IMG/VR virus record: IMGVR_UViG_3300031754_000001
Span: 62,001-126,000 of that record
Source: a virus
Strand: one strand, 5' to 3'
Length of the DNA stretch: 64,000 nucleotides
Translations under genes and position numbers: made by a program
The notes under the pieces: model-generated
The model's database searches: none
What the model was told of the DNA's origin: nothing
What the model saw: the letters and a program-made list of their open reading frames with translations, nothing else
Shown: in pieces, positions 1-64,000 of the stretch
Numbering within the stretch: the stretch's first letter is position 1
How the letters are laid out: every line of letters starts with the position of its first letter

Positions 1-1
1 C

Positions 2-250
2 GGCCCGGTTACCGGCAGCCGCGGCGGCCTGTACGGGGGCGTGAATGCGCCTTTCGACCCGGGCGCCTTCCTGGAATACCCGGCTGAGCAGATGTCGAGA
101 ACCTACCCGTTCCTCACGACCGGCATGAATTCGCTGGAGTTGTTATGGCCGGCCGCAAACTCGGCGACGTGTTCTTCGTGGTCAGCCCGGAGACTAAGTA
201 CTTCCGGGCGGAAACCGACGCCGGGATCAAGCGCGCTATCGCCGGGATGA
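2..250 (+). CDS. 5'-truncated ORF before the tape measure gene
   Basis: The reading frame is open from the window edge to a stop at 250, and its first ~48 codons read like real protein with G/C-biased third positions. After the tape measure start at 145 the codon bias moves to the tape measure frame, so the last ~105 nt may be a fortuitous read-through. By position it could be the end of a tail-assembly chaperone or other pre-tape-measure gene; the fragment is too short to recognise. Confidence 0.4.
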   Translation, partial: GPVTGSRGGLYGGVNAPFDPGAFLEYPAEQMSRTYPFLTTGMNSLELLWPAANSATCSSWSARRLSTSGRKPTPGSSALSPG

Positions 251-3200
251 AAGTGACCGTACCGGTCGGCGCGGACGCCAGGAGCGCGATCGCCACGATT
301 GACGGCCTGCAGGCCAAGATGAAGGCCGTCGCCGCCAGGCTGTCCGACCTGCGGATCGGCGCCGACGATAAGGCAGCCGAAGCCGTGATCGTCCGGCTGC
401 AGGCCAAGCTGGCCGCGCTGGCCAAGGCTGTCTCTGCTATCACGATGACCGCGGACACCACCAAGCTGGACGCCTCTATCGCCAGGGAGAAGGCAAAGCT
501 GGAAGCGCTGCGCCTGGCTGCCAGTGACCTGAAGATGGACGCCGACAGCACGGCCGCCGTCGCGAAGATCGCCGCCCTGGAAGCACAGGCGTTCCACCTC
601 GGCAAGAGCCTGGATAAGCTGACCGCCGATGTCGATATCGACCGTGCGCTTACCAAGATCTACGCGATCGAGGCCGAGCTGAAAGTGCTCCGGTCCCGTG
701 CTGAAGTCATCCGGCTGGACGCGGACTCCAAGGCCATCACCGCCGCGATCACCGCGACCGAGGCCTCGATCGCGGACCTGTCCCACAAAGCAGCGGACAT
801 CAAGCTGGGCGCCAGCATCGACACCGGCAAGCTGCTGACCGCCGAAGCCGGGCTGCTCGGCATCGAGGCGGCCGTAGAGAAACTAACCCCTGTCGCGGTC
901 AAGGGCGATGCCGCGCTCGGCGCGCTCGGCGCCGCCCTCACCGGAACCGGTACCGGCTGGGGATTCCTGACCCGGAACATCGCGCTGTTCGGCGGCATAT
1001 TCAACCGGGTACTGCCGATGGTCGCCACGTCCGTCGCGGTCTGGCACGTGCTGGCCGACGCGGTTATCGAAGTCGCCGCGGTCTGGATCCCGGCGGGCCT
1101 GGCCGTGGGCGCCTTCGCCATCGCGGCCTCTGACGCGGCGACGGAAATCCAGCGGCGGATGACCGCCGTGCACACCGTGATGGACGCTACCGGCCAGTCC
1201 GTCCCGCCGCTGACCCGGGCCATGGAGAACCTGCATAACGCGGTACGGCCCCAGGTCTACCAGCTTTTCGGTGACGCCCTGACCGTCATGAACTCCCGGA
1301 CGGGGACATTCGCGCAGGTAGCCAAGCAGACCGGCACGGTGATCGACCAGCTCGCCGCCCGGATGGTGTACGCCGTCACGGCCGGCAACAAGCTGGGCAC
1401 CAGCACTACCCAGCTCAGCGGTTTCTGGAAGACCGCCATCACCGACGCGTCCAAGCTGGGCGATTCCATCGGCAACCTGTTCGGGATCTTCGGCAATCTT
1501 TTCCGGGCCATTCCCGGGTTCGCCGCCGGGCTGCTCACCATCGGGGACGACTTCACCAAGATCCTGGAGACAGCTTCGGCCGCCGCCATCCCGGTACTCA
1601 AGTGGGTGCTGCTGCTGCACGGCTACATCCTCTACACCGGGCTCGCGGTCACCGGGACGCTGGCGTTCATCGGCGCCGTCGCCAACCTGGCCAAGCAATT
1701 CGTCACCTTCGCCGCCGGGTCCGTGCTGGCCGGAGTAGGCGCGCTGAAGGCCTTCGGGTCGACCCTGGTCAGCATCGGGCTGGCCCTGGCCGGCTACGTG
1801 GAATCGATCATCGTCGCGGACGGGGCCTCGGCCAGTTTCGCCGCGGCGCTGGCCCCGCTGGCCGCCAACCCGATGATCTGGGTGGCGGCTGCCGCCGTGG
1901 CCCTGGGCGGCCTGGTGTACTGGCTGGTCACGAGCAAGGACGCCGCGCAGCAGTTCAACGCCTCCATGCAGCAGACGATCCAGAACGCGCCGCTGTCCAA
2001 CGTGGTAACCGTGATCCAGCAGGCCCAGGCGTCTACCGCCGCCCAGCTGGCCGCCGCTAACGTCAGACTCGCCAAGACCACGAAGGCGAACAGCGTGGAG
2101 CAGCTGGCCGCCGCGAGGGCCGGCGGGAACGCGAACAGGGCCTACCAGCAGGCGCAGCTGTCCGCTTTCCAGTACCAGCAGGGCCTGCAGCAGGTAAACG
2201 CCCAGGCCGCCCTGGTGAATGGCCGGGTCGGCGCGCTGTCCAAGACCTACGGCGGCAACACCGCCGCGCTCGGCATCCTCAATGCCGCCGGGATCACCAC
2301 CACCCAGATCACCGACACGAACGCCGTGCACTGGGCGCAGGCGCTCATCCAGGTCAACTCCACGATTGCCGCATACCAGGCGATGGGCATCCAGGCCGGG
2401 GTTCTCGGTAACGACCTGGACGTGCTCGGCCGGACCGTCACCGACCAGTACGCCGCCGTGCAGAAGCTGAACCAGGCCTGGGGCAGTTTCATCAGCGACG
2501 TCACCGGGACCCAGGGCAGTTTTGACACGGTGGCGCAGGGCTTCTCTACCCTGGACGACCATTCCGGGAACCTGATCCTGCGCCTGGGCAAACTGCGAGT
2601 GAGTTACAAGGATTCCCAGGCGGCCATCGACTCGCTGACCCCGGCCGGCGTCGCGCTCAACCAGGCGTTCGGGGATCAGGTCGTCAACATCGACAAGCTG
2701 TTCTCCTCCTGGCGTACCGCGGGCGTGGCCGGCAACCTGTTCAACCAGGGTGTCGCCGCTGCCATCGCGCCGATGGAGAAATACGCGGTCGGAAGCCAGG
2801 AAGCCACCGCGCAGCTGATCGCGCTGGCCCAGGAAGCCGGATACCAGGGACCTGTCTCCCTGCAGGCGATGAACAAGTACCTGGGCATCTCGAACAAGAT
2901 GCTGGGCGACACTGCCGGGGCCACCCAGAAGGTCAAGGACGTCACCAACCAGGCCACAGTCCAGGAAGCCCTGCTTACCGGGGCGATGCAGAGTCAGGGC
3001 GCTGTCATCGCCAACCAGCTGATCGGGGATATCAACAGCGCGATCCTGGCCTACGACGGGGTGGCTAAGGCCGCCGCCGGGTACGGCACGGCGATCGCCC
3101 AGTACGGCAAGGGATCCAGCCAGGCGAACACCGCCCAGAGAACGCTGACCGACTCCATCATCAAGGCCGGCCTCGCCTCCAACAGCACGGCCGGGCAGAT

Positions 3201-6048
3201 CGAGGCCACCCTGGCCAAGGTGCTCGGCATCTCCATGCCAGCGGCGATCGCGATATTCAACGCGGGCCTGCTCGGCAGCACTCAGGTTTCCGGCAACGTT
3301 ACCCAGGCGATCGTCGGCGATTTCCAGCGGCAGCAGAAAGCCGCGGACACGGCCGGCGCTGGTATTAGCGCGTATACCGACGCGATCCGCGGTAACGGCG
3401 TCGATTCCGGCCAGGCTCATTCCGCGCGGGATCAGCTGATCAAGGACATGACCGACGCCGGGGTCAACGCCAGCACCGCATCCACGGACGTGGCCCACTA
3501 CACCGCCGCGGTCCTCGCCAACGGCATCGATTCCAGCCAGGCGGCGTCAGCTCGCGCGCAGCTGATCAGCGACATCCTCGGCGCCAGCAACAACGCCAAG
3601 ACAGGACAGGCAGACCTGGCGACTTACAACCAGATGATCAGGACCAACCAGCAGAACACCGACGCAGGCAAGTCCGCGCGGAACAAGCTGATCCAGGACC
3701 TGGTGAATGCCGGCTTGTCCGCTAAGGACGCTACCGCTCTTGTCCAGGGCCTGCAAACGAATATCGACAAGATGCACGGCACGACCGTCACGATCATCGC
3801 GACGGCCAACGGTACCGGGGAGATCGCGATCACCGGATCCGGCTGGGCGCTCGGGTCCGGCAATATCCGGTTCCACGCCGCGCAAGGCCTGTACGTCAAT
3901 CAGGGTACCGGGCCGACCGCCGACGACGTGCTGATCCGGGCATCTAAGGGCGAGCTGATCGTGCCCGCGAACATAGTCAGTTCCGGTGCGGTGGATAACC
4001 TGCGCGGCAGGATCCCTGGATTCGCCGGCGGCGGCTTCGTCGGCCTGGGATCCATGCTCGCCGGCGTTCCGGGGACGGCGGGCCAGATCGCCGGGGCGGA
4101 CGCGGGCCGGGCGGTGGCGGCCGGCATCACCGAGGCGATGGCCGCGGCGAAGGCAGCGGTAGAAAAAGCTGCCGCTGCCGCGAGCGGCGCGGGCGGCATC
4201 GTCAAGTTCGCCGAGTCGTTCATCGGCAAGATCCCGTACGTGTGGGGCGGAACCTCTCTCGGCCCGGCCGGAGCAGACTGCTCAGGGTTCACGCAAGCCG
4301 TCTACGGCCATTTCGGTATCAGGGCACCCCGTACTAGCGAGGCCCAGGGCGCATGGGTCAAGGTAGGTGCCCCGACGCCAGGTGGCCTGGCCTTTTATCA
4401 CAGCTCGCCGGGCGGCCCCGATCCTGGTCATGTTGCTATTGTGGCTAATGCTAGCAGTGTGGTCTCCCAGGGCGGCGGGATCGGCCCGCAGATGATGGCC
4501 CTCACCGGGCTGCCGCTGCTGTTCACCGGCACGCCGCCGGGCGGGTTCCCGGGCGGATCCGGCGGGACTGCCCCGGCAGGGGTTACCGGGCTGTATTCCC
4601 TTACGCAGCTGGAAGCGCTGTGGGACGCGGCGGGGGGCAACCCGCGGGCCGCGAACAATATGGGCAGGATCGCCCTCGCGGAAAGCGGCGGTAACCCGCG
4701 GGCGTTCAACGCGTCCGGTGCATCCGGGCTGTGGCAGATCCTCGGGCAGGTTGTCGCCGGCAACATATTCGACCCGTTCATCAATGCAGAGAACGCCGTC
4801 TCGAAATACAACTCGTCGGGGTACCTGCCGTGGGTGTCGGATCCGGTGGCCAGCGCTCTGATCGCCTCGGGCCTGACCTACGCGGCTGGCGGCATCGCCG
4901 GGCAGCGGGCGCCTTTCTCCCGGCATGCCCCCGCTGGTCCCGGGATTCCGGGAATGGCGGGCGGCGGTACCACGAGCGCACTGCGCGCAAGGCTGGCCGC
5001 CGAGCAAGCCGGGGAACGCGCCAAGTACTCCGGGCTGGGGCACGCGTTCGCGACCGGGCCGGCGAAGTACCGCACCAGGTCGGTCATGAATGAACTGGCC
5101 ACCCTGGCCAGGCGGCAGACTGCCGAGCAGGCCGCGTACGCATCCCTGTCCGGGGCCGGGCTCACTACCAGTGCCCTGCACCATCTCGGTGCGGAGGCGC
5201 GGGCTGAGCTGCGCACAGCGGGAGATAAGGCGCTGTCCAAGGCGCCGGGCGGCCACCCGGGGTTCGCAGCGGACCTGCGGAAGTACCTCAGCCAGCTGTC
5301 CGCGACGGCGAGCGGCACCGTGGCCGGCGGCGGTACAGCCGGCGCGCTGCCCGCGACGGCGGCCGGCATCGCGGCGCTGCGGAAGTCCCTGGCCGCCGCG
5401 CAGAAAGGCGAGCGGGCCAAGTACTTCGGGCTAGGGCATTCCTTCGCCATCGGCCCGGCAAAGTACCGCACCAAGTCCGTCCTGGGCGAACTGGGTACCC
5501 TGGCCGAACGGCAGGCGGCTGAGACGGCCGCGTACGCGGCCCTGGCCGGATCCGGGCTCACCAGGGCCAGCCTGTCGCATCTCGGCGCGGAAGCGCGGGC
5601 CGAGATGCGCACCGCAGCCGACAAGGGCCTGTCCAAGATGCCGGGCGGGCACCCGCTGTGGGCGCGTGACCTGGGCCGGTTCCTGGCCGCCCTGAGCACT
5701 TTGTCCGGCACGCCGGTACCGGCACCGGGCGGCGGCGGGGGCGGGACGGCGCATCCGCCCAACCCGCCGTGGAACCCGGGCAACCTCGGCCCGTCGCATT
5801 CCGTGCCCGGCGGGGTGCTCACGTTCGACAAGGGCGGCCTGTGGCCATCCGGCACCCTGGGCTGGAACGGGTCGGGCCGCACGGAAACGGTCCTGCCCGG
5901 CGGCGGCGGGGACATGCACCTGCACCTGACCGTGAACGGGCCGGTCGGCAGCCAGGCCGAGCTGGAAGACTGGTACGTCCGCACCGCGAACAAGATGGCC
6001 CGGACGGGCAGGCTGAGCCAGGCGGTCAAGCGGGCGCAGGGTCACTAG
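145..6048 (+). CDS. tape measure protein with NlpC/P60 and transglycosylase-like domains
   Basis: 1967 residues, the longest gene here, and the likely ruler of tail length. The N-terminal ~230 residues are alpha-helical repeats with a recurring aspartate-containing spacing. Hydrophobic stretches follow at about 275-335 and 440-600, then Ala/Gln-rich helical sequence with ~45-residue repeats (roughly 960-1200). An NlpC/P60-type domain sits at about 1350-1470 with Cys1379 (DCSGF) and His1429 (GHVAI). A lysozyme/SLT-like segment follows with Glu1513 in LAESGGNP. Two tandem ~115-residue repeats lie at about 1610-1840. The start is chosen because GGAG precedes ATG 145. Tape measures with wall hydrolases are thought to help genome entry through peptidoglycan; that role here is inferred. 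Confidence 0.93.
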   Translation: MAGRKLGDVFFVVSPETKYFRAETDAGIKRAIAGMKVTVPVGADARSAIATIDGLQAKMKAVAARLSDLRIGADDKAAEAVIVRLQAKLAALAKAVSAITMTADTTKLDASIAREKAKLEALRLAASDLKMDADSTAAVAKIAALEAQAFHLGKSLDKLTADVDIDRALTKIYAIEAELKVLRSRAEVIRLDADSKAITAAITATEASIADLSHKAADIKLGASIDTGKLLTAEAGLLGIEAAVEKLTPVAVKGDAALGALGAALTGTGTGWGFLTRNIALFGGIFNRVLPMVATSVAVWHVLADAVIEVAAVWIPAGLAVGAFAIAASDAATEIQRRMTAVHTVMDATGQSVPPLTRAMENLHNAVRPQVYQLFGDALTVMNSRTGTFAQVAKQTGTVIDQLAARMVYAVTAGNKLGTSTTQLSGFWKTAITDASKLGDSIGNLFGIFGNLFRAIPGFAAGLLTIGDDFTKILETASAAAIPVLKWVLLLHGYILYTGLAVTGTLAFIGAVANLAKQFVTFAAGSVLAGVGALKAFGSTLVSIGLALAGYVESIIVADGASASFAAALAPLAANPMIWVAAAAVALGGLVYWLVTSKDAAQQFNASMQQTIQNAPLSNVVTVIQQAQASTAAQLAAANVRLAKTTKANSVEQLAAARAGGNANRAYQQAQLSAFQYQQGLQQVNAQAALVNGRVGALSKTYGGNTAALGILNAAGITTTQITDTNAVHWAQALIQVNSTIAAYQAMGIQAGVLGNDLDVLGRTVTDQYAAVQKLNQAWGSFISDVTGTQGSFDTVAQGFSTLDDHSGNLILRLGKLRVSYKDSQAAIDSLTPAGVALNQAFGDQVVNIDKLFSSWRTAGVAGNLFNQGVAAAIAPMEKYAVGSQEATAQLIALAQEAGYQGPVSLQAMNKYLGISNKMLGDTAGATQKVKDVTNQATVQEALLTGAMQSQGAVIANQLIGDINSAILAYDGVAKAAAGYGTAIAQYGKGSSQANTAQRTLTDSIIKAGLASNSTAGQIEATLAKVLGISMPAAIAIFNAGLLGSTQVSGNVTQAIVGDFQRQQKAADTAGAGISAYTDAIRGNGVDSGQAHSARDQLIKDMTDAGVNASTASTDVAHYTAAVLANGIDSSQAASARAQLISDILGASNNAKTGQADLATYNQMIRTNQQNTDAGKSARNKLIQDLVNAGLSAKDATALVQGLQTNIDKMHGTTVTIIATANGTGEIAITGSGWALGSGNIRFHAAQGLYVNQGTGPTADDVLIRASKGELIVPANIVSSGAVDNLRGRIPGFAGGGFVGLGSMLAGVPGTAGQIAGADAGRAVAAGITEAMAAAKAAVEKAAAAASGAGGIVKFAESFIGKIPYVWGGTSLGPAGADCSGFTQAVYGHFGIRAPRTSEAQGAWVKVGAPTPGGLAFYHSSPGGPDPGHVAIVANASSVVSQGGGIGPQMMALTGLPLLFTGTPPGGFPGGSGGTAPAGVTGLYSLTQLEALWDAAGGNPRAANNMGRIALAESGGNPRAFNASGASGLWQILGQVVAGNIFDPFINAENAVSKYNSSGYLPWVSDPVASALIASGLTYAAGGIAGQRAPFSRHAPAGPGIPGMAGGGTTSALRARLAAEQAGERAKYSGLGHAFATGPAKYRTRSVMNELATLARRQTAEQAAYASLSGAGLTTSALHHLGAEARAELRTAGDKALSKAPGGHPGFAADLRKYLSQLSATASGTVAGGGTAGALPATAAGIAALRKSLAAAQKGERAKYFGLGHSFAIGPAKYRTKSVLGELGTLAERQAAETAAYAALAGSGLTRASLSHLGAEARAEMRTAADKGLSKMPGGHPLWARDLGRFLAALSTLSGTPVPAPGGGGGGTAHPPNPPWNPGNLGPSHSVPGGVLTFDKGGLWPSGTLGWNGSGRTETVLPGGGGDMHLHLTVNGPVGSQAELEDWYVRTANKMARTGRLSQAVKRAQGH

Positions 6049-6051
6049 CCG

Positions 6052-9000
6052 ATGGCCACGTTTCCCGGCAAGCCCCCCAACCCCCTCGGCGTCAAGGTCG
6101 AGCTGAGCCTGAACTCAGTCTGGACCGACATCACCGTCTACGTGATGCTCCGGGATCTCATCACGATCTCGAACATGGGCCGCGCTGACGAATCGGCCAG
6201 CATCACCGCGTCCCAGCTCACCCTCACCCTGAGAAACGACGGCCGGTTCACGCCCAAAAACGCGAGCGGCGCCTATTACCCGTATATCGTCCGCAACACC
6301 CAGATCCGCGTGTCGGTCAACGCGACCAGCCTGACAGGGGTGGCCTACAGCCAGTACCGGTATTCCGGGGAGATCGCCTCCTGGCCGCCCAGCTTCGACA
6401 TCAGCCAGCGGGACACCTTCGTGCAGGTCACCGCATCCGGGATCTGGCGGCGCATCTCGGCGAATCAGGCGAATATCGGCAGCGCCTACGCGCGGTACGT
6501 CAGCCTGCAGACCGGCACGCTGGTCCCGGCCGCGTACTGGGCCATGGAAGACGGCACCAACACCACCGGGTTCGTGCTGTCCGAGGGCACCGGGACCAAC
6601 TTCATAGCGACCGGCACGCCGTCTTACGCCGCCGACAACACCAGCTTCGCCGGGTCCAACGCGATCCCCCAGCTCAACACCGCCCGGCTGGCCGGGAATG
6701 TCTCCTCGGGTGCTACGCCGACGAACAACGTGGTCCAGTTCGCGCTGAGCGTCCCGGCCGCCGGGGACAGCACGGGCATCACTTACGCGGCCGGATCCGA
6801 GCTGTGCAAGATCCTGTCCGGCGGCACCATCGGCCGGATCGATATCTCGCTGATCGCCAACCAGCTTCATATCGCCGGGTACCTGACCTCAGCCGGCGGC
6901 ACTGCCCAGTTCTCCGGCACCGTCACGACCAAGGTCAACGGGGTCCCGGTGCTGGTGAGCGTGGAGATCACCCCGAGCGGCGGCAGCATCAACTGGGCGC
7001 TGCGGATCATCAAGCCGGGCGCCGGGTCGGTGCTGGACCAGGTGACCGGCACCCGCGCCGCCAGCTCGATCGCGGCGGTCACCCAGGTCCAGCTCAACGG
7101 CCAGGGCCGGCTGACCGACACCGCCTGCGGTCAGCTCGGCGTGTTCTACGCGGTGCCCACCCTGGTTTCCTCTGCTTTCGCGATCGGCGGGAACGCCGGG
7201 GAAGGCGCCGTGACCCGGTTCAGCCGGCTGTGCGCCGAGTCGAACATTCCCGCCACGGTCATCGGATCCGGCGGCGCCGCGATGGGGCCGCAGGCCGATG
7301 GCACGATGGCCAGCGTCCTGCAGAGCATCGAGGACGCGGACGGCGGGCTGCTGTACGAGACAAGAGACACCTTCGGCCTCGGCTACCGGACGCTGGCCTC
7401 GATGCAGAACCAGTCCGCCGCGGTGTCGTTCGCCTTCACCGCCGGCGTGCTCGGAGCCCCGCTGGTCCCGACGTACGATGACCAGCTCGTCGTCAACCAG
7501 TGGATGGTCACCAACTGGGACGGCTACGCGGCGCTGGCTCAGCTCACCTCCGGGGCCATCTCCGTCCTGCCGCCGCCGAACGGGGTGGGCAGCGGGTACT
7601 CCAGGTCCAAGACGATCAACGCGAGCACGCACGCCCAGGTCAACGCCATCGCCCAGCAGCTCCTGTTCGAGGGCACCGTCGATGACCTGCGCTTCCCGGT
7701 CGTCACGTTCAACTTCCAGCGTGCCCAGGCAGCCCCGTTCTTCGCCTCGGTTCCCGGCCTGCGGATCGGGGACTACCTGTCCGTCTCGTCCCTGCCCGGC
7801 TACCTCGGCGGCGGCACCGCCAAACAGCTCATCTGGGGCTATACCGAGCGGATGGGCGGCGAGATACCCGGCTGGACCATCGACTACAACACGATCAACG
7901 AAGCCCCGTTCGAGACCGCGTTCTCCCCCGGCGTGTTCTCAGTCACCCAGGTCCCGGCCGGAGCCGTTGCCGCCGGCAGTTCCGTGGGCAGCTCGGTGTC
8001 CGGGGCTCAGCTCGGGGCCGGGTCCGTGCCCGCCACCGCCCTGTCCAACACGATCACCGCGCGCACGATCGGGGGCACGCTCCAGATCATCGGCCCGGCC
8101 ACGCCATATGACTGGACGTTCGCCGTTTCCGGGACCCCGGCGGACGTCAATTACTTCATCTGCACCCAGGATCAGTCGCTTCCCATCGCGGTCGGGGATA
8201 CGTTCACCAACTCCGGCGGCCTCGGCGGCCCGTTCACGATCACCTCGGTCGATTCGCCGGCCGGCGGCAACGTCACCGTGCATTTCACCCCGGCCGCCAG
8301 CTCGGTCATGAGCACGGGCACGCTGACCGGCGGGAAGAACGGCGACCAGTGGATCAACTCCTCCGGCGGCAACCAGCTCAGCCAGTGGGCGGCGGGCGCG
8401 TGGACGCCGATCACCTGGGACGGCACGGCCGTGATCAACGCGGGCACGATCACCGCGACCCAGATCCTCGCCGGGACGATCACCGCGACGCAGATCGCGG
8501 CCGGGATCATCATCGCCGGGGTGGTCAACGGCACCACCATCACGGGCGCGACCATCATCGCGGACGGCGCGTCGGGGGAGTTCCTGGCCTATTCCGGGTC
8601 CCCGGCGACCGGGAACCTGATCGTGTCAGTATCCGGGGCAGCGGGCACGGACGGGTTCAGCAATGCCTACGCCCAGGGCCTGGAAGTCCACCTGGGCGGC
8701 ATCGTCCTGGACAACCAGTCATCCGGGCCGACCGCCGTGACCGGTGCCAGCGTCCTGTATTCCAGCACCGCGGGGCGTCCCCGGTACCTGTCGCAATCCG
8801 GGTCAGACTCGATCCTGCAGCGCTCCGGGACGAACGTATCCCAGTTCACGGTCGGGAACACCGCGACGAACACGATCATCTCCGCGCCGCTGGCCTACTT
8901 CGCCAATGAGGGCAACCAGAACAGCGAGTTCGAGATCCAGATCGACGGGACCGCCACCGGGGGGACATCCGGCCAGAACCTGAACTTCGCCCTGTTCTCG

Positions 9001-9351
9001 GACGGAGTGCAGATAGGCGGCGCGTTCACTGTCGGCAGCGGGATCATCGGTGCCGGCATCACCGCGGGCAAGGGATTCGGGTACACGATCCGGTTCCGGC
9101 TGACCGTTCTCACGACCGGAGCCGGGGGGACGGCCAACACCGCGTCCGATGGCGTTTTCTACATAACCGCCACCAACTTCGGCAACAACACGGCCTCGAT
9201 CGGCAACCAGACCCCGGTGGGAGCGGTCGGCCCCGGCAAGGCGTTCGACACGACCAGCGCGCACACGCTCCAGGCGTACGCCAGCTGGGGGGCCACCAGT
9301 ACCGGCCAGGCGCTGACCACCTACACCACCAGGCTGACCCGCAGGAACTAA
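6052..9351 (+). CDS. large minor tail protein
   Basis: 1099 residues, starting 4 nt after the tape measure stop. The N-terminus resembles actinophage minor tail proteins that follow the tape measure: a beta-rich ~110-residue region with SVWTDITVYV and the NDGRFTPKN and YYPYIVRNT elements. The middle (about 160-370) reads like a jelly-roll or LamG-type insert. The region at about 780-850 has repeated GTITATQI-type strands, as in beta-helical fibre stems. The C-terminal ~250 residues are beta-rich and may be a receptor-binding or tip domain. Family placement rests on gene order and motif resemblance. Confidence 0.85.
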   Translation: MATFPGKPPNPLGVKVELSLNSVWTDITVYVMLRDLITISNMGRADESASITASQLTLTLRNDGRFTPKNASGAYYPYIVRNTQIRVSVNATSLTGVAYSQYRYSGEIASWPPSFDISQRDTFVQVTASGIWRRISANQANIGSAYARYVSLQTGTLVPAAYWAMEDGTNTTGFVLSEGTGTNFIATGTPSYAADNTSFAGSNAIPQLNTARLAGNVSSGATPTNNVVQFALSVPAAGDSTGITYAAGSELCKILSGGTIGRIDISLIANQLHIAGYLTSAGGTAQFSGTVTTKVNGVPVLVSVEITPSGGSINWALRIIKPGAGSVLDQVTGTRAASSIAAVTQVQLNGQGRLTDTACGQLGVFYAVPTLVSSAFAIGGNAGEGAVTRFSRLCAESNIPATVIGSGGAAMGPQADGTMASVLQSIEDADGGLLYETRDTFGLGYRTLASMQNQSAAVSFAFTAGVLGAPLVPTYDDQLVVNQWMVTNWDGYAALAQLTSGAISVLPPPNGVGSGYSRSKTINASTHAQVNAIAQQLLFEGTVDDLRFPVVTFNFQRAQAAPFFASVPGLRIGDYLSVSSLPGYLGGGTAKQLIWGYTERMGGEIPGWTIDYNTINEAPFETAFSPGVFSVTQVPAGAVAAGSSVGSSVSGAQLGAGSVPATALSNTITARTIGGTLQIIGPATPYDWTFAVSGTPADVNYFICTQDQSLPIAVGDTFTNSGGLGGPFTITSVDSPAGGNVTVHFTPAASSVMSTGTLTGGKNGDQWINSSGGNQLSQWAAGAWTPITWDGTAVINAGTITATQILAGTITATQIAAGIIIAGVVNGTTITGATIIADGASGEFLAYSGSPATGNLIVSVSGAAGTDGFSNAYAQGLEVHLGGIVLDNQSSGPTAVTGASVLYSSTAGRPRYLSQSGSDSILQRSGTNVSQFTVGNTATNTIISAPLAYFANEGNQNSEFEIQIDGTATGGTSGQNLNFALFSDGVQIGGAFTVGSGIIGAGITAGKGFGYTIRFRLTVLTTGAGGTANTASDGVFYITATNFGNNTASIGNQTPVGAVGPGKAFDTTSAHTLQAYASWGATSTGQALTTYTTRLTRRN

Positions 9352-9368
9352 CCGCATGCCAGGAGAAT

Positions 9369-9794
9369 ATGGTGACCACGAACCTGCCCGCGCTGGGCAC
9401 TACCACGCACGTATCCAGCGTCACCTACGCGTGCACGTTCGCGCCGACCACCGCGGGCGGCGGGACGGTGATGTTCTCGGTCCCGCAGCCGGTGCAGTTC
9501 CTGTTTACGTTCGACACCGGCCGTACCCAGCCCGACCCGGCCGTCGACCTGTTCAACGTGGTGACGGATTCCTCCTGGTTCGACCAGACCACGGAGGAGG
9601 CGAACATCAGGGCCGCGCTCAACACGATCTGCACGACGATCGGCACGCTGCTCGGCGTCACCCAGGCCGCCATCCAGGCCACGGTCACGGTCCGGCGGAC
9701 ATGGCGGATCGCGGCGAACCAGGCGGGCACCGCCGCGCCCGTGCAGATTCCCGCGTCCCCGGTCGCCTACACCGAGATCATGGCCTACCCGTAG
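9369..9794 (+). CDS. tail-associated protein of unknown function
   Basis: 141 residues with AGGAGAAT just before ATG. The sequence is mainly beta in its first half, with a short helical region (ANIRAALNTICTTIGTLLGV) and a beta-like end. There is no signal peptide or membrane helix. Its place directly after the minor tail protein suggests a virion or tail-tip component; no family is recognised. Confidence 0.7.
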   Translation: MVTTNLPALGTTTHVSSVTYACTFAPTTAGGGTVMFSVPQPVQFLFTFDTGRTQPDPAVDLFNVVTDSSWFDQTTEEANIRAALNTICTTIGTLLGVTQAAIQATVTVRRTWRIAANQAGTAAPVQIPASPVAYTEIMAYP

Positions 9795-9883
9795 CACCCT
9801 GCCGCTCCGGGCACAATAGAACCAGGCGTACCCGCGGCCGTCCTGGAGCCGGGATCACTGTCCCAGTCTCAGGGGAGCGGGCG

Positions 9884-10735
9884 ATGGCTGACGGCGAGGA
9901 CGAGCGCGCGTACGGCGGCGGTCCCGGGCGCACTCCCGGCGGCGGCTGGGTGCCCGTCCCCGACCCGACCACGCTCACCACCGAGGCAGTCGAGCGGGCC
10001 ACCGGGGTATTCCGGCGAGAGCTGCAGGCGCTCCGCGAGACCCTGGAAACCCGGCTGGACGCCGCCGACGCCGACCGCACCCGGATCTGGGAACGGCTCC
10101 GGGACCTGCCGGCCCTGTACGAGGTCGCCGCCTCTCATCTCCGGGATGAGATGATCCAGCGGGACGAGCACACCCGCGAGGTCATCACCCAGCGACTCAA
10201 CGACCTGGACGCCGCCGCCTCCGTTGCCGCCGGGCACATCGAGAAGATCCCCGTCGACCTGACCGGGGACTTCCGCAAGGCCCTGCACGCCGAACGAGAG
10301 TACCTGACCAGCCAGCTGGATATCGTCCGCGCGATCATGACCGAGAAATTCACCGCGGTCGACGGCCGGTTCGGGGAGTCCAAGGTAGCCGTGGATGCGG
10401 CGTTCTCCGCGGCGAAGGAAGCGGTAGCCGAGCAGAACAGGAGCAATGACCGGGCCATCACCATCGCCCAGTCCGGGACGAAAGAACAGCTCACCGCGCT
10501 GAGCAGCGTGACCGATGCCGGCCTGGGCGCGCTGACAGACAAGATCACCGACGCGCGGGACCGGCTGACCGCGATCGAGAACCTGACCCGGGGCATTAAG
10601 GAGGCCGGCGGGGAGGGCCGCGAGAGCCGCACAGAGCAGAAGCTGGGCACCGCCCAGGTCCTGCAGACGGCGGCCCTGATCATCGTGGGCCTCGGCGTCG
10701 TCATCTCGGTTATCGCCCTGATACTCCATAAGTGA
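9884..10735 (+). CDS. coiled-coil protein with C-terminal membrane anchor
   Basis: 283 residues. The start is ATG 9884 after AGGGGAGCGGGCG; the frame is open further upstream but overlaps the previous gene. After a Pro/Gly-rich N-terminus almost the whole protein is heptad-rich helix. It includes KEAVAEQNRSNDRAI, an element that recurs in actinophage coiled-coil membrane proteins near the lysis genes. One membrane helix (about 258-281) ends the chain. It may be a lysis accessory or tail-anchored structural protein. Confidence 0.8.
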   Translation: MADGEDERAYGGGPGRTPGGGWVPVPDPTTLTTEAVERATGVFRRELQALRETLETRLDAADADRTRIWERLRDLPALYEVAASHLRDEMIQRDEHTREVITQRLNDLDAAASVAAGHIEKIPVDLTGDFRKALHAEREYLTSQLDIVRAIMTEKFTAVDGRFGESKVAVDAAFSAAKEAVAEQNRSNDRAITIAQSGTKEQLTALSSVTDAGLGALTDKITDARDRLTAIENLTRGIKEAGGEGRESRTEQKLGTAQVLQTAALIIVGLGVVISVIALILHK

Positions 10736-10836
10736 GCACGGTCAGGTCCAGGTGTCACGCATAGTTACCAGTATCGCCGGCCAGCTCAGCGTATGATCAT
10801 GACCGGGTGACAACCTGGCAACCGGGAGGGATGCTG

Positions 10837-11151
10837 ATGGCTAAGCTGCCTGTCACGCTCCACCCGGTGACCAACCCGACCGGTTACATGGCCACGGCCA
10901 GCGCGGTCTACGCCGCCGCGGTCATGATCTACAACGCCCTTCACCATCACGGCGTCATCGACGTCCCGGTGATCATCGCGGCCGTCACCCTGGCCAGCTC
11001 GCTGCTGACTCACCAGGTCGTCACCCCGGTAGCCCTGCCGAGAGACGGCAACGGCAACCCGCTGGTACCCGCTCCCGCTGCCCCGGCTCTCCCAGCCGGC
11101 AGCGGGAGCGCCGCGGGCGTAGCCGGGGCGGCACCGAGCGCGCAGCCATGA
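10837..11151 (+). CDS. putative holin-like membrane protein
   Basis: 104 residues from ATG 10837, placed after GGGAGGG; ATG 10831 and GTG 10807 are alternatives. Two hydrophobic segments (about 17-33 and 43-60) flank a HHHG turn, followed by a polar Pro/Ala-rich tail. Small size, two helices, a charged tail and a place beside cell-wall enzymes fit a holin, but holins are too diverse for sequence proof. Confidence 0.65.
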   Translation: MAKLPVTLHPVTNPTGYMATASAVYAAAVMIYNALHHHGVIDVPVIIAAVTLASSLLTHQVVTPVALPRDGNGNPLVPAPAAPALPAGSGSAAGVAGAAPSAQP

Positions 11152-11318
11152 CCATGACCCGGCAGGAGTTCGAGGCTTACTGGGCCGTCAATTCCGGGCT
11201 CACTGTCTCTGCCGTCCGGGAACTGGGATTCCATGCCGAGTCCTGTGATTGCGGCGATAGCACGTGCCTGGGTTGGGTGATGACCCACTATCAGGAATCC
11301 GCACGGAGGATAACGTGA
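11148..11318 (+). CDS. small Cys-containing protein
   Basis: 56 residues. It overlaps the stop of the holin candidate by 4 nt (ATGA) and the start of the next gene by 4 nt (GTGA), which supports it as a real gene. CDCGDSTC is a probable metal-binding cluster. No family recognised; it sits inside the lysis cassette. Confidence 0.65.
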   Translation: MTMTRQEFEAYWAVNSGLTVSAVRELGFHAESCDCGDSTCLGWVMTHYQESARRIT

Positions 11319-11896
11319 ACACGCCCGTCAGCACCCTGCAGCCCGGAATTTTCGGGGTTAGTCACGGATCCGGGCTGGGCGGCATGGTCATCCGGGACGC
11401 CACCGGCAGCTGGGCCGGGCACGCCTTCCTGTACCTGGGCAACGGCATGATGGTGGAAGGCGCCCCGCCCGAGGCCCGGATCGTGCCGGCGGGTAAGTAC
11501 GATGACGCGATCTGGGCCTGGCGGATGTGGGATGAGCTGAAGACAGCCCGCGGCTGGACGGATGACGCCGGGACAGCAGCCCAGCTGGCTGTCGTCGCCC
11601 GCGGTCACGGCCTGGTCGGAACCGGGTACGACTGGCCTGCTTACATCGGCTTCGCCGCCGAGGTCGCGCACCTGCGTAATGGCGTTCAGCTTGACCCGGC
11701 GTTCTCCCACGACAGTTACCGGGTGTGCAGCGCGCTGGTCGCGGACGCGGAGGAGTTCGGCGGCGTGCCGCTCAATTTCGTGCCCGAGGACGGTCCCGGG
11801 CTGATCGCCAGTCCCGGCACCCGGGTGGCCATGCCAGTCAATCTCGTTGCCCCGGGCATGCTGCTCGGAATAGCACAGCGTAATGACTGGTGCTGA
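11315..11896 (+). CDS. papain-like (circularly permuted NlpC/P60-type) peptidase candidate
   Basis: 193 residues from GTG 11315, preceded by GGAGGATAAC. His36 in AGHAFLYLG comes before Cys138 in YRVCSALV, the order seen in YiiX-like permuted papain folds rather than classical NlpC/P60. There is no signal peptide, so export would need the holin. Its place behind the holin candidate suggests an endolysin; substrate and activity are inferred. Confidence 0.65.
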   Translation: MNTPVSTLQPGIFGVSHGSGLGGMVIRDATGSWAGHAFLYLGNGMMVEGAPPEARIVPAGKYDDAIWAWRMWDELKTARGWTDDAGTAAQLAVVARGHGLVGTGYDWPAYIGFAAEVAHLRNGVQLDPAFSHDSYRVCSALVADAEEFGGVPLNFVPEDGPGLIASPGTRVAMPVNLVAPGMLLGIAQRNDWC

Positions 11897-11947
11897 ACTG
11901 GGCGTAATCCCTGACGGCCCGGGGCGGTCATGCTACGTTCGGAAAGC

Positions 11948-12214
11948 ATGACCACTGCTAACGGAACCGATCCGGTCACCGGCCCGCTGAAAATCCTTCT
12001 CGGCAGCACTGATTCAGAGCTGTCTACCAGGGATATTGCCCGGCAGCTGCACGTCAGCCAGACGACCATCGTCCGGCGGCTAGAGCAGGCCCGGCAGATC
12101 TGGGACCGCACCCGGCGGCGAGATTTCTGGCGAGACGTGATGTATGCCCTGCTCACGGTATCCGCGGTCATCGCCGCGGTGTCGCTGGCCGTGATAGCGG
12201 CGACTCAGCCCTGA
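11948..12214 (+). CDS. HTH protein with C-terminal membrane helix
   Basis: 88 residues from ATG 11948. Residues about 28-58 form a clear helix-turn-helix (ELSTRDIARQLHVSQTTIVR) and about 65-85 form one membrane helix, so the DNA-binding domain would be held at the cytoplasmic membrane face. Lying between two cell-wall enzyme genes, it could regulate the lysis cassette or link DNA to the membrane. The domain order is seen; the role is inferred. Confidence 0.7.
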   Translation: MTTANGTDPVTGPLKILLGSTDSELSTRDIARQLHVSQTTIVRRLEQARQIWDRTRRRDFWRDVMYALLTVSAVIAAVSLAVIAATQP

Positions 12215-12329
12215 CTCAGGAGCGCATTTTCCGCGGTTCATCCCGGCCGTAAATAGGTTCAGCGCCGTTATTGCCCGGCGAGACCGGCGCGTGCCAGGCT
12301 TCCCGGCGTCGCCACTGCCGGGAGATCAC

Positions 12330-13229
12330 ATGCGCCATTGCGCCGCGGGCCGTCACGCACGGTACCGCACACCCACGTCATTCCCGTCCTCGCTGATCGC
12401 CGCCATGGCCGCGCTCGCGATGGTCCTCGCGATCGGGAGCGCAACCGGTACCTTCGCCTCGGCGGGTGCCCGGCCGCTCGCCGCGCTTGCCGTCCGGGCA
12501 CCGGAGACCAGCAGTGGCGTGAGCGCGGCCATGGCCAGGACCCGTATCACCCAGATGACGATGGCGGCCAGGATAGTCGCCGGGGCCGCCACTGCCGCGC
12601 AGGCCGCCGCGCGTACGTACACGGTCCGGGCCGGCGACACCCTGTCCGGCATCGCGGTGCGGCTGTGCGGCCCGGCTAACGACTGGACGGGCATCTACGC
12701 TGCCAGCAGGGCCGTGATCGGCGCGGACCCGAACCTGATTACCGCCGGGCAGCGGCTTACCGTCCGGTGCACCGATCCGCCCGCCCTGCTGCGCCTGGGC
12801 CGCAATCCCGCCCGGCATGCCGTTTCCGGGACTGCCGTCATCCGGGCCGGCCGTTACGGCCATCCGTACTACTGCGGCGACGGCGACGGCGACGGGTGGG
12901 ACAGGCCCTGCCGCGGCACCGCGCCCGCTGTCACGGTCCGGCCCGCCGGGATCATCTCCTACAGCGGCACCTATTCTTACGCCGGCCTGGAAGCACTCTG
13001 GGAGTCAGCCGGCGGCCCGGACTGGGCAGCACCGCATGCCGCGGAAATCGCCGACTGCGAATCCGGCGGCCGGGTTAACGCGTATAACCCGAGCGGCGCG
13101 ACCGGTCTCTGGCAGATCCTCGGCTCCGTCGTTGCCGGAAGCCTGTATAACCCGTACGTCAACGCGCTCAACGCAGTCGCGAAATTCCGGGCTAGCGGTG
13201 ACACCTTCGCGCAGTGGGTGTGCCAGTGA
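12330..13229 (+). CDS. secreted LysM / lysozyme-like wall hydrolase
   Basis: 299 residues from ATG 12330 after GGGAGATCAC. A signal-type hydrophobic stretch lies at about 20-43. A LysM domain (about 97-145, YTVRAGDTLSGIA) should bind peptidoglycan. An excalibur-like Ca-binding segment follows at 181-194 (CGDGDGDGWDRPC), then a lysozyme/SLT-like domain with Glu244 in ADCESGG and the NPSGATGLWQI element. The same catalytic motif occurs in the tape measure protein. Probably a peptidoglycan glycosidase exported by the host secretion system. Confidence 0.8.
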   Translation: MRHCAAGRHARYRTPTSFPSSLIAAMAALAMVLAIGSATGTFASAGARPLAALAVRAPETSSGVSAAMARTRITQMTMAARIVAGAATAAQAAARTYTVRAGDTLSGIAVRLCGPANDWTGIYAASRAVIGADPNLITAGQRLTVRCTDPPALLRLGRNPARHAVSGTAVIRAGRYGHPYYCGDGDGDGWDRPCRGTAPAVTVRPAGIISYSGTYSYAGLEALWESAGGPDWAAPHAAEIADCESGGRVNAYNPSGATGLWQILGSVVAGSLYNPYVNALNAVAKFRASGDTFAQWVCQ

Positions 13230-13738
13230 GTGCTGAGACGATGCCTGCTGGCACGACATCCGCACAGCGGGTGATCCCCCGCGTCGTGACCGTTCTCCTG
13301 CTGATCATCGCAGGACTCGCGGTCATCCCGTCGCTTGCGGTGCCGGCACAGGCGAGCACCCGGTACGTCGGGGCGCGCATCCTGGACCAGGCCGAGACCC
13401 GGCTCAATGACCCGTACAGCTACGGCTCGGCCGGTCCCTACTACTTCGACTGCAGCGGGCTGGTGGACTGGTCAGCCGTCTCCGTCGGGGAGCGGAACTG
13501 GCCCCGCGACACGTACGGCATCGCCGCCCAGATCGGGTACCGGTTCGTGCTCACCTCGCACCCGGTCCGCGGTGACCTGGCGCTGTGGGGCACCGTACGG
13601 GCGCCGTACCACGTGGAGATCGTGACGGCGTGGAGCGGATGGACATTCGGCGCTGAAACGTCAACATGGGCCGGCCGGGTGACATGGCATTCCAGCGCGT
13701 GGTTCCCGCCGTCGTTCTACCTGCACATCCTCTGGTGA
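13226..13738 (+). CDS. secreted NlpC/P60-type endopeptidase
   Basis: 170 residues from GTG 13226, overlapping the previous stop by 4 nt (GTGA). A signal peptide or anchor spans about 19-43, ending PAQAS. The NlpC/P60 core has Cys76 (FDCSGLVDW) and His129 (PYHVEIVTA). Co-translation with the LysM hydrolase suggests the pair cleave peptide and glycan bonds of the same wall. It is the last gene of the plus-strand late block. Confidence 0.8.
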   Translation: MSAETMPAGTTSAQRVIPRVVTVLLLIIAGLAVIPSLAVPAQASTRYVGARILDQAETRLNDPYSYGSAGPYYFDCSGLVDWSAVSVGERNWPRDTYGIAAQIGYRFVLTSHPVRGDLALWGTVRAPYHVEIVTAWSGWTFGAETSTWAGRVTWHSSAWFPPSFYLHILW

Positions 13739-13741
13739 GCC

Positions 13742-13783
13742 GCGGAGTGCGGTCTGGCCCCCCGCTTACGGGCCGCGCTCCGC
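13742..13783 (+). terminator. stem-loop after the lysis cassette
   Basis: An 11-bp stem (13742-13752 with 13773-13783, one G-U pair) starts 4 nt after the last stop. It lacks a T-tract, so it may be a weak terminator or an mRNA-end stabiliser. Confidence 0.5.
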
Positions 13784-13859
13784 ATCCAGTCGCGCGGTAG
13801 GCTGGCCGGGACACTATACAGAGTCCGGACCTGCCTAGCGCGGCAATGACAATGACGGA

Positions 13860-13890
13860 AGCCCCGTACCTCGGCCGGGTACGGGGCTTT
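13860..13890 (+). terminator. strong, potentially bidirectional terminator
   Basis: A perfect 11-bp stem (13860-13870 with 13878-13888) and 7-nt loop, followed by TTT on the plus strand and preceded by AA. It lies between the converging lysis cassette and VWA gene, so it could end transcription from both sides. Confidence 0.8.
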
Positions 13891-13902
13891 CGCCGTGCGC
13901 GG

Positions 13903-14637
13903 CTAGCCGACCAGGGTGATCAGGTCGGCGGCGATTTCCTCCGGGTCGGTCACCGAGTCGAACGAGACCACCTTGACGTGGCTCTTGCCGAACTTGTCCT
14001 GGGCCTGGTTCTTCCTCGCGCCCTCCTGGTAGGCCGCCACGGTGGCGTCGTGCCTCTGCCCGTGCCCGACGATCGCGACCGCGAACACGCACTTGGCGGT
14101 GGCCTTCTCCAGGACTGGCTCGAACTCCATCCAGTCGTCGGCCTCGCCGTCCGTGAGCACGACGACCTCCATGACGGGCTGCTCGTCGGGGTCCCGGTCG
14201 CCGAACTCCTCGTCGTAGTCGGCGAGCGCCGCCTTCCAGGCCGGCATGATGTACGTCCGGCCGCCCCAGGCGATGGAGCTGAGCCGGCGCTCCAGGTTCG
14301 CGGAGTTCAGGTCGCCGATCTCCACATGGGTGTTGGCGAACCCGTGCGTCATCAGGCCGCCGCGCTCGTCGCTGCCCTCCGCCTGCTCGGCCGCCGCCTC
14401 GGAGTCCTCGGTCTCCAGGGAGCGCACGAGGATGCCGAGCGCGCCGATGACGATGGCCCGGCGGCTGCCCGGGTCCGGGAAATCGTGTCCGGCGTCGCTG
14501 GCGGCCGGCCAGTCCATGGACGTGGACAGGTCAAGCAGGAGAACGGGCTCCCTCTTGCGGTTAGCCGAGACGGCCGGGCCGATCTCGCTGCGCGGGGTGC
14601 GGGCGGGACCGCCGGTCTCGGTACGCGGTGCAGTCAT
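13903..14637 (-). CDS. von Willebrand factor A domain protein
   Basis: 244 residues from ATG 14637, preceded by GGAAAGGA; the frame is open further upstream, through the inverted repeats. The VWA fold is shown by the metal-site motif D36-L-S38-T-S40, a downstream Thr in GGRTYIMPAW and the aspartate of VVLTDGEADDW. The Cys content is very low and there is no export signal, so it is probably cytosolic, similar to TerY-like VWA proteins. VWA domains hold protein partners through a divalent metal. It is the last gene of a minus-strand block rich in membrane proteins and may be their soluble partner. Confidence 0.85.
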   Translation of the reverse strand: MTAPRTETGGPARTPRSEIGPAVSANRKREPVLLLDLSTSMDWPAASDAGHDFPDPGSRRAIVIGALGILVRSLETEDSEAAAEQAEGSDERGGLMTHGFANTHVEIGDLNSANLERRLSSIAWGGRTYIMPAWKAALADYDEEFGDRDPDEQPVMEVVVLTDGEADDWMEFEPVLEKATAKCVFAVAIVGHGQRHDATVAAYQEGARKNQAQDKFGKSHVKVVSFDSVTDPEEIAADLITLVG

Positions 14638-14655
14638 GATTCGTATCCTTTCCCC

Positions 14656-14771
14656 GGAGGACCGTCCTCCGGCACGTGCCAGCGTGGCCGTCCTGATCCG
14701 CGCTGGCACGTGCCGGGCTACGGTACCGCGGTGCGAGGCCCGTGCCAGTTCCGGCCAGGCACGGGCCTCGC
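14656..14771 (-). promoter_or_regulatory. three inverted repeats in the VWA gene leader
   Basis: The 138-bp gap upstream of the VWA start holds three perfect inverted repeats: a compact 7-bp one (14656-14670, GGAGGAC/GTCCTCC), a 14-bp one (14671-14684 with 14701-14714) and a 14-bp one (14733-14746 with 14758-14771). None has a T-tract in the minus direction. They may be operators or a structured leader. Confidence 0.55.
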
Positions 14772-14775
14772 GTCG

Positions 14776-15081
14776 TCATCCTGGCTGGTGCCCGTGCCGC
14801 CAGGCGGGGTGCCCGGGAACATCGAGCCCGGATTCGTACGCCTGTGCTGCCTGCTTCAGGTGGCCGGTGACACCCTCGGCAGCGCTAGGGACCGCATCGT
14901 ATGCGCCGCCGAGCTGGATAGCGTACAGCGCCGCCTGACGGGCAGCTGAGACCACCACGTCGTCGTGCTCCCACCGGGTGAGCACGACATTCCGGTCATC
15001 GACGGCGATGAGGTATGTCCAGTCCGTCCCATGAGCCACGGACCACCCGCCAGGATCATCCATCCAGTTCAGGGTGGTCAT
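14776..15081 (-). CDS. unknown 101-residue protein
   Basis: It overlaps the previous gene by 1 nt (TGATG), so translation is probably coupled. The first half is beta-like (WTYLIAVDDRNVVLTRW) and the second helical. There is no signal or membrane segment and no recognised family. Confidence 0.7.
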   Translation of the reverse strand: MTTLNWMDDPGGWSVAHGTDWTYLIAVDDRNVVLTRWEHDDVVVSAARQAALYAIQLGGAYDAVPSAAEGVTGHLKQAAQAYESGLDVPGHPAWRHGHQPG

Positions 15082-15431
15082 CAGTCCGTCCCCGCCCGCA
15101 CCCAGATCCGGCCTTCCGTGTCCGGGATGATGACCAGGCCACCGGACGGGATTAGCTCGATGGTGATGCCGTCCGCGTCGTTAGCCGAGGGGGTGACCTC
15201 GAACTTGCCCTGAAGGATCACGGTGCTGTCCTCCGGCAGCGCGATCTCGATGTCATCGGCCGACAGCCGGACATTAGTTTTCGTTTCCGCGTGCGTGCTG
15301 GCAGCCAGATCGAGCTGATCTCGCAATCTCCTGTTCCCCTCCGTCAGGTAGCGGTTATGCCGCTCCAGGCTGGCGATGTAATCCTTGACCCAGGCCTGGG
15401 AGATCTTCGCTATCCGCTCGGGCGTGACCAT
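15081..15431 (-). CDS. unknown coiled-coil/beta protein
   Basis: 116 residues, starting shortly after the stop of the large membrane protein. The N-terminal ~45 residues form an amphipathic helix with coiled-coil character (SLERHNRYLTEGNRRL). The rest is beta-rich and acidic. It is a possible soluble partner of the adjacent membrane proteins. No family recognised. Confidence 0.7.
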   Translation of the reverse strand: MVTPERIAKISQAWVKDYIASLERHNRYLTEGNRRLRDQLDLAASTHAETKTNVRLSADDIEIALPEDSTVILQGKFEVTPSANDADGITIELIPSGGLVIIPDTEGRIWVRAGTD

Positions 15432-15434
15432 TGA

Positions 15435-17339
15435 CTACGCCCCGGCCTTCACCAGCGGATGCTGGGCGTCGGCGAACGACTGGACCTGCTGCTGGCTATT
15501 GCCGGCGGTCACCCTGAGCACCCTGAACGTGACGGCATCACCGGCCTTCGCCAGGACGATGGCCGGCCCGGCCGCGCTAGTGCCCGTGTAGACCCTGGTG
15601 TAGTCCGGCTTCCCGCCCGCACCGCACAGGGTGAGATAGTAGACGGTGTTGCCGCCGGAGGTGTCCGGGTCCTTCTCGCACAGTTTCCCGGTGACGATCA
15701 CCTCGGCGGCCCCGGCTCCGGGTGCGTTGCCGTTGGCGTTTGCCTGGCCGGCCAGCTGGGTGAACAGGTTAGCCAGCGCCTGCGCCCGGGTGCTGCCGAA
15801 GACGGCGTTGGCCGCGGTCGCGGAGTAGGCGGGCACGAACCCGACCCCGGAGAAGGTGGGGTTGTCCGCCGGCGCCTCGCCGTTCCCGCACGGGTCACCG
15901 TTATCACCTTCCTGCTGGGTACTCGCATCGGCTTGCGCGCCGTTGTTCTTGGATGATTCGTAGCTGGCCATCCAGACCAGCGTGCCGTCGATGACGTGCA
16001 GGCTCATGTGCTCCGGGACCAGGTGGTTGGACCGGACGTTGCCTGCCCCGGTGCCCTGGGCGTTGCAGAAGGCCGACGCGACCGAGGTCTCGATACCCAT
16101 CGGGCCGGCCGGGCGGTAGATCTGCATGGCCCCGGTGGCGGAGTTCATCTCCACGATCCGGTAGACGGACGTCTCGGAGTTGAACGAGGTGAGCAGCATC
16201 CGCCAGGACGGGTTCTCGTTCCCGGTGTAGGTCAGGACGGGATCGCCGGAGACCTGGAACCGGTTGGCGTTGGTGCTGCCGATGCCCGGCCAGCCGCCCT
16301 GCGCGTACAGGCCGTACCAGTTCGCGATCTGCGCGGCCATGGCCTGGCTGTAAACCCGGTCCACCCAGGGCGCGTGCGCCGACAGCAGGTTGCTGCCGTG
16401 GCCCGGCAGGTCGTACCGGGCGATCACCCCGGTGTGCGCGTTGATCAGCAGCACGCCGACCGGCGCCATGAAGGTCTCGCCGAGCTGCGGCCGGAGCAGG
16501 GTGACCGTGAAGTACGGGTCGCCGGTCCCGTCCTGGATTTCCAGGGTCGGGTCGTCCAGGAGATACCCGGCGTAGCCGTGGTCACGCGCGTAGCGCAGCG
16601 GCTCGGAGCCCTGCCCGCCGGCCAGGCTGACGATCATGGAGTACTGGCCGTCATAGCGCTCTACCGGTTCCGCATTCGGGTCCTCGGCCGAGATCATGAT
16701 GTACCCGGGAACGATCCCGTGCAGCCGCTGCTTGTTGCCCGCGCCGTCGAACTCCAGCTGGAAGACGTACCACATCTTCCCGTCCACCCGCTGCAGGGTG
16801 GCCGGGCCGGGGTTCGTGTAGGTGGCGAAATTGCGGGTCGCCGCGATTCCCGAGGACATCGCCTGAGATGCCCGGGTCGCCGCCTCATCCGGGGTGACGG
16901 TCACCAGGTCGGCGGTAGAGCTGGCCGGCAGGGCATCGCCCGGTTCCTGGGTGACGGACACGATGCCGGACGCGGCCTTGTGCGCGTCATGCGGGCCGTT
17001 GACCCCGGCGACCCAGCCGGACCCGGAGGCGAGCACGGCCGCGAGCATGACGAACGGCGCCACGGACAGGCCGCCGGCAGCGCCATCGGCGATGGCCGCG
17101 ATGACCAGGGCGAGCACCAGGTCAGCGAAAATCAGGGGCAGCACCCCGAAAAGGGTCGCGGTCGGCAGGGCGAACCCGACGACCGGCCAGGTGACGATGA
17201 ACCCGGTGATGATCAGGTTCCCGAAGAAATTGACGGCTGCTGCGGTGCCGCCGTCGCCTTTCGACCTGGCGAGCGAGGACACAGCGGTGATGATGCCGAG
17301 GACGAGCCCGGCGATCAGCCCCGCGACGATTGCTGGCAT
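15435..17339 (-). CDS. large polytopic membrane protein with big extracytoplasmic domain
   Basis: 634 residues from ATG 17339 after AGGAGACACGCTC. Three or four hydrophobic helices occupy the first ~130 residues, followed by a ~500-residue soluble region rich in beta structure, Tyr/Trp and Asn. Elements such as GVLLINAHTGVIARYDLPGH recall PepSY-like folds, and WVDRVYSQAMAAQI marks the domain centre; both are weak resemblances. The C-terminal ~120 residues form another beta domain after a polar linker. Several Cys (for example in CGNGEAP, GKLCEKD and TLCGAGG) could form disulfides outside the membrane. It is the core of a membrane-associated operon of unknown function. Confidence 0.8.
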   Translation of the reverse strand: MPAIVAGLIAGLVLGIITAVSSLARSKGDGGTAAAVNFFGNLIITGFIVTWPVVGFALPTATLFGVLPLIFADLVLALVIAAIADGAAGGLSVAPFVMLAAVLASGSGWVAGVNGPHDAHKAASGIVSVTQEPGDALPASSTADLVTVTPDEAATRASQAMSSGIAATRNFATYTNPGPATLQRVDGKMWYVFQLEFDGAGNKQRLHGIVPGYIMISAEDPNAEPVERYDGQYSMIVSLAGGQGSEPLRYARDHGYAGYLLDDPTLEIQDGTGDPYFTVTLLRPQLGETFMAPVGVLLINAHTGVIARYDLPGHGSNLLSAHAPWVDRVYSQAMAAQIANWYGLYAQGGWPGIGSTNANRFQVSGDPVLTYTGNENPSWRMLLTSFNSETSVYRIVEMNSATGAMQIYRPAGPMGIETSVASAFCNAQGTGAGNVRSNHLVPEHMSLHVIDGTLVWMASYESSKNNGAQADASTQQEGDNGDPCGNGEAPADNPTFSGVGFVPAYSATAANAVFGSTRAQALANLFTQLAGQANANGNAPGAGAAEVIVTGKLCEKDPDTSGGNTVYYLTLCGAGGKPDYTRVYTGTSAAGPAIVLAKAGDAVTFRVLRVTAGNSQQQVQSFADAQHPLVKAGA

Positions 17340-17363
17340 GAGCGTGTCTCCTGTTCGTGGGTT

Positions 17364-18227
17364 CTAGAACGGCTTGCGCACGGCGATCGCGTGCGGTCCG
17401 GGCATGGACTGGACGGTGGCATCGCGGAGGACGCGGAGTACCACCTGGGGATTGCCGGAAAGGACGAACGGCTGGCCGACGCTGACGGTCCAGGTAGTCC
17501 CGTCGCTGTCGGTCACGTCCGCCTGGCCGCCGCTGACGGTGGCGGTAACGCTGCCCGTGGTGTCAGCCGCCCAGCCGGGATCTCCGGCCGGGATCGCCCA
17601 GGGCGCCGGGTAGTACAGGCCGTCCTGAAGCAGCACGAGCTGCGCCTGGCTGGTCCCGGCTGACGGGCTCGCCGCGGCCGGGACGTTCCAGTCGGCCCGG
17701 AACTGCTGCAGGCCGGTCAGCGGTCCCTGGGCCGGCTGCTGCGCCGGGTTCACCGGAGCCCCGGCCGCGGGCGGGCTGCCCTGACTGGAACCTGCTATCG
17801 CATGCCAGATGAGCACGCTGGCGCACAGGCTGACCGCGATGACCGCGAGCGTGATGACGACCTGCACCGCATGGCGGGCCAGCCAGGTACCGGATGACGG
17901 ATCCCGGCTAACTGAACTCTTCTCTAGCTGCCACCACTCACGGCCGTCCTGGAACCCGCCGATCACCGCGTCCAGCTCGGCGCGCTGGCTGTCCGTCAGC
18001 GGCGGGTTCGCCTCCCGGTACCCGATCAGCCAGAACCGCGCCCTGGCTTCCAGGTCCGCCGTGGCTCCCGGATGCGGGCCGCGGAACTGGGCGAGCAGCT
18101 GGCTCAGGGTCCTGCTGTCACTGTCCGGCAGGGCGACGGCCAGCCCGGCCGCCGTCCCGGTCTGATCCTGCTGCCACATCTCCACGCGGCGCAGGAAATC
18201 CAGCGCGGGGGTAGGTGATGCGCTCAC
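17364..18227 (-). CDS. single-pass membrane protein, unknown
   Basis: 287 residues from GTG 18227 (GGAGGAACCG upstream; 4-nt overlap with the previous stop). A helical cytosolic domain (~1-110), one membrane helix (~118-142), a Pro/Ala/Gln-rich linker and a beta-rich distal domain follow in order. The organisation resembles bitopic components of secretion or transfer machines, but no family is recognised. Its neighbours are all membrane-linked. Confidence 0.75.
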   Translation of the reverse strand: MSASPTPALDFLRRVEMWQQDQTGTAAGLAVALPDSDSRTLSQLLAQFRGPHPGATADLEARARFWLIGYREANPPLTDSQRAELDAVIGGFQDGREWWQLEKSSVSRDPSSGTWLARHAVQVVITLAVIAVSLCASVLIWHAIAGSSQGSPPAAGAPVNPAQQPAQGPLTGLQQFRADWNVPAAASPSAGTSQAQLVLLQDGLYYPAPWAIPAGDPGWAADTTGSVTATVSGGQADVTDSDGTTWTVSVGQPFVLSGNPQVVLRVLRDATVQSMPGPHAIAVRKPF

Positions 18228-18568
18228 CGGTTCCTCCGGTCATCTAGGTACGACAGGTCCACGTCATCGAGCCCGCCGGCACTCGCGGCGATGTCGTCGT
18301 GCAGCTTGGGCACCTCAGCTTCCAGGCTGGCTATCTCGGCTAGCAGGATCCCGATCTGGCCCTGGCGGAGATCATGGCCGTCCCAGTTCGGATGCTGGGT
18401 GACGGTGCGGCGCAGCGCGGTCAGCTGTTCCTGGTCGCTGGCCAGCAGCGCTTCCTTGCGGGCGATGGCCAGGCGCAGCGACAAGATGCGCTGCAGCCGG
18501 ATCTCGGTACCCGCGACCGGGTGCGGCTCGCGCGGTGGCGGCGAAACCGGTTCTCTCTTGCGGAACAT
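18224..18568 (-). CDS. coiled-coil protein
   Basis: 114 residues, with two long helices of heptad character (about 22-55 and 70-98) and no membrane segment. It overlaps the next gene by 4 nt and is probably co-translated with it. It may bridge the bitopic protein and another partner. No family recognised. Confidence 0.75.
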   Translation of the reverse strand: MFRKREPVSPPPREPHPVAGTEIRLQRILSLRLAIARKEALLASDQEQLTALRRTVTQHPNWDGHDLRQGQIGILLAEIASLEAEVPKLHDDIAASAGGLDDVDLSYLDDRRNR

Positions 18569-18581
18569 GAACGATTTCCCC

Positions 18582-19487
18582 CTAGTGCGGCCGAGCCGGG
18601 CCGGCCAGGTTCAGCCAGGCGCCCGCACCGGCCGCGGCCATGACCAGGAACCCGATGACGAGCAGCCCGCGGACCAGCCACGGGTTACGGGACGGCAGCC
18701 CGGCCAGGGTGACGTGATCAAGCAGCCAGTGCGTGCGGAACCGGTGCGCGGGAGTGCCGATCACCTTGTCGCCGCGCAGTGCGTTCAGGCCCTGGGTGCT
18801 ACGGACCTTGGCGGCCGAGCGCTCGGCGAAGAACCACTGGATGTCATCGGCGATCCGCTGGACTACCTTCGTGGCCGCAAGGCCGCCGGCGATGCCCATG
18901 GCCACCGTGATCCAGGTCCCGGCGGCCACCCACCCGTTCGCCTCAGACGCCAGCACGCCGAACCGGGCGGGCACCTCCAGGCCGTGCTGCTGCAACCAGG
19001 CGACTTTCCAGGCCAGCACGCCGATCACGGCGATGGGAATCAGCGCAACGCCGATCGCCAGCGGGACGCGAGTCAGGTACGCCTTCAGGCCCGGGTTGTC
19101 GTCAGCCGGGTATTTCGGCTTGGCGAACAACAGCCGGACGATGATGGTGGCGATCACGGCGATACCGACGTCGCGGATGTCATGCCGCCAGGCCACCCAC
19201 CAGGCCGGAGCCGCCTGGCTGGCCCAGTGGTACCCGAGCAGGTTGGAGGCATGCACCGGCAGCCGGTCCCACGGGTCTTTCAGGTACAGGACCGTCCACA
19301 GCCCCTGGCCGTAGCCGACCGCGTACCGGACCTGGAAGGCGGCGAAATAGCCGAAGCTGACCGCCCATTTGATCAGGTGCGCGATGACCACACTCCAGAG
19401 AACGGATTCCAGGCCCAGCCAGGACAGCAGGCGGATCTTCGGGATGTCCAGCCGGGTTTCCTGCTGGGTGACAGGGATGGCGGTCAT
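18582..19487 (-). CDS. polytopic membrane protein, unknown
   Basis: 301 residues with about five hydrophobic segments (near 25-55, 103-122, 140-165, 185-210 and 278-297) separated by charged loops, including a long cytosolic loop at about 210-275 with an amphipathic helix (KVVQRIADDIQWFFAERSA). No transporter motif was found. ATG 19487 overlaps the upstream stop by 4 nt. Confidence 0.78.
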   Translation of the reverse strand: MTAIPVTQQETRLDIPKIRLLSWLGLESVLWSVVIAHLIKWAVSFGYFAAFQVRYAVGYGQGLWTVLYLKDPWDRLPVHASNLLGYHWASQAAPAWWVAWRHDIRDVGIAVIATIIVRLLFAKPKYPADDNPGLKAYLTRVPLAIGVALIPIAVIGVLAWKVAWLQQHGLEVPARFGVLASEANGWVAAGTWITVAMGIAGGLAATKVVQRIADDIQWFFAERSAAKVRSTQGLNALRGDKVIGTPAHRFRTHWLLDHVTLAGLPSRNPWLVRGLLVIGFLVMAAAGAGAWLNLAGPARPH

Positions 19488-20032
19488 GAGATGATCTCCT
19501 GTTCCGTGTTATCCGCATGCTGCTCAGCTTCGCGCAGGGCAGCGATGACAGGACCGGATACGAAGCTGACGATCGCGGACCATTCCTGCGGGTCCATGTC
19601 CTTGATCAGCTTGTGAATGACAACTGATTCCGGCGAATCCACGGCCTTGCGGAACGCGGTGTGGAAACCCTCGCCGATCATGGACCGGATGTCCTCTTCG
19701 GTCACCCCGTGCAAGCCGCCGATCGCATGCAGCTGCTCGCGCAGGACCAGGATCTCGCTGATCAGGGCCAGGGTGCCAGCCGGGGAGGATAGCCCGTTCT
19801 CCGCGTGACGCCGGGCGCGGGCCAGGTCCTTGTCACTCATCCCGCCCGTCAGCGGCAGCGGTCCCGGCGGGGTGTCGGGGATGCTCGCGCCCAGTTCCCA
19901 CAATGCCGCGTGCGCGGCCCGGACACGCCGGCGTCCGTCGTACCCGATAGGCCCGGACGCGTTCTCGTAGACGTCCTTGATTTCGGTTATGGCGGCCAGG
20001 AACTGCTGCCGCTGGGTCGGCTTCCCGTTCAT
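19484..20032 (-). CDS. unknown helical cytosolic protein
   Basis: 182 residues, predicted mostly helical, with no signal or membrane segment. It sits between the lipoprotein gene and a polytopic membrane protein, with 4-nt overlaps on both sides, so it belongs to the same expression unit. Function unknown. Confidence 0.75.
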   Translation of the reverse strand: MNGKPTQRQQFLAAITEIKDVYENASGPIGYDGRRRVRAAHAALWELGASIPDTPPGPLPLTGGMSDKDLARARRHAENGLSSPAGTLALISEILVLREQLHAIGGLHGVTEEDIRSMIGEGFHTAFRKAVDSPESVVIHKLIKDMDPQEWSAIVSFVSGPVIAALREAEQHADNTEQEIIS

Positions 20033-20493
20033 GCCGGGCTCCCGGCCGTCGCACTCGGGCTTGCATTAGCCGCCAGGGCCGCGGTGTAAGCCGCCTGGGC
20101 GCACGGCTGCCAGCCGGACTGGCGGAGCGCGGCCACGCTGCCCAGCTTCTGGTAGGCGGCGGCCAGGCACTTGCCCAGGCTGATCTCGATCGCGTGCCGG
20201 GCGTGCGCGTCCTGGACGGCCGGGATCTTGCCCTCGGCGCAGGACCTGGCCGTGGTCACCGGGTGCGGCTGCGCCATGGCCTGCTGGGTGAAGCACGGGC
20301 TGAAGATTTTCTCAGCCTGCCGCATGTCCGCCGATGCGGTGGGGTTGGCCATGGCCGAGCTGGCCCGCGCGGCGGCGGAACTGGCGTTACCGCCGGCCTG
20401 CCCGCTGTGCGAGGAGCCGCAGGCGGTCATCACCGCCAGGATTACCGCTGCGATAACGGCCGCCGTCAGCCTCGCGAGGATCTTCGTGCTCAT
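20029..20493 (-). CDS. putative lipoprotein
   Basis: 154 residues from ATG 20493 (second of two adjacent ATGs; ACAGGAGATC upstream favours it by spacing). A hydrophobic signal ends in a lipobox-like MTAC with the Cys at about 26, followed by a Ser/Ala/Gly-rich spacer and a helical domain with three more Cys. This predicts an exported protein anchored to the outer face of the host membrane. It is not a recognised family. Superinfection-exclusion lipoproteins are a possible analogy only. Confidence 0.7.
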   Translation of the reverse strand: MSTKILARLTAAVIAAVILAVMTACGSSHSGQAGGNASSAAARASSAMANPTASADMRQAEKIFSPCFTQQAMAQPHPVTTARSCAEGKIPAVQDAHARHAIEISLGKCLAAAYQKLGSVAALRQSGWQPCAQAAYTAALAANASPSATAGSPA

Positions 20494-20594
20494 CATGATC
20501 TCCTGTCTGATTCCGTGGTCTGGGATCTTAGGTGCCGGGTACCAGTACATGCGCGGGATTACCCTGGCCCGGCCGGCCGCGTGCCGCTAAGCTG

Positions 20595-20717
20595 TCAGCC
20601 GCTCTTTTCCCTGTCCTCGTATTTAGCGGCGTTCTTCCTGTCCTGGTCAACGCGGGCCTGCTGGGCCGTGTCCTTCCGGATCTGCTGCCGGGCCAGTTCC
20701 TTCGCCCTGTTCTTCAC
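20595..20717 (-). CDS. 40-residue charged protein
   Basis: GTG 20717 follows GAGAGGAGGGAACCC, a strong ribosome site. The product MKNRAKELARQQIRKDTAQQ... is one highly charged amphipathic helix. Third positions are G/C-biased. Function unknown. Confidence 0.6.
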   Translation of the reverse strand: MKNRAKELARQQIRKDTAQQARVDQDRKNAAKYEDREKSG

Positions 20718-20730
20718 GGGTTCCCTCCTC

Positions 20731-20892
20731 TCAGGGATCGCTGCACACCTGCGTAAAGTGCGGTTTCCCGGCCATGGACGGAGCCAGGTGGCAGGTCGGC
20801 TGCGGGCTCATCGCCAGCCAGGTAATCAGGCCGGTCAGCACCCCGATGGCGAAAATGAGCAGCAGGCCGGCCCAGTCCCGGATGAACCTCAT
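20731..20892 (-). CDS. 53-residue single-pass membrane protein
   Basis: ATG 20892 overlaps the upstream stop by 4 nt. One N-terminal hydrophobic helix (about 7-28) is followed by a short tail with two Cys. A secreted or membrane peptide of unknown role. Confidence 0.65.
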   Translation of the reverse strand: MRFIRDWAGLLLIFAIGVLTGLITWLAMSPQPTCHLAPSMAGKPHFTQVCSDP

Positions 20893-21206
20893 GCCAGCGG
20901 GTTCCGTGCTTCCGTCCGCCGGAGCGTGACAGACTTCGGGCTGGTGTAATCGAGAAGCCACCGGAACAACCCCTCGAACGGATTAATGATATTGAGTGAT
21001 ACCCGGACGGTCTCGCCTTCCATCTGGACGCCCTCCCCGATCTCCTCGTTGAGGAAACCCCACTCGCTCTCCGCCTGCTCGCGGCAGAACTTGTAGAATT
21101 CCGCGGCCTCGCCCAGGCCGCCCTCGTACATTCCCGCGTCGATGGTGTCCTGGACGGAATCGAATTCCGCGGTCATCAGCCACCGCTCCTCCAATAGCCT
21201 GCTCAT
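20889..21206 (-). CDS. unknown acidic protein
   Basis: 105 residues. A helical, acidic N-terminal half (EFDSVQDTIDAGMYEGGLGE) is followed by a beta-like segment. It overlaps both neighbours by 4 nt. No recognised domain. Confidence 0.72.
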   Translation of the reverse strand: MSRLLEERWLMTAEFDSVQDTIDAGMYEGGLGEAAEFYKFCREQAESEWGFLNEEIGEGVQMEGETVRVSLNIINPFEGLFRWLLDYTSPKSVTLRRTEARNPLA

Positions 21207-21505
21207 GCCGGGTCCTCCGCGGCTTGCGCTTTCAGGTGCTGGACGGCCATCCCGGCGATGAGCCCGTCAAGCCAGACCGCGGCGAGCTGAACTTCCCGGC
21301 GCTGAGTCCCCGGATTCCGGGCCATGCGCCTTACGGCGACGAGTGCCCGCTGGCCGGCCATGTAAGCAGCAGAATCCGGGTCCAGGTACCGGGCGATCAT
21401 GTCCGTGACGGGCTGCCCGGATTCCGCCTGGGCGTCCTGGCGGATCAGCACCTGGGACAGCAGCCAGAAATCCGGGTGGTCCGGCCGTCCCGGGAACTCG
21501 CTCAC
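21203..21505 (-). CDS. unknown helical protein
   Basis: 100 residues from GTG 21505 in a GTGA overlap. Predicted helical, no membrane segment, no recognised family. Confidence 0.72.
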   Translation of the reverse strand: MSEFPGRPDHPDFWLLSQVLIRQDAQAESGQPVTDMIARYLDPDSAAYMAGQRALVAVRRMARNPGTQRREVQLAAVWLDGLIAGMAVQHLKAQAAEDPA

Positions 21506-21888
21506 GACAGCGCCGCCGTCAGCCGCCCGAGCGGGCTGTCTGGCGCGATTTCCGCCGGCATGCCCAGCGCGGCCCTGGCCCAGGGCTGGTTCAGGACCTC
21601 GATCAGCGGGGCCAGGTCCTCGCGGACGCCAGCCGGGATCTCGCCGGCATCCAGGACGGGTTCGCCGGCATCCAGTGCGGGTTCGCCGTCAGCGAGCGCA
21701 TCGATCGTACCGAGGGCAATCCGCGCGTGCTCGTACTTGATGACGCTGGCCGTGAACCCGTCCCTGGGCACGTCGCCGGCTTCGAGGGCCGCCTGGTGCT
21801 CAGTGATGGCTTCCTGGATCAGCTTGAGGGACCGCTTCGCCGCGGTGAGATTCCGCGTTCGCCGGGTCCTGGCGGGATTTGCCGTCAT
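21502..21888 (-). CDS. unknown helical protein
   Basis: 128 residues. The N-terminus is basic (TRRTRNLTAAKRSLKLIQEA), and an internal near-repeat (DGEPALDAGEPVLDAGE) lies at about 67-84. The leader ATAGGAGAAACACGATC is shared with the zinc-ribbon gene at 22201-22359. Confidence 0.72.
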   Translation of the reverse strand: MTANPARTRRTRNLTAAKRSLKLIQEAITEHQAALEAGDVPRDGFTASVIKYEHARIALGTIDALADGEPALDAGEPVLDAGEIPAGVREDLAPLIEVLNQPWARAALGMPAEIAPDSPLGRLTAALS

Positions 21889-21901
21889 GATCGTGTTTCT
21901 C

Positions 21902-22204
21902 CTATCGGGGCAGCGAAGACAGGGTTCCGGTTACTGCCGGGCACCAGTCCTCGTGCAGCTTATTTTCCGGCTGGGCACAGCCAGCGCAAATGCGGTCGCG
22001 CACCAGGCTTCCGTAGCCGGGCCGGGCCGGGATTTCCAGGGCGCCGCCGAGAATGGCCAGCCCGACCGGGACGACCGCGGCCACGGGCTCGCCGTCATCC
22101 GTCAGCCAGGTGATCCGGTCCTGGTTCCTGGCCAGGCCGATAGCCTCGCGCAAGGCCTGCTCGTTGTCGCCGAGACCGTACAGGCTGATGTCCAGCTCAT
22201 TCAT
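21902..22204 (-). CDS. Phd-like fold protein with Cys cluster
   Basis: 100 residues. The N-terminal part (EQALREAIGLARNQDRITWLTDDGEPVAAVVPV) resembles the Phd/YefM antitoxin DNA-binding fold: a helix, then two strands with the G-x-PVA element. The C-terminal half has CAGCAQ and a later Cys, possibly a metal site. No toxin gene is recognised next to it, so the fold may serve as a regulator. Confidence 0.6.
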   Translation of the reverse strand: MNELDISLYGLGDNEQALREAIGLARNQDRITWLTDDGEPVAAVVPVGLAILGGALEIPARPGYGSLVRDRICAGCAQPENKLHEDWCPAVTGTLSSLPR

Positions 22205-22359
22205 GACGGCCCCTCCGTCCGGGCTGAGGGCAGCGGGAGGTCATGGCTGGGTGCGTCGTAGCACACATCGGTCTGGCCGCAGACCTCGCAGGGACCCGCG
22301 CTCCGGGTCATGGTTTCCGGCCAGCCGTTCTTCCTCTGGCACTCCGGGCAGTAGAACAT
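22201..22359 (-). CDS. zinc-ribbon microprotein
   Basis: 52 residues with CPEC at 4-7 and CEVC at about 24-27, a typical zinc ribbon. The start is set by the leader ATAGGAGAAACACG, repeated upstream of the gene at 21502-21888. It overlaps the next gene by 4 nt. Confidence 0.7.
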   Translation of the reverse strand: MFYCPECQRKNGWPETMTRSAGPCEVCGQTDVCYDAPSHDLPLPSARTEGPS

Positions 22360-22369
22360 CGTGTTTCTC

Positions 22370-24631
22370 CTATCGGCTGAGCCGGTGCAGGGTGCGGTCT
22401 TTCGACGGCTGCTTGAGCGGCAGCCAGGACGGCCCGCGGATGTGCCCCCGGACCGGGGTGATGCGGATCGTCTGCCCGTTGGCCAGGCACACCGCGCAGA
22501 TGTCGTGGTCATCGTCATCGGCGTAACCGGTACGGCCGGCCGGGACTGCCTCGTGCCGCCGGCGCCTGCCCTCGCCGTCCTCGTCGGTGTAGGGATCGAT
22601 ATGCCGGTGAAAATCTGCCACCCACCACTTGCAGGTCCGGCTGACGTCGCGGTGGCCGGGCAGCTCGTCGCTGATATAGGTGATCCGGCGCAGGGTGATA
22701 ACGTGCACCTGGCTGCCGTGCTTGAGCGACTTCTGCGCCCGGCGCGCGGTGTGCGGGCTGGCCGCCGGAGTGCTCCGCGTCGCGGTCAGCTCCATCACCA
22801 GGTATGCCCACAGGATGTGGATAAGCGCGATCATGGCCTCGCCCTGCGCCTCGAACCCGGAGTTAACGGTGAACCGGCGGTCGAACGGGATCACCGAGAT
22901 GTGCTGCGGGACGAGCTGCCCGGTCAGGCTGGCCGCCCGGTCCGCGCGCCGGGGATCATCCCAGCGGCCGAACGCCACATCGTCGCTGATCAGGGTCCAC
23001 AGGATGACCCGGGCAGCATCGACGGAGGTCATCCGGCCATCCGGACCCGGATAGGCGACGGTGACTTTCTCCCAGGACAGCGCGCGGAACGGCATGAAGT
23101 ACCCGGACGATTCCAGCATCACCCAGGGCCGGTCCAGCCAGGCGAACCCGGCGTGACCAGGCAGCTCGCCGGCGTCCAGGTAAGCGATGCCGAGCCCGAT
23201 CCGGTCGAACACCTCCCGCATCCTGGCCACCATCGGGGCGGTCACCTGGTAGGTCCGCGCCTCGCGCAGGCTGTGCGCGATGATCCCGGCGAACTGGGCG
23301 CCCTCATCCGGCCCGGCCGGGACCTGGCTCAGGTCGGCCGGCCAGAACATCAGGGCCGACCGGTCCGGGTCATCCCACTGAGCCTGGGAATCGCGGATCA
23401 GGTACCCGAGGTAGTCGGCCAGGTCACCGCTGCCTGAGGCGTAGTGCCGGGCCAGCCAGGCGTGCATGTCGAGTACCTGGTCCGCGGTCCAGCTCGTCCG
23501 CACCGGGATGGCCTGCGCCTGCGCGGCGTCGCGGATCAGATGGCGGGGGTCGGAATTGGCGATCAGCTGCCGGGCACGCTCGTGGCTGGCTTTCAGCGCT
23601 TCCTCACGGCGGTGCGCGGCAGTCAGCGCCCTGGCGATTTCCGGGGCCAGCCGGTTCAGTTCTTCCCTGCCAACGCCGGCGGCCAGCCGCGCGGTCAGGC
23701 CGGGGGAAGCCGCCTCCAGCACCCGGGCAAACCGGGCCGATTCCTCGCTGACGCCCTCCACCGTGACCTCGGAATAGCCCTTGTGCTCCTGCACCGTGAC
23801 CTCATCAGGCAGCGGGACACCGGGAACGAGGCCGGCCCGGCCCCTGCGGAGAGCCGCCACGATATCGTCCTCATCCGCCCTGGCGGTGGCTCCGGCATGC
23901 CGGGCGGCCAGCTCCGGCGCGCCTGTCCCGGCTACGGCAGTCCGGGATTCGCCGAGCGTGCGCGGCAGGCCCAGGTCGATGTTCGCCCCGCGCAGGAGCG
24001 CATCGCTCTCCGCAGGGGTCTGCGGCCCGGTAGGCAGGCGGGTCCCGCCCCCGCGCTCGCCGAAAGCCTGGTTCGCGCCACTGGCGTACCTCGCGGGCAG
24101 CGGCTGGTCAGGGCGCCGGAACGCCGCGGGGATCTCCGGCAGGCGCCCTTTCCCGGTTTCCTCCGGGTCGCCGTGGACTATATGCCCGCTGGGTCCCGGC
24201 TTGATGATCCGCGGATGCAGCTCGTCTTGCTCGCGGTACCCGACCGTGATTTCCCCGGCATCGAAATGCTCCTCGAAAGACAGCTGGTCCAGCTCGCCGG
24301 ACGTGATGACCTGGCTCTCGCCAGACAGCCGGAGGTTCTGCCAGACTCTCGCCCCGGCCGCCACCGGGGTACCGTCCTCCATCACCATGGGCCTGTTCAA
24401 GGTACCCAGCAGTGCCCCGGCGCCATCCGGCCTGCCCTCCTCCGTCGTGATGATCACGTCGATCTCCGCGTCAAGGTCCTTCCCGCGCAGCGACGGATGC
24501 AGGTTCTCCTCAGCCAGGGCGTTGCCCTTCAGCTCAGAGAGCGAGCCGAACCCGCCCTGGGCCAGGGCCGCCTGGCTGCCCGGGGATTTTTTCCCTTGCC
24601 GGCGATCCCGGCGCTTCCGGCCCTTGCTCAC
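22370..24631 (-). CDS. 753-residue protein of unknown function
   Basis: Starts at GTG 24631 after AGGAGGAAGCT. The very basic N-terminus (KGRKRRDRRQGKK) is followed by a long polar, probably disordered region to ~240, then a helical body (~250-560) and a C-terminal domain with ICAVC and a terminal basic segment. The end (VRGHIRGPSWLPLKQPSKD) recalls a C-terminal element, RGHWR...IKGP, common in uncharacterised actinobacterial mobile-element proteins. No enzymatic motif is identifiable. It may bind nucleic acid. Confidence 0.75.
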   Translation of the reverse strand: MSKGRKRRDRRQGKKSPGSQAALAQGGFGSLSELKGNALAEENLHPSLRGKDLDAEIDVIITTEEGRPDGAGALLGTLNRPMVMEDGTPVAAGARVWQNLRLSGESQVITSGELDQLSFEEHFDAGEITVGYREQDELHPRIIKPGPSGHIVHGDPEETGKGRLPEIPAAFRRPDQPLPARYASGANQAFGERGGGTRLPTGPQTPAESDALLRGANIDLGLPRTLGESRTAVAGTGAPELAARHAGATARADEDDIVAALRRGRAGLVPGVPLPDEVTVQEHKGYSEVTVEGVSEESARFARVLEAASPGLTARLAAGVGREELNRLAPEIARALTAAHRREEALKASHERARQLIANSDPRHLIRDAAQAQAIPVRTSWTADQVLDMHAWLARHYASGSGDLADYLGYLIRDSQAQWDDPDRSALMFWPADLSQVPAGPDEGAQFAGIIAHSLREARTYQVTAPMVARMREVFDRIGLGIAYLDAGELPGHAGFAWLDRPWVMLESSGYFMPFRALSWEKVTVAYPGPDGRMTSVDAARVILWTLISDDVAFGRWDDPRRADRAASLTGQLVPQHISVIPFDRRFTVNSGFEAQGEAMIALIHILWAYLVMELTATRSTPAASPHTARRAQKSLKHGSQVHVITLRRITYISDELPGHRDVSRTCKWWVADFHRHIDPYTDEDGEGRRRRHEAVPAGRTGYADDDDHDICAVCLANGQTIRITPVRGHIRGPSWLPLKQPSKDRTLHRLSR

Positions 24632-24736
24632 AGCTTCCTCCTCTCCTGGGCATCATCTGTGCTCACCGGCAAGCCGCGCTTCTCCCGGACCAGTACCCCC
24701 GGGCCGGCGCGGAATCGTACGCATCGCGGATCATGG

Positions 24737-25078
24737 CTAAGACCGCCCCCGGGATTCCGGGTACAGCGACTCTGGCGGCGCGAACGGGTCCCGCTCATGC
24801 GGGTGGCCGTCATGCGCCGTCTCGCCGGCCGCGTGCTCGTGCTTATGCGCGTGCAGGAGACGGCGCCCGTCCGGTCCCGTGTGATAGTGATACTGATCGT
24901 GCGAGACCAGCGGGTTGCCGTCCCGCTCCCGGGCGATCTCGTCACACCGGTCGGCCTGGGCATCCAGGATCTCGGCGGCCTGCTGCCGGCCGCTGTTGTG
25001 CACCCAGCCGCGAGCGCGACCGGCCCCGGCACGGAACACGCTGGCCAGGTCCGCCCAGTCTCGCGCGTCCGTCGGCAT
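24737..25078 (-). CDS. His-rich unknown protein
   Basis: 113 residues after GGAGGGCTGAGGCC. Helical N-terminus, then a His-rich tract (HDQYHYHTGPDGRRLLHAHK, further His to ~92) that could bind metal. No confident gene is seen in the 105 nt between its stop and the next start. Confidence 0.68.
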   Translation of the reverse strand: MPTDARDWADLASVFRAGAGRARGWVHNSGRQQAAEILDAQADRCDEIARERDGNPLVSHDQYHYHTGPDGRRLLHAHKHEHAAGETAHDGHPHERDPFAPPESLYPESRGRS

Positions 25079-25082
25079 GGCC

Positions 25083-25355
25083 TCAGCCCTCCGGATTCTC
25101 CGCGGCCGGCATCTCTCCCCGCTCCAGCACGGCGAGGTCCGCGGGATCCGCGTAGTAGTCGTAGTCCAGCAGCTCGCCCAGCACCGCGGCGAAGGCGGTC
25201 TCGCGCAGCTGCATCAGGTGCTCCTCCTGCGGGCTGGCCCCGGAATTAACGATCCCGGCGGTGGCGAACGGCAGCGGCATGGCCGCGCTGACGGCAAGGT
25301 ACGCGTGCCGGACGCTCCTGGTCAGCTCGCCCAGGTCCTGGATCTCGCGGGCCAT
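25083..25355 (-). CDS. unknown helical protein
   Basis: 90 residues, helical, with an acidic C-terminal half. It is preceded by AGAAGGAGAGACC. Its end supplies the ribosome site of the following gene. No recognised domain. Confidence 0.68.
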   Translation of the reverse strand: MAREIQDLGELTRSVRHAYLAVSAAMPLPFATAGIVNSGASPQEEHLMQLRETAFAAVLGELLDYDYYADPADLAVLERGEMPAAENPEG

Positions 25356-25375
25356 GGTCTCTCCTTCTCAATCGC

Positions 25376-25561
25376 TCAGAACAGCGGGTCTTTCAGCTGG
25401 CCGTTCTCATCCAGCAGGTCATCGCACAGCTTGTCAGCCAGCTCGCGGCGGGTCATTGTCACGATCCTGCCGCCTATGCTGACTTCGATCTCTTCATCCC
25501 ACCGCGGGCTGCTCCACAACGGAGAATCCCCGGCGAACCAGTCCTGCGGCCTCGCTGCCAT
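25376..25561 (-). CDS. 61-residue unknown protein
   Basis: ATG 25561 follows AGGAAAGGAAGGCCTG. A central beta-like element (IEVSIGGRIVTMTRRELADKL) reads like a small regulatory or capping protein. Function unknown. Confidence 0.62.
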   Translation of the reverse strand: MAARPQDWFAGDSPLWSSPRWDEEIEVSIGGRIVTMTRRELADKLCDDLLDENGQLKDPLF

Positions 25562-25589
25562 CAGGCCTTCCTTTCCTGCCGGTGGTCCG

Positions 25590-25624
25590 GCCCGCCGTCC
25601 CGGCTGGATCCCGGGACGGCGGGC
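25590..25624 (-). terminator. 14-bp perfect stem-loop after the DUF932 gene
   Basis: 25590-25603 pairs perfectly with 25611-25624 around a 7-nt loop, 17 nt past the DUF932 stop. There is no T-tract in the minus direction, so partial termination or RNA stabilisation is likelier than full termination. Confidence 0.6.
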
Positions 25625-25640
25625 TGGCGCTGGTGACGGC

Positions 25641-26960
25641 TCAGCGGGCCAGCCGGGCGGCGTGGGCCATCACGTCCAGCGCCCTGGCGTCCAGCTCGGC
25701 CGCGCGGTCGGCACTGTCCAGGGTCTGGCTGACGGAGGTGACGGCGTTGGCCACCCCGCCGGAGGTGTACGAGCCGCCGCGCAGGAAATGCGCCAGGATG
25801 TCAGCCGCCTCGCCCTGGGTGAACCCGGCTGCCTTGGACACGTCCCTGATAACCTCCTCGGGCTTGCCCACCGGGGCGCCGGCCAGCGCCTCGATCTCGG
25901 TCACCTTGCCGAAGAACCACTCGGGGGTGAGGAACTGCTGCACGGCGTCGGCGGCCTGGCTGGTGATCAGCTCCAGTTCCTTCTCCATGGTCTCCGCGGA
26001 CCAGGCGATGATGCCCTCATCCTTGAGCGAGCCGAGGTGCACCGCGCGGTCAGCCGAGGCGGTGAGGGTAAGCCGGTTGCCGCAGATCTGCACGACGATC
26101 TCCGGCGCGATCGAGCGGGCGCCCTCGCCGACGTCGGAGTTGGTGACCTTCAGGCCGGCGAACACGACCGGCTCCTGGCCGGCCGGGTAGTCCTTGCCCT
26201 CGCGCTTAGCCGCGGCCAGCGCCCGCTGCAGGGCCTCGCCTCCGGCACCGAAGTGGCCGGCTTGCAGCTTCATGCCGGGGCGGTCGCCGTGGCCGGCCCG
26301 TCTGACGCCGCCGGGGCCGTCGAACGGGGACCGGTAGCCGTCTAGCAGTTTCGGGGCGTAGGCGGCGATCTCGGGCACTGAGAACCGGACGTGCATCCGG
26401 CGGTCGGTCAGGTCGGACACGTCGGGAACGGCATTGACCCCGGCCTTGCGGAGCCCGTCCATGACCGCGAGCAGGACGTCCAGGTTATCGATGATCTTGT
26501 ACCGGGGGGATAGCACGGCGCGCAGCACGCCGTCCGTTACCTCATCGCCCTTGAGCAGCCGGAGCAGGATCGCCCCGTCGAACGGCGGGTAGTTCCGGTC
26601 CTCGCCGTCGATGGTCTCGCTGCCGCCGTGCAGGAAGCCGCTGACGTTGGCGTCCCACAGGTCGGTGCGGGCCGGGTCCAGGCGGCGGAGTTTCTTGAGG
26701 TAGCCCCCGTCGATGCCGAGCAGCCCGGCCAGGCCCTCGTCACCGACCGCGGTAGGCCGGTAGACGCCCGCGGCCGAGGTGACGCCTTCCTCGCCGACCC
26801 ACTGGGTGGACTCGCCCGCGGCGACGGTGATGTTCCCGCCGTAGGCATCGATCATGCCGTGGCGGACCACGACGTCCAGGCGCCGGGCGCGTTGCTCCTG
26901 CAGGATGGCGAGGATGTCGGGCAGTCCGGCGTTCCTGGCCTCGGTGACGATCGCTGGCAT
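25641..26960 (-). CDS. DUF932 family phage/plasmid-like protein
   Basis: 439 residues from ATG 26960 after GGAGGGAACCAC. The central LSPRYKIIDNLDVLLAVMDG is the hallmark of DUF932, and length and the conserved C-terminal helical region agree. The family is common on phages and plasmids; its biochemical role is unsettled. It has its own upstream promoter and downstream stem-loop, so it is probably an independently and strongly expressed gene. Confidence 0.85.
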   Translation of the reverse strand: MPAIVTEARNAGLPDILAILQEQRARRLDVVVRHGMIDAYGGNITVAAGESTQWVGEEGVTSAAGVYRPTAVGDEGLAGLLGIDGGYLKKLRRLDPARTDLWDANVSGFLHGGSETIDGEDRNYPPFDGAILLRLLKGDEVTDGVLRAVLSPRYKIIDNLDVLLAVMDGLRKAGVNAVPDVSDLTDRRMHVRFSVPEIAAYAPKLLDGYRSPFDGPGGVRRAGHGDRPGMKLQAGHFGAGGEALQRALAAAKREGKDYPAGQEPVVFAGLKVTNSDVGEGARSIAPEIVVQICGNRLTLTASADRAVHLGSLKDEGIIAWSAETMEKELELITSQAADAVQQFLTPEWFFGKVTEIEALAGAPVGKPEEVIRDVSKAAGFTQGEAADILAHFLRGGSYTSGGVANAVTSVSQTLDSADRAAELDARALDVMAHAARLAR

Positions 26961-27010
26961 GTGGTTCCCTCCGGTAGCGGACTGATCTCGTGTCTGTGGC
27001 TGTCCTATTC

Positions 27011-27040
27011 AGTATACATCTACAATAGCGTCCCTGTCAA
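27011..27040 (-). promoter_or_regulatory. sigma70-like promoter of the DUF932 operon
   Basis: On the minus strand TTGACA (27040-27035) is 18 bp from TATACT (27016-27011). This matches consensus closely and lies in an unusually AT-rich stretch 51 bp upstream of the DUF932 start. Confidence 0.8.
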
Positions 27041-27074
27041 AACGAGCTGTGCAGCTAGTTTCTGGCAAGGCAGT

Positions 27075-27129
27075 AAAGAACCCGGCCCAGGTCAGCGGGG
27101 ATGCAACAGGAAAACTAACCTGGGCCGGG
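27075..27129 (-). terminator. terminator of the 28-32 kb operon
   Basis: A perfect 12-bp stem (27118-27129 with 27081-27092) around a 25-nt loop, followed in the minus direction by TTCTTTACT. It lies just after the last gene of the regulatory operon and before the DUF932 promoter. Confidence 0.7.
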
Positions 27130-27134
27130 CTGGT

Positions 27135-28143
27135 TCAGCGCCGGTAACGCAGCGTCGTGCATGACTTGTAGTGCTCGTGCAAGTCCGGGACCTGGCGGTG
27201 GCAGTACCCGCACGTGGTTTCCGGCGGGGTGTACTGCGGGCTCGGCGGGTACTTCGCCAGCATCAGCGGCAGCGTCTCGCAGACCTCCGCGCCCGGGTAC
27301 ATCTGCTCCAGCCGGTCGCCGATCACCGCCATCCAGGCCTGCGCTGCGTCCTGCGCTGCCCGGATCTCCTCTGCGGAGGGTTCCGGCGGCTCCGGCGGGG
27401 GCGGAACATACCGGGGCGCGCCGCCCAGCGACGGGGGCACCGGGGGAGCGCCGGGGAAGCTGATGACCCTCCCGGTGAAACGGGGCGCCGGGCGCCAGGG
27501 CGAGAGCGGGGCGGACAGGGGCCGCCCGAACATCGCGTCATTGCCGTCCGTACGGGGCAGGTCGGGCTCGATCACGAGCGGCAGGTGCAGCGCCACGATC
27601 TCAGCCTTCTGCGCGCGGAAGCCGAGCGGGCCGGTCAGCACCTGGCCGGAGCCCTCGATCACGCCGACGACGGGCAGCGCGCCGTCCCGGCCCAGTTCGT
27701 GCGGCTGGACCTGCCAGTACGCCCAGAATCCGCAAGCGCACGAAATTTCCGGGATCTCGTCTCCGGTGTGCACCTCGTGCCCGTACACCGGCTTGCACAC
27801 GGCCAGGTTCTCGCCTGGCTGCCAGTCACCCCTGGCTCCGCACAGCAGGCGGGGATGCCAGTCCTGCTCTGCGCGGGCCGGGCTGCGATCCAGCCGCGGG
27901 GCGTCCAGCGTCCACCACCGGTAGCCGAAAACGGTCCCGGCGATGAAGTCGGCCCCGTCGAACCCGGACATGCCCCGGACGCCCGGCTTAGGCCCCGGCG
28001 GCTTCAGCGCAAACTGCGGGGGCGGCCATGGCCGGTGCCCGGACACTGTAACGGCACCTCCCCGGGAATACCCGGCCCCGCTCACCACGGTCGTGCCTGA
28101 CGGCTTCTGCGGCGGCGCCCCGGTAAAGATCCAGAGCCGCATG
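27135..28143 (-). CDS. unknown protein with Cys-rich ends
   Basis: 335 residues if started at ATG 28143, where codon bias becomes typical again; ATG 27974 is an alternative. Contains GYRWWTLDAPRL and a Cys/His region (CGARGDW, ISCACGFWAYW) that could bind zinc, a Pro-rich middle, and CGYCHRQVPDLHEH near the end, a probable zinc finger. The frame stays open to 28418, but codon bias between 28178 and 28315 favours another frame. Function unknown. Confidence 0.65.
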
Positions 28144-28177
28144 CTGTCAGCGCGGAGTACCGGGGGAAGCTGATGAC

Positions 28178-28315
28178 CTAGGCAGGGGCCGGGGCTGCAA
28201 GTGCAGGGTCCGGCATGACCTGCGGGCCGGGCGCTTCCACCTGGGTGTCCAGCTCGTCGGGCAGTCTCTCGCAGACGACCTTGCGGATCTGCTCTTTCTC
28301 GCCGATGTATCCCAT
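28178..28315 (-). CDS. 45-residue protein overlapping a longer open frame
   Basis: ATG 28315 follows GGAGGAGACGTC. The product (MGYIGEKEQIRKVVCERLPD...) has natural composition and G/C-biased third positions, unlike the longer frame running through it. The end is Pro/Ala-rich. Function unknown. Confidence 0.6.
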   Translation of the reverse strand: MGYIGEKEQIRKVVCERLPDELDTQVEAPGPQVMPDPALAAPAPA

Positions 28316-28418
28316 GACGTCTCCTCCATAGCAGGACGGCCCGGCGGTACCAGGCCGCGATGACGGTAATCCAGGTGATGACGAGCAGGACCCAGAGACC
28401 GGTTAGGACCGGGGCCAT
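28316..28418 (-). other. coding segment for one membrane helix without its own stop
   Basis: From ATG 28418 the frame encodes a hydrophobic helix (LWVLLVITWITVIAAWY) and a basic end, with coding-like third positions. It has no stop before entering the 28178-28315 gene in another frame; it stays open to 27135. Either a membrane-anchored long form exists or a small membrane gene has lost its end. Confidence 0.4.
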
Positions 28419-28424
28419 ATCAGC

Positions 28425-29312
28425 CTACGACGCCAGGAGTTCCGTGCCGGTCCCGTCGCAGCCGCCCGCAAGCCCGGGAACGGTCTCGCCCGCGAGCGCG
28501 AACCCGGCCGCGGACAGCTGATCGCGGACCTCGGCCAGCGACGCCGGGCCGAAATTCCGGATGCGCCGGAGCGATTCCGCGTCGTGGGAGATCAGCTCCC
28601 CGATCGTGCGGATGCTGCCGGCGCCAGGCCGGCTGTCCGCGGAGAGGTCGCCCCGGAGCAGGGCGTTGTGCGTGCGGACGGTCAGGTCCAGCTCCCCGAT
28701 CTCGTCGTCCCCGGTCAGGTCGCAGATCGGGGCGATCTCCTCTTCGTCCGCCTCGGCCGGGCGGGCGGCGACGGCCTCGGCGATCGCGCCGCCGAGCACT
28801 TCGTCATCCGCGCCGGAGACCATCAGCTCGTACGCGTCCCTCAGCGGCCGGGAGTAGTACACGCGGCCGGACACCGGGTTCTTGTACCGGATGCCGTGCT
28901 CCCGGGCGAAAATCCGCAGGTCCCTGTTGTAATCCAGGCGGCTGCGGCGGGCGTTCTCGTTCTCGTGCGGGGGCAGCGGGGGACCGCCGGGGAGCAGGTC
29001 ACGCGGCGTGCACGGGTCACCCGGGCGGCTCAGCGCCGCGCAGTAGGCGCGCACGGTGCGGGCCTTCGGCTTGCGCCCGCCTGGCTGGGCTCCCGTCTCG
29101 TTCTTGGCGATGGCGTCCCGGCTGACGGTCAGCGGGGAGCCGTCGTCGTCCGTCAGGTTCAGCGCGGTGATCGCGTCCGCGAGATCCTGGCGGGACCAGC
29201 CGCGGCTTTCCCGCCACCAGGTCAGCCGGTCAGGATCGATGGCGATGCCTGATACCGGCCGCTTCGGGGGCGCAGGCCGCTGCTCCTGCCTTTCCTGCGT
29301 CATGGCTGACAT
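28425..29312 (-). CDS. HTH / Lsr2-C-like / RNA polymerase alpha-CTD fusion regulator
   Basis: 295 residues from ATG 29312 (CGGAG upstream). Three domains in order: an XRE-like helix-turn-helix (~27-95, RLTWWRESRGWSRQDLADAI); a segment like the Lsr2 C-terminal DNA-binding domain (~127-166, RDLRIFAREHG...RPLRDAYE); and a C-terminal domain like the RNA polymerase alpha C-terminal domain (~205-275). The last keeps residues equivalent to E. coli Arg265 (R213), Asn268 (N216), Asn294 (N253), Gly296 (G255) and Ser299 (S258), with a ~10-residue insertion. The alpha-CTD binds UP elements and activators. A fusion to specific DNA-binding domains could recruit or redirect host RNA polymerase; that role is inferred. 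Confidence 0.75.
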   Translation of the reverse strand: MSAMTQERQEQRPAPPKRPVSGIAIDPDRLTWWRESRGWSRQDLADAITALNLTDDDGSPLTVSRDAIAKNETGAQPGGRKPKARTVRAYCAALSRPGDPCTPRDLLPGGPPLPPHENENARRSRLDYNRDLRIFAREHGIRYKNPVSGRVYYSRPLRDAYELMVSGADDEVLGGAIAEAVAARPAEADEEEIAPICDLTGDDEIGELDLTVRTHNALLRGDLSADSRPGAGSIRTIGELISHDAESLRRIRNFGPASLAEVRDQLSAAGFALAGETVPGLAGGCDGTGTELLAS

Positions 29313-29644
29313 GGTATCGCTCCGTGGTTTGCGGGATAATACCCGATGATACGTCCTGATACAGGTAACACCCGGGGCGCAGGCAGTTGTTCCGGGACTC
29401 CTGGCTGGTCACCAGCGTCTGATGGCAATACATGAGGCTGCCCGTCACACGTGTGCACGCGATCAGCGAACGTGATCGTCACCGGACCGCCCGGCCAGGT
29501 CTCATCAGGCGGAAGCAGCCTGGTATCGATCACCTGGTAATACGGCCCGCACTCGTCCTCACCTACGAGAACGCGCCCGCAGCGGACGCACGTGCGATCC
29601 GGGGCAGGGCGGTACCTGCCGTCCCCGGTGAACAGCCTGCTCAT
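29300..29644 (-). CDS. unknown protein with zinc-ribbon start
   Basis: 114 residues from ATG 29644 (overlap with previous stop). CVRCGRVLVGEDECG near the N-terminus suggests a zinc ribbon. From about 29450 the codon bias favours another frame (encoding CHQTLVTSQESRNNC and CLRPGC-type sequence), so the true C-terminus may be altered by an indel. It overlaps the start of the fusion regulator by 13 nt. Confidence 0.55.
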   Translation of the reverse strand: MSRLFTGDGRYRPAPDRTCVRCGRVLVGEDECGPYYQVIDTRLLPPDETWPGGPVTITFADRVHTCDGQPHVLPSDAGDQPGVPEQLPAPRVLPVSGRIIGYYPANHGAIPCQP

Positions 29645-30102
29645 ATCGCGTTCCCCGTCGCCGGGTCGTAGTCCGGCTGCAGCTTGTGCTCGGCGGTCAG
29701 CAGGTGATCTTCGCCGGCCAGGTGATGCGCGTACGCCCGCTTGGTCTTGGCCGGGGGATAGTATCCGCCTTTGACCAGCGCAGTAAGGTTGTACCCCATC
29801 GCCTTCGCCCACTCAATCCGGGCCTTGTTGAACTCCTGTACCTCCCGGTTCTTGCTAGCCCGGCTAGCGGCAGGCGTATCAGGCGTGCCCATCTCACCAG
29901 GCTCGTGGCTGGCGTCCAGGAACGGGGCCATTGCCTCGCGCAGGGCCTTGGCCCAGTCCCGCGTCAGGTCTAGCTCGCGGATGTCCAGCTTGTCCGGGTC
30001 CGGGCCGATCGCGAGATAAAGGGTTTCCTCGGCCGGGACGTGCCGGTCAGGCTCCGTGGCCCGGGTCATGTCGCAGCTGCAGATGATCTGGATGAACTTC
30101 AC
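29641..30102 (-). CDS. Lsr2-like nucleoid-associated protein candidate
   Basis: 153 residues from GTG 30102 after GGAGGATCCC. The N-terminal part (EETLYLAIGPD...IRELDLTRDWAKALREAMAPFLDAS) follows the Lsr2 dimerisation domain pattern ETVxFxLDG...IDLxxxNAxxLRxxL. Residues ~90-128 (NKARIEWAKAMGYNLTALV...AYAHHL) follow the helix-loop-helix of the Lsr2 DNA-binding domain, but the minor-groove RGR loop is replaced by KGGYY. Lsr2 silences AT-rich foreign DNA in actinobacteria; a phage version could counter or mimic it. The family call is by eye. Confidence 0.55.
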   Translation of the reverse strand: MKFIQIICSCDMTRATEPDRHVPAEETLYLAIGPDPDKLDIRELDLTRDWAKALREAMAPFLDASHEPGEMGTPDTPAASRASKNREVQEFNKARIEWAKAMGYNLTALVKGGYYPPAKTKRAYAHHLAGEDHLLTAEHKLQPDYDPATGNAI

Positions 30103-30266
30103 GGGATCCTCCACCCGCCGGGCACGGGCTCGGCCCAGTCCCGGTCGCTGGCCTCGCGCAGGAACACGCGGACGAAATGCTCGGTCTCGCCCGTCGCGGC
30201 GGCAACCTTCTCCGCGGTGACGACCTCGCCGACGTGCTCGTGCAGGTACCTGGTGATGCTGATCAC
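30099..30266 (-). CDS. 55-residue winged-helix-like protein
   Basis: GTG 30266 overlaps the previous stop (GTGA), and its stop overlaps the next GTG. The sequence (ITRYLHEHVGEVVTAEKVAA, then helix, then PVPGGWRI) has the helix-turn-helix-strand order of a minimal winged helix. It sits directly before the Lsr2-like gene, in an operon of DNA-binding proteins. Confidence 0.65.
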   Translation of the reverse strand: MISITRYLHEHVGEVVTAEKVAAATGETEHFVRVFLREASDRDWAEPVPGGWRIP

Positions 30267-30553
30267 AGCACGCCGTCTTTCTGCTCGTAGCCGCGATTGC
30301 CCGTGTCACTGTTCCCGATGGGGATCTTACTGAGATCGAGACTGGGATCTGCACGCGTCATCAGCTCGTCCAGGAGTTCCTGCCGGTCCGTGGTCAGCGC
30401 CGTCAGCAGGCCGCGGGCGTACGCGTCCTCAGCCAGTTCCGCGATCTTCCGGTGGAGCTGCCGGACAGCCCGGTGGCTCATGAAAGGCCGGGTCTCCAGG
30501 TCCTCCAGCCGGGCTTGCAGGTCATCCGGAAGCGGCGGGCGCGGGGCGTTCAT
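30263..30553 (-). CDS. unknown helical protein
   Basis: 96 residues, helical, with heptad character (VRQLHRKIAELAEDAYARGL) and a polar C-terminus containing GNSDTG. It overlaps both neighbours by 4 nt. Function unknown. Confidence 0.72.
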   Translation of the reverse strand: MNAPRPPLPDDLQARLEDLETRPFMSHRAVRQLHRKIAELAEDAYARGLLTALTTDRQELLDELMTRADPSLDLSKIPIGNSDTGNRGYEQKDGVL

Positions 30554-30780
30554 GACACGACCGTCCTCTCCTCGCAGAACCGGGACCGGCCGCTGAACTC
30601 GCGGATCTTGCGCATGTCCTCTTCCGAGGCGTACCACTCCGTGGCACCCGGATTAGTCAGCCAGCGCAAAACCGCGGATCCGTCGCTGAATACACAGGCC
30701 TCGGCCACGATCCCGGTAGGCCTGGTGACCTCTGACGGGCCGGGCACCTCACGTACCAGGCTGAGGATGCGGGCAGTCAT
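30550..30780 (-). CDS. unknown 76-residue protein
   Basis: Beta-rich with an invariant-looking core (GIVAEACVFSDGSAVLRWLT) and a helical end, like small phage proteins that bind nucleic acid or host factors. 4-nt overlaps on both sides. No family recognised. Confidence 0.7.
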   Translation of the reverse strand: MTARILSLVREVPGPSEVTRPTGIVAEACVFSDGSAVLRWLTNPGATEWYASEEDMRKIREFSGRSRFCEERTVVS

Positions 30781-31247
30781 GGCGCGATCCAGCGGATGCG
30801 CGGATGCCTGGCGTCGCCGTGATCCGCCGCTGCCTGGTTCTGGTGCGACAGGTCGTGGCTCACGTGCAGGAACTGCAGCCTGGCCGTAATGGACTGCCGG
30901 GCATCCCCGGAGTAGGGAGCCGTGTCCAGCAGGTAGAGCAGGCTGTTCCGGCAGAACCGGCAGGACCGCAGGCAGTTCCCGGTCCGGTAATCGGCCAGGG
31001 ACTGCTCAGCCACGACCGCGACCAGGATGTCCAGAACTTCCGCGGGCGGAGTGCGGACTTCCGGCCGGGATGCCGGAGAGCCGAGGATGGCCACCTCTGC
31101 CAGGATCTCCTGGATGTCCGGCTCATCATCGGGCCGCAGCCGGAAATGGATGGCGACCTGTTTCGCGGTCAGGGGCTCGGCCATGTTCAGCCGGATGAAG
31201 TCCCTGATCCTGCGGCGGGTGGAGTAGTCCAGGCCATGCCTGCTCAC
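30777..31247 (-). CDS. helical protein with CxxxCxxC cluster
   Basis: 156 residues from GTG 31247 (GTGA overlap). An N-terminal helical region with an HTH-like element (LTAKQVAIHFRLRPDD) is followed by CLRSCRFC, a probable metal site, then helices. It may bind DNA. The longer upstream frame is compositionally non-coding. Confidence 0.68.
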   Translation of the reverse strand: MSRHGLDYSTRRRIRDFIRLNMAEPLTAKQVAIHFRLRPDDEPDIQEILAEVAILGSPASRPEVRTPPAEVLDILVAVVAEQSLADYRTGNCLRSCRFCRNSLLYLLDTAPYSGDARQSITARLQFLHVSHDLSHQNQAAADHGDARHPRIRWIAP

Positions 31248-31810
31248 AGCAGCGTCCCGTCGCCCAGCACCGGCTCGTCGGCGAACAGCTCGCCGGCCAT
31301 CAAGACCGTGATGTAGTCGATGACGTCCAGCCGGGTGATCCGCGAGCCTTCCGGCCGGATCTCCCAGATGCTCATGTCGCGCTTGTACTGGCGGTGCCGG
31401 CCGCGCTCCATGAAGATGCCCTGCGCGCCCGTGTAGGTGGTGCGGACGGAGCCGCAGGTGCGCCCGGAGCCGTCCTCGTCGCGGGTGCAGGTCTCGGTGA
31501 TCAGGAACGCGCCCTCCTGCTCCGGGGCCAGCACCGCCCGCCATCCCCGCGGCCGGCCGCGGCCCGGGATGAGAACCGGCCAGGTATGCCCGTAAGCCAG
31601 GCAGAGCAGCTGCTGCAGGGTCAGCTTGTCCAGGTAGGCGACGACGGCCGCGCCGAGCCGGGCGGTCAGCATCTTGCGGGTGGGCAGCCTGGTCTTGCGG
31701 CCCTTGCGGCGGGGCGTGCTCCCGGCCGCGGTGACCCGGGGCTCGGTGACCTTATCCGTTTCCGCGATGGCCCTGGCGATCTTATCCCTGGCGGACGTGG
31801 CTGATGCCAT
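31244..31810 (-). CDS. first gene of the regulatory operon, unknown
   Basis: 188 residues from ATG 31810 after AGGAGAAAACTG. A basic N-terminus (GSTPRRKGRKTRLPTRK) leads to a helical segment, then a compact beta-rich domain with CTRDEDGSGRTCG, a possible metal site. A basic tail ahead of a folded domain suggests nucleic-acid binding. It heads at least seven coupled genes. Confidence 0.72.
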   Translation of the reverse strand: MASATSARDKIARAIAETDKVTEPRVTAAGSTPRRKGRKTRLPTRKMLTARLGAAVVAYLDKLTLQQLLCLAYGHTWPVLIPGRGRPRGWRAVLAPEQEGAFLITETCTRDEDGSGRTCGSVRTTYTGAQGIFMERGRHRQYKRDMSIWEIRPEGSRITRLDVIDYITVLMAGELFADEPVLGDGTLL

Positions 31811-31842
31811 CAGTTTTCTCCTGGTCTCGGTCTGGGATCTTT

Positions 31843-31870
31843 GGTATACGCTGTCCTATGCAGTCTACAA
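31843..31870 (-). promoter_or_regulatory. candidate promoter of the regulatory operon
   Basis: On the minus strand TTGTAG (31870-31865) and TATACC (31848-31843) are 16 bp apart, 33 bp upstream of the first start. The adjoining plus-strand TGTCCTATGCAGT recurs with one change beside the DUF932 promoter (27001-27013), so both may share an operator. Confidence 0.5.
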
Positions 31871-31913
31871 GACGCATGAACCAAGCTATCTATTCCTGCG
31901 GGTCACAGCAAGG

Positions 31914-31973
31914 CTGGCCTTCCGGCACTGCGAGCACGGATTGCGGTCCGGCGCATTCGGCCGGAAAGGCCAG
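31914..31973 (-). terminator. long stem-loop between minus-strand transcription units
   Basis: A 13-bp stem with one bulged base (31914-31926 with 31960-31973) enclosing ~33 nt, just after the 31984 stop and before the next promoter. No long T-tract, so termination is plausible but unproven. Confidence 0.45.
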
Positions 31974-31983
31974 GTGCTCACGG

Positions 31984-32532
31984 TTACATCGCCACGACCG
32001 GCTTGACAGCCCCGCGGAAAGCCGGGTCGTTCTCCGCGGCCTCGGCCAGCAGCTCGCGCATCGGCCCGGACACCGCCGCGCTAGACCCGCCGCCGGCCCC
32101 GCGGTGCCGGGCCACGGTAAGCCGCCGGATCACCGCGTCGTGAGTGGGCAGCGACCAGACCGTGTACTGCGGGTACTCGGTGATCACCTCCGCCGGGATA
32201 CGGCGCCGGGATTCCTCCAGCGTCATGGGCGGGCACTGCTCGCGGCCGGGCCGGGACGGCAGGACCCCGCAGTAGACCGTCTTCTCCGGCAGCTCATCCC
32301 GCGAGGTCCGGACCGGCTTGCGGACATGGGCAGCCCCGCCGGGCGCGTGCCACACCGTGCTGATGCTGGCCTGGACGAAGATGTACGTGCCGTCCGCCTT
32401 GCGGTAGAGGCTGGCGTCCATCCACCGGGCACGCTGCCGGTCTTTCGGGTCCAGCCTGGTGCTGACCGGCCCGGCGATGCGCTCTCCCTCGAACTCGTAC
32501 ACCACGGATTCGTCTTCGATGCGCACCTTCAT
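31984..32532 (-). CDS. unknown 182-residue protein
   Basis: Starts at ATG 32532 with GGAGAACGACGAC upstream. The N-terminus is beta-rich (KVRIEDESVVYEFEGERIAG) and the middle mixed; the C-terminus has a helical region (MRELLAEAAENDPAFRG). It is transcribed divergently from the replication block. No family recognised. Confidence 0.72.
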   Translation of the reverse strand: MKVRIEDESVVYEFEGERIAGPVSTRLDPKDRQRARWMDASLYRKADGTYIFVQASISTVWHAPGGAAHVRKPVRTSRDELPEKTVYCGVLPSRPGREQCPPMTLEESRRRIPAEVITEYPQYTVWSLPTHDAVIRRLTVARHRGAGGGSSAAVSGPMRELLAEAAENDPAFRGAVKPVVAM

Positions 32533-32549
32533 GTCGTCGTTCTCCGTCT

Positions 32550-32631
32550 CTCCTGATCGTCGGCCTGCATCTGACAGCGTACCGGCGGCCGGGTTATCCT
32601 GGCAGGGCAGCACACGACCGACGATCAGGAG
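32550..32631. promoter_or_regulatory. 14-bp inverted repeat in the divergent control region
   Basis: 32550-32563 (CTCCTGATCGTCGG) is the exact reverse complement of 32618-32631. The arms carry the ribosome sites of the two divergent genes and flank the promoter candidate, so one factor or RNA structure could act on both. Confidence 0.6.
32571..32600 (+). promoter_or_regulatory. candidate promoter of the replication block
   Basis: CTGACA (32571-32576) is 18 bp from TATCCT (32595-32600), 37 bp upstream of the first plus-strand start. The -10 fits the actinobacterial TAnnnT pattern. Confidence 0.5.
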
Positions 32632-32637
32632 ACCACG

Positions 32638-33018
32638 ATGAACGCGCACCCCGGCGGCATGCCCGTACCCCCGCAGCAGGCGCAGGAGCCAGCCCGGCTG
32701 GCGGTGACGCCCGTGCCCGGCAGCCTGCTGGATGACCTGCTCGGCCAGGAAGACGCCGCCGAGGCCGCCGCGCGGGAAGCCGCCGACCGGCTCCGGTCGC
32801 TGCGGGACCGGATCAAGGCCGAGCTGACCCAGGCCCATCCCGGCGTCGCGAAATTCGACATCGCGGGCACCCCGCACCGGCCGGCGAAAAGCATGACCTG
32901 GGTGGATACCGTCCGCCTGGACACCCGGGCGATGAAGGAGCGGGAGCCGGAAACCTACGTCCGGTACGCTGTCTTCGGCGGGCGGTGGGAACTGCGCACG
33001 GCCCGGGGCGGACTGTGA
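32638..33018 (+). CDS. unknown protein, first in replication block
   Basis: 126 residues after GATCAGGAGACCACG. A Pro-rich N-terminus, a helical central region (EDAAEAAAREAADRLRSLRD) and a beta-like C-terminus (SMTWVDTVRLDTRAMK...ETYVRYAVFGGRWELR) are visible. It is probably an accessory of the adjacent recombination genes; no family is confidently recognised. Confidence 0.72.
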   Translation: MNAHPGGMPVPPQQAQEPARLAVTPVPGSLLDDLLGQEDAAEAAAREAADRLRSLRDRIKAELTQAHPGVAKFDIAGTPHRPAKSMTWVDTVRLDTRAMKEREPETYVRYAVFGGRWELRTARGGL

Positions 33019-33206
33019 TGAGCGCCCGCCGGGGCGGCATTCCCGGTCGCCGCTGGTCTGACCCGGAACCCTGCGGCACGCCCGCGGCTTACCGGCGGCA
33101 CCTCCGGCACGGCGAGAATACCTGCCGGTCCTGCCGCCAGGCCGAGCAGCGCCGCCAGGCCGGACGGCCGAGGCCGCGGCGCCGGGCGCAGGAGCTGGCC
33201 GCGTGA
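33018..33206 (+). CDS. small zinc-finger-like protein
   Basis: 62 residues. PCGTPAAYRRHLRHGENTCRSC is a C-x20-C-x2-C arrangement seen in many small actinophage proteins, followed by a very basic tail. It is a close paralogue of the next gene, suggesting tandem duplication. Probably binds nucleic acid. Confidence 0.72.
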   Translation: MSARRGGIPGRRWSDPEPCGTPAAYRRHLRHGENTCRSCRQAEQRRQAGRPRPRRRAQELAA

Positions 33207-33430
33207 ACCGGGAACTGATGCCCTGCGGGACGCCGGGGGCGTACCGGCGGCACCAGCGCCGCCACGAGAAGATCTGCCGGGCGTGCAAGGACTGGTACAA
33301 CGCGAGCCGGCCGCGGACCCGGAAGGACGGAACCGGCCACTTGGTCCTGCTTCCCGGCGTCATCGAGCCCGCCGGGCTGTGCGACTGCCCGCTGAACGAG
33401 GCGCACTGGGCCGGCCAGGAGGCGTCATGA
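33203..33430 (+). CDS. small zinc-finger-like protein, paralogue
   Basis: 75 residues from GTG 33203 (GTGA overlap). PCGTPGAYRRHQRRHEKICRAC repeats the motif of the previous gene, then the chain extends with a second Cys pair (CDCPLNEAH). Confidence 0.72.
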   Translation: MNRELMPCGTPGAYRRHQRRHEKICRACKDWYNASRPRTRKDGTGHLVLLPGVIEPAGLCDCPLNEAHWAGQEAS

Positions 33431-33615
33431 TCCCCGGCTGGCTGGGCTGGGGAATCGCCCTGTTTGCCGCGGGCCTCACTGCCGCCTGCCTGCTCCTGCC
33501 CCCGCTCCTGCGCCGCCATCCGGTCCTGGCGTGGCCGGAGGACTGGCGGGTGGCATGGCGGCTGCGGCGGGGCCGCCGGGGAATGTCAGACCCCGGTGAT
33601 AGGCATGAGTCATGA
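33427..33615 (+). CDS. 62-residue single-pass membrane protein
   Basis: ATG 33427 overlaps the previous stop by 4 nt and its stop overlaps the nuclease start. One N-terminal hydrophobic helix (about 4-28) is followed by a basic cytosolic tail (RVAWRLRRGRRG). Function unknown. Confidence 0.65.
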   Translation: MIPGWLGWGIALFAAGLTAACLLLPPLLRRHPVLAWPEDWRVAWRLRRGRRGMSDPGDRHES

Positions 33616-34436
33616 CGACTCCCCAGACCATGACCGCGGCTGCTTTCATGGGCACCGTGCCGGCGATGTCCGGCGGCAATACCCCGTTCGCCGCCCGGTA
33701 CGCCCGCGAGCTGCGCGACGTGATCCTCCGCCAGGCAAGCCGCCAGCCCCGGAACCTGCAAGTGCACCTCGGCCCATCCGAAATCGGGTCCGAATGCGAT
33801 CGCCAGGTGGTCGGCAAGTTCGCCGGCGAGCCGCACACCAACCACGTTGGTGACCCGTGGGCCTCGATCGTGGGGACCGCAGTGCACGCCTGGCTGGCTG
33901 AGAAGTTCGGCCTGGAGAACAGCCTGAACGGGTACCTTCGCTGGATTACCGAACGGCAAGTCGCCCCGCACCCGGCTTACCCTGGGCACGCTGACCTGTA
34001 TGACGGGATCGAGGAAGCCGTCGTTGACTGGAAGATCCTCGGCCCGACGTCGATGGCCAAGGTAATGTCCCCGGCTGGCCCGTCGCGGCGTTACCAGGTG
34101 CAGCTGCTGCTGTACGCGGCCGGCTACCGGAACCTGGGTGCCCCGGTAAAACGAGTAGTCCTGGCCGCGCTGCCCCGGACATCTCCCACCCTGGATTCCA
34201 TGTACTGCTGGGAGCACCTGTGCTCGCCCGCGGACGACCAGCTCATCGCCGGCGTCCTGGACGAGACCGCGTTCCGCCGGGAGCTGGCTCGGCATGTCCT
34301 AGCAGGTCAGATCAATATCGGCGATGTTCCCGTTACCCCCGGTGATGAGTGCATATGGTGCCCCTTCTACCGCCCGGAATCAGCCCGGGACGGTGCCCCC
34401 GGCTGCCCCGGCCACTCGCCGAGGATAGCCGGATGA
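33612..34436 (+). CDS. Cas4/RecB-like PD-(D/E)XK exonuclease
   Basis: 274 residues. Nuclease motifs are His92 (GTAVHAWL), Asp128 (GHADLYDG), Asp139-x-Lys141 (VVDWKILG) and a QxxxY motif at 162-168. Cys62 and a C-terminal CxxC plus Cys (CIWCPF...GCPGH) match the four-cysteine iron-sulfur site of Cas4 and AddB-type nucleases. No cas1, cas2 or array is present, so it is a phage recombination or end-processing nuclease rather than a CRISPR component. Confidence 0.85.
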   Translation: MTTPQTMTAAAFMGTVPAMSGGNTPFAARYARELRDVILRQASRQPRNLQVHLGPSEIGSECDRQVVGKFAGEPHTNHVGDPWASIVGTAVHAWLAEKFGLENSLNGYLRWITERQVAPHPAYPGHADLYDGIEEAVVDWKILGPTSMAKVMSPAGPSRRYQVQLLLYAAGYRNLGAPVKRVVLAALPRTSPTLDSMYCWEHLCSPADDQLIAGVLDETAFRRELARHVLAGQINIGDVPVTPGDECIWCPFYRPESARDGAPGCPGHSPRIAG

Positions 34437-34570
34437 CGGCACATTGCCTGTCTCATGCCGTCTCGTGCTGTCTGAAATAACACATCAGTGGTGTAATGTG
34501 GGAACCCCCGGGTGCCACTGGCGCAGGGGCGACATTTCCAGTCTCAGTTCCCAGTCCGCAGGAGGAGCAC
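34437..34570 (+). promoter_or_regulatory. intergenic control region before the ssDNA-binding gene
   Basis: This 134-bp gap has an AT-rich patch with the imperfect dyad ACACatcagtgGTGT (34481-34495) and a -10-like TAATGT just after it, then a strong GCAGGAGGAGCAC ribosome site. A promoter is likely; the -35 is unclear. Confidence 0.4.
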
Positions 34571-35731
34571 ATGACTTACCCCCAGCAGGGTTACGGCCAG
34601 GGCTACGACCCGGCCCAGCCTGGCTACGGCCCGGGTCCGGGCTACGGTCAGCCAGGCCCGGGTTACGCCCAGCCGCCCGCCCAGGGCTATGCCCAGCCAG
34701 CCCAGGGCTACGGGGCACCCCCGAACCAGGGCTACGGTCCCGGTTACGGGGTGCCCCAGGGTCCGCCGCCGCCCCGCGGCACCGTCACCGGTTTCTTCAG
34801 CCAGCCGGCCGCGTCCGGCGCGTCCCTGGCAAAGTTCTTCCAGAACCCCGGGCAGCAGATCGCCGGGATCGTCGCCCGCCCCATCACCGACGCCGACATC
34901 CGCGTGCAGACCAACATGCAGTCCGGTCAGGTGCAGACCTGGCGGGACGGCAACGCCAAGTTCCACATGGTCGTCCCGCTCCTGGTGCAGCAGAGCCAGC
35001 TGTTCCCCGAGGGCAAGGCCGCCTGGTACGTCAAGGGCCAGGCGAAGGAGGAGCTGGCCAGGGCGATGGCCGAGGCCGGCGTCCCGCTCGGCGAGGACGG
35101 CCTGCCGCAGCCGCCAGAGATGGGGGCCTGGATCCAGATCACCTTCACCGGCCTGCGCCAGATCCCGGGCATGAACGCGGCCAAGCAGTTCGCCGTGGTC
35201 TACCGCCGCCCGGATGCCCGCGCGAACGGGCAGCACCCGGCCCAGGGGCAGGCCCTGCAGCAGGCAACCGCCCCGGAGATGTCTCAGCTGGCCCAGCAGC
35301 AGTTCGCCCAGGCCGGAGTCCCGCAAGGCTACCAGGACCGGGGAGCCCCGGGGAACTGGGACAGCCCGCAATACGAGTACCAGGTCCCGCCGCAAAACCA
35401 GCCAGGTCCGTCCCAGGGTCAAGGCTGGCAGCCGGCCGCTACCGGTTTCAGCGGGCAGCCGCTCGGCCAGGCTCCGCAAGATCCCGGTCAGCCGGCTTAC
35501 CAGCAGCCCCCGGTCCAGGGGCAGGGAATGCAAGGTCCCGCCGCGCAGGTGGCCCAGGCTACCCAGGCCGCCACCCAGGCCGCCCAGCAGTACCAGCCGG
35601 CTTACCAGCAGCCCGCCGGCCAGGGCTGGCAGGGTCCGCCGCAGGGCGCTGACCCGGCGCAGATGTCACCCGAGCGGCAGGCACTGCTGGCCCGGCTGAC
35701 CCAGCAGGGCGCGCCACCGCAGCCGCAGTAG
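34571..35731 (+). CDS. ssDNA-binding protein candidate with prion-like flanks
   Basis: 386 residues. The first ~70 are Gly/Tyr/Gln/Pro repeats (QGYGQGYDP, QPGYGPGPGYGQ). A folded core (~95-225) follows with an OB-like strand pattern and aromatic residues. The last ~160 are Gln/Pro/Ala/Gly-rich with repeated QPAYQQP. Placement beside a Cas4-like nuclease and helicase, and core plus disordered tail design, suggest an SSB-type or recombination accessory protein. The core has no definite family match by eye. Low-complexity Tyr/Gln/Gly sequences often drive condensation in other proteins. Confidence 0.6.
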   Translation: MTYPQQGYGQGYDPAQPGYGPGPGYGQPGPGYAQPPAQGYAQPAQGYGAPPNQGYGPGYGVPQGPPPPRGTVTGFFSQPAASGASLAKFFQNPGQQIAGIVARPITDADIRVQTNMQSGQVQTWRDGNAKFHMVVPLLVQQSQLFPEGKAAWYVKGQAKEELARAMAEAGVPLGEDGLPQPPEMGAWIQITFTGLRQIPGMNAAKQFAVVYRRPDARANGQHPAQGQALQQATAPEMSQLAQQQFAQAGVPQGYQDRGAPGNWDSPQYEYQVPPQNQPGPSQGQGWQPAATGFSGQPLGQAPQDPGQPAYQQPPVQGQGMQGPAAQVAQATQAATQAAQQYQPAYQQPAGQGWQGPPQGADPAQMSPERQALLARLTQQGAPPQPQ

Positions 35732-35740
35732 CAGGCCCGC

Positions 35741-35783
35741 GCTCCGGCCGGGGTCGCGGGTCATCCCGTGCCCCGGCCGGAGC
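35741..35783 (+). terminator. 13-bp perfect stem-loop after the ssDNA-binding gene
   Basis: 35741-35753 pairs with 35771-35783 around a 17-nt loop, 10 nt past the stop and followed by CATCTTCAT. A plausible terminator or transcript-level attenuator. Confidence 0.6.
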
Positions 35784-35837
35784 CATCTTCATACCCGCGA
35801 GTAACCCCGTGAGCCACTGCCAGCATCCGGAGTCCTG

Positions 35838-36167
35838 ATGGCGATCACTATTCCCCCCTGTGGCTCTCACTGCGGGATCACCGGCCCCCGCGAAGGCCAC
35901 TGCGATTGCGAGCTGTGCCACGACGGCATGGCGCCTATCGTCATCACCCGCGGCGACCTGCTGACTATCGTGCCGCGGCAGCCGATGTGCGGTCGCTGGT
36001 ACGAGCGCGCCGGAGAGTACCGTCCCTGGATGACCGGGAGCGACCCCGGCTGCCGGTGCGGGGTATCACCGCACGCGCTGCCGTACCAGCACGGCGGGCA
36101 CTGCCCGGTCCGCCAGGACTACGACCGGAAGCGGCTGGGAGACCCGGACGGCGGATGGTGCCCGTGA
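35838..36167 (+). CDS. Cys/His-rich unknown protein
   Basis: 109 residues with at least three Cys/His clusters (CGSHCG, HCDCELCHDG and CRCGVSPHALPYQHGGHCP), so multiple zinc sites are likely. It leads a run of three small metal-binding genes upstream of the helicase. Confidence 0.7.
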   Translation: MAITIPPCGSHCGITGPREGHCDCELCHDGMAPIVITRGDLLTIVPRQPMCGRWYERAGEYRPWMTGSDPGCRCGVSPHALPYQHGGHCPVRQDYDRKRLGDPDGGWCP

Positions 36168-36292
36168 TCTGCGAGACCTGCCCGAAATACGTCAACGTCG
36201 CCCTGTACCGCTGCCCTCACTGCGATCTGCTCTTGTGCCCGCGCTGCCGCAGGTGGTTCACTCCGCCTGCCCGGATCAGGGGCGCAGCATGA
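36164..36292 (+). CDS. 42-residue zinc-ribbon microprotein
   Basis: GTG 36164 overlaps the previous stop and its stop overlaps the next ATG. CETC, CPHC and CPRC pairs fill most of the chain, giving a double zinc-binding peptide. Confidence 0.65.
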   Translation: MICETCPKYVNVALYRCPHCDLLLCPRCRRWFTPPARIRGAA

Positions 36293-36447
36293 TCATTCCC
36301 TGCCCGGAATGCCCGAAGGTGTTCGAGGTCAGCGACGCGGACCCGGATGCCACGCTGTCCGACCTGTGGGAACACCTGTACGAGCACGCCCCGGACCACG
36401 ACCGGCGGAAGCAGCTGTTCATCAAGGCCCAGGAGCAGGCGGCATGA
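36289..36447 (+). CDS. 52-residue zinc-finger-like protein
   Basis: CPEC near the N-terminus and His residues in LWEHLYEHAPDH make a C2H2-like spacing. It overlaps the helicase start by 4 nt, suggesting coupled expression. Confidence 0.65.
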   Translation: MIIPCPECPKVFEVSDADPDATLSDLWEHLYEHAPDHDRRKQLFIKAQEQAA

Positions 36448-38282
36448 CGGCCCTTCAGTTCACGCCCCGGAACCAGTGGCAGCCGGCCGCCCCCGCCACA
36501 GTGTTCGGCGAGCTGACCGCGGACGGCACCCAGATCGTCCTGATCGGCCAGGGCAGTGACTGGGACCTGGACCAGATCGCCGCGCGGTTGCGGATGCTGA
36601 CCGCGAATCCCGTGCTGGTACGCGACGCGGACGGCCGGGATACCGACGCCATGCTCGTACCCGCCAGCTGGGCGAGCGTGGTCCAGCTCGGCTTCTCGTT
36701 CAACGGCTTCCCCGGGTTCGCCTGGCTGCCGCAACCCCGGCTGAACGAGTGGATCATCGCCGAGACGGTCCGCCGGACCTCCCCGGTGCCGCCGCTGCCG
36801 GACGATCTCTGGCCGCCGTGGCTGGAACCGCGCCCGTACCAGCTGGACGGCGCCGCGCAGATCGCGGCCGAGGGGAAATTCCTGCTCCTGGACGATCCGG
36901 GCGTCGGGAAAACTATTTCAGCGATCCTCGGCCTGCTGGGACGCCAGCACGCGGGACACGAGATCTTCCCGCTGGTCATCGTCGTCCCGTCCTGGGAGGT
37001 CGGCCGGGCCTGGGCCGATGAGATCGCCGCGTGGGCACCGGGCTGGCCGGAACCGGTCATGCACAAGGGGCCGGACCGGTTCGGCAAGATCACCCGCAAG
37101 CGCGGCCAGCCGCCCGGTGACTCGGTGTTCATCACCACCTACGCCACCCTGCGGGCCGACGCCGCCAGCATGCGCGGCCCGCTAGTCCGGCTGGCGCCCG
37201 CCGCGATGGTAGCCGATGAGTTCCACCTGGCTAAGAACCCCCGGGCTCAGCAGAGCCTCGCGCTGCAGCGAGTCGCCCGGCAGGCCGGCACGTTCGTGGC
37301 CCTGTCCGGCACGCCCATTACCTACGACACAGGTGATGTGCAACCGGTGATGGAGGCTGCCTGGCCGGATGACTGGCCGAGCAAGAAACGGATGACCTCG
37401 CGGTACTGCGCGCGAATCGAAGAGGAGTACGGCGAGCGCATCGTGGGCCTGAACCCGGCTGCCGCGCCGGAATTCTTCGCGATCATGGACCGGAACATGC
37501 GCCGGGTCGCCAAGGCCGACGTGCTGCCCTGGCTGCCGCCGAAAATCTGGTCGGTGCGCCGCCCGGACATCCCGGATGAGTGGATGAAAGCGTACCGGAC
37601 TATGGAGGAGGACATGCTGGCGCAGCTGCCGGACGGCTCCGAGCTGCCGGTGATGTCCGTCCTGGTCAAGATGATGCGGCTGAGCCAGCTCGCGTCCTGC
37701 GCGGCCGACGTGGAGCGCACCGAGGAATGGGACGAGAACCTGCAGGCGGTCGTGCCGAAGTACGCGGTCACGCTGAAGCCGCCCAGCTGGAAGGCGGACT
37801 CGCTGCTGGAAGTCATGGCCGAACGGCCCGGGGCACCCGTCGTCGCGTTCACCGCGTCCCGCCAGCTGGCCATGATCACCGGGCAGGCGTGCGAGCAGGC
37901 GGGGCACCGGACCGGGTACATCACCGGGATCGGCGACGGCATCACCAGCAGAACCCGGCAGAAGGCGATCGATGACTTCCAGGCCGGCAAGCTGGACGTG
38001 ATCGTGGCCACCGCCAAGGCCGGCGGCACCGGGATCACGCTCACCCGCGCGGGCACCGCAGTGTTCCTGCAGCGGAACTGGGAGCTGTCCGCCGGGGTCC
38101 AGCCGGAAGACCGGCTTCATCGCATCGGCCAGGAGCACGAGTCCGTGGAGATCATCGACATTGTGGCCGAAAACACGGTCGAAAGCAGGGTAAGGCAGCG
38201 ACTCAGGGAGAAGGCGGGCATGCTGGGTGAGCTAGTACGAGACCGGCGTATCGTGACTGAACTTCTCGGGGGGATCAGGTGA
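36444..38282 (+). CDS. SNF2-type superfamily 2 helicase
   Basis: 612 residues from ATG 36444, which overlaps the upstream gene; longer frames lack support. Walker A DDPGVGKT with Lys156, motif II D258-E-F-H261, motif III LSGTP, and motif VI QPEDRLHRIGQ define a superfamily 2 ATPase of the SNF2/DEXH type. An N-terminal ~100-residue domain precedes the motor. Likely role is DNA translocation in replication or recombination together with the fusion polymerase downstream. Confidence 0.9.
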   Translation: MTALQFTPRNQWQPAAPATVFGELTADGTQIVLIGQGSDWDLDQIAARLRMLTANPVLVRDADGRDTDAMLVPASWASVVQLGFSFNGFPGFAWLPQPRLNEWIIAETVRRTSPVPPLPDDLWPPWLEPRPYQLDGAAQIAAEGKFLLLDDPGVGKTISAILGLLGRQHAGHEIFPLVIVVPSWEVGRAWADEIAAWAPGWPEPVMHKGPDRFGKITRKRGQPPGDSVFITTYATLRADAASMRGPLVRLAPAAMVADEFHLAKNPRAQQSLALQRVARQAGTFVALSGTPITYDTGDVQPVMEAAWPDDWPSKKRMTSRYCARIEEEYGERIVGLNPAAAPEFFAIMDRNMRRVAKADVLPWLPPKIWSVRRPDIPDEWMKAYRTMEEDMLAQLPDGSELPVMSVLVKMMRLSQLASCAADVERTEEWDENLQAVVPKYAVTLKPPSWKADSLLEVMAERPGAPVVAFTASRQLAMITGQACEQAGHRTGYITGIGDGITSRTRQKAIDDFQAGKLDVIVATAKAGGTGITLTRAGTAVFLQRNWELSAGVQPEDRLHRIGQEHESVEIIDIVAENTVESRVRQRLREKAGMLGELVRDRRIVTELLGGIR

Positions 38283-38533
38283 GCCGGCAACCCCGGGACC
38301 CTATCCCGCACCTGGCCGCGCTCATCGACGGGCTGCACCGGGCAGCTCTGCAGAATAACCGGGACGGCACGCTGCTGATCCTGGCTGACCTGCTAACCGG
38401 GCCGTACGCGGCATTGCGCGGCGGCCTGCTGCTGGACGAGCCGGGCTGGGAGAACATGAGTACCAAAGACGCCATCCGCGAGGCGCTAAACGCGAAAGCA
38501 CGACAGGACCACGATCAGGAGGACACGACATGA
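38279..38533 (+). CDS. unknown helical protein
   Basis: 84 residues from GTG 38279 (GTGA overlap with the helicase). Helical, no membrane segment, acidic tail. Likely co-translated with the helicase; no family recognised. Confidence 0.7.
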   Translation: MSRQPRDPIPHLAALIDGLHRAALQNNRDGTLLILADLLTGPYAALRGGLLLDEPGWENMSTKDAIREALNAKARQDHDQEDTT

Positions 38534-39096
38534 ACCAGCACACGCATTACCACGACGACCTCGCCGCCCTGCGAGAACTGGACATCACCGACGACAGGCT
38601 GGCTACCGCGGAAACCGTCCTCACCGTCATGCGGGAGTGCTTCCGGGCGGCGAGGGAACGTCAGCGGATCCGGGTCACCGAAGACGGCCAGACGATCGCC
38701 TGGATCGTCCCGGCCCAGGAGCCTGACGGACCGGACCTGGAGATCGGCAGGGATCCGGGCGGGAACACCGATTTCGGCCAGTACATCCTGCAGGCGATCC
38801 GCGCAGCCCGGGACGGCCGGCGAACCCGGATCGTCATGCACGGCACGCCCGTCGCCACGATCAGCCCGTACCGCCCGGACGGCCCGGACCTGCTGACAGC
38901 CCTCGTCTACGGCGACGGGATAGACGACCTGAAGACGGCGGCCCTGCGCAAGGCACAGCGGCTGTACGGAGACGCGGCCCCGCTGCAGATCATCCGGATC
39001 AGCACCCTGCGCACCTCATCTGGCAGCCAGGGAAAGTTCACGGCGGACATCACCGTCTGGTGCCGCCAGCTGCCCGCGGGGTGGGATGTCCCGTGA
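38530..39096 (+). CDS. tandem Phd-like domain protein
   Basis: 188 residues. Two segments, about 40-63 (RAARERQRIRVTEDGQTIAW) and 91-116 (AIRAARDGRRTRIVMHGTPV), each show the helix-strand-GxPVA pattern of Phd/YefM antitoxins, in tandem. The C-terminal third is different and beta-rich. No toxin is adjacent, so the fold may act as a DNA-binding regulator. Confidence 0.6.
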   Translation: MNQHTHYHDDLAALRELDITDDRLATAETVLTVMRECFRAARERQRIRVTEDGQTIAWIVPAQEPDGPDLEIGRDPGGNTDFGQYILQAIRAARDGRRTRIVMHGTPVATISPYRPDGPDLLTALVYGDGIDDLKTAALRKAQRLYGDAAPLQIIRISTLRTSSGSQGKFTADITVWCRQLPAGWDVP

Positions 39097-39752
39097 ACGG
39101 GACCGATACCATCATCGAGCTGACCAGGCGCGGGTACGGGAGCCTCATCGCCGCCGACGCGATACGCCAGGCCGCCGCGAGCGAGAACGGGACCTTCTCG
39201 CTGGACCGGCACCGGGTGTCCGTGGACGCGAACGGGAACTGGGCGATCACGCCGCTGCCATGGCCCGAGGGCGCGGCGCGGCTGCCGTCACAGGCAATCT
39301 GGCGCAGCAGCCATGGCGCGACAGCCCTCATCCCGCCGCCTCACGTCCATGATGATGACGGCACGGCAGAGGGCTGCCCCGGCTGCTTCACCGATCCCGC
39401 CGGGCTGGCCGACGTCCTGCACGTCATCGAGGCGGTCGACGCGTACCTGGATGACGCCGGCCCGCAGTGGGCGAAGGATTGCCCGGAGGCGAATATGCAG
39501 CGCCGGATCGGCAAGGCCCAGCTGGAAGCGGCTGAGGCCATGGAGGAACTGAGCCTGCTTACCGGGGAGAACCCGCGCAAGGGCCGGCACCCCGAGGCCC
39601 GGGAGCGGATGCTGGGCGAGCTGGGCGATACCGCGTGCGCCGCGCTGCTCGGCATCCAGTCGGTCACCAAGGACACAGGCGCCACCTGGACGGTCTTCCT
39701 GGAGGCCCTGGAGAAGGCCTGGAGCCGGGTGCCGCCGGAGGCCCGGCTGTGA
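39093..39752 (+). CDS. MazG-like nucleotide pyrophosphohydrolase
   Basis: 219 residues from GTG 39093. The C-terminal half has the MazG helical core: QLEAAEAMEELS and, 35 residues later, MLGELGDTACAALLGIQ, supplying the ExxE and ExxD metal ligands. The N-terminal ~90 residues are a separate beta-rich domain ending in a His/Asp-rich and CPGC segment. MazG-type enzymes hydrolyse NTPs or alarmones and are common in phages; the substrate here is unknown. Confidence 0.75.
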   Translation: MNGTDTIIELTRRGYGSLIAADAIRQAAASENGTFSLDRHRVSVDANGNWAITPLPWPEGAARLPSQAIWRSSHGATALIPPPHVHDDDGTAEGCPGCFTDPAGLADVLHVIEAVDAYLDDAGPQWAKDCPEANMQRRIGKAQLEAAEAMEELSLLTGENPRKGRHPEARERMLGELGDTACAALLGIQSVTKDTGATWTVFLEALEKAWSRVPPEARL

Positions 39753-39934
39753 GCGGCTGGCAGGTGCAAGCCCGGCTGCCGGACGGCGCGATCACGATGT
39801 TCGGCGTCTACGCGGACACCGGGCACGCCGCCACTGTCAAGGCCCTGCAGCAGCTGGCCGCCTTCCCGCAGCCCTGGCACGCCGCGGAGATTACCGTAAC
39901 TGCCGCCAGGTCACCGGACCGGAGCCCGTCATGA
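39749..39934 (+). CDS. 61-residue unknown protein
   Basis: GTG 39749 overlaps the MazG stop and its stop overlaps the next ATG. The sequence is strand-helix-strand (WQVQARLPDGAITMFGVYAD). No family recognised. Confidence 0.62.
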   Translation: MSGWQVQARLPDGAITMFGVYADTGHAATVKALQQLAAFPQPWHAAEITVTAARSPDRSPS

Positions 39935-40164
39935 CCAGGCTGACGGCCGTGCTGGCTGATCCCTCGCTGCCGCACCAGGTCGTGCTCGGGACCTTCAGCG
40001 GGGCGATCACGGTGAGCTGCAACTGCCTGGCCCCGCGGAAGGGACCGCAAGCTGGCCGGGGCTGTCCGCGGGGGATCATCGAATCCAGGGCCGGGGCCTT
40101 CCCGGCGGCTGAGGCGATCGCCGCCTGGCGAGCCTGGCACGCAGAGCGGAGGATCGGGCTATGA
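39931..40164 (+). CDS. 77-residue unknown protein
   Basis: Small basic protein with CNC and a second Cys in GRGCP, and a helical end (EAIAAWRAWHAERR). 4-nt overlaps with both neighbours. Confidence 0.65.
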   Translation: MTRLTAVLADPSLPHQVVLGTFSGAITVSCNCLAPRKGPQAGRGCPRGIIESRAGAFPAAEAIAAWRAWHAERRIGL

Positions 40165-40793
40165 CCACCTCATGGAATATCGAGCCGGCCACGTACGATC
40201 ATGCGCCCGGATGCCGCTGCCCGTCGTGCACGGCCACGCGGACCCGGCTGGTGCCCGTCCTGCGGGCCTGCACCCGGGATAACGGCAATTCCTGGCAGAC
40301 GATGACCTGGCAGGCCATGCCCGGCGTCAGCGGTCCGGCTGGCTGCGAGGGCTGTCACGCACCACCCTCGGATGACCCGCGTGCCCATGCTGGCGATTGC
40401 CCCCGCCGCGCGGCACCGGAGAAAGCCGCTAGCGCGGTCAGCAAGCCGGAGCCGGATCCGGTGCGGGAGATCCTGGCCGTGATCGGCGAGCCGCTGGGCC
40501 TGGATGACGCATCATTGCCGTCGTACGCCAGCGCGCCCTCCGGGACCTGCGGATCCTGTCATCGCGGGCCGCTGTCCCGGGGTAACCGGTGCACCTACTG
40601 CGCGGCGCTGGACGGCTTGCAGGCAGCTTCCGCCAGCCGGCGCCTGTCCGGGGCCGTCCCGCCGCGCGATCACGCGGAACGCGACTGCGATTATCCCCGC
40701 ACGGCCGGGCTGCGCCTGCTGACCGCCTGCGCGGCGGTCGCCGCCGTCCTGGCCGTGGTCCTGGCGATCCTGCAGAAGGTGCCGCTGCCATGA
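40161..40793 (+). CDS. zinc-ribbon protein with C-terminal membrane helix
   Basis: 210 residues with three Cys clusters (CRCPSC, CEGCH and CGSCHRG...CTYC), then a hydrophobic C-terminal helix (about 183-204). Membrane-tethered zinc-ribbon architecture; function unknown. Confidence 0.68.
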   Translation: MTTSWNIEPATYDHAPGCRCPSCTATRTRLVPVLRACTRDNGNSWQTMTWQAMPGVSGPAGCEGCHAPPSDDPRAHAGDCPRRAAPEKAASAVSKPEPDPVREILAVIGEPLGLDDASLPSYASAPSGTCGSCHRGPLSRGNRCTYCAALDGLQAASASRRLSGAVPPRDHAERDCDYPRTAGLRLLTACAAVAAVLAVVLAILQKVPLP

Positions 40794-41377
40794 CCGGATC
40801 CGGCAAGCTGCCCCGGGTTCCCACCGGGAACAGCGACACGGGAATGGCGGGCTACCGGCTGCGCGAGGTGCGGCGGCCGGAGCCCGTCGCGTTCGCCCTC
40901 GGCATCGACCCCGGCCCTATCCCGGGTATCGTGCTGCTGCACCTGGCCGGCGGCGGCAAGCTGGGCAAAACCGCGGAGATCTTCCAGTGCAACGCGGCGA
41001 CGGCGCCGTGGCTGCTGCGCCAGCTGCTCGGGAAGGACGGCATCGCCGGCGGCCGGGCCAGATGCGGCATGGAGGCGTTCGCTCCCGGCCGAGGTCCCGG
41101 CGCCCGGATGCAGACGGGCAAGGTCACCCGGGATCAGGTGGAGGAGCTGGCCGGGATCTGCGCGGAGCATGACGTGCCCGTCTCGGCCCGGAACGCGGGC
41201 ATGGTGAAGCCGTGGGCCGAGGGAAACGACTGGAAGCGACTGCGGGCCTGCGGGCTGTACGACCTGACTGCCGGGAGCACCCACGCGAGATCTGCCGCCG
41301 CGCAGGCGCTGTACTGCGCTGTCTGGGACTGCGGTTACCCGGATCCGGTTTCCCGTCAGGGAGGTTCCGGGTCATGA
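40790..41377 (+). CDS. RuvC-like Holliday junction resolvase
   Basis: 195 residues from ATG 40790. The RNase H-like fold is indicated by ALGIDPGP (Asp40), GMEAF (Glu95) and a C-terminal DLTAGSTHARSAAAQALYCA with His and the expected helix. Equivalent resolvases in actinophages resolve branched DNA before packaging. Neighbouring nuclease and polymerase genes agree. Confidence 0.8.
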   Translation: MTGSGKLPRVPTGNSDTGMAGYRLREVRRPEPVAFALGIDPGPIPGIVLLHLAGGGKLGKTAEIFQCNAATAPWLLRQLLGKDGIAGGRARCGMEAFAPGRGPGARMQTGKVTRDQVEELAGICAEHDVPVSARNAGMVKPWAEGNDWKRLRACGLYDLTAGSTHARSAAAQALYCAVWDCGYPDPVSRQGGSGS

Positions 41378-41398
41378 CGGCCGGCGAGGAGGCACGCG

Positions 41399-41596
41399 AT
41401 GCCGCGCGCGAGAAGCCCGGGTAGGCGGGCCGGGACCTGCAGCCACTGCCAATGGCGATCGATCACATTCCCGGCAGGTCCCGGCCGCCAGACAGACCGG
41501 GGTACCTTTCTCCCCCCGCGAGTGAACGTGTCGGGCGCTTACACGATACCCCGCGGGCTCGCCGGCTACTCCTGCCAGACCCAGGGGGACAGATGA
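41399..41596 (+). CDS. 65-residue zinc-ribbon-like protein
   Basis: ATG 41399 follows GAGGAGGCACGCG, and the stop overlaps the next start (ATGA). CSHC and a late Cys suggest one metal site; the rest is polar. Function unknown. Confidence 0.6.
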   Translation: MPRARSPGRRAGTCSHCQWRSITFPAGPGRQTDRGTFLPPRVNVSGAYTIPRGLAGYSCQTQGDR

Positions 41597-42087
41597 ACAG
41601 CACGGAAATCAGCGGCACGTCATGCCCGCAGTGCGATGACGGCAACTGGAACGACCTTGGCTGCATGACGTGCGGCCTGGAATTCTTCCCGCCGTCCGAG
41701 GCGTACCAGGCTGCGGTACCGGTAAGCCTGCGCATAAAACGACTTCGCGCAAGCTGGGCTCCGGCTCCGCGCCTGACCCCGGCTGAAGACTGTTTCTGGG
41801 GGGCTTGTCTCGCCCGGGGTTACCCGTGGACTGACGATGTACTGCCGCAGGCTCGCATCGGTGCCTACCGGGCGGATTTCCTGCTAGCCGGAGCCAGGAT
41901 CGTTATCGAGATCGATGGCTTCAGCAATCACGCGAAAACCGCTGACATCACGCGCGACCGGCAGCGGCAGCGCTGGCTGCAAGGTCAGGGCTATCAGGTC
42001 ATCCGGTTCAGTAACACCGAAATCCAGCAGGCCCCGGAACGATGCGCGGCTGAAACTGACGCGCTGATTCGCGGGATGCTGTCATGA
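41593..42087 (+). CDS. DUF559/Vsr-like endonuclease with N-terminal zinc ribbon
   Basis: 164 residues. A CPQC...CMTC ribbon (residues ~11-28) precedes a PD-(D/E)XK core: YRADFLL (Asp), IVIEIDG (Glu, Asp) and ITRDRQRQRWLQGQGYQVIRFSN, typical of the DUF559 and very-short-patch-repair folds. Probably a single-strand nick or branched-DNA nuclease in phage recombination; substrate unproven. Confidence 0.75.
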   Translation: MNSTEISGTSCPQCDDGNWNDLGCMTCGLEFFPPSEAYQAAVPVSLRIKRLRASWAPAPRLTPAEDCFWGACLARGYPWTDDVLPQARIGAYRADFLLAGARIVIEIDGFSNHAKTADITRDRQRQRWLQGQGYQVIRFSNTEIQQAPERCAAETDALIRGMLS

Positions 42088-45000
42088 ACGCCCAGGTCCG
42101 GCAGGACGCGCCGGTCTACGCGTCGGCCTGCGCGGATTACTACCTGGCCGGGTGGACGTGCGTGATCCCGGTGCCGCCGGAAGCCAAGTTCCCTCCGCCC
42201 GGCGGGTTCACCGGGGCTGGCGGCCGGGACACCACCCCAGAGGACATCGCCGGCTGGGCGGAGCAGCTGCCCGGTTACTCGATCGCGCTACGGATGCCGG
42301 ACGGCGTGATCGGCATCGACGTCGATGAGTACGCCAAGGGCGAGACCGTCAAGCATGGCGCCGCGACCGTAACCGGGGCCGAGGGGGAATGGGGCGCGCT
42401 GCCGCCGACATGCTCATCGACTGCCCGCGGCCAGGATCAGCCGAGCCGCATCCTGTTCTACCGGGTGCCGGCCGGCCGGTACGCCAGCCAGCTCGGCCCG
42501 GATGTCGAGATCATCCAGCGGCATCACCGCTACGCCGTGGTCGCGCCGTCGCCGCACTCCGCTACCGGGACGCCGTATCAGTGGTACGGCCCGGACGGTT
42601 CCCCCCTGGGCGGGAAAGTCCCGGGACCGGGAGAACTGGCCGCTCTGCCGGAAGCGTGGATCCAGGGCCTGGCCGAGGGCGCCGCGGCAGCCAGCCCGAT
42701 GGCAGCCAGTATCGGCGAGGCCGGGCAGCTGCTGGCCTGGCTGGAGGCTGAGACCGGGCAGGTGTGCACCGACATGGCGCACGCGACGGCGGCGATCCTG
42801 GCCGAGACCACGGCCGCGCACCCCGGCTCCCGGCATGACCTGATGACCAGGGGCATCTACGAGCTGGTCCAGCTGACCGCCGAGGGCCACGGCGGTTACG
42901 GCACGGTCATCGCCCAGCTGCGCGGGCTATGGGGCGAGCTGACCGCCGGGGAAGACCGGGACGCCGAGTTCGGCGACATGATCACCACCGCGGCGCGCAA
43001 GGCCGTCACTGCCCACGGCCCGGTCCCGCAGGCAGCCGATCCGTGCCGGGTGTTCGGCCGCGGGCTGCCCCGGTTCGCCGCGCCCGCACCGGACGTGCCG
43101 CCGGGTGCGGGCCTAGATGATGACGAGCTGCCGCCGCCCGAGGCGCCGAGGTTCTGGTCGCCGTGGGGAGAAGACGGGATCGGCGTGCTGCCATTCGACC
43201 CGCCCGCCGGGCTGGACGGGATGCTGGCCCGCGACGTGCTGGGCCGTACCTGGCCGGTACTGCGGTACGCCCCGGACGCGGGCGCGTGGATCAGGCGCGG
43301 CCCGGACAAGTGGGACGTGATCAAGGGCGACTTGTCCAAATGGGCTGTCGACCTGGTGAGCGTGCTCATGCCGCCCGGTGACCCGGACGCCGCCCAGGGC
43401 AGCCCGGAACGGCTTCAGGCTGACCGGCGCAAGCGGTTCATGTCGAACTCCCCGGCCAACGCGATCGCCGGGAAGATGAACGCGCAGGTCGCCGCCGGGC
43501 AGCACCCGTCCGCAGTGGAACTGGCCGCGCTGGACACTGACCGGGAGATCCTGTGGGCCGGGGGCATGCCGTTCGACCTGCGGAACTCCGACGAGGCTCC
43601 GGCGATCTCGCGGTGGACCGACCCGGGCACCCCGCACCTGCACAGCGCGGGCGTGGTCCCGGAGCTGCGCCCCGTGCCGCGATGGGACGCGTTCCTGGCC
43701 GCGGTCTGGCCGGACGAGGACGTGCGGGCCTGGGCACTGCGCATCCTGTCGATCTCGTTCACCGGCTACCCGGACAAGGCGCTGCCCATCCTGCTCGGCG
43801 ACACCGACCGCGGTAAGACCTCGCTGATCATGCTGCTGATGTCCGTGCTGGGCAGTTACGCCCACGTGGCCGATGCCCGGCTGCTCGCCCCGGCTGACAA
43901 GTCACACGCCTCGATCGTGTACGCGCTGCGGGGCCGGCGGCTGTCGTTCATCGATGAGGCACCGCGCACCGGTCAGCTGGCTACTGAACGGCTGAAGCAG
44001 ATCACGGGCGGCGCGGACCTGACCGGCAACCGGATGGGCGAGAACCCCATCACGTTCCCCACCACTCACACGCTGATCCTGACCGCCAACCCCGAGCACG
44101 AGCCGGTGCTGACCGACGCGGCCATTCGCCGCCGGGTCCGGCTGATCCCGTGCAACGGCGATCCCGCCGCGGTCATCGCGGCCAGGGCGGCGATCGGCGC
44201 GGAGCACGGTGCCGCGTGGCGGGCCGAGGCACCCGGCGTGCTGGCCCGGATGATGGCCGAGACAGCCCGCTGGCTGGCTGACCCGCACAGCTCCGGCAAC
44301 GAGTCCGCGCCGGAAGCAGCGGCCCTGGCGGCGAGTGAGATCATGGCGAGCCAGGACCTCACGCTGCAGTGGCTGCGCGAGGAATGCGAGGATTTCGAGC
44401 GCGGCACCAGGAGCCGTGATCTCTACCTGGCGTTCACGGAGAGTTGCCGGCGGATGGCGGTGAACCCGGCTACGATGCCGTCCGAAACACGGTGGGGACG
44501 GAGGCTGACCGAACTCGGCTACCCCCCATATAAGCGGACGGACGCCAACTACCGGACCCTCCGGATCAAGCCCCCGCAGGTTTTCATGCCCGGACCAGCG
44601 GCACTGAGCGGTCAGAGCGGCGGTTCCGCCCGGCCGCATGGAGGGTCTGAGCCTGAAAATGGAGGGTTCATGGAGGGTTCGGGGTCAGGGCCTCAACCCT
44701 CCATGAACGGAAACACAGCAGGTCAAACCCTCCATGAAACCATCCATATGGAGGGTATGGAGGGTCAGTCAACGTATATAGCACACACACACGCGCGCAC
44801 ACGCGCGCACACGCAGGGGGGTAAAGACCAAACCCTCCATACCCTCCAACCTTCCATACCGCCCCCGGCGGACCCCCCCGCAGCGGAAAACCCCGGTTCG
44901 TCACCGGGCGTGACATCACCGGATGCCGCCAGGGCGGGCAAGCCCCGCAAGGCAGCCAGGCCCAGGGCCGTGAAGGTGCGGCCGGACCCGGTGCTGGAAG

Positions 45001-46871
45001 GCCCGGTGTACCAGCTGCCGGTCATCGTGGCGCGGAATCCGGACGGCGGCGAGCCGCTGGTGCTGTCGTGCTCGCCGGACGACGCGAGGGCGGCGGCAGA
45101 GGGCGCGCTGGCCGGCATGCACGTGGACTGCGAGACCTCGGGGTACCCGCCTGGTCACGCGGATTTCGCGTTGCGTACCGTCCAGCTGGGTGATGAGCAG
45201 ATGGCGGCGGTACTGGACCCGGCTGATCCGGAACAGGCGGCGGCAGTCACGGATCTGGTGGCGCGGGCGCGGGTACTGCACGCGCATTCGGCGGCGGCTG
45301 ACCTGGTGCCGCTCGCCGCAGCCGGGCTCGGCGACGCCGAGGCGATGTGGGCGAAGATGACCGATTCGGTGCTGATCGCCAAGCTGGCCGATCCGTCGCT
45401 GGCCGGGTCGGATGAGAACGAGCTGAAAAAGCTGGCCCGCGATCTGCTGGGAGGCTATGCGGTCAGCCCTCCTGCGGAGAAGGCCCGCAGCGCCCTGTTC
45501 AAGTCCGGTGGCTGGCTGACCGATACCACGGCGCTGACCCCGCCGGAGAAATCCGGATGGGGCCAGGTCAAGTCCGGTTGCGAGGTCATGGCCCGGTACG
45601 CCGGGTCCGACGTGCTGGACCTGGCCGCGGTGCTGCGCGTGCTGCCGGAGCCCGACCAGGCCGTGCTGGCGCGCGAGCGCGAGTTCCAGCGGATGTGCGC
45701 CCGGGTGAGCCATGCCGGGTTCCGGCTGGACCCGGTGCACATCCGGGCCAAGATCGCCGAGTACACCGCAGCCCGCGAAGCTGCCCGCGAGCTGGTGGCC
45801 GGCCTGTGCCCGGATATCACCAACCCGTCCTCCACCAAGGACGTCCCGGCCGCCCTGCTGGGCATGGGCATCCCGCTCGGCCGCACGAAGGACGGCAACC
45901 CGAGCGCCGCCAAGGCCGTGCTGGAGCCGCTGGCGGCCGACGAGAGCTATGAGCATCACGAATTGCTGCGCGGCATCCTGGACTACCGGCATGACGTGAC
46001 CACGCTCGGGCTGCTGCTGGAGCCCCTGGGAAGGCTGTGCGAGCACGGCGACGGCCGGATGCGCCCGGTGGTCTACACGATCAACGCCGACACCGGCCGG
46101 ACCAGCTGCGTCCGTCCCAACGGGCAGCAGTTCTCCCGGCAGGGCGGCATCCGCGCGTGCGTCATCGCGGATGAGGGCATGGCCGGAGTCTCGGCTGACT
46201 TCTCTGGCGTGGAGATCCGGGTCGGCGCCGCGCTGTCCGGTGACAGGGACCTGCTCGCCGCGGAGCTGTCCACGTACTGCCTGGCGTGCGCGTCCGATCC
46301 GTGTGCCTGCGGGCAGGGCCAGACCGGGCTGCACTGGATGGCCGCGCGGATGGCGTTCGGCGCGGGCGCCACCAAGGAAGACCGTTACAACTCCAAGCGG
46401 ATCATCTTCTCCAAGATGTTCGGCGGCGGCCCGAAGTCCGGTGCGGCCCAGGTGGGCGTGCCGGTGGAGGCGGCGTACGCGGTGCACAGCGCGTTCGAGC
46501 AGATCGCGCCTGCGTTCACCGAGTGGGATAAGCAGATGCGCGCCTACGCGGAGGCCGGCAACCGCGGTTTCCGGGCATATTCCGGCCGGGTCATCTGGCT
46601 GCCGCGCGGGCGCAGTCACGCGGCCGGCAATTACGCGATCCAGGGCTCGGCCCGGGAGCTGCTGGTGGACGGGTGCCTGCGCTGGCACCGGACCCGCTGG
46701 GGCCATCTGCCGCTGCTGCCGATCCATGACGAGATCCTGGTATGGGTTCCGGCTGAGGAGGCGCTGGAGGCCCGGGAGACGCTGAAGGCGTGCATGGCCG
46801 GCGAGCTGTACGGCGTGCCGATCGAGGCCAAGGCCGACGAGCCGTTCCTGGCCTGGCCGGATTCTTCGTGA
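42084..46871 (+). CDS. primase-helicase-DNA polymerase fusion
   Basis: 1595 residues in one frame without stops. Domain order: Prim-Pol primase/polymerase (~1-200, Asp79 and Asp81 in IGIDVD); D5-type superfamily 3 helicase (~450-800, Walker A GDTDRGKT with Lys578 and Walker B Asp624-Glu625); a low-complexity linker (~835-975) whose DNA carries iteron-like repeats; a 3'-5' exonuclease domain (~1005-1190, Asp1015 and Glu1017 in DCETSG); and family A polymerase (~1210-1595) with motif A Asp1372 (ADFSGVEIR), motif B Lys/Arg helix (YNSKRIIFSKMFGGG) and motif C His1548-Asp-Glu1550. No 5'-3' exonuclease domain is present. One chain thus combines priming, unwinding and proofreading synthesis. An internal start producing a free polymerase cannot be excluded, as GGAGGG-ATG combinations occur in the linker. 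Confidence 0.9.
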   Translation: MNAQVRQDAPVYASACADYYLAGWTCVIPVPPEAKFPPPGGFTGAGGRDTTPEDIAGWAEQLPGYSIALRMPDGVIGIDVDEYAKGETVKHGAATVTGAEGEWGALPPTCSSTARGQDQPSRILFYRVPAGRYASQLGPDVEIIQRHHRYAVVAPSPHSATGTPYQWYGPDGSPLGGKVPGPGELAALPEAWIQGLAEGAAAASPMAASIGEAGQLLAWLEAETGQVCTDMAHATAAILAETTAAHPGSRHDLMTRGIYELVQLTAEGHGGYGTVIAQLRGLWGELTAGEDRDAEFGDMITTAARKAVTAHGPVPQAADPCRVFGRGLPRFAAPAPDVPPGAGLDDDELPPPEAPRFWSPWGEDGIGVLPFDPPAGLDGMLARDVLGRTWPVLRYAPDAGAWIRRGPDKWDVIKGDLSKWAVDLVSVLMPPGDPDAAQGSPERLQADRRKRFMSNSPANAIAGKMNAQVAAGQHPSAVELAALDTDREILWAGGMPFDLRNSDEAPAISRWTDPGTPHLHSAGVVPELRPVPRWDAFLAAVWPDEDVRAWALRILSISFTGYPDKALPILLGDTDRGKTSLIMLLMSVLGSYAHVADARLLAPADKSHASIVYALRGRRLSFIDEAPRTGQLATERLKQITGGADLTGNRMGENPITFPTTHTLILTANPEHEPVLTDAAIRRRVRLIPCNGDPAAVIAARAAIGAEHGAAWRAEAPGVLARMMAETARWLADPHSSGNESAPEAAALAASEIMASQDLTLQWLREECEDFERGTRSRDLYLAFTESCRRMAVNPATMPSETRWGRRLTELGYPPYKRTDANYRTLRIKPPQVFMPGPAALSGQSGGSARPHGGSEPENGGFMEGSGSGPQPSMNGNTAGQTLHETIHMEGMEGQSTYIAHTHARTRAHTQGGKDQTLHTLQPSIPPPADPPAAENPGSSPGVTSPDAARAGKPRKAARPRAVKVRPDPVLEGPVYQLPVIVARNPDGGEPLVLSCSPDDARAAAEGALAGMHVDCETSGYPPGHADFALRTVQLGDEQMAAVLDPADPEQAAAVTDLVARARVLHAHSAAADLVPLAAAGLGDAEAMWAKMTDSVLIAKLADPSLAGSDENELKKLARDLLGGYAVSPPAEKARSALFKSGGWLTDTTALTPPEKSGWGQVKSGCEVMARYAGSDVLDLAAVLRVLPEPDQAVLAREREFQRMCARVSHAGFRLDPVHIRAKIAEYTAAREAARELVAGLCPDITNPSSTKDVPAALLGMGIPLGRTKDGNPSAAKAVLEPLAADESYEHHELLRGILDYRHDVTTLGLLLEPLGRLCEHGDGRMRPVVYTINADTGRTSCVRPNGQQFSRQGGIRACVIADEGMAGVSADFSGVEIRVGAALSGDRDLLAAELSTYCLACASDPCACGQGQTGLHWMAARMAFGAGATKEDRYNSKRIIFSKMFGGGPKSGAAQVGVPVEAAYAVHSAFEQIAPAFTEWDKQMRAYAEAGNRGFRAYSGRVIWLPRGRSHAAGNYAIQGSARELLVDGCLRWHRTRWGHLPLLPIHDEILVWVPAEEALEARETLKACMAGELYGVPIEAKADEPFLAWPDSS
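44638..44857. repeat. iteron-like 9-bp repeats in the primase-polymerase linker
   Basis: ATGGAGGGT occurs at 44638, 44659, 44670, 44748 and 44757. Its reverse complement occurs at 44696, 44727 and 44832, with variants at 44841 and 44849. Copies pair into hairpins (13-bp perfect 44667-44679 with 44695-44707; 9-bp 44727-44735 with 44748-44756). The density and mixed orientations resemble replication-origin iterons. Confidence 0.75.
44781..44814 (+). repeat. CA/CG alternating purine-pyrimidine tract
   Basis: (CA)n and (CG)n alternate for ~34 bp and encode His/Thr/Arg residues of the linker. Such tracts can form left-handed DNA under negative supercoiling. It lies beside the only AT-rich patch of the linker (ACGTATATA). 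Confidence 0.7.
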
Positions 46872-46892
46872 CAAGTGAATAGGAGGAACGAG

Positions 46893-47156
46893 ATGACGGA
46901 GGAGACGATCCTGGTCCTGGCCGGGGTGACCCGCGAGCAGCTCGGCCGGCAGGTCCGCCGGGAATGGGAGGCGTGGGCGCGGGAGCAGCCCGACGTGGCG
47001 GATCACCCGGCCTGGACGCGCCCCTGGCATGCCCTGGACGAGCGTGACCGGGAGGCGGACCGCCGGATCGGCGTGGCGTTGTTCCGCGCGGGCTGGCTGG
47101 CCGGGCACAGCCTGCACGGCGGGCTGCCGTCTTCCGGTCGACCGGAACGTTCATGA
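46893..47156 (+). CDS. unknown helical protein
   Basis: 87 residues. The start is ATG 46893 because AGGAGGAACGAG precedes it; GTG 46875 lies in the same frame. Helical, with VTREQLGRQVRREWEAWARE near the N-terminus. No family recognised. Confidence 0.68.
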   Translation: MTEETILVLAGVTREQLGRQVRREWEAWAREQPDVADHPAWTRPWHALDERDREADRRIGVALFRAGWLAGHSLHGGLPSSGRPERS

Positions 47157-47389
47157 CCGCCGGCTGGGTCCCGGTCACCAGTTCCGCGTTCGCGCGGATG
47201 AGCCAGGCCCGGCGGAATGAGTCCCTGGCCTGCGCGATAGCCGAGCTGGCGGTCATCCAGGCCGCGGTGAAGACGGCGGGGCCGGGGCCGGGCGCCCTGC
47301 TGTACGCCATGCTCAGCGTGACCCGGTACGGCTGCGTCCGGGTTGACGGCGACGGGCGGCTGGCAGTCTGGGCGGGTGACCCGCGGTGA
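47153..47389 (+). CDS. unknown 78-residue protein
   Basis: Helical with a short beta-like end (YGCVRVDGDGRLAVWAG). 4-nt overlaps with both neighbours. Function unknown. Confidence 0.66.
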   Translation: MTAGWVPVTSSAFARMSQARRNESLACAIAELAVIQAAVKTAGPGPGALLYAMLSVTRYGCVRVDGDGRLAVWAGDPR

Positions 47390-47523
47390 CCGGCACGCAG
47401 TGGGTGCCCGAGCTGGCGGACGACTGCGCCTGCCGGTGGACGTCGCCGTCCGGGCAGCCCGGCTGGATCCTGGAGAAGCGCCACGACGGGTGCAGGTCCG
47501 CCGTGCACGGGAAGGGACCGTGA
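47386..47523 (+). CDS. 45-residue Cys-containing protein
   Basis: GTG 47386 overlaps the previous stop (GTGA) and its own stop overlaps the next GTG. CAC and a later Cys/His suggest a metal site. Function unknown. Confidence 0.6.
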   Translation: MTGTQWVPELADDCACRWTSPSGQPGWILEKRHDGCRSAVHGKGP

Positions 47524-48014
47524 CCCGCAGTGCGGTGATCAGCGGCGACCGGGTGTACCGGTACGTGCTGACCCGCCGCTGGTCCGCCGCCCCGGCCATG
47601 CCGTGGATGTGCCTGAACCCGTCGACCGCCGACGCGGATACCGACGATCCGTCGATCCGGCGGATGTGCGGGTTCGCCCGGCGCGAGGGCTGCGGAGGGA
47701 TCTGCGTGCTCAACCTGTACGCCATGCGCTCCCCGGATCCGGGTGCGCTCCGGGACGGCGCCAGCCTGGACCCGGTAGGCCCGGATAATGACCGGTGGAT
47801 CGCCGGCCTGCGGATCGAGTTCGCCGTCCGTGCGGTTGTCCCGGTCACGGTTGCCTGGGGCGCGAACCCGCTGGCGGCGGCCCGGGTTCCGCGGGTCATG
47901 GAACTGCTGGCCGGGCTGCCGGCGGTGTGCCTGGGCACGACCAGATCAGGTGCGCCCCGGCACCCGCTGTACGTCCGCGCCGATGCTCCGCTCGTGCCGT
48001 GGGTGATGTCGTGA
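47520..48014 (+). CDS. DUF1643 protein
   Basis: 164 residues from GTG 47520. WMCLNPSTADADTDDPSIRR matches the DUF1643 core (xLNPSTADxxxxDPTIRR), with the conserved Arg/Cys-containing region after it. The family is common in phages and bacteria and uncharacterised enzymatically. Confidence 0.82.
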   Translation: MTRSAVISGDRVYRYVLTRRWSAAPAMPWMCLNPSTADADTDDPSIRRMCGFARREGCGGICVLNLYAMRSPDPGALRDGASLDPVGPDNDRWIAGLRIEFAVRAVVPVTVAWGANPLAAARVPRVMELLAGLPAVCLGTTRSGAPRHPLYVRADAPLVPWVMS

Positions 48015-48169
48015 CGGGCGAGCGGCATCAGGAACGGGAACTCCGGGATGAGCCCTGCGGGTGCCAGCTCATCTGGTCTCGCGGGCGGTGGCACCCGGTC
48101 GTGACCTGCCGGGAGCACTGGCGCGGAGAGCCGGATGGCATCTGCTGGACCGGGAGTGATTCCCCGTGA
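48011..48169 (+). CDS. 52-residue Cys/His protein
   Basis: GTG 48011 overlaps the DUF1643 stop. CGCQ and CREH with Trp residues suggest a small zinc-binding peptide. Function unknown. Confidence 0.6.
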   Translation: MTGERHQERELRDEPCGCQLIWSRGRWHPVVTCREHWRGEPDGICWTGSDSP

Positions 48170-48208
48170 TTATCCTGTTGCTCGCTGGCATGCGGTAAAC
48201 TGGTAACC

Positions 48209-48436
48209 GTGACGAGGGTACAGGTTCCGGGGGCTTACCGCATCCTGATCGGGCTGAAGGTGAGCCAGGACATGGCCGCGCGGATCGACACTGTGCGCGG
48301 GGATGTCACCCGGGCAGACTGGCTGCGGGCGGCAGCGGATACCGCGCTGGCCGCGCAGCGTGCTGGAGAGGACTGGGAGCGCCGGGCGCGCGACGCCGAG
48401 GATCGCCTGGCCCTCGTAGCCAAGGCGCTGGCGTGA
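48209..48436 (+). CDS. ribbon-helix-helix DNA-binding protein candidate
   Basis: 75 residues from GTG 48209. A beta strand (YRILIGLKVSQ) then two helices (DMAARIDTVRGD, TRADWLRAAADTAL) give the MetJ/Arc fold; a coiled tail follows. Likely a phage repressor; operator unknown, but the palindromes at 48.85, 58.84, 60.22 and 62.21 kb are candidates. Confidence 0.65.
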   Translation: MTRVQVPGAYRILIGLKVSQDMAARIDTVRGDVTRADWLRAAADTALAAQRAGEDWERRARDAEDRLALVAKALA

Positions 48437-48437
48437 T

Positions 48438-48701
48438 ATGCCTGGTCTTCTGCCTGCGGGTATGCGCTGTACGGCTTACTGGTTTGCACGAGCCCGGGGG
48501 TTGCCTCAGGACCTGGACTACCTGAAGGCGCTTGGCTTGACGGCGTACCGGATGGCTCGCTGGGAGGGCCTGGAGGAGTGGAGAGTTCCTGAAGGTCCCT
48601 ATTTTTGCTGCATGTGGCCGGAGCGGATCTGGGATGCCGCCGCGAACGGCGTGGTGCGGGGGTACTCCGGTAATCTTTACGGCGCGAGCGGCGGGGCCTG
48701 A
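48438..48701 (+). CDS. unknown 87-residue protein
   Basis: Trp/Tyr-rich, with CCMWPERIW near the end. ATG 48438 starts just after the previous stop; the alternative ATG 48462 would remove eight residues. No family recognised. Confidence 0.6.
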   Translation: MPGLLPAGMRCTAYWFARARGLPQDLDYLKALGLTAYRMARWEGLEEWRVPEGPYFCCMWPERIWDAAANGVVRGYSGNLYGASGGA

Positions 48702-48703
48702 CC

Positions 48704-48838
48704 GTGAGCAGGCGCGGTGGCCCGGGAGGGCTCACGTCGGCGTGGCGGCTGCGGGAATGTCCCGCCTGCCAGGGTCCGCGGCCGGATCCGGTGATCGCGT
48801 ATGGCGATGACTGGTACGGGAGGAATCCGTACGGCTGA
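48704..48838 (+). CDS. 44-residue Cys-containing protein
   Basis: GTG 48704 lies 3 nt after the previous stop. CPAC and a Pro/Asp/Tyr-rich tail give a possible metal-binding peptide. Function unknown. Confidence 0.55.
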   Translation: MSRRGGPGGLTSAWRLRECPACQGPRPDPVIAYGDDWYGRNPYG

Positions 48839-48852
48839 GGCGGGTCCGGACG

Positions 48853-48891
48853 TTCCGATCGATCGGAAGTCCGGCCGTGCTGGGCTATCCT
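48853..48891 (+). promoter_or_regulatory. operator-like palindrome overlapping a promoter candidate
   Basis: The perfect palindrome TTCCGATCGATCGGAA (48853-48868) occupies the -35 position (48863-48868) relative to TATCCT (48886-48891), 17 bp apart. The arms are extended by CCGGAC and GTCCGG. Related sites occur at 58841, 60216 and 62212. Confidence 0.6.
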
Positions 48892-48899
48892 GCCGGTAA

Positions 48900-49005
48900 G
48901 AGCCCGCGGCCGGCGCCCCGGAGCCGGGGTCCCCCTCCCTACCCCCGGGGGAGGCCTGGCAGTGCCCGGGAATCTTCCTGCCATTTCCCGCGCCGGCCGC
49001 GGCTC
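48900..49005 (+). other. multi-stem structured intergenic region
   Basis: Outer stem 48900-48916 with 48990-49005 (16 bp, one bulge) encloses three smaller stems: CCCCGG/CCGGGG, CCTCCC/GGGAGG and TGGCAG/CTGCCA. No open frame crosses it with coding bias. It lies upstream of the 49.1 kb lysin and downstream of a promoter candidate, so it may be a small RNA or a leader. Similarity of 48879-48895 to 49011-49027 suggests a duplicated promoter. Confidence 0.5.
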
Positions 49006-49090
49006 GGATGTGCTGGGTTAGGCTGAGCCTGTAAGCCTGCGGCCGTGTGCATGCGGAGCCAGGATCCTGACGTCACGAGGGAGCCCGGAT

Positions 49091-49927
49091 ATGCCGCTGC
49101 GGGACGCGGGCGCGCCGCCCGGTTACGTGATCGGGTACGACGCCATCCGGGTGAACGCCGCCAGCCTGCCGAAGGGCGCGCAGGCGTACGCGGGGTACTC
49201 CACCGGTTCCGGCGTCGTGCCGTGGCCGGATTCGCTGTTCGCCTCCTACGCCACTGCGCTCGGCCCGTGCCTGCGCATCGACCAGGACCCGGCCGCCTCG
49301 GATCCCACCGCGGACTACCTGGACGTGGAGCGCGGCGCGGCCACGGTCGCCGACTGCCCCGGCTGGGCCAGGCAGGCGATGGCTGACATCAGGGCGGTCC
49401 GGCGCAGGGGCCAGCGCTCCCCCGCCATCTACGCGTCCGCCTCGGCCGTCACCTCCGTGGTCAACGCGCTCCTCGCCGGCGGCATCCCCTCCGGGGTCGG
49501 CCTGATCATCGCCGACTGGAACCTCACCGAGGTGACGGCGATCGCCGGCGTGCTGGCCGCGGCCGGGCCGTTCCCGGTGGTCGGCATCCAGTTCGCCGAT
49601 CCCGGGCCGTACGACGTCAACATCTTCAGCCGGGCGTGGCTGGCCGGCCAGGCCGGGGGCGCGCCCGCGCCTGCCCCGGTTCCCGTCCCCGTCCCGGCCG
49701 CGGTGATCACGCTCTCGCTCACGCTGCCCGTCCTGGTCCTGGACGCCGCGGGCGAGGACGTGAAGTCGGCCCAGGGCCTGCTGAACGCCCGCGGCTACCC
49801 GGTGACCGTCGATGGGACGTACGGCCCGGCCACCAGGGCGGCGGTCACCGCGTTCCAGCATGCTGCCGGGCTGGCCGCGGACGGGATTACCGGGCACGAC
49901 ACCTGGCTGGGGCTGCACAAGCGCTGA
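49091..49927 (+). CDS. lysin with glycosidase-like and peptidoglycan-binding domains
   Basis: 278 residues. An N-terminal TIM-barrel-like domain (~10-190) with GYVIGYDAIR, DYLDVERGAAT and ADWNL resembles GH25/DUF1906-type glycosidases. A Pro/Ala linker is followed by a peptidoglycan-binding-1 domain (~215-275, VDGTYGPATRAAVTAFQ). No signal peptide. It is a second endolysin set apart from the lysis cassette at 11-13.7 kb. Confidence 0.78.
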   Translation: MPLRDAGAPPGYVIGYDAIRVNAASLPKGAQAYAGYSTGSGVVPWPDSLFASYATALGPCLRIDQDPAASDPTADYLDVERGAATVADCPGWARQAMADIRAVRRRGQRSPAIYASASAVTSVVNALLAGGIPSGVGLIIADWNLTEVTAIAGVLAAAGPFPVVGIQFADPGPYDVNIFSRAWLAGQAGGAPAPAPVPVPVPAAVITLSLTLPVLVLDAAGEDVKSAQGLLNARGYPVTVDGTYGPATRAAVTAFQHAAGLAADGITGHDTWLGLHKR

Positions 49928-49957
49928 GGTGGCTGTCTCATCCGGTATTGTTGACAT

Positions 49958-50179
49958 ATGCCGAGAAGTGACTGCGGGGCCTGTAAGCGCTGGTTCAGCG
50001 GCGTGTCCGCGTTTGATCTTCACCAGGCTCTCGGTCCGGATGGCCTGGTGTGCCGGGATCCGGCAGTGCGAGGTCTCGAACTCGGGAATGACGGAATCTG
50101 GCGCTGGCCACGCCGTGGGGATGGCCCGGAAGCGCGGCGGGGCGATCACAGGGCTGTTTTCAGGGATGTCCTGGTGTGA
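49958..50179 (+). CDS. small zinc-finger-like protein
   Basis: 73 residues. DCGACKRWFSGVSAFDLHQ is the C-x2-C-x13-H pattern found in many small actinophage proteins. Basic tail. Role unknown. Confidence 0.7.
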   Translation: MPRSDCGACKRWFSGVSAFDLHQALGPDGLVCRDPAVRGLELGNDGIWRWPRRGDGPEARRGDHRAVFRDVLV

Positions 50180-50217
50180 TGGGCTAGGGTCAGGGTTCCG
50201 GGTCCTTAGAATCGCGT

Positions 50218-50586
50218 ATGGGCACGCCGCACCCGAGGGGCCACCGCTGGGAGGCTTTCGCCCGCGCGGTCATCTCGCATTACGGCGGCTTGTGCCACAT
50301 CTGCGGGCACGGGGGAGCCCGGCAGCCGGACCACGTGATCAGCATCGCCGACCGGCCGGACCTGGCCTGGAAACTGGAGAACTGCCGGCCGGCCCACGGT
50401 GCGCCCGGGAACCCGTGCCCGGTCTGCACCGCGGAGTGCGGTCGGCGGGTGTTCTGTAATCAATTGCGCGGCGCCATGTCAGTGGGCAGGGCTCAGCGGA
50501 TCATCGCGGAGTGGCGCGAGGCGAACCGCGGTGCCCGGCCGCCGGGCCGGCCAGAACCGGACACGGCGGCCGGGCGGCCGTGGTGA
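50218..50586 (+). CDS. HNH endonuclease
   Basis: 122 residues. CHICGHGGARQPDHVISIAD, with DHVIS and a following RPAHG, fits the HNH fold, and CPVC pairs add zinc sites. In actinophages HNH genes often lie near genome ends or packaging genes. It converges with the minus-strand block without a gap (TGATCA at the junction). Confidence 0.8.
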   Translation: MGTPHPRGHRWEAFARAVISHYGGLCHICGHGGARQPDHVISIADRPDLAWKLENCRPAHGAPGNPCPVCTAECGRRVFCNQLRGAMSVGRAQRIIAEWREANRGARPPGRPEPDTAAGRPW

Positions 50587-50814
50587 TCACCTGCTCCGCG
50601 AGGATCGTTCGCAGTCGCGGCAGAGATAGTCCCCGGCCGGGATCTCGTCTCCGCAATCGGCGCAGTAGTCAACCGCGTTTTCCAGCATGTCCTGTGACTG
50701 GTTGGCCTGGGGCGTGCGCGTTCTCCTGATGATTCCCACGATGGGCTGCACCTCCCTCCAGTTGAAGGCGGCCTGCTCGTCCGGTGGCCCGCCAGGTCCT
50801 GCCTGGGCTGCCAT
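50587..50814 (-). CDS. zinc-ribbon protein
   Basis: 75 residues from ATG 50814 after AGGAGGACGC. CADC...CRDC near the C-terminus is a zinc ribbon after a Gln/Asn-rich linker. Last gene of the minus-strand block. Confidence 0.68.
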   Translation of the reverse strand: MAAQAGPGGPPDEQAAFNWREVQPIVGIIRRTRTPQANQSQDMLENAVDYCADCGDEIPAGDYLCRDCERSSRSR

Positions 50815-50822
50815 GCGTCCTC

Positions 50823-51587
50823 CTAGGAGTCTTGCCCGGGTAACTCCCCCGGGTTCACGGTTTCGTGCCGTTCGTGCGGGGAATCCGGGCACCGGACTGC
50901 TGCGTCGTACCCGTCTCGGGCCTCGGTTAGCCCGCGCACTATCACGTCCACCTGGTTGGCGGCCACGGTTACCGGCTGCCCGCACCACTGGCAGGTGCTC
51001 GCGCCGGGTTCGGTGACAGGCTCGCCGCGTTTGCGCCGGGCAGCGGTCATCCCGGTTTCGAGGCTGACGATGACGGGCATGGCCGCCACTGCCAGCTCCC
51101 GGGCCGTGTTCTCGCCGAGCCCCCGCGCGGCCAGCGCGCTCTTGAGGTTCGCGACGTCGGTGGCGATGTTCTCGATCTCGCTGATAGTCAGTGCCATGGT
51201 CAGTTTCCTGTCTCGATCAGGCTCGCCTGATCCGGGCGTTATCCCGGTGAAGTGCGCGCTGCTGCGAGCCCGGCCGGCTACCGCCGCCTTGATCTGGCTC
51301 TCGATCTCGCGTAGCGGCGTGTCCAGCCGCTCGATGCCCAGCGCGGCGCAGGCCGCCCGGCGGGCCTCTAGCACGGAAGCCGGCAGCTCCTTCCGGATTA
51401 CGCTTAGCATGGCGTTCTGGTTCGCCTCGTGCAGCAGGGTGGCCAGCGCGGTGATCAGGGCCGGGTCCGGCTCGGCCAGGGCTACGGTTTTGATCCAGTC
51501 CCTGGCGAGCGCCAGGACCGCTGTTCGCGCCTCTGCCGTAGTCCGTACGGCCGGGTCTGCCGGGCCGCCTTCGGCGAAGGCTTCCAT
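50823..51587 (-). CDS. unknown protein, possibly two fused genes
   Basis: 254 residues in one open frame. At ATG 51198 there is an AGGAAACTGACC ribosome-like sequence and a change of composition; the part before has helical repeats and the part after contains CQWCG. A gene fusion by loss of a stop between two genes, or an internal start, is equally possible. Confidence 0.55.
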   Translation of the reverse strand: MEAFAEGGPADPAVRTTAEARTAVLALARDWIKTVALAEPDPALITALATLLHEANQNAMLSVIRKELPASVLEARRAACAALGIERLDTPLREIESQIKAAVAGRARSSAHFTGITPGSGEPDRDRKLTMALTISEIENIATDVANLKSALAARGLGENTARELAVAAMPVIVSLETGMTAARRKRGEPVTEPGASTCQWCGQPVTVAANQVDVIVRGLTEARDGYDAAVRCPDSPHERHETVNPGELPGQDS

Positions 51588-51781
51588 GATGTCGCCGGCC
51601 AGGGCTCGGCGGCGGCGGTGACCAGACCGGAATCCCCCCCGGGCTCGCGGTACCCGAGGAACCGGAGCATTCGCCCGGCCACGGTGTCGCTAGCGTAGAT
51701 GATGACGCTGCCGCCCAGTCCGGGCTCGGCGCTGATCCCGGCGGCCAGGAAGCGGGTGGCCAGGCCCCGCGCGGTCTCCAT
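51482..51781 (-). CDS. unknown protein overlapping the next frame
   Basis: 99 residues. The first ~65 residues (LATRFLAAGISAEPGLGGSV, YREPGGDSGLVTA) read like real protein; the last 34 overlap the following gene. A GTG at 51806 has a better ribosome site but opens another frame, so a small indel is possible. Confidence 0.5.
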   Translation of the reverse strand: METARGLATRFLAAGISAEPGLGGSVIIYASDTVAGRMLRFLGYREPGGDSGLVTAAAEPWPATSWKPSPKAARQTRPYGLRQRREQRSWRSPGTGSKP

Positions 51782-51802
51782 CCAGGCTGCGGTCCCGGTC
51801 TT

Positions 51803-51967
51803 TCACGGGTTTCCCTCCAGGAGGGTCAGGTCAGATTCGGGCCAGCTCACCGGCTGGGCGGCGCAGTCAGCCAGCACTACCCAGCGCCCGGGGGCGGCGG
51901 CGGCCTTGCGGATGATGATGCCCTTGACCCCGAGCGGGCCGATGAGCACCTGGTCCCCGGTTTTCAT
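51803..51967 (-). CDS. 54-residue unknown protein
   Basis: ATG 51967 overlaps the upstream stop. KTGDQVLIGPLGVKGIIIRK and the end SDLTLLEG give a beta-barrel-like small protein. Function unknown. Confidence 0.62.
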   Translation of the reverse strand: MKTGDQVLIGPLGVKGIIIRKAAAAPGRWVVLADCAAQPVSWPESDLTLLEGNP

Positions 51968-52746
51968 ACCGGGCTGTCACCCAGCAGGTCAGCAGCTTCG
52001 GACCGCCATTCGTCCATCTGGTCATCGGCCGGGTTATCCGGCGTGACTGTGCCAGCGCCCTTGCAGTTCTCGCAGTCCGGTGCGCTGGCCATCAGGTCAT
52101 GGGTAGCCTTGCCGGTGCCCTCGCAGGATTCGCAATCCGTTTCCCCGGGCTCGGGCAGGTCCGGGACCACGGCGTTGCGGATCTCGTCAGCCCAGTCGCG
52201 CAGGCGCTCGGCGGCGTCCTTGAGATCCTGGGACTGCCCGGTCTCGTGCTGGAATCCCTCCTCCACGTTCTGGCCGGCCTCGTCCTTCTCGTCCGCGATC
52301 TCCTCGACCAGCCCGGCCGCGTCGGACAGCGCGTTCTCCACGTCCTCGGTGCAGGTGGCCGAGGAGATGTCCTCGCGGTAGACGTGCTCGATCTCGGCCA
52401 GCCGAGCCCACAGCGCGCTGGTCAGTTCCCAGGGCTGCCAGCCGGGGCAGCTCGCGCAGCGGACCCGGCGCTGCCCGCCGTACGGGCCGGACTTGGGCTG
52501 GACCCACTTGTACGGGTCACCGGGGTGTTCCGTGTTGCGCGGCCGGATGACTGCCTGGCAGCGCTCGCAGGTCTCCGGATCCAGCGGCTGGTTTTTATCA
52601 GCTGCGGTGATGGTCATGGTGACCGGCTGGCCGGTCTTGGTGGTCCGGGCAATCGGGGTGACTAGCGGCTCGCCGGTCGTCTCGTCCAGGACCGGTACGC
52701 GGGCGTAACGCGGCTGGGCGTGCCCGATGTGGTGAATTCTCGGCAT
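51964..52746 (-). CDS. zinc-finger protein with acidic coiled middle
   Basis: 260 residues after CCGGAGATCACG. CERCQAV and CASCPGW form one zinc site, CESCEGTGK and CENCKGAGT a second; between them ~110 acidic helical residues (EEIADEKDEAGQNVEEG). The CxxCxGxG repeats resemble DnaJ-type zinc modules. Function unknown. Confidence 0.72.
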   Translation of the reverse strand: MPRIHHIGHAQPRYARVPVLDETTGEPLVTPIARTTKTGQPVTMTITAADKNQPLDPETCERCQAVIRPRNTEHPGDPYKWVQPKSGPYGGQRRVRCASCPGWQPWELTSALWARLAEIEHVYREDISSATCTEDVENALSDAAGLVEEIADEKDEAGQNVEEGFQHETGQSQDLKDAAERLRDWADEIRNAVVPDLPEPGETDCESCEGTGKATHDLMASAPDCENCKGAGTVTPDNPADDQMDEWRSEAADLLGDSPV

Positions 52747-52768
52747 CGTGATCTCCGGATCTTTGCTC

Positions 52769-52939
52769 TCAGGTTGTGCTGCAGGGCGGGCTATTCAGCT
52801 CGGCGGCCAGGATCTCGGCGTCACCCTCGTCCATCTCGTCCTGGCCGCCGTCCAGCTCCTCCCAGCGGAGCAGGTACCGGTCCCATACGCCGTGCCGGCC
52901 GTTCCGCTCGCGGATCTCGAACCGGGCGGTGCCGGTCAT
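52769..52939 (-). CDS. 56-residue unknown protein
   Basis: An acidic helix follows a basic strand-like start (TGTARFEIRERNGRHGVWDR). The end NSPPCSTT resembles NDPPCNGA at the end of the gene at 53139-53513, suggesting related C-termini. Confidence 0.62.
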   Translation of the reverse strand: MTGTARFEIRERNGRHGVWDRYLLRWEELDGGQDEMDEGDAEILAAELNSPPCSTT

Positions 52940-53124
52940 CGTGCTTCCTGCTTATCCAGGCCCAGCCGGAGCCGGTACACGTGCTCGATGTGGGCGACGT
53001 CGGCCCGGTAGCGGCGCGTCTCGGTCTCGATCCGGTCCAGGTGATCGTTCATCGCGTTCTGGAGCAGGACGTGACGTTCCTTCTCGGCCGCCTCGGCGGG
53101 GGTCAGGGGCAGGGCGTCATTCAT
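52936..53124 (-). CDS. 62-residue coiled-coil protein
   Basis: Helical throughout (LTPAEAAEKERHVLLQNAMN). 4-nt overlap with the following gene. Function unknown. Confidence 0.65.
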   Translation of the reverse strand: MNDALPLTPAEAAEKERHVLLQNAMNDHLDRIETETRRYRADVAHIEHVYRLRLGLDKQEAR

Positions 53125-53138
53125 GGCAGTCTCCGTTT

Positions 53139-53513
53139 TCAGGCCCCGTTGCAGGGCGGGTCATTCAGGCTCAGGCCGGGCCAGGACACCTGCTCGCGGA
53201 CCCGGCGTCTCCGTCCGGCCAGTCCGGTGATCCCGGCGGCGGGCTCGGGCGGCGGCGGCGGGACGGCCGGGAGCAGTTCCGCGCCCGAGCGGAAGGTCTC
53301 CCGGCCATCGGCGTACTCCCGGACCGTCCTGGTCACGCGCCCGTCCGTCCGGGTGATCACCTGGGTGAAACCGCCGGCGGACAGCTGGACGGCGCGCTGG
53401 AGGGCGCCGTGCTTCCCGCACAGGCCGTCCAGGGTGGCCGGGAAGTACTCCGGCTCGCCCTGGCCGGGAGTGACCGCGTAGAAGCTACCCAGCCGGGTGA
53501 CGGATGCGGTCAT
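53139..53513 (-). CDS. unknown 124-residue protein
   Basis: Beta-rich N-terminal half (LGSFYAVTPGQGEPEYFPAT) then a Pro-rich linker and basic helix. No signal or membrane segment. Confidence 0.68.
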   Translation of the reverse strand: MTASVTRLGSFYAVTPGQGEPEYFPATLDGLCGKHGALQRAVQLSAGGFTQVITRTDGRVTRTVREYADGRETFRSGAELLPAVPPPPPEPAAGITGLAGRRRRVREQVSWPGLSLNDPPCNGA

Positions 53514-53727
53514 GACCAGCAGCCTCCTCGCGGGTTTCCGGCCGGATTTCAGCTGGCGGGTCGCAGGCCTTGCTCAGCTCCCGGTGGATCGTGACGAACT
53601 CGGAGTGCAGGGATCTCAGCGCCGGGTTCAGGTCGGCCCACAGGCCGAGCTGGCGGACCAGGTATTCCAGCCTGGACAGGGGCGGGCGGGTTCGCTGCAG
53701 CTCATTCGCATGACCGTAGCTGGTCAT
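53485..53727 (-). CDS. helical protein
   Basis: 80 residues, helical with LWADLNPALRSLHSEFVTIH. Similar LNPAL elements occur in the protein at 61027-61314 (GLNPALNRLISAF), so a small family may be shared. The end overlaps the next gene by 29 nt. Confidence 0.65.
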   Translation of the reverse strand: MTSYGHANELQRTRPPLSRLEYLVRQLGLWADLNPALRSLHSEFVTIHRELSKACDPPAEIRPETREEAAGHDRIRHPAG

Positions 53728-53728
53728 G

Positions 53729-54157
53729 TCAGTCCACCTCCGGGTTGGCGATTCCGTATACGTCCACCTGGTTGTCGCTGGTTGTGCCCGTTTCCGCCGG
53801 GCGGGCGCAGTCCTGGTTATGCCTGGCGGCCCGGATGCCGTTAGCCAGCGCGGTCTCGGAGGAGCCCCACATGTACCTGGATGCGTGCTCGCGCTTGTCC
53901 GGGCCGGTCAGGATGTAGCGCCACGTCTGCCGTCCGTCCGGGGCCTGCTGCGTGTCCAGCTCGTACCCGCGTGGCAGGCCGGGGATGGCGGGCCGTTCCT
54001 GGCCGTCCAGCAGGATCGCCAGCGCGGTCAGGACGTGCGCGATCGCCGACTGCGCCAGCCCGTGGTAAGCCGCCTCGCCGGGTGCGCGGGAGCGCAGGGT
54101 GCGCAGGTCAGCCTGCGCCTGCGTGATGTGCTGGGCGATGGTCACGGTCTCGGTCAT
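53729..54157 (-). CDS. unknown 142-residue protein
   Basis: After AGGAGAACTGACC. Helical N-terminus (IAQHITQAQADLRTLRSRA), then a beta-rich section (YELDTQQAPDGRQTWRYILT) and a helical end. No family recognised. Confidence 0.7.
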   Translation of the reverse strand: MTETVTIAQHITQAQADLRTLRSRAPGEAAYHGLAQSAIAHVLTALAILLDGQERPAIPGLPRGYELDTQQAPDGRQTWRYILTGPDKREHASRYMWGSSETALANGIRAARHNQDCARPAETGTTSDNQVDVYGIANPEVD

Positions 54158-54199
54158 TGGTCAGTTCTCCTTGCTTGTGCCCGCGCGGCCGGTCATCGG

Positions 54200-54436
54200 T
54201 TATCTTCCGCCGCGCAGGGTCCGGCGCTCATCTTCGCGGATTTCCCGCTCCCGGACCTTCTCGCGGACTTTGCGGTAGACGTTGTTGAGCGCCATGGTGG
54301 TCAGCCCCCACCCGCCGACCAGCAGCCACGTCGGCAGCGAGTTGTCCGGGGCCAGTGCCGCGCCGGCGAGAACCAGCCCGATCCCGGCCAGGATCAGGAG
54401 GCTCGTCCAGCCGGTGAGTTTTCCGTTGTCGTTCAT
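54200..54436 (-). CDS. two-helix membrane protein
   Basis: 78 residues from ATG 54436 after GGAGCACTGAC. Two hydrophobic helices (about 12-29 and 38-52) and a long basic cytosolic tail (VYRKVREKVREREIREDERR). Could anchor the neighbouring DNA enzyme at the membrane, by position only. Confidence 0.65.
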   Translation of the reverse strand: MNDNGKLTGWTSLLILAGIGLVLAGAALAPDNSLPTWLLVGGWGLTTMALNNVYRKVREKVREREIREDERRTLRGGR

Positions 54437-54437
54437 G

Positions 54438-55442
54438 TCAGTGCTCCTCGTCATTATCGTCTTCTGGTTCGGCGTAGCCCTGGTCCCGCAGGTACGCCAG
54501 CACCTCGTCCCAGTTCTGGGTCAGGGCGCGGAGCTGCGCTTTCTCCCGTTCTTCGCGATCCAGCCGGGCCTGGCGCAGGGCCAGGTCCACGTGCCCCCGG
54601 ATGGCCTCGTCTACCAGGGCGTCCAGCGCGGCGGGTTCGATCGCGTCCAGCTCCCAGCACCGGGCCTCGCCGGGCTCGTCCACGTCCGGGTCGTGGAACC
54701 GGTCGATGTAGTCGGCGGCCCGGCTGTCGGTGATCTTGGCCGGGCTCGGCGGCGGGTTCAGCGCGAGCACCTGGTCCATGTTCAGCGCGATCCGGTCCAC
54801 CGTCACGACGGCCCGGAACATCGCCAGCCGGTCCTCGATGTCCCGGGTCATGTCCAGCCCGGACGGGTCATGGTCGCCCAGGTGGATGATCGTGCACTTG
54901 CGGCCGTCCCGGGTCCGGCGGCGCAGCCGCAGTGCGGCGTCGTGCATCGCGGACTGGGAGACGTAGCCCTTGCAGGCGAACGTGGTCACGTCCCAGCGGC
55001 TAGCCGGGCGGCTGATGACTTCGGCCAGGGCTTCCTTCTCCACCCACGCCTCGACGTACTCGGGCTGGCCGTCCCAGTGCGTGATGCCGTACTGGTCCGC
55101 GCTGGACTCCACGATGTCGCGCGGGCTGTCCCAGCCGGAGTCCCCGCCCGCCGGCCGGCGCCCGCGGTCGGTGAGGTGGCTCCAGTCGATCATCCCGGCG
55201 ATCCGCCCGTTGGACACCAGGTCCCCGAGCCATTTGTAGTTCCGCTCGGTGTTCTTGGTGCCGGACACCGGGTCGGCCCGGCTGTCCGGGAAGGCATCCG
55301 TGGCGATGAAACGGTAATAAAGCTGCCTGAGTGTCAGCTGGTAACCCTGGTTCGCGTAGTCCTGGCAGATCCGCTCGGCCTCGGTGACGACATCACGGGC
55401 AGCGGCGGTGAACGTGCGCGGTTCGTACAGGACTTTGCTCAT
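54438..55442 (-). CDS. Spo11/TopoVI-A-like TOPRIM protein
   Basis: 334 residues. The N-terminal part has LTLRQLYYRF (Tyr42, Tyr43) and NTERNYKWLGDLVSNGR, which resembles the winged-helix tyrosine region of topoisomerase VI A and Spo11. A TOPRIM follows: VEKEALAEVI (Glu135-Glu137) and HLGDHDPSGLD (Asp190, Asp192). No TopoVI-B partner is visible. It may nick or cleave DNA in phage recombination; catalysis is unproven. Confidence 0.65.
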   Translation of the reverse strand: MSKVLYEPRTFTAAARDVVTEAERICQDYANQGYQLTLRQLYYRFIATDAFPDSRADPVSGTKNTERNYKWLGDLVSNGRIAGMIDWSHLTDRGRRPAGGDSGWDSPRDIVESSADQYGITHWDGQPEYVEAWVEKEALAEVISRPASRWDVTTFACKGYVSQSAMHDAALRLRRRTRDGRKCTIIHLGDHDPSGLDMTRDIEDRLAMFRAVVTVDRIALNMDQVLALNPPPSPAKITDSRAADYIDRFHDPDVDEPGEARCWELDAIEPAALDALVDEAIRGHVDLALRQARLDREEREKAQLRALTQNWDEVLAYLRDQGYAEPEDDNDEEH

Positions 55443-55714
55443 GTGTTTCTCCTGGTATCAGCCGGGGCCTGGTCGGGCAGCGTATCCACGTAGGCTGCCT
55501 TGGTGCGCCAGCATCGCCCGCAGGTGCCGCATTCCACCAGCGAGTAATCGCTGTACGTCCAGTGGTAGCCGTTGAAGGCCGAGAAGTTGCATTTGCGGTT
55601 CACGACTGTCCAGGCGGCCCGGTGCTCGCGCATGCAGGTCACCGTGCGCTCGCGCTCCCGGGCGGACTGGCCGTACTGCGTCGGGAACGAGGCTGCCGGG
55701 ATGAAGTGCGTCAC
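55439..55714 (-). CDS. Cys-rich unknown protein
   Basis: 91 residues from GTG 55714 (GTGA overlap). CGTCGRCW and CMREH give two metal clusters. Function unknown. Confidence 0.65.
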   Translation of the reverse strand: MTHFIPAASFPTQYGQSARERERTVTCMREHRAAWTVVNRKCNFSAFNGYHWTYSDYSLVECGTCGRCWRTKAAYVDTLPDQAPADTRRNT

Positions 55715-56394
55715 GGGGCATCGTCTCCGTACCGGAGCCACCGGGCTATCTCGGCCGGGCTGCGCTGGGACATGCCCGCTGCATCGCAGGTGATCCCCAG
55801 TGTGCGGATCAGTTCAGCCAGCCGGCGGGTCATGGCGGTCAGTTCCGGGGCCGGGTCCCGGCTCGTGGGCGCAGGCGGCGCGAACCGGGCCAGGATGCCG
55901 GCCTTCGACGGGCCGGCGCCCGGTCCCTGGCGGATCTGGTCGCGCAGTGCGCGCAGTGCGGCCTGGGCCTGGATGATCCGCGTCACGATGTGATCCGGGC
56001 TGTTCAGGCCTTCCAGGATCATGCCGAGGGCCGTGTAGACGTCCGGCTGGTTCCGGTAGTCCAGTTCGGCGCGCAGGTTTGCGCTGGATGCGTTGACGAC
56101 GGTGATGTCCGGGCTTACCGGGCTCTGCATGCCATCTGACCGGATTTCCCGGCTGATCACGTCTGGTTCCGGCCGGCCGGAAGTTCCGGGCTGGCCGGAC
56201 AGTACCGCCGCGTCCAGGGCCTGGAGCCGGGTCAGGTCCCCGGCAGGGACGATCGCGGCGACGGTCCGGCCGCCGGATACGACTGCGGTGCGCTGGTCCT
56301 GATCGGAAGCCAGGTCCAGTGCACCCTCCAGTTCCTCCAGGCGGATCTCGCTGTCGCTGATATCGGCGTTCAGGGTACGGATGCGGTCAGTCAC
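55711..56394 (-). CDS. Phd-like and helical protein
   Basis: 227 residues from GTG 56394 after GAGGAGACACCCG. A region near 25-55 (LDLASDQDQRTAVVSGGRTV) recalls the Phd/YefM fold, then long helical segments (TALGMILEGLNSPDHIVTRI). The combination suggests a regulatory protein; no partner recognised. Confidence 0.55.
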   Translation of the reverse strand: MTDRIRTLNADISDSEIRLEELEGALDLASDQDQRTAVVSGGRTVAAIVPAGDLTRLQALDAAVLSGQPGTSGRPEPDVISREIRSDGMQSPVSPDITVVNASSANLRAELDYRNQPDVYTALGMILEGLNSPDHIVTRIIQAQAALRALRDQIRQGPGAGPSKAGILARFAPPAPTSRDPAPELTAMTRRLAELIRTLGITCDAAGMSQRSPAEIARWLRYGDDAP

Positions 56395-56632
56395 CGGGTG
56401 TCTCCTCATCGATGTCGTTCTGGCTTGCGCCGTAGCGCGGGTACGGATCCTGGCCGCCTAGGTCATTCACCTGGTGTCCCATGACCGCGTAGCTGATCGT
56501 CAGCCGGAGCAGCCAGTCTGCGGCAGGTTCGCCCGGCTCGCGGACTGCCCAGGCAGGCAGCTGGCCCGGGGCAGGTTCGCCGCAGGCCCGGACGGCCCGG
56601 TACGCTGGCTCCGCCCTGATCGCGGTGGTCAC
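56387..56632 (-). CDS. unknown 81-residue protein
   Basis: From GTG 56632. Trp/Pro-rich N-terminus then helical (WLLRLTISYAVMGHQVNDLG). Acidic end. Function unknown. Confidence 0.65.
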   Translation of the reverse strand: MTTAIRAEPAYRAVRACGEPAPGQLPAWAVREPGEPAADWLLRLTISYAVMGHQVNDLGGQDPYPRYGASQNDIDEETPGD

Positions 56633-57069
56633 GGTGTCCTCCTGGGGCGGCAGCTGGCGCTGCTGCGGTACCCGGCAGGATCCCGGGCCGGACGGCGGGC
56701 GGCGGCGGGTCCTGGTGCTGGTTCTGGTGCCGGGGCGGGTGCGGCCGGCTCTGGCGCCGGGGCAGCCAGCGCGGCCGGCACCTGGCCGTCGCCGAACTGG
56801 GCGAGGACCCGCTTCCGGGACACGAGGCCCGCGGTTACCGCGACTGCTGCCCGGTCCGCGTGGATGAGCAGCGGCGGGTCCCGGTCCAGGCAGACCATCT
56901 CGGTCCAGGCCGGGTGATCCCGGTCGCAGCCGGTCCCGGCCCCGGCCTCGCAGACCGGGCAGGACGGCGAGAGCAGCCCCCGGACCAGGCTGGCCCGCTG
57001 GCGCTCCCGGGCAGCGGCCTGCCAGCCGGGCGGCTGTTCCAGCCCGGTCAGCCGGGCGAGAAACCCCAT
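56629..57069 (-). CDS. zinc-binding protein with Pro/Ala tail
   Basis: 146 residues. CPVCEAGAGTGC with a following CDRDH is a zinc site at ~36-50; a helical segment then a ~45-residue Pro/Ala-rich tail follow. Disordered tail suggests binding to a partner. Confidence 0.65.
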   Translation of the reverse strand: MGFLARLTGLEQPPGWQAAARERQRASLVRGLLSPSCPVCEAGAGTGCDRDHPAWTEMVCLDRDPPLLIHADRAAVAVTAGLVSRKRVLAQFGDGQVPAALAAPAPEPAAPAPAPEPAPGPAAARRPARDPAGYRSSASCRPRRTP

Positions 57070-57070
57070 G

Positions 57071-57385
57071 TCAGGTCTCCTGTTCCGCGGCGGCGGCCCG
57101 CGTGCACGGGCATTCGCCGTCGCATGAGATGATCGCGGCGGTCAGGGCAGCGGTGAATTCCGGCTGCATTGCCGCCAGCAGCTCGCGGACGATTGCGCAG
57201 TTACGCTCAGCCTGGCTGGCCGAGTCCGGGTAAGGGTGGCAATTCGGCCATTCGCCGAAGCAACGGGTTGAGCGCCCGTGATGCTGACAGCCGGTATCGG
57301 CGTCGCCGTCCGTGGCACGGTAACGGATTTCGTGTTCGCGTGTGCAGATTTCCCTGACCGTGCGGGGCTGGTGATCCTGGCTCAT
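57071..57385 (-). CDS. Cys/His-rich unknown protein
   Basis: 104 residues with CQHHGRSTRC and CPCT clusters and a helical middle (NCAIVRELLAAMQPEFTAAL). Function unknown. Confidence 0.68.
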   Translation of the reverse strand: MSQDHQPRTVREICTREHEIRYRATDGDADTGCQHHGRSTRCFGEWPNCHPYPDSASQAERNCAIVRELLAAMQPEFTAALTAAIISCDGECPCTRAAAAEQET

Positions 57386-57412
57386 TGGCAGTGGCTCCAG
57401 GGTTATCGGGTC

Positions 57413-57535
57413 TTACCGTTCCGGGCGCGGGAGTTCAGGCCCGGAACAGATAATGCAGGCGATCGCCCAGATCGCCAGGACTATCGCGCCGGGCGCGGGC
57501 AGGACGCAGGCGGCGAGCAGGCTGACGGGGATCAT
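57413..57535 (-). CDS. 40-residue membrane peptide
   Basis: ATG 57535 overlaps the upstream stop. One hydrophobic helix (PVSLLAACVLPAPGAIVLAI) with Cys residues and a short charged tail. Function unknown. Confidence 0.6.
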   Translation of the reverse strand: MIPVSLLAACVLPAPGAIVLAIWAIACIICSGPELPRPER

Positions 57536-57978
57536 GATGGGCGCTTTCGCACGGAGCTGAGGAACACGCTCACGCGCCGGCCGCTGGTTGAGAGCACGAT
57601 GGCGTCACCGGACCGGTTCGGGTCGCCCGGGTTATCCACCGGGCTTTCGTAGGTGCCGTTGAACCAGCGCTGCTTCCCCAGTTCCTGGAACTGCACGGGC
57701 TCGCCCGGGACGAGCGGGATCAGCTGGTTCTCCAGGTCGCGGAACACGCTTTCGTCCAGTCGTCCTGATGGTCCCCAGCGTGCGCGGATCTTACCCAGGA
57801 TGCGCAGTACTTCAGCGTGACTGATGCGGGTGCCTTCGGGCTTTTTCGCGATGCCAGGGCAGTTGAGGGTCAGTCCGCCGATGGGTGAGTGGAAGTGCTG
57901 GTCGTGCGGCCAGGTCATCCAGCAGTTGGGGGGTTCGCAGGCCTGCCGGTTTACTCCGGCGTTACCGGGACTTGGCAT
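57532..57978 (-). CDS. unknown protein with Cys cluster and disordered end
   Basis: 148 residues. CEPPNCWMTWPHDQHFHS suggests a metal site near the N-terminus; the middle is mixed and the C-terminal ~20 residues are basic. No family recognised. Confidence 0.68.
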   Translation of the reverse strand: MPSPGNAGVNRQACEPPNCWMTWPHDQHFHSPIGGLTLNCPGIAKKPEGTRISHAEVLRILGKIRARWGPSGRLDESVFRDLENQLIPLVPGEPVQFQELGKQRWFNGTYESPVDNPGDPNRSGDAIVLSTSGRRVSVFLSSVRKRPS

Positions 57979-57979
57979 G

Positions 57980-58342
57980 TCAGTTCTTCCTGGCCCGGTC
58001 GTTGCGGTGCAGGATGGCGAGGGTGGCGTTCAGCATTTCGGCGGCCTGTGCCCAGTCGCCGGGGATATGCGTGATGGTGCGCGCGATCTGCTCCAGCGCC
58101 TCGCCGTCGTCCAGGTAGTCATCAGGCAGCGGCTCGAAGTCCTTCCCGAGTGTGTGGTACCGGACCGGGGTGGGCCGTGGCGAGAACTGGTCATCCATGG
58201 TCACGTCCACCCCGGACTGGGGCGGGAAGAATTCGTCGCCCGGGTGCTGCCAGGTGCCGGTGACACGCCCGGTTGTCCGGCTGTCCTGGCGGCGTACTCG
58301 TTGCCCAACGTTAAATCTCGGTTCGGTGGTCTTGTCGGTCAT
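57980..58342 (-). CDS. unknown 120-residue protein
   Basis: Basic N-terminus then beta-like and helical segments (YLDDGEALEQIARTITHIPG). ATG 58342 is preceded by AGGGAGAACCGCGATC, a variant of the shared leader. Function unknown. Confidence 0.68.
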   Translation of the reverse strand: MTDKTTEPRFNVGQRVRRQDSRTTGRVTGTWQHPGDEFFPPQSGVDVTMDDQFSPRPTPVRYHTLGKDFEPLPDDYLDDGEALEQIARTITHIPGDWAQAAEMLNATLAILHRNDRARKN

Positions 58343-58815
58343 GATCGCGGTTCTCCCTGTTCGCAGTGCCCTGCTTGATCACCTGGTGTTCGCGAGGGCG
58401 GAGATCGCCGGGAAACGCTGCGGTCAGTCCACCCGTTCCGGTAGGCCGTGTGGACAGCCTGGGCAATTCCCTGCGCGCCCGGGTTCGCGGCGGCGGTCGC
58501 CTGCCACACCGGGTCAGAGCCCCCGGTTTCGACAATGGTGGGGATTGCGTTGCCGGGTCCGTAGTAGGCCCATGGCCCGCGCCCGTCTTCGTCCGGGCCG
58601 GCTGTGTCGTAGTGCACGCTGATGATCAGCTGGCCGTCCCGGGCGTAGGCGTACACCTGGATGCCGCCGTTGCCGTCTTCGTCGCCGGCCAGCACGATGC
58701 AGGGCAGCGCCTCGGCGTCATTGTTCCCGGTGGCCGGCTGGTACGGCAGGAACATCGCGTACTGGTTGATCTGCTTGTCGGTCAGGGTTCGGGCGGGGGC
58801 GTGCGCGTCAGTCAT
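58339..58815 (-). CDS. unknown 158-residue protein
   Basis: Beta-rich (GGIQVYAYARDGQLIISVHY) with a polar, basic C-terminal ~40 residues that overlap the next gene's start. The leader CAGGAGAGCCACGATC matches the shared start motif. Confidence 0.68.
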   Translation of the reverse strand: MTDAHAPARTLTDKQINQYAMFLPYQPATGNNDAEALPCIVLAGDEDGNGGIQVYAYARDGQLIISVHYDTAGPDEDGRGPWAYYGPGNAIPTIVETGGSDPVWQATAAANPGAQGIAQAVHTAYRNGWTDRSVSRRSPPSRTPGDQAGHCEQGEPRS

Positions 58816-58840
58816 GATCGTGGCTCTCCTGTCTGGGATG

Positions 58841-58856
58841 TTCCGACTGGTCGGAA
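58841..58856. promoter_or_regulatory. operator-like palindrome
   Basis: TTCCGACTGGTCGGAA lies between the stop of the gene at 58859 and the ribosome site of the gene ending at 58815. It shares 25 nearly identical positions with the 60216 site. Confidence 0.55.
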
Positions 58857-58858
58857 GG

Positions 58859-59428
58859 TCAGGGACTTGCGAGCCGGAACCGGGCCATCAGGCTGGCCGG
58901 CACGATCGCGGCTGGCGTCAGGCCTGCCTCGGTTCGGAACCAGATAATCATCCCGGACCCGATGACCTGGGCGATGTCGTAGTTCTGGCTGAATAGCCAG
59001 CTGAGCTGTTCGCCCGGCGGCAGGTCGGCCAGGCCGGGCGGCGGCAGGTCGCTGATCGCGACGGGGTGCCCGGCGGCGTAAAGCTGCCTGTTCAGTGCCG
59101 TGAACTCCTTGTTGGTCATGTCAGGCCCGGTGGCAGGCGTGGCCTTGGCCATTTCCGTGTAGCGGCGTACTGCGCGGGCCAGCGCGCGGGCCGCCGCGAT
59201 CTCCTCGGCGGTCGTGCCCTCGATGGCGGCCTGGTCGAATGCGCTGAGTGCGCCGGACAGCGAGCCGGCAGCTGCGCCGTGCACGGTCCCGGTGTCGATA
59301 TCACGGAAGGCCGAGGCCAGCCGTTCAGAGGCGTCCCGGAGTTCGCCTGGGTCCAGGTCGGTGTCCAGGATCAGCGCTGCCTGATCGCGCATGTGCGTCC
59401 AGGCATCGTCGCGGGTGACGTCGTTCAT
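58859..59428 (-). CDS. helical protein
   Basis: 189 residues, mostly helical (SLSGALSAFDQAAIEGTTAE), with a C-terminal beta-like domain ending SGMIIWFRTEAGLTPAAIVP. ATG 59428 has the leader GATCAGGAGAAACGATC. Function unknown. Confidence 0.7.
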   Translation of the reverse strand: MNDVTRDDAWTHMRDQAALILDTDLDPGELRDASERLASAFRDIDTGTVHGAAAGSLSGALSAFDQAAIEGTTAEEIAAARALARAVRRYTEMAKATPATGPDMTNKEFTALNRQLYAAGHPVAISDLPPPGLADLPPGEQLSWLFSQNYDIAQVIGSGMIIWFRTEAGLTPAAIVPASLMARFRLASP

Positions 59429-59649
59429 GATCGTTTCTCCTGATCGTCGGCCTGCACGGCGGTGACGGTGATCCGCCAGCGGAGCCGGCCCTTGGTTTCG
59501 TCCAGCACGGCGTCCCAGTCGGCGGTGATCAGGCCGGCTGCCTCCAGCGCCGTGATCTGGCTTGCGGCGCGGTAGTTGTACGTGCGTGGTCCTTCAGCGC
59601 GTACCCGGTCCAGCATCCGCTGCTGGGCTGGGGTGAGCTGGGTGGTCAT
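59425..59649 (-). CDS. winged-helix-like 74-residue protein
   Basis: From ATG 59649. LTPAQQRMLDRVRAEGPRTY then ITALEAAGLITAD and a strand give a helix-turn-helix-wing order typical of small phage regulators. Confidence 0.6.
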   Translation of the reverse strand: MTTQLTPAQQRMLDRVRAEGPRTYNYRAASQITALEAAGLITADWDAVLDETKGRLRWRITVTAVQADDQEKRS

Positions 59650-59650
59650 G

Positions 59651-59902
59651 TCAGTCGTCCTTCCCGTCCCAGGCCAGCCAGTCGGTGCCCGAGGCAATTA
59701 GCCCGGACAGCTCACGGCGGCTGATGTTGTCTGCGATCGTGAGCCGGGTGGCAGGCTTTTCGTCTAGCCAGATCTGGCTCCGGCCGTCTCGCCGCTGCAG
59801 GTGGATTACGGTATCCAGGCGGAATTCCTGCGGCAGTTCGCCGTCGCTGGTGTTTACGGGCTGCCATTCCAGCTCGCGGTGGGTGCGGTGCTGGACAGCC
59901 AT
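59651..59902 (-). CDS. unknown 83-residue protein
   Basis: Beta-rich (FRLDTVIHLQRRDGRSQIWL) with a helical centre (RRELSGLIASG). The end is acidic. No family recognised. Confidence 0.68.
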   Translation of the reverse strand: MAVQHRTHRELEWQPVNTSDGELPQEFRLDTVIHLQRRDGRSQIWLDEKPATRLTIADNISRRELSGLIASGTDWLAWDGKDD

Positions 59903-59904
59903 TG

Positions 59905-60195
59905 TCAGCCTTCCTCGCAGGTAATGTCCCGGCTCTCCAGGCGATGGAGCATGTTCGCCACCTGGGAGTACGCCTTGATGTTCTCGGGTCCTATCTGCAG
60001 GGCCGGGATCGCGCCCAGCAGGTCAGCCAGCTCGCGGTACCGGAGGACTACCCGGGCTTCGCGGCCGGTGCCGAGACCGGGGCCGGTGACATCGGTGAGC
60101 GTGGCGAACAACTGGAATGCGTGCTGGCCGTCAGGACGGCCGACGATTACCTGCGCCAGGGTTTTCGCGACGACCGGCTGTTTGCGGGTGCTCAT
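59905..60195 (-). CDS. unknown 96-residue protein
   Basis: Helical and strand mix with a basic first segment (TRKQPVVAKTLAQVIVGR) and a helical end (NMLHRLESRDITCEEG). The leader GCAGGAGACAGCATC is preceded by the palindrome at 60216. Function unknown. Confidence 0.68.
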   Translation of the reverse strand: MSTRKQPVVAKTLAQVIVGRPDGQHAFQLFATLTDVTGPGLGTGREARVVLRYRELADLLGAIPALQIGPENIKAYSQVANMLHRLESRDITCEEG

Positions 60196-60215
60196 GATGC
60201 TGTCTCCTGCCTATG

Positions 60216-60231
60216 TTCTGACTGGTCGGAA
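60216..60231. promoter_or_regulatory. operator-like palindrome variant
   Basis: TTCTGACTGGTCGGAA, one base different from the 58841 site and followed by a near-identical AAGTCAGAGAC. It lies in the gap between the stop at 60234 and the next gene's ribosome site. Confidence 0.5.
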
Positions 60232-60233
60232 AG

Positions 60234-60587
60234 TCAGAGACCGGGATGTATCGGGCAGGGCAGCTCGTTCTGGCGCTCTCCCGGCTGGATGATGATCTCG
60301 CTGGGCTCCAGCGTGAGGATGTACTCAGCGAGTCCTCCGACGTGATCAGACGATGCGATGAGGCTGTCATCGCCGTAAGCGCCCGTGATGCCGTCGCCGC
60401 TGAACGCAGACCAGCCCCAGCGGGTGCGGCGGATGACCACGGCGTCCGGGGAGAAGGCGCGATCGGGTCCTGATGTCATGTCAGCTTCCCAGGTAACGGG
60501 TTTGTCGCCGAACCCGCGCGCCAGCTCGGCCTGTTGCGTTTCGGTTAGCTTCACGTGCGGGGAGTGGTGCTGGTATGGCGCTTTCAT
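60234..60587 (-). CDS. unknown 117-residue protein
   Basis: Beta-rich with VVIRRTRWGWSAFSGDGITG and a distal helix (EYILTLEPSEIIIQPG). ATG 60587. No family recognised. Confidence 0.68.
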   Translation of the reverse strand: MKAPYQHHSPHVKLTETQQAELARGFGDKPVTWEADMTSGPDRAFSPDAVVIRRTRWGWSAFSGDGITGAYGDDSLIASSDHVGGLAEYILTLEPSEIIIQPGERQNELPCPIHPGL

Positions 60588-61030
60588 GATTGCGAGCCCT
60601 CGCGTTCGGTTTGCAGTTCAGTCAGGATGGCGGTGACCAGTTCTTCCGCTTCGGTGTCCGCCGGGGTTTCCGGCCGCTGGAGCGTGGTGACCCGGCCGGT
60701 CCGCCCGTGCTCGTCGTGCGGGTAGTGACTGTGGTTCCAGTCAGGCCGGGTCATGCTGTCCGGGGTCATGTACCGCTCGGGCAGTGCCAGGAACCACCGG
60801 CTGGCCGTGGCGGTCTGCCAGGACCAGATGAGTTCATGCGTCATGCAGATCGCCGCAGTGCGGCCGATTCCGAGCAGCCGGTGCTCCTCGTCCAGCCGGT
60901 CGTGCTGCGCCTGGCAGTTTGCGTGCCAGCGGTCCATCTCAGCCTGGCGCTCGGCGCGGGTCATGCCCTCGGTGATGACCGGCTCAGCGATCTGGCGGTT
61001 CAGTTGCGCCCGCCGGCTTTTCACGGTCAT
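60584..61030 (-). CDS. helical protein with basic start
   Basis: 148 residues. Basic helical N-terminus (TVKSRRAQLNRQIAE), helical middle (WHANCQAQHDRLDEEHRLL), and C-terminal acidic helix. Function unknown. Confidence 0.7.
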   Translation of the reverse strand: MTVKSRRAQLNRQIAEPVITEGMTRAERQAEMDRWHANCQAQHDRLDEEHRLLGIGRTAAICMTHELIWSWQTATASRWFLALPERYMTPDSMTRPDWNHSHYPHDEHGRTGRVTTLQRPETPADTEAEELVTAILTELQTEREGSQS

Positions 61031-61314
61031 GTGCTCTCGTTACGGACTGTGGCCTGACTGTCTGCCCTGCGCCGCCTGGGCCGCGCGGAGACGGGTTCCT
61101 GGCCGAGCGCCACCCGGCGGAATAGCACCGGGTCGAAGATGTACGGCTGTCGCGAGCCTGAATCCTTGCTGTCCTGGGTGAACTCGGCGGTGAACGCGGA
61201 GATGAGCCGGTTCAGGGCCGGGTTCAGGCCGTTCGCGGATCGCTCGGCCGCCAGGATCGCGGCGACGGCGCGGAAATGCTGCTGGGTCCAGCGGCGGCTC
61301 TGTCGTGCGGGCAT
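61027..61314 (-). CDS. helical basic protein
   Basis: 95 residues starting MPARQS, like the next gene upstream (MPARQN); the boundary sequences are repeated. Helices (VAAILAAERSANGLNPALNR) and a basic C-terminal tail suggest DNA binding. Confidence 0.66.
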   Translation of the reverse strand: MPARQSRRWTQQHFRAVAAILAAERSANGLNPALNRLISAFTAEFTQDSKDSGSRQPYIFDPVLFRRVALGQEPVSARPRRRRADSQATVRNEST

Positions 61315-61317
61315 GTC

Positions 61318-61809
61318 TCAGCCCTCCTGTCCGGGGGTCTTGGTGATGCGCCTGGCCAGTTCGTCCTGGATCTTGCGGGGAGGGATGAGCCGGGGTACGC
61401 GGTGCAGCAGATCCATGGGCGGGGCGAACTCGCTGCCGGATTCACTCCGGTGCCCGAACCGCATGATGCCGGGTCGCAGATCGCAGTCGTAGCTGTCATT
61501 GTTGCGGAACTGGCCGCGCGTGATCAGGCAGACACCGCCCATCGACCAGACGTGATCACCTTCGGCGATGTCCGCCCAGGTGACCAGCTCGAATAGCTCG
61601 GGCACGGATGTCCAGGCCGGGCTGTCCCCGCGCGCCTCCAGCTCAGCCCGGCCCGCGTCAGTCAGCCGGTACGCGGCGCTGCCCGGCACGGGCTCGATCA
61701 GCCCGGCGTCTGCCAGGGTCGCGACTTCGGGCATCAGGGCGGTGGCGTCCCAGATTTTCGGCCCGCTGGCGTAGCTGCGGAGCAGGTCCGTATTCTGTCG
61801 TGCGGGCAT
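61318..61809 (-). CDS. winged-helix-like protein
   Basis: 163 residues. TALMPEVATLADAGLIEPVP then YRLTDAGRAELEARG follow the helix-turn-helix-wing pattern of small regulators; the C-terminal half is a second, beta-like domain. Its end PGQEG is shared with the next gene upstream. Confidence 0.62.
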   Translation of the reverse strand: MPARQNTDLLRSYASGPKIWDATALMPEVATLADAGLIEPVPGSAAYRLTDAGRAELEARGDSPAWTSVPELFELVTWADIAEGDHVWSMGGVCLITRGQFRNNDSYDCDLRPGIMRFGHRSESGSEFAPPMDLLHRVPRLIPPRKIQDELARRITKTPGQEG

Positions 61810-61813
61810 TTTC

Positions 61814-62203
61814 TTAGCCCTCCTGTTCCGGGGTCGTGATGGAGGCTGCCCACTCGCGCATCCGGCGCAATTCCCCGGCCGTGTCCGCGGTGTGCTCGTA
61901 GGCTTTCAGGTAGGCGGACCGGACGTCGTGCTCAGCGGACCGGGCGGCAGCCAGCTTGGCTTCCAGCTGGGTGATGCGAGCCTGGGCGGCGGGCAGTGGT
62001 TCCAGGATGGTGACGCAGCTGACGTGCGCGGATTCGCTGCCGTCGTCCAGGCAGAGGAACAGGTCCCATTCCCCGATTGGCTTACCGCAGTCGGTGCAGT
62101 CGTCCAGGCTCTCGCGGGGCTCGGTGTACGACGTCCGGGTCCATGCGATGTCCTGGAGAGGCTCGGTGCAGGTGCCGTCATCGTTCCTGGTCAGGATAAT
62201 CAT
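61814..62203 (-). CDS. zinc-binding coiled-coil protein
   Basis: 129 residues. CTDCGKPIG near 36-44 and a later Cys form a zinc ribbon, then a long coiled helix (ARITQLEAKLAAARSAEHDV). Ends PEQEG, as in the neighbouring gene. Confidence 0.68.
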   Translation of the reverse strand: MIILTRNDDGTCTEPLQDIAWTRTSYTEPRESLDDCTDCGKPIGEWDLFLCLDDGSESAHVSCVTILEPLPAAQARITQLEAKLAAARSAEHDVRSAYLKAYEHTADTAGELRRMREWAASITTPEQEG

Positions 62204-62454
62204 GAGGGTTTTTCCGATCGGTCGGAGGTTTCCGGGCGGCGGCTGTCCGTGGCGTGGCCGTCCGGGTGCGTGGTGACCGCGAAGTACCGGCCGTTGCGTA
62301 GCCAGCGCATCCGGTAGGCGGTCATTTTCCCGGTTTCGCTCACGGGGAACAGGGCAGGCCGGACGGCCAGCGACTCATCTTCGCGGTCCAGGATGAACAG
62401 CTCGATCTGGTCCCGGGTTTGCCGTATGACGGCGGCCGGGAAAGCGCAGGGCAT
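62200..62454 (-). CDS. unknown 84-residue protein
   Basis: Beta-rich with IRQTRDQIELFILDREDESL and a polar end. ATG 62454 follows GGAGGCCACC. It is the first gene after the 62.5 kb control region. Confidence 0.68.
   Translation of the reverse strand: MPCAFPAAVIRQTRDQIELFILDREDESLAVRPALFPVSETGKMTAYRMRWLRNGRYFAVTTHPDGHATDSRRPETSDRSEKPS
62212..62227. promoter_or_regulatory. operator-like palindrome inside a gene end
   Basis: TTCCGATCGGTCGGAG resembles the other three sites but lies within the last codons of the gene at 62200-62454, so it may also encode residues. Weakest of the four. Confidence 0.4.
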
Positions 62455-62561
62455 GGTGGCCTCCTAGATTCCAGTGTATCATGCTGTATACATATCGCAC
62501 AACTCCGGGCATGCCCGCTGGAGTATAATCCCAGGTCAGGAGCCGGTAGGTTGTGCCGTTA
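62455..62561. promoter_or_regulatory. AT-rich intergenic control region
   Basis: Holds TTGTGC with GATACA 16 bp away on the minus strand (62502-62475), TATAAT on the plus strand (62524-62529), TATACT on the minus strand (62527-62522) and the palindrome CGGGCATGCCCG (62506-62517). Probable promoter of the 50.6-62.5 kb minus operon; the exact elements are uncertain. Confidence 0.55.
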
Positions 62562-62738
62562 CTATGTGTCGTTCGGCGGAATCCGCACGGCATCCCAGGT
62601 GGTTAGCCAGTCACGCCGGGCCTGGCCGCGCCCGTAGGCGGTCTTCACAGGATGCGTGTCCCGGCGTCCGGCCGGCATCCCGCGCCAGGCCCGGCGCTGG
62701 CTCTTGCGCCAGCACCGGGTCCGCCCGGCGGGCCGCAT
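62562..62738 (-). CDS. 58-residue basic protein
   Basis: From ATG 62738. Arg/Trp-rich (RPAGRTRCWRKSQRRAWRGM), likely nucleic-acid binding. It is the last gene of the unit before the AT-rich region. Confidence 0.6.
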   Translation of the reverse strand: MRPAGRTRCWRKSQRRAWRGMPAGRRDTHPVKTAYGRGQARRDWLTTWDAVRIPPNDT

Positions 62739-62739
62739 G

Positions 62740-62961
62740 TCAGGTCCCTTCCGCGTCAGGGGGCAGTACGGCCACGGCGTCCGAGAACGTCTCCATCTCG
62801 GCGTTGTCACTGTCGCGGATGACGGTGATATGGCGGTAAGCGCAACCGGGGTATGGCGGCTCGATCAGCTGGACAGTGCCTGTGTACCTGGCACCGTCCC
62901 ACCAGGCTTCGACGCGGGTGCCAACGGCCAGCGGGCGCTTGTTCATGTCGGCGGGCTGCAT
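62740..62961 (-). CDS. 73-residue unknown protein
   Basis: GGAGTACTGAC precedes ATG 62961, so MQPAD is chosen over the internal ATG 62946. Beta-rich (WWDGARYTGTVQLIEPPYPG). Function unknown. Confidence 0.65.
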   Translation of the reverse strand: MQPADMNKRPLAVGTRVEAWWDGARYTGTVQLIEPPYPGCAYRHITVIRDSDNAEMETFSDAVAVLPPDAEGT

Positions 62962-62962
62962 G

Positions 62963-63328
62963 TCAGTACTCCGGTGGGCACGGGTGCCCGTTCAGGTAGG
63001 CCGTCCTGGCTCCCGTGTGGAATGGCGGCTCGCCGGGCGTGGACCCGTAGTAGCCCACGGTGTCGGCCATGTCCAGCCAGTAGCCCGTGATTCCCTGGGT
63101 GCGGTCCGGGTTCTCGGCCAGCCGGTTGCACGTCCAGGCCTTCCCGGTGGCCTTGAAGGTGACGATCCGGCCGTTGCGCCGGTTCAGCGCGACATCGGTC
63201 ACCCAGAAGTCTCCTCCGGCCAGCCGGTCGGCGAACTGGCGGGCGTAGGCGTGGCACGGGAACTCGGCGGTGAATTCCCCGCGGCGCGCGGCGGCGACCT
63301 GCCCGGCGGTCGGTATTCCGGTGGTCAT
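62963..63328 (-). CDS. unknown 121-residue protein
   Basis: ATG 63328 after AGGAAGCACGATC, a match to the shared leader. Helical start (AGQVAAARRGEFTAEFPCHA), beta middle and Gly/Pro-rich end. No family recognised. Confidence 0.68.
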   Translation of the reverse strand: MTTGIPTAGQVAAARRGEFTAEFPCHAYARQFADRLAGGDFWVTDVALNRRNGRIVTFKATGKAWTCNRLAENPDRTQGITGYWLDMADTVGYYGSTPGEPPFHTGARTAYLNGHPCPPEY

Positions 63329-63561
63329 GATCGTGCTTCCTGTTCGTGAGATCTTTTGCCAGTTTTGGTAGTTACCTGGCCGGCGCGAAGGTCCATGACG
63401 ATCTCCAGCAGTCTCCTGCCGATGACCGTAGATGTCGTTTTGTCCCATTCCAGCAGGCGGCTAGCTAGATACTCACTCGCGCTCTCGGTGCGCGGCGTAC
63501 CATGTTCGCCATGCTGGATCTGGTACAGGGCGGAAGCGTCGGACCAGTAATGTTCGGGCAT
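63325..63561 (-). CDS. unknown 78-residue protein
   Basis: Helical (SASEYLASRLLEWDKTTSTV). The leader AAAGGACCACGATT resembles the shared start motif. Function unknown. Confidence 0.66.
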   Translation of the reverse strand: MPEHYWSDASALYQIQHGEHGTPRTESASEYLASRLLEWDKTTSTVIGRRLLEIVMDLRAGQVTTKTGKRSHEQEARS

Positions 63562-63574
63562 AATCGTGGTCCTT

Positions 63575-64000
63575 TCAGGTCATCCGGGTTTCAGGCGCAT
63601 CGGTGGTTACGCCAAGGATGTCCGCGACGATCTCGCGGATGCGGTAGAGCGCGTCGTGCTCGGCATCATTGGAGTCACCGCCCAGCGCCTCGTCCGCTTC
63701 GGCTAGCGCGGTGCAGAGCGCGTCCCGGGCGTCGGTCAGCGGCTCGGTGAAGGTCTGGTAGTCCTCCGCGGGTACGCTTTCGTCGTCGGGGCTGGCGCCT
63801 GCGAATGACGCTTTGCCGCGCGGCGTGACGACCGTCAGCTCGTAGGTGAGGCCGGGCGGGTCGTCTATGCCCTCGTCTACGGTGTTGTCGCGGACGTTGA
63901 ATTCCATCAACCCCTCGGCGGCGCGGCGCGCGGTGAGGTAGTCAGGTGCTCCGATGTGGAATGTGGCGACAGCCACGATGTCGAATGTATACTCAGGCAT
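63575..64000 (-). CDS. unknown protein at the window edge
   Basis: 141 residues with its ATG at the last three bases of the window, so an upstream start cannot be excluded. Beta-rich N-terminus (EYTFDIVAVATFHIGAPDYL), then an acidic helical C-terminal half (DARDALCTALAEADEALGGD). Its ribosome site lies outside the window. Function unknown. Confidence 0.65.
   Translation of the reverse strand: MPEYTFDIVAVATFHIGAPDYLTARRAAEGLMEFNVRDNTVDEGIDDPPGLTYELTVVTPRGKASFAGASPDDESVPAEDYQTFTEPLTDARDALCTALAEADEALGGDSNDAEHDALYRIREIVADILGVTTDAPETRMT

Follow-up and report, generated by a model that had tools for sequence, protein, structure and literature searches.

The gene under study lies at positions 28425–29312 (minus strand) of the window, the 64,000-nucleotide stretch that was analysed as part of a 139,583-base IMG/VR virus record. 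It is a single open reading frame without a break, has a strong coding signal (codon score 70) and a GC3 of 0.91 versus a GC2 of 0.55, which matches real genes of this 68% GC record. The encoded protein of 295 amino acids consists of an XRE helix-turn-helix (HTH), an Lsr2-C-like segment, a variable acidic linker and an RNA polymerase α C-terminal domain (α-CTD). The record also encodes an HK97-type portal, protease and capsid, a PrimPol/PolA replication protein and an SNF2 helicase. No RNA polymerase β subunit, σ region 2 or second α-CTD was found in this record or in the related contig G001 described below; the lack of a detectable phage β subunit and σ region 2 suggests from the gene content that both phages use the host RNA polymerase. 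The Lsr2 gene and the GC content indicate that the record probably belongs to a large phage of an actinobacterium. Integrase and resolvase genes were not found in the records, which may be incomplete, so that a role of the fusion protein in lysogeny is unsupported.

The gene is part of a minus-strand operon. A 55-residue winged-helix-like protein (30099–30266, minus strand; weak HTH_15 match with E 0.1) is encoded directly before an Lsr2 homologue (29641–30102, minus strand), which lies upstream of the fusion gene, contains an N-terminal dimerization region and a C-terminal DNA-binding-like region and matches the Lsr2-like family phrog_1223 with E 8.5e-6. Downstream is a gene of unknown function (27135–28418, minus strand) for which no convincing Pfam or PHROG match was found. 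Within the window, GC content falls lowest at 26981–27080 (0.46) and 31801–31900 (0.49), on either side of the operon, and a near-consensus σ70 promoter (TTGACA-18-TATACT) is located at 27040–27011 on the minus strand. Elsewhere in the window, positions 42084–46871 encode a 1595-residue protein that combines PrimPol (N-terminal), DUF5906 and family A DNA polymerase (C-terminal) domains. This protein is ∼78% identical to its G001 counterpart over the first ∼1190 residues. The phage record additionally contains a radical SAM protein with a B12-binding domain within the structural/metabolic region (record positions 23345–24802, plus strand), a glycosyltransferase-like gene with an intein bearing a LAGLIDADG endonuclease domain (26370–28577, plus strand) and an RNA-binding Ro60/TROVE protein with a vWA domain (30580–32235, minus strand).

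The C-terminal domain (residues 204–276; 28485–28703, minus strand) is a genuine RNA polymerase α-CTD by both sequence and predicted fold, as the preliminary description had proposed. The Pfam model PF03118 (RNA_pol_A_CTD; cut-off 23.8 bits) scores 41 bits on the fusion protein (E 1.6e-10) and 40 bits on the G001 homologue. Eight rpoA models of NCBIfam match residues ∼180–275. The RpoA equivalog scores 38 bits against a cut-off of 277 and its match is confined to the C-terminal end, in agreement with the earlier statement that the protein has no α N-terminal domain. A full-length RpoA or second polymerase α subunit was ruled out, as each record contains one α-CTD and no α N-terminal domain. 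Actinobacterial α subunits ranked first in a phmmer search of PDB sequences, with modest E-values of 4e-4 to 9e-4. An AlphaFold model of the fusion protein, built from 13 aligned phage sequences, has a pLDDT of about 88–95 across residues 204–276, except for an insertion. The leading PDB matches found by Foldseek are all RpoA α-CTDs (probability 1.00) and include the Spx complex 1z3e, the UP-DNA complex 3n97 and 1lb2, with TM-scores of ∼0.8 on the α-CTD chains (TMt up to 0.84); the E-values start at a modest 3e-3, perhaps an effect of searching with the entire chain.

Alignment to E. coli α places the DNA-contact residues Arg265, Asn268, Asn294, Gly296 and Ser299 at R213, N216, N253, G255 and S258, and all five are kept in both the window protein and its G001 homologue. 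Four of them (Arg265, Asn268, Gly296 and Ser299) had already been recognized in the preliminary description, and this assignment holds, but the equivalents of Lys271 and Lys298, which assist DNA binding in E. coli, are replaced in both phages by L/I and A/T, respectively (L and A in the window protein). The Glu302 equivalent is also kept (E261 in the window protein), and the acidic positions 259/261 are Glu and Asp in both phages (E207 and D209 in the window protein). The 287 determinant is not kept. Helix 1 of the domain is followed by an 11-residue insertion (residues 221–231; 28620–28652, minus strand), which is shorter in the G001 homologue. Since the DNA face is kept and the α N-terminal domain is lost, the domain is predicted to be one that should bind DNA yet cannot join polymerase.

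The N-terminus of the protein is an XRE/CI-type HTH (residues 22–96; 29025–29249, minus strand), which gives a type to the HTH noted previously. The Pfam model HTH_31 matches the window protein below its cut-off (22.1 bits versus 27; E 1.9e-4), and HTH_3 matches the G001 homologue above it (32 bits versus 23; E 1.3e-7). A Foldseek search with the N-terminal model returned SinR, TP901-1 CI and ClgR.

The middle segment (residues 118–167; 28812–28961, minus strand) is probably a relative of the Lsr2 C domain, a relationship for which the comparisons are suggestive only. In hhalign comparisons the segment scores 24.0 against Lsr2, where 300 column shuffles peak at 21.0, and 23.8 against the Lsr2 C domain alone, where 300 shuffles peak at 19.4; thus, none of the 600 shuffles reached the Lsr2 profile score, and the register is as expected, yet the hhalign probability is 21–46%. 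The predicted structure of the segment has two helices (residues 119–138 and 155–165) with a long loop between them, and a helix-loop-helix is the expected Lsr2-C architecture. The profile score and the architecture favour the Lsr2-like segment of the preliminary description, but the Pfam Lsr2 DNA-binding model PF23359 matches neither record nor the isolated segment, and the position of the RGR motif reads R-V-Y in both phages, with only the first Arg kept. A precedent for a mobile Lsr2-C module is the Ku–Lsr2C fusion of cluster J mycobacteriophages, and Lsr2-type phage proteins have been discussed for actinobacteriophages (PMC8612146).

A full-length homologue with 57% identity and an identical domain order is present in a 210,383-base IMG/VR contig (L002, G001). 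The repetition of the domain order in this diverged contig rules out an assembly chimera or a frameshift join. The identity between the two proteins is 80% in the HTH, 70% in the Lsr2-C-like segment and 65% in the α-CTD and falls to 33–57% in the linkers. The two records have more than 20 genes in common, and the gene order around the fusion is the same in both: the winged-helix-like gene (57% identity), the Lsr2 homologue, the fusion gene and the unknown-function gene, whose G001 counterpart occupies the matching place (50%). Both Lsr2 homologues belong to phrog_1223, and their alignment matches Lsr2 with an hhalign probability of 98.3%. Scans for further fusions with the exact order relied on short exact peptide patterns, which leave absence unproven; several queries of IMG/VR returned G001 only and two scans of GTDB returned none. 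In the plasmid records that were inspected, the matched proteins were normal RpoA of full length. Relatives were sampled mainly from viral records, and cellular XRE–α-CTD fusions are possible.

A candidate operator precedes the fusion gene. Three repeats phased by 10 bp (GTATCA, GTATCA and GTATTA; 29337–29362, minus strand) end 24 bp before its ATG, and the last of them includes a −10-like TATTAT. The phased GTATYA site is unique in the 139,583-base record, where 0.017 pairs are expected. The GTATCA repeat was not found upstream of the G001 homologue.

The α-CTD alignment search revealed such domains in 28 more phage contigs. Their partners include σ70 region 4 (L017, L018 and L020), HTH_17 (L014) and NinX (a Morganella phage), and some of the proteins are small, with the α-CTD as the sole recognized domain. 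In Ruegeria phage V16 the α-CTD precedes a MazG-type pyrophosphohydrolase-like segment, recognized from the annotation in one of two records and by eye. In the Mycobacterium phages Zenteno07 (gp68) and Mithril (gp57) it follows an apparent winged helix, which was read from the sequence and has weak Pfam HTH matches; the acidic 259/261 positions are lost in both. Conservation among all the phage domains is highest at the DNA-contact residues, and the 287 determinant is not kept. Most of these proteins are annotated as hypothetical or are misnamed RNA polymerase α. BFVD labels several as "RNA polymerase, alpha subunit, C-terminal", one of them from Rhodococcus phage Finch (A0A2P1JY10). The α-CTD protein gp26 of Microbacterium phage Mazun is annotated as "DNA binding protein". 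Among the other phage α-CTD proteins found, none combines XRE and Lsr2-C-like partners, and a search of the open-access literature, outside which most subscription papers lie, returned no description of the exact fusion or of the α-CTD-fusion theme. The preliminary description, which knew of no protein with this domain order, is borne out to the extent that we found one other instance and no paper, but fusions of DNA-binding domains to α-CTDs recur in phages. The exact order HTH–(Lsr2C-like)–α-CTD is thus apparently new, as a variant of recurrent, undescribed phage α-CTD fusions.

We tentatively favour, with something short of even confidence, a reading in which the fusion protein binds DNA, regulates the Lsr2 operon and brings an α-CTD to phage promoters, where contact with σ would be possible. 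The XRE head would recognize a specific operator, for which the GTATCA repeats in front of the fusion gene are a candidate; additional DNA contacts would come from the Lsr2-C-like segment; and the flexible, variable acidic linker would hold the α-CTD and give it reach. The α-CTD could then bind in the minor groove on the upstream side of the −35 element, as the α-CTD of polymerase itself does at an UP element, and its acidic 259/261 positions could touch σ region 4. The phage would thereby provide a portable α-CTD/UP-element function at the promoters of a 68% GC genome. The adjoining Lsr2 gene suggests that this regulation is set in a silencing context, in which the fusion protein could help polymerase to displace or bypass Lsr2 as a "supportive" counter-silencer. 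Supportive and disruptive mechanisms have been distinguished in C. glutamicum, with data in favour of disruption in the case of GntR (PMC7002338). We infer the operator, the σ contact, activation and counter-silencing by the fusion protein. The regulator reading is supported by the identity of the α-CTD in sequence and fold, by the DNA-contact residues and acidic 259/261 positions kept in both phages, by the conservation of the domains while the linkers vary, by the shared neighbours, by the apparent use of the host polymerase, by the phased repeat in a promoter position and by other phages that join an α-CTD to σ region 4 or other HTHs. The loss of Lys271 and Lys298 in both phages and the absence of the repeat before the G001 homologue count against it, and the residues of the 261 determinant could have been kept for reasons of fold. 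The fullest form of the proposal we consider unlikely: a sequence-specific "portable UP-element reader" that touches σ through its α-CTD at phage promoters and relieves silencing by the adjacent Lsr2, a natural counter-silencer of the supportive type that unites a polymerase domain with a silencer-type domain, within a wider phage habit of joining α-CTDs to DNA-binding heads.

The mostly kept DNA face and the acidic 259/261 positions are compatible with the tethering of σ, UP elements or RNA polymerase suggested in the preliminary description and equally with plain DNA binding. The protein could be a multi-domain DNA-binding repressor or nucleoid protein that acts with the adjacent Lsr2 to repress or compact DNA of the phage or the host, its α-CTD being an extra minor-groove module without RNA polymerase contact; we regard this as a serious if doubtful possibility, which explains the data nearly as well as the regulator reading. 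The α-CTD may be a mere DNA-binding add-on, because phage α-CTDs have many partners and are also joined to the apparently non-regulatory NinX and MazG-like segment. The best conservation of the DNA-contact residues, the loss of the 287 determinant, the mostly repressive function of XRE proteins and the adjoining Lsr2 gene all fit such a protein. What sets the regulator reading apart from it is solely that the acidic 259/261 positions are kept here, whereas they are lost in Zenteno07 gp68 and Mithril gp57; the union of σ region 4 with an α-CTD in several phages also points to promoter work.

A decoy or dominant-negative α-CTD, which would occupy UP elements, host activators or anti-α factors and so lower host transcription during infection, seems improbable. 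The domain has no α N-terminal domain and hence is unable to join polymerase, and the α-CTD is a known phage target, as phage T4 modifies Arg265 of α by ADP-ribosylation (PMC2988021). However, the gene sits in an Lsr2 regulatory operon and encodes an XRE head with sequence specificity, few UP elements are to be expected in a GC-rich host, and the insertion and the loss of Lys271 and Lys298 make close mimicry less likely. An ordinary XRE regulator with a generic helix-hairpin-helix resemblance is very improbable: the α-CTD contains such elements and HHH_5 weakly matches several other phage α-CTDs, but HHH_5 gives no match to the fusion protein at E ≤ 1, and we rejected this reading, which the preliminary description had named as one that would refute it, on the 41-bit PF03118 match and the Foldseek result, with the specific residues kept.

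Regulators normally reach the α-CTD of polymerase by contact, whereas here the regulator itself bears an α-CTD. If it is active at promoters, the protein would show in a natural setting how far activation comes down to placing an α-CTD on DNA beside σ, and would provide a tool for GC-rich actinobacteria. Its pairing with Lsr2 makes it a concrete candidate for how actinobacterial phages deal with silencing of the phage genome. Phages repeatedly reuse the α-CTD as a module, mostly hidden by annotation, and this holds even if the domain is no more than an add-on for DNA binding.

Compared with known systems, the fusion protein shares its N-terminal HTH with XRE/CI-type regulators such as SinR, TP901-1 CI and ClgR by profile and fold, but ends in an α-CTD, and no peptidase, dimerization or ligand domain was recognized in it. 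In mid-protein it carries a helix-loop-helix similar to the Lsr2 C domain; unlike Lsr2 and the Lsr2-type phage proteins (phrog_1223 and CgpS), it has an incomplete RGR AT-hook, four extra loop residues and no Pfam match in this segment, and lacks the Lsr2 dimerization domain. A complete Lsr2 homologue is encoded by the neighbouring gene. The other phage α-CTD proteins likewise have no α N-terminal domain and often place the α-CTD behind another DNA-binding domain, but their partner domains differ from those found here. With the α-CTD of RNA polymerase, the fusion protein shares the fold, the length, the equivalents of Arg265, Asn268, Asn294, Gly296, Ser299 and Glu302 and the acidic 259/261 positions; it differs in the 11-residue insertion, in Lys271, Lys298 and the 287 determinant, which are not kept, and in having an XRE HTH attached in place of the α N-terminal domain.

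Follow-up and report, generated by a model that had tools for sequence, protein, structure and literature searches.

A phage reading frame joining a Prim-Pol primase, an SF3 helicase, a P4-like winged helix and a proofreading family A polymerase, with a putative iteron origin in its linker

In a 64,000-nucleotide stretch of viral DNA (the window; bases 62001-126000 of the 139,583-base IMG/VR record IMGVR_UViG_3300031754_000001), a single reading frame was found to contain primase, helicase and polymerase modules joined by a repeat-rich linker. The locus raises the question of whether such a chain is real and conserved, and what the repeats at its seam are for. The reading which is held here with good confidence is that the frame encodes the phage's own initiator and replicase in one chain and that the DNA of the linker is its replication origin. 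The coordinates of the features are given in Table 1.

Table 1. Features of the fused replicase locus (positions in the window)
Feature	Position	Strand	Details
Fused replicase ORF	42084..46871	+	ATG start, 1595 aa, internal stops = 0
Prim-Pol (archaeo-eukaryotic primase) domain, residues ~10-203	42111..42692	+	PF09250; 3m1m match; D79/D81 invariant
Helical region, possibly PriCT-like, residues ~204-311	42693..43016	+	AlphaFold: all helix, pLDDT mostly 80-90
D5-type SF3 helicase, residues ~370-745	43191..44318	+	structural matches; Walker A/B invariant
Winged helix, candidate origin-binding domain, residues ~750-830	44331..44573	+	1ka8 match; iteron covariation
Candidate base-reading wing residue K817	44532-44534	+	
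Candidate base-reading wing residue N822	44547-44549	+	
Linker holding putative replication origin, residues ~836-973	44589..45002	+	low GC3; open frame
Left iteron group	44638..44704		ATGGAGGGT at 44638, 44659, 44670 (+); ACCCTCCAT at 44696 (inverted)
Central iterons	44727..44765		ACCCTCCAT at 44727 (inverted); degenerate copy at 44739; ATGGAGGGT pair at 44748, 44757
Weakest 50-bp duplex of surrounding 20.8 kb, candidate unwinding element	44732..44781		nearest-neighbour stability scan
Alternating purine-pyrimidine tract, 35 bp	44781..44815		GCACACACACACGCGCGCACACGCGCGCACACGCA
Right iteron group	44832..44857		ACCCTCCAT at 44832; ACCCTCCA at 44841; degenerate ACCTTCCAT at 44849
3'-5' proofreading exonuclease, residues ~1010-1180	45111..45623	+	DxE, D, YxxxD motifs invariant; NCBIfam
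Family A DNA polymerase, Pfam span 1241-1583	45804..46832	+	PF00476; motifs A, B, C invariant

The modules were found in the order Prim-Pol primase, D5/SF3 helicase, winged helix, linker, 3'-5' exonuclease and family A polymerase. The Pfam search placed Prim-Pol (PF09250) at residues 18-189 (E 3e-20), the helicase-type P-loop family DUF5906 at residues 572-678 (E 6e-7) and DNA_pol_A (PF00476) at the span given in the table (E 1e-32), with a sub-threshold match to DNA_pol_A_exo1 at residues 1014-1126 (E 0.07). The PHROG 1156 primase was found to span residues 8-824, followed by the PHROG 17 DNA polymerase at residues 1012-1586 and the NCBIfam 3'-5' exonuclease/DNA polymerase at residues 1012-1572. 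The AlphaFold model of residues 1-839 had a mean pLDDT of 83. Residues 9-202 of the model matched the pRN1 ORF904 primase-polymerase (3m1m, Z 10.4), and residues 360-831 matched vaccinia D5 (8apl, Z 20.5), the SaPI5 primase-helicase (7om0, Z 20.0) and NrS-1 (Z 15.8). The name PriCT-like for the helical region following the primase is a provisional one, suggested by the model.

The catalytic motifs, which the original prediction had called intact, were invariant across the homologues. They comprised D79/D81 in the AEP primase, Walker A G572-G577-K578, Walker B D624-E625, sensor N669 and R684 in the helicase, D1015/E1017, D1073 and D1176 in the exonuclease, and D1372, K1438 and HDE1548-1550 in the polymerase. 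The initiator half was found to contain the catalytic DxD, the Walker A/B motifs with their sensor and the C-terminal winged helix of Prim-Pol/SF3 primase-helicases, and the polymerase half contained the Exo motifs I-III and Pol motifs A, B and C of proofreading family A polymerases. The predicted fusion of Prim-Pol, helicase, exonuclease and PolA is real and conserved, with Pfam, PHROG and NCBIfam domains in one open frame. The four enzymes listed in the prediction stand; the list was incomplete, as the P4-like winged helix is a fifth module. The polymerase of the ORF was the sole PolA found by Pfam search of the 139,583-base record. In this record, which may be incomplete, the same search found neither SSB nor DnaB nor Pol III alpha, which makes a need for host factors probable. 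A complete minimal replisome on one polypeptide is plausible.

Homologues were gathered by profile search of IMG/VR and bacterial genomes, and showed 37-84% identity in the primase-helicase half. The same architecture was found in 41 ORFs including that of the window (35 distinct after removal of 6 duplicates), which came from actinobacterial prophages and IMG/VR viral contigs; the bacterial genomes with the fusion include Nocardioides, Micromonospora, Labedaea and Jatrophihabitans. Micromonospora zingiberis and Nocardioides sp. Root190 are cultured examples with a related gene in a prophage. Unfused relatives were found as well, and both the split and the fused forms for which the original prediction had looked to homologues occur. 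The fusion was absent from the phage-isolate collection (50,697 records), where no single place covered 80% of the protein, and likewise no such record was found in the plasmid collection for the primase-helicase half. Single-sequence scans of the viral and bacterial collections gave no relatives, whereas alignment-based searches reached them.

The linker was compared in 36 distinct homologues, namely the 35 distinct fused ORFs and the closest relative of the window (L019, 84% identity in the primase-helicase half), in which the frame is interrupted further on, in the polymerase half; this interruption could reflect an error of sequencing or a genuine split. The linkers were 102-201 residues long and the coding frame contained no stop in 36/36, whereas the five other frames, summed over the 36, contained 179, 181, 144, 90 and 162 stops. 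In the window linker the coding frame was free of stops, whereas every other frame contained 2-5. These counts argue that the linker frame is kept open by selection, and since none of the 36 linkers contained a stop, translation as one chain is the likely outcome. In two homologues (L030 and L044) the same initiator half is joined to another PolA (23-25% identity), which points to exchange of the polymerase module at this seam.

The repeats of the window linker were found to be highly localised. All 8 copies of ATGGAGGGT in the 64-kb window lie at 44638-44840 (expected 0.38; 0/100 shuffles reach 8), and TGGAGGGT was found in 9 exact linker copies, in both orientations and within 210 bp, with 13 copies in the whole 139,583-base record. 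The GC3 of the window linker was 0.68 against 0.88. The linker contains locus-specific clustered short repeats and, on the local scale, an adjacent easily melted segment, as iteron origins do; weaker duplexes occur elsewhere in the same record, and this segment is not the record-wide minimum.

The clustering was found to be conserved. The densest 8-mer cluster of the ORF fell in the linker in 37/41 fused ORFs (31/35 distinct), and the cluster exceeded 20 synonymous-codon shuffles in 37/41. In all nine whole records examined (9/9), the linker cluster was also the densest 8-mer cluster of the genome. The repeat core differed between phages, and ACCCGTCA, ACCCTTCA, ACCCTCCA, ACCCTGCA, ACCCGACA, ACTGGTCA, AACTGTCC, GCGTCACT and TCCGTCAC were found. 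The geometry was conserved as ---+--++ with spacings of about 21, 11, 18, 49, 9, 78 and 9, that is, three copies in one direction (21, 11), an inverted copy (18) and a pair (49, 9), followed by a gap of ~70-90 bp and an oppositely oriented pair (9). At least 7/8 template positions were matched in 25/36 homologues, against about 4 for random placement. The template was partly built from the homologues tested, and the matches with divergent cores (ACTGGTCA, AACTGTCC, ACCCGACA, TCCGTCAC) weigh most. Iterons were absent in two distinct homologues (L044 and L053) and only degenerate in two others (L046 and L050). In 24/42 loci the 50-bp segment of lowest duplex stability anywhere in the locus fell in the linker, to within two positions, and many linkers contained an alternating purine-pyrimidine tract, up to 47 bp long in L019. 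Judged from the DNA, the linker arrangement is the anatomy of an iteron origin, and origin activity would be expected of it.

The isolated winged-helix model was found to match the phage P4 origin-binding domain (1ka8) with Z 8.4 and rmsd 2.2 over 75 aligned residues, followed by RFX domains with Z 8.2/7.4. The matches by Foldseek alone were weak (E 0.016 for RFX5, E 0.25 for P4 1ka8), and VIA-align puts P4 first. An alignment scan found that the best non-linker predictors of the repeat variant were columns 822 and 817, both on the wing hairpin. Iteron base 6 was G with K822 and T with N822, and base 7 was T with H817 and C or G with K/R817. The double switch was seen even in a pair 85% identical (L037/L034); an exception to the code was found in L048/L049 with core GCGTCACT. 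A tree-based sign test gave 4 independent pairs per base on well-supported branches, a number which alone cannot reach 0.05, and a direct column scan was added because the independent pairs were too few. For base 6, in 4 phylogenetically separate pairs, column 822 was the only perfect follower among 1469 columns; for base 7, the following columns in the same scan were 817, 59 and linker column 862. The covariation of wing residues 817 and 822 with the repeat bases is strong but not conclusive support for cognate reading. If the code is true, N822K would shift preference from ACCCTCCA towards ACCCGCCA, and K817H towards ACCCTTCA.

The proposed mechanism runs as follows. Initiation would begin with the P4-like winged helix, the last domain of the helicase half, binding the iterons inside its own gene and reading them mainly by wing residues 817 and 822. 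The iterons would serve as a scaffold on which SF3 helicase hexamers form, and these would melt the weak duplex that separates the iteron groups; primers would then be made by Prim-Pol and extended by the tethered proofreading PolA. A more far-reaching reading, possible and held only tentatively, is that the gene is a complete portable single-ORF replicon whose wing code diversifies and prevents origin cross-talk between phages. In that case protein and origin would be inseparable, and this one gene would suffice for any DNA that carries it to initiate and carry out its own replication; the linker would belong to a class of sequence selected simultaneously as protein frame and as origin at the fusion seam.

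Other explanations concern the frame itself. The window belongs to a single metagenomic viral contig, and an assembly artefact or frameshift error might have joined two adjacent genes; with the architecture repeated in 40 further ORFs, several of them from cultured-isolate genomes, this explanation has a negligible probability and was rejected, as independent homologues carry the same open frame. It is unlikely, too, that the ORF gives two proteins, a separate primase-helicase and a polymerase, whether through a second translation start in the linker or through proteolytic cleavage. Such a division would suit an unstructured and variable linker, the GGAGG inside the window iterons with in-frame ATG at 44670/44748/44757, and the split genes that are the rule in other actinophages. 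However, a plausible Shine-Dalgarno linker start was found in 11/36 homologues only, at scattered positions, so that no conserved internal ribosome site was found in the linkers of the 36 homologues. The common iteron TGACGGGT lacks GGAGG, and a frame open over 100-200 codons in every homologue is not required for internal initiation.

The linker DNA may likewise be read otherwise. The linker is Pro/Gly/Ser-rich and of variable length, as expected if it were a low-complexity peptide only, its repeats coming from protein-level repetition or codon bias and not from a DNA element. Against this, the same 8-mer was found in 2-3 reading frames and on both strands of the linker, beyond synonymous shuffles; the 64 copies of TGACGGGT were distributed as 34, 30 and 0 per frame, the empty frame being the one that reads TGA. 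The spacing is conserved and GC3 drops to 0.69 from 0.90. The peptide-only explanation is very improbable and was rejected on the multi-frame, two-strand repeats. The repeat-built linker of the original prediction is therefore supported for its repeats (ATGGAGGGT, as above) and not as a mere linker, since the repeats act at the DNA level. The winged helix might also bind the iterons as an autoregulatory operator, a partition site or a packaging site. Initiation is not proved by the presence of repeats and a cognate DNA-binding domain alone, and the GC skew minima of whole records gave no consistent marking of the linker. However, weak duplex lies among the iteron groups, in unfused relatives the iterons cluster next to the initiator gene, the same layout is a proven origin in SaPIs and pRN1 (PMC7581432, PMC4234260), and an operator in mid-gene, ~2.5 kb from the ORF start, would be unusual; a function other than origin is thus quite improbable.

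With the linker read as an origin, the locus can be compared with known systems. A one-protein replicase, GP55 of lactococcal phage 1706, was described together with its homologues as a helicase-AEP-PolB 'four-in-one replicase' (PMC12205980). GP55 resembles the present ORFs in containing helicase, primase, exonuclease and polymerase in one chain, seen here at gene level in 41 ORFs. It differs in its family B polymerase, its other primase/helical domain and hosts of other phyla, and the text consulted reports no embedded origin (PMC12205980). The window ORF is predicted to work like GP55 but is no GP55 homologue, as its polymerase is of family A. The alpha protein of P4 contains a primase, a D5/SF3 helicase and a winged helix binding origin repeats, and is the closest fold for residues 750-839, whereas its primase is of TOPRIM type (PMC4234260) and no polymerase is fused. 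The SaPI5 PriRep and SCCmec Cch2 proteins contain an SF3 helicase with a C-terminal domain that reads adjoining downstream iterons (PMC7581432; 7om0), and differ in having no fused PolA and an origin outside the coding sequence. The pRN1 ORF904 and NrS-1 proteins contain Prim-Pol and SF3 helicase in one chain, ORF904 also with a winged helix, and pRN1 has an essential origin region just 3' of orf904 (PMC4234260); both differ in the absence of a proofreading PolA, and the pRN1 origin is a stem-loop, not iterons. Iterons inside the initiator coding region, with phage-specific sequence, occur in lambda O, P22 18 and phage L 18 (PMC8022706), where the protein is initiator only and helicase, primase and polymerase are host-borne or separate. 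The phiC31-like phages (phiBT1, Attoomi, Rowa, Heather, Samy) were found to contain a homologous PolA (27-32% identity) beside a primase-helicase gene, whereas the genes are separate and the primase half is more distant, with similarity confined to the helicase region. A single sentence in PMC10853773 (2024), which gives no details, names D5-like helicases fused to Toprim or Prim-Pol primases and to a family A polymerase with proofreading; the bare combination of domains may therefore have been noticed earlier.

One-protein phage replicases (GP55), iterons within initiator genes (lambda O) and the initiator logic of P4 alpha and SaPI Rep were already known. New are the combination of Prim-Pol, SF3, P4-like domain and proofreading PolA in one conserved chain, the geometry-conserved, sequence-diversifying iteron array at its seam and the candidate two-residue recognition code. 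The ORFs would represent a second, independent route to a one-protein phage replicase, built on Prim-Pol, D5 helicase and proofreading PolA where GP55 has PolB. Through the two-residue wing code, the way in which P4-like domains recognise origins becomes open to direct test in laboratory phage or plasmid systems, and a primer-independent, self-targeting, proofreading replicase could serve as a reagent. Should the linker prove to be the origin, it would show how an origin can be taken up by a gene fusion with both functions kept.

The unfused relatives suggest how this may have come about. It is known that the iterons read by SaPI Rep lie immediately 3' of its gene (PMC7581432) and that pRN1 needs 166 bp downstream of orf904 (PMC4234260). 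An initiator gene with a directly downstream origin was probably joined in frame to a downstream polA, and the origin would thereby have become the coding linker. In-frame fusion across a pre-existing origin is the economical history. Among 40 loci of unfused Prim-Pol-helicase relatives, 17 had their densest cluster between -20 and +224 bp of the gene end, and 7 more had it inside the gene, in its final 300 bp. Gordonia phage Hibiscus was found to contain 9 copies of CGTGGACA, the first 18 bp past the gene.

The replicase homologues L030 (7977-12665) and L044 (7986-12866) were found to share the common primase-helicase half, each joined to a very different family A polymerase (23-25% identity). 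This is an exchange of the polymerase module, with the linker as its seam. A dense iteron array was found to be retained in L030, and L044 was found to have none. The nearest homologue, L019, whose primase-helicase half matches at 84%, contained a frame break at 11200-11500, within the exonuclease/polymerase half, and its linker was not affected.

The polymerase half of three further homologues was found to contain apparent inteins. Three separate conserved positions are occupied, one inside motif B, one preceding the IQGTARE motif and one following ADTGRMS. These insertions started with Cys and ended with an N|S or HN|C junction. The Pfam scan of L020 and L021 named no intein in either.

In the window, the nuclease ORF upstream of the replicase was found to share four bases (ATGA) with the replicase start, and a DUF1643 protein was present shortly downstream.

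Features in the replicase homologues and around the replicase in the window
Feature	Location	Coordinates	E-value
ORF with apparent intein in polymerase half	L020	7947-13802	
ORF with apparent intein in polymerase half	L021	7965-13631	
ORF with apparent intein in polymerase half	L024	7986-13442	
SNF2-type helicase	window	36309-38282	
DUF559/Vsr-like nuclease	window	41452-42087	
DUF1643 protein	window	47343-48014	7e-31

Repeat arrays were also found elsewhere. Gordonia phage Hibiscus (L015, 7298-7600) contained nine copies of CGTGGACA, the first located 18 bp past the Prim-Pol gene; this array overlaps gene 55, annotated as hypothetical, and is a candidate unrecognised origin of this isolated phage. 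An intergenic region of Mycobacterium phage Catdawg (L016, 1528-1830) contained six copies of the near-palindrome GTTGTACA/TGTTGTACA, far from its Prim-Pol gene, which probably form an operator array. The extreme end of the window's own record (G000:C1:139485-139583, the end of L008) was found to contain a dense cluster of CCAGGCCG, GAGCCACCA and overlapping words, and these repeats are possibly why the contig ends there.

Follow-up and report, generated by a model that had tools for sequence, protein, structure and literature searches.

A probable iteron origin of the SF3-helicase type inside a viral replisome gene, and a possible wing code for its units

The window analysed here (64,000 nucleotides, positions 62001-126000 of a 139,583-bp viral record) carries a fused replisome gene in which a Prim-Pol, an SF3 helicase and a PolA polymerase are encoded by a single open reading frame. 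A 220-bp repeat module inside this gene is very probably an iteron origin of the self-loading SF3-helicase type, read by the winged helix of the helicase itself (Table 1). A first-pass annotation had suggested a candidate origin under selection at the level of the DNA and not of the protein, which is the reading best supported by the sequence comparisons presented below.

Table 1. Features of the fused replisome gene and of its repeat module (positions are those of the window)
Feature	Position	Strand	Basis
Fused replisome gene, 1595 aa: Prim-Pol - SF3 helicase - winged helix - [repeat module] - PolA	42084..46871	+	ORF, Pfam, PHROG
Prim-Pol (AEP) domain, residues 18-189	42135..42650	+	Pfam Prim-Pol 3e-20
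SF3/D5-type helicase core, residues 572-678	43797..44117	+	Pfam DUF5906 6e-7, model, Foldseek
C-terminal winged helix, residues 740-831, putative origin-binding domain	44301..44576	+	predicted model, VIA-align
Wing residues 817-822; candidate specificity residues 817 and 822	44532..44549	+	covariation with unit bases, model
Repeat module (candidate origin), 11 ATGGAGGGT units/near-copies, both orientations	44638..44857		repeat mapping and relatives
Outer iteron	44638..44646	+	exact ATGGAGGGT
Outer iteron	44659..44667	+	exact ATGGAGGGT
Outer iteron, hairpin left arm with 44696-44704	44670..44678	+	exact ATGGAGGGT, inverted repeat
Outer iteron, hairpin right arm	44696..44704	-	exact ATGGAGGGT, inverted repeat
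CAGGTCA, unit-independent element, 22 bp ahead of first core unit	44719..44725	+	recurrence in fused family
Outer iteron	44727..44735	-	exact ATGGAGGGT
Outer iteron, one mismatch	44739..44747	-	ATGGAGGGT match
Core iteron L1	44748..44756	+	exact ATGGAGGGT
Core iteron L2, 9 bp after L1	44757..44765	+	exact ATGGAGGGT, geometry
66-bp centre, flanked by the facing core pairs; possible unwinding element, with the 44781-44815 alternation	44766..44831		
Core iteron R1	44832..44840	-	exact ATGGAGGGT
Core iteron R2, one mismatch	44841..44849	-	ATGGAGGGT match
Iteron, one mismatch	44849..44857	-	ATGGAGGGT match
DNA polymerase A domain, residues 1241-1583	45804..46832	+	Pfam DNA_pol_A 1e-32

The module follows the helicase/winged-helix part of the ORF and precedes the PolA part. 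It is composed of eight exact ATGGAGGGT units and three copies with one mismatch, in both orientations, in agreement with the ten or so copies within 220 bp noted in the first-pass annotation. The eight exact units are the only ones in the whole record, and the reversed pattern, taken as a control, is absent. When one mismatch is allowed, ATGGAGGGT is found 15 times in the window, which is not above shuffles (mean 13.2); the unusual feature of this sequence is its clustering and not its window-wide one-mismatch count. The perfect hairpins noticed earlier correspond to two inverted repeats, of 17/17 (44749-44765 / 44832-44848) and 14/14 (44666-44679 / 44695-44708), and the single-strand DNA fold of 44630-44865 has a z of -7.7, none of 200 shuffles being equally stable. 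In the core, two units 9 bp apart face two inverted units across 66 bp. In GC content this centre falls within the lowest ~3% of its locus, and the CA/CG tract, recognized together with an AT-rich patch in the earlier reading, is a 35-nt purine/pyrimidine alternation unmatched by equal-length background stretches of the locus. At the module TRF reports the CACACGCGCG tract and nothing else. The cumulative GC-skew minimum of the window lies at 37,330, 7 kb from the module, which is left unmarked by GC and AT skew.

The PHROG matches of the fused ORF are a DNA primase (residues 8-824) and a DNA polymerase (residues 1012-1586). The model predicted for a 453-residue helicase piece (pLDDT 93.5) has SF3 primase-helicases as its top Foldseek matches. 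For residues 740-831 modelled alone (pLDDT 85.2), the first VIA-align match is 1ka8_A, the origin-binding domain of phage P4 (Z 9.1, with 73 residues superposed at rmsd 1.8), followed by ASFV Prim-Pol tails and RFX DNA-binding domains (Z 8.8-8.3, 8.3 for the RFX DBD), with Z differences under 1 counted as ties. Foldseek E-values are weak for this small domain (best 0.012, for RFX5; 0.37 for the P4 OBD). The C-terminal domain of the SF3 helicase is predicted to be a winged helix with a P4-OBD-like fold. A similarity of the ASFV C962R C-terminal tail to the P4 origin-binding domain and to Rfx1 is reported in a passage of PMC10516667. In the model the wing strands are residues 436-437 and 442-448, that is ORF residues 816-817 and 822-828, and the predicted wing contains residues 817 and 822. 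Base contacts of RFX1 are made mainly by the wing, which fits the wing-unit covariation found here.

The position of the module relative to the helicase recurs among relatives. A TGGAGGGTNTGGAGGGT scan of 2.9 million viral contigs returned 84 stretches; with the window's own added, 35 of 85 loci have TGGAGGGT on both strands, with four or more units inside 300 bp, and a helicase homologous to that of the window is directly beside the cluster in most of these 35. Since this set is biased by the search pattern, a sample drawn by protein similarity was used. It includes 135 loci collected by helicase similarity alone, 5 from genomes and 50 + 80 from viral contigs, these 80 being the best 80 of 587. 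Collection scans were made with subgroups A2, A3, A5 and A6, the diversity of the full protein alignment A1 being too great for this purpose. A cluster was defined as the densest 8-mer, of any sequence, present in both orientations within 300 bp. Such a cluster is observed in 103 of the 135 loci: 97 start between -50 and +700 bp from the helicase end and 6 elsewhere, the remaining 32 loci having none. For clusters with at least five copies these numbers are 79 in the zone and 3 elsewhere. After removal of proteins at least 90% identical (n=117), 82 clusters are inside, 6 elsewhere and 29 loci have none, where length alone would predict 8% inside.

Relatives sharing the fusion and lacking the repeats, which had been considered to speak against an origin, were looked for with a strict exact-8-mer test: among 46 nonredundant fused-family loci, 37 have a cluster 3' of the helicase, one has it elsewhere and 8 have none. 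Degenerate modules can be read by eye in several loci without an exact cluster, for example in L091, the closest relative. Among eight further named phages with related helicases, the module is found in two (Microcystis phage Mae-JY02 and Mycobacterium phage Strobilo) and is absent by the same criterion from six (Attoomi, Heather, phiGBSVK-A, KeAlii, Honk and Dalilpop). The far actinobacterial loci (n=29), with short flanks and partial helicase matches, have a cluster downstream in 9 cases, elsewhere in one and none in 19. The module is not universal among helicase homologs. A scan of viral sequences with the exact protein gave no match, and the phage relatives among the matches listed are distant, unfused ones only. 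Few of the genomes searched carry a fused-family gene: 1/396, 3/215, 4/354, 3/332 and 3/338, in draws that overlap, the first figure being our own reading of a search with laxer limits that also gave 26 genomes with more distant matches.

Judging from the loci compared, the unit sequence varies between relatives and the geometry stays. Besides TGGAGGGT, the units include TGACGGGT, TGAAGGGT, TGCAGGGT and GGACAGTT, as well as GCGAGGGT, GCGATAGT, TGACAGTT and GGGAGGAT. A core of two same-strand units facing two opposite-strand units is present in 76 of 137 loci (the 135 sampled, the window and phage Sfi21) when one mismatch is allowed. Units 9 bp apart form the left pair in 54 of these 76 loci and the right pair in 45, and the gap between pairs has a median of 71 bp (range 35-134). 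Many fused-family loci share one layout of unit positions despite differing units. This conservation of spacing under a changing unit contradicts a freely varying microsatellite, a reading also ruled out by the arrangement itself, where units occur in both orientations at conserved spacing and not in tandem head-to-tail. The centre is GC-poor relative to the rest of the locus (0.54 vs 0.71 in the fused family, 0.50 vs 0.64 in the A3 group). It carries a purine/pyrimidine alternation (p<=0.01) in 27 of 47 and 28 of 66 loci. The Z-DNA tract of the first-pass annotation therefore corresponds to a feature that is frequent at this place but not universal, so that Z-DNA as such is not required. Of 54 fused-family loci, 37 also contain the element CAG[GC]TCA downstream of the helicase. 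In 18 loci it could be mapped together with the left core, and in 16 of these the starts of the two are 28-31 bp apart.

The relation of the module to the reading frame differs between groups. In 53 of 54 fused-family loci no stop interrupts the frame across the module and PolA is reached; the remaining locus, L098, is cut by the end of its contig, and a frameshift in L091 lies beyond the module, in the PolA part. Among A3 loci, 80 (L141-L220) have an ORF that ends 5-110 codons past the helicase, and in the two most distant members, L139 and L140, it continues for 144 and 133 codons; none of the 82 A3 loci has PolA in the same ORF. As proposed previously for the window, the copies stand in variable frames: two are used in 14 and three in 32 of 46 fused-family loci. 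The DNA pattern of the module is thus kept in translated (fused) and untranslated (A3) loci alike. The fused gene fits a situation in which the origin is intergenic in unfused relatives and is translated here as a linker.

Units can be written NTG-p1p2p3p4-GTT, p1 and p2 being the most variable positions in the fused family; at least 19 changes at p1-p4 occurred on the 42-protein tree. Covariation between unit and protein was analysed in the 46 of 54 fused-family loci where a unit was available and the N part was full-length (42 after removal of near-identical proteins; the L111 unit was set by hand to CAGG). Among 660 variable columns, the top one for p1 is residue 817 (r 0.49, z 7.8) and that for p2 residue 822 (r 0.53, z 10.6), the associations being corrected for similarity over the 42 proteins. 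Residue 607, which is not part of the wing, comes next for p2 (z 6.5). When traits were simulated on the tree at three rates, an r as high as that observed was attained by the best column in 4/300, 0/300 and 0/300 cases for p1 and in 2/300, 0/300 and 0/300 for p2. In the sample, H817 goes with A at p1 (16/16) and K or R817 with G (13/16), while N822 goes with A at p2 (13/13), K822 with C (17/18) and W822 with C (3/3). Exceptions are R817 with C (L114) or A (L130), K817 with C (L111 and the hold-out locus L304), P817 with both A and G, and K822 with A (L124).

Over eight independent well-supported tree pairs, the expected coupling is observed on average in 7.3 for 817/p1 and 7.2 for K/W822/p2, with no contrary case (median sign-test p of 0.016 for 817, 0.016 for K/W822 and 0.031 for N822). 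The cross-controls are weaker, with a median p of 0.25 for 817 with p2 and 0.125 for 822 with p1. Two close pairs illustrate the coupling. L090 and L109, 83% identical, have units ACGG and GAGG and differ at H817R and K822N; L097 and L088, with AAGG and ACGG, differ at N822K and keep H817. In a third pair, L102/L111, p1 changed though 817 stays K. In the A3 group, 60 of 82 loci had hand-anchored units (51 nonredundant), the 22 loci lacking an anchorable unit being left out. There, the base preceding p1 is best associated with the residue aligned to 819 (z 5.8), then with 817 (z 4.5): R819 goes with C in 22/22, D817 with C in 16/16 and K817 with G in 14/17. In this group p1 and p2 are nearly invariant, their top columns are outside the wing, and associations of p3 and p4 are unremarkable.

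A rule written before new loci were fetched was applied to six hold-out loci of the fused family (L270, L279, L300, L301, L303 and L304). L302 shows the same sequence as L270 and was counted once, and the wing of L279 is that of training locus L136, neither being independent; L287, with an ambiguous wing alignment, was not scored, and the unit of L300, which has no exact 8-mer cluster, was read by eye. The rule is right for p1 in 5/6 and for p2 in the 4/4 cases where it speaks. The miss is L304, which combines K817 with unit GTGCAGGG and shares H822 with L111, another locus with C at p1. This small hold-out is supportive of a wing code and does not decide it. On balance, we lean towards a code in the wing of a P4-OBD/RFX-like domain that sets origin choice across a broad group of phages and prophages, in which 817 would specify p1, 822 p2 and, in unfused members, 817/819 the base before p1, and in which an array of ~10 copies would have been rewritten en bloc many times at fixed spacing, even where it is translated. 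Where the first-pass annotation had pointed to the encoded primase as reader of the repeats, the covariation suggests that this is most likely the C-terminal winged helix of the fused helicase and not the Prim-Pol.

Several known systems resemble the module in part. In Streptococcus phage Sfi21, 34487-34784 of record NC_000872 is annotated as 'origin of replication, 302 bp non-coding region, phage inhibitory sequence'. Like the module, it directly follows SF3-helicase sequence, here an NTP-binding SF3-type 'putative primase' gene; it has a Prim-Pol gene in its vicinity and shows the same layout of outer hairpin units, tandem pair, low-GC centre, inverted tandem pair and outer units. Its core is composed of tandem TTAGTTACTTAGTTACTA, an AT-rich centre and the inverted copy, with a gap of 69 bp. 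Unlike in the window, this origin is intergenic, its unit is of the TAGTTACT type, the pair spacing is 8 bp, the centre is very AT-rich, and Prim-Pol and helicase are separate genes. The annotation reportedly goes back to an experimental origin paper by Foley and colleagues in 1998. The window shares with SaPI/Sfi21-type origins the repeats 3' of the helicase, symmetric units with an easily melted centre, and an SF3 helicase with a predicted winged helix. According to passages of PMC7581432, SaPI Rep and SCCmec Cch2 use their C-terminal domains to recognise iterons lying immediately 3' of the helicase gene; as described there, these origins differ from the window in being intergenic and in having other units (three AAGTG iterons for Cch2), and the source passages make no mention of a wing code such as that proposed for the window's family.

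The origin-binding domain of the phage P4 gp-alpha protein (1ka8) remains the best structural match of the window's C-terminal domain, although the P4 primase is of the Toprim type, unlike the window's Prim-Pol (a passage of PMC4234260). The pRN1 protein ORF904, as presented in passages of the same article, is like the window's a Prim-Pol-SF3-winged helix protein with its origin just downstream of the gene; this origin is a stem-loop and, in those passages, has no iteron structure, unlike the window. The pRN1 authors also drew a stem-loop after the replication gene of Bordetella phage BIP-1, a region described in the passages of PMC4234260 as a stem-loop and not as iterons. In its sequence two units spaced by 9 bp face two inverted ones ~68-70 bp apart, as in the window. 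The Prim-Pol of phage NrS-1 is an AEP-helicase protein with a sequence-specific start site (TTTGGTTA; GTGA/GTGG). Passages of PMC8718748 describe this site as one that the primase recognises and the HBD binds on the template strand, unlike the units of the window. There is no match to TTTGGTTA in the 64-kb window.

Phage lambda, to which the module had been compared, carries the iterons of its ori within replication gene O, whose product is not an SF3 helicase. The comparison is valid for the location, the iterons of the window being inside the coding sequence of the initiator. It probably does not extend to the protein, no lambda-O-like domain being seen among the Pfam (E<=0.01) and PHROG (E<=0.01) matches of the fused ORF.

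We infer that the units are bound by the winged helix, that a double ring is loaded, that melting follows and that the module acts as an origin. The C-terminal winged helix of the Prim-Pol-SF3 helicase would bind the 9-bp units through its wing. With a tandem pair on either flank of the 66-bp centre and the pairs pointing towards each other, two helicase rings would be positioned head to head, and the outer hairpin units would serve as additional binding sites. The rings would then melt the centre, where the Prim-Pol may prime, and the PolA domain of the same polypeptide may extend these primers.

Four other readings were considered. The covariation tells that the protein reads the units and not for what purpose, and the units might be operators bound by the winged helix to regulate its own or downstream transcription, with no origin. 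However, the module is inside or after the gene and not at a promoter, a simple consensus scan of 44300-45200 identified no sigma-70-like promoter or terminator, the facing core pairs flank a low-GC centre, and the same layout is found in the annotated Sfi21 origin, so that we regard this reading as unlikely. It is very unlikely that the hairpins act as single-stranded DNA or RNA structures, in a single-strand origin or in mRNA processing or regulation, with unit identity mattering through pairing only. The very stable fold and, as passages of PMC4234260 present it, the stem-loop origin of pRN1 would agree with such a role, but tandem 9-bp spacing and base-specific wing covariation are unexpected from pairing alone, and no Rfam family reaches its gathering score for the module (best E 0.011, 25.8 bits vs 88).

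A site of recombination, attachment or packaging that happens to be 3' of the helicase gene appears highly improbable: inverted repeats are common at such sites, but here the module is linked to the helicase in fused and unfused loci alike and its units covary with the helicase's own wing. Finally, a low-complexity protein linker or expanding tandem repeat devoid of DNA function, though compatible with translation of the module in the fused family, can be practically dismissed, being already contradicted by the two to three frames used in 46/46 loci, by the location of the module outside the ORF in the unfused A3 group and by the orientation and spacing kept while the unit changes across copies.

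The iteron origin that we favour belongs to a known class; its translated, intragenic version and the wing code appear to be new as far as searched, no title or abstract opening among the open-licence PMC papers listed by the searches describing a fusion-embedded origin or a wing code. If this interpretation is right, the origins of many uncultured phages and prophages could be found from sequence alone, and the unit would be partly predictable from a few initiator residues. A joint change of specificity in an initiator and an array of ~10 sites would be testable with the natural pairs L090/L109 and L097/L088, and the window would provide a case of an origin located inside, and translated with, a Prim-Pol-helicase-PolA fusion. 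As to what drives the rewriting of the units, one conjecture is that it lets the phages evade decoy origins present on satellites or resident elements. In this regard it may be mentioned that the Sfi21 record names its origin a 'phage inhibitory sequence'.

The CAGGTCA element precedes the left core pair, the left of the two unit pairs that face each other across the module centre, at a distance that is fixed in 16 of the 18 loci of the fused family (relatives with the same gene fusion) where both were mapped. It is also found, as TGACCTG, in the module of Mycobacterium phage Strobilo. This element might be the site of a second factor or a priming site. In the unfused relatives whose ORF stops soon after the helicase (A3 group), the centres frequently carry a G-rich GGGGTTnGGGG-like motif (e.g. 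L143, L144, L160 and L165) flanked by TACGCGTA/CATGCGTA-like stretches.

Features of the window within the module and upstream of the fused gene
Feature	Window position	Remark
CAGGTCA	44719-44725	sequence independent of the unit
DUF559/REase-like nuclease ORF	41452-42087	4-bp overlap with start of fused gene
SNF2-type helicase ORF	36309-38282	upstream of replication gene

Two loci that are 83% identical, L102 and L111, have GAGG and CAGG units respectively: the variable base p1 differs and wing residue K817 is kept while N822 is replaced by H. Taken together with hold-out locus L304 (K817, H822, p1 = C), this sequence difference suggests that H822 affects p1 too. The array of L032 (8917-9160) is mixed, with an additional unit GTGGAACTT next to TGGAGGGT units, and is possibly caught between two unit types.

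In the closest relative, L091, the fused frame ends 372 codons past the helicase (downstream of 5847) and the PolA part continues in a different frame, reflecting either a frameshift or a sequencing error. The Strobilo module (locus L310, 3490-3954) overlaps gene 74, annotated as 'hypothetical protein'; this gene may have been called spuriously where a candidate origin lies.
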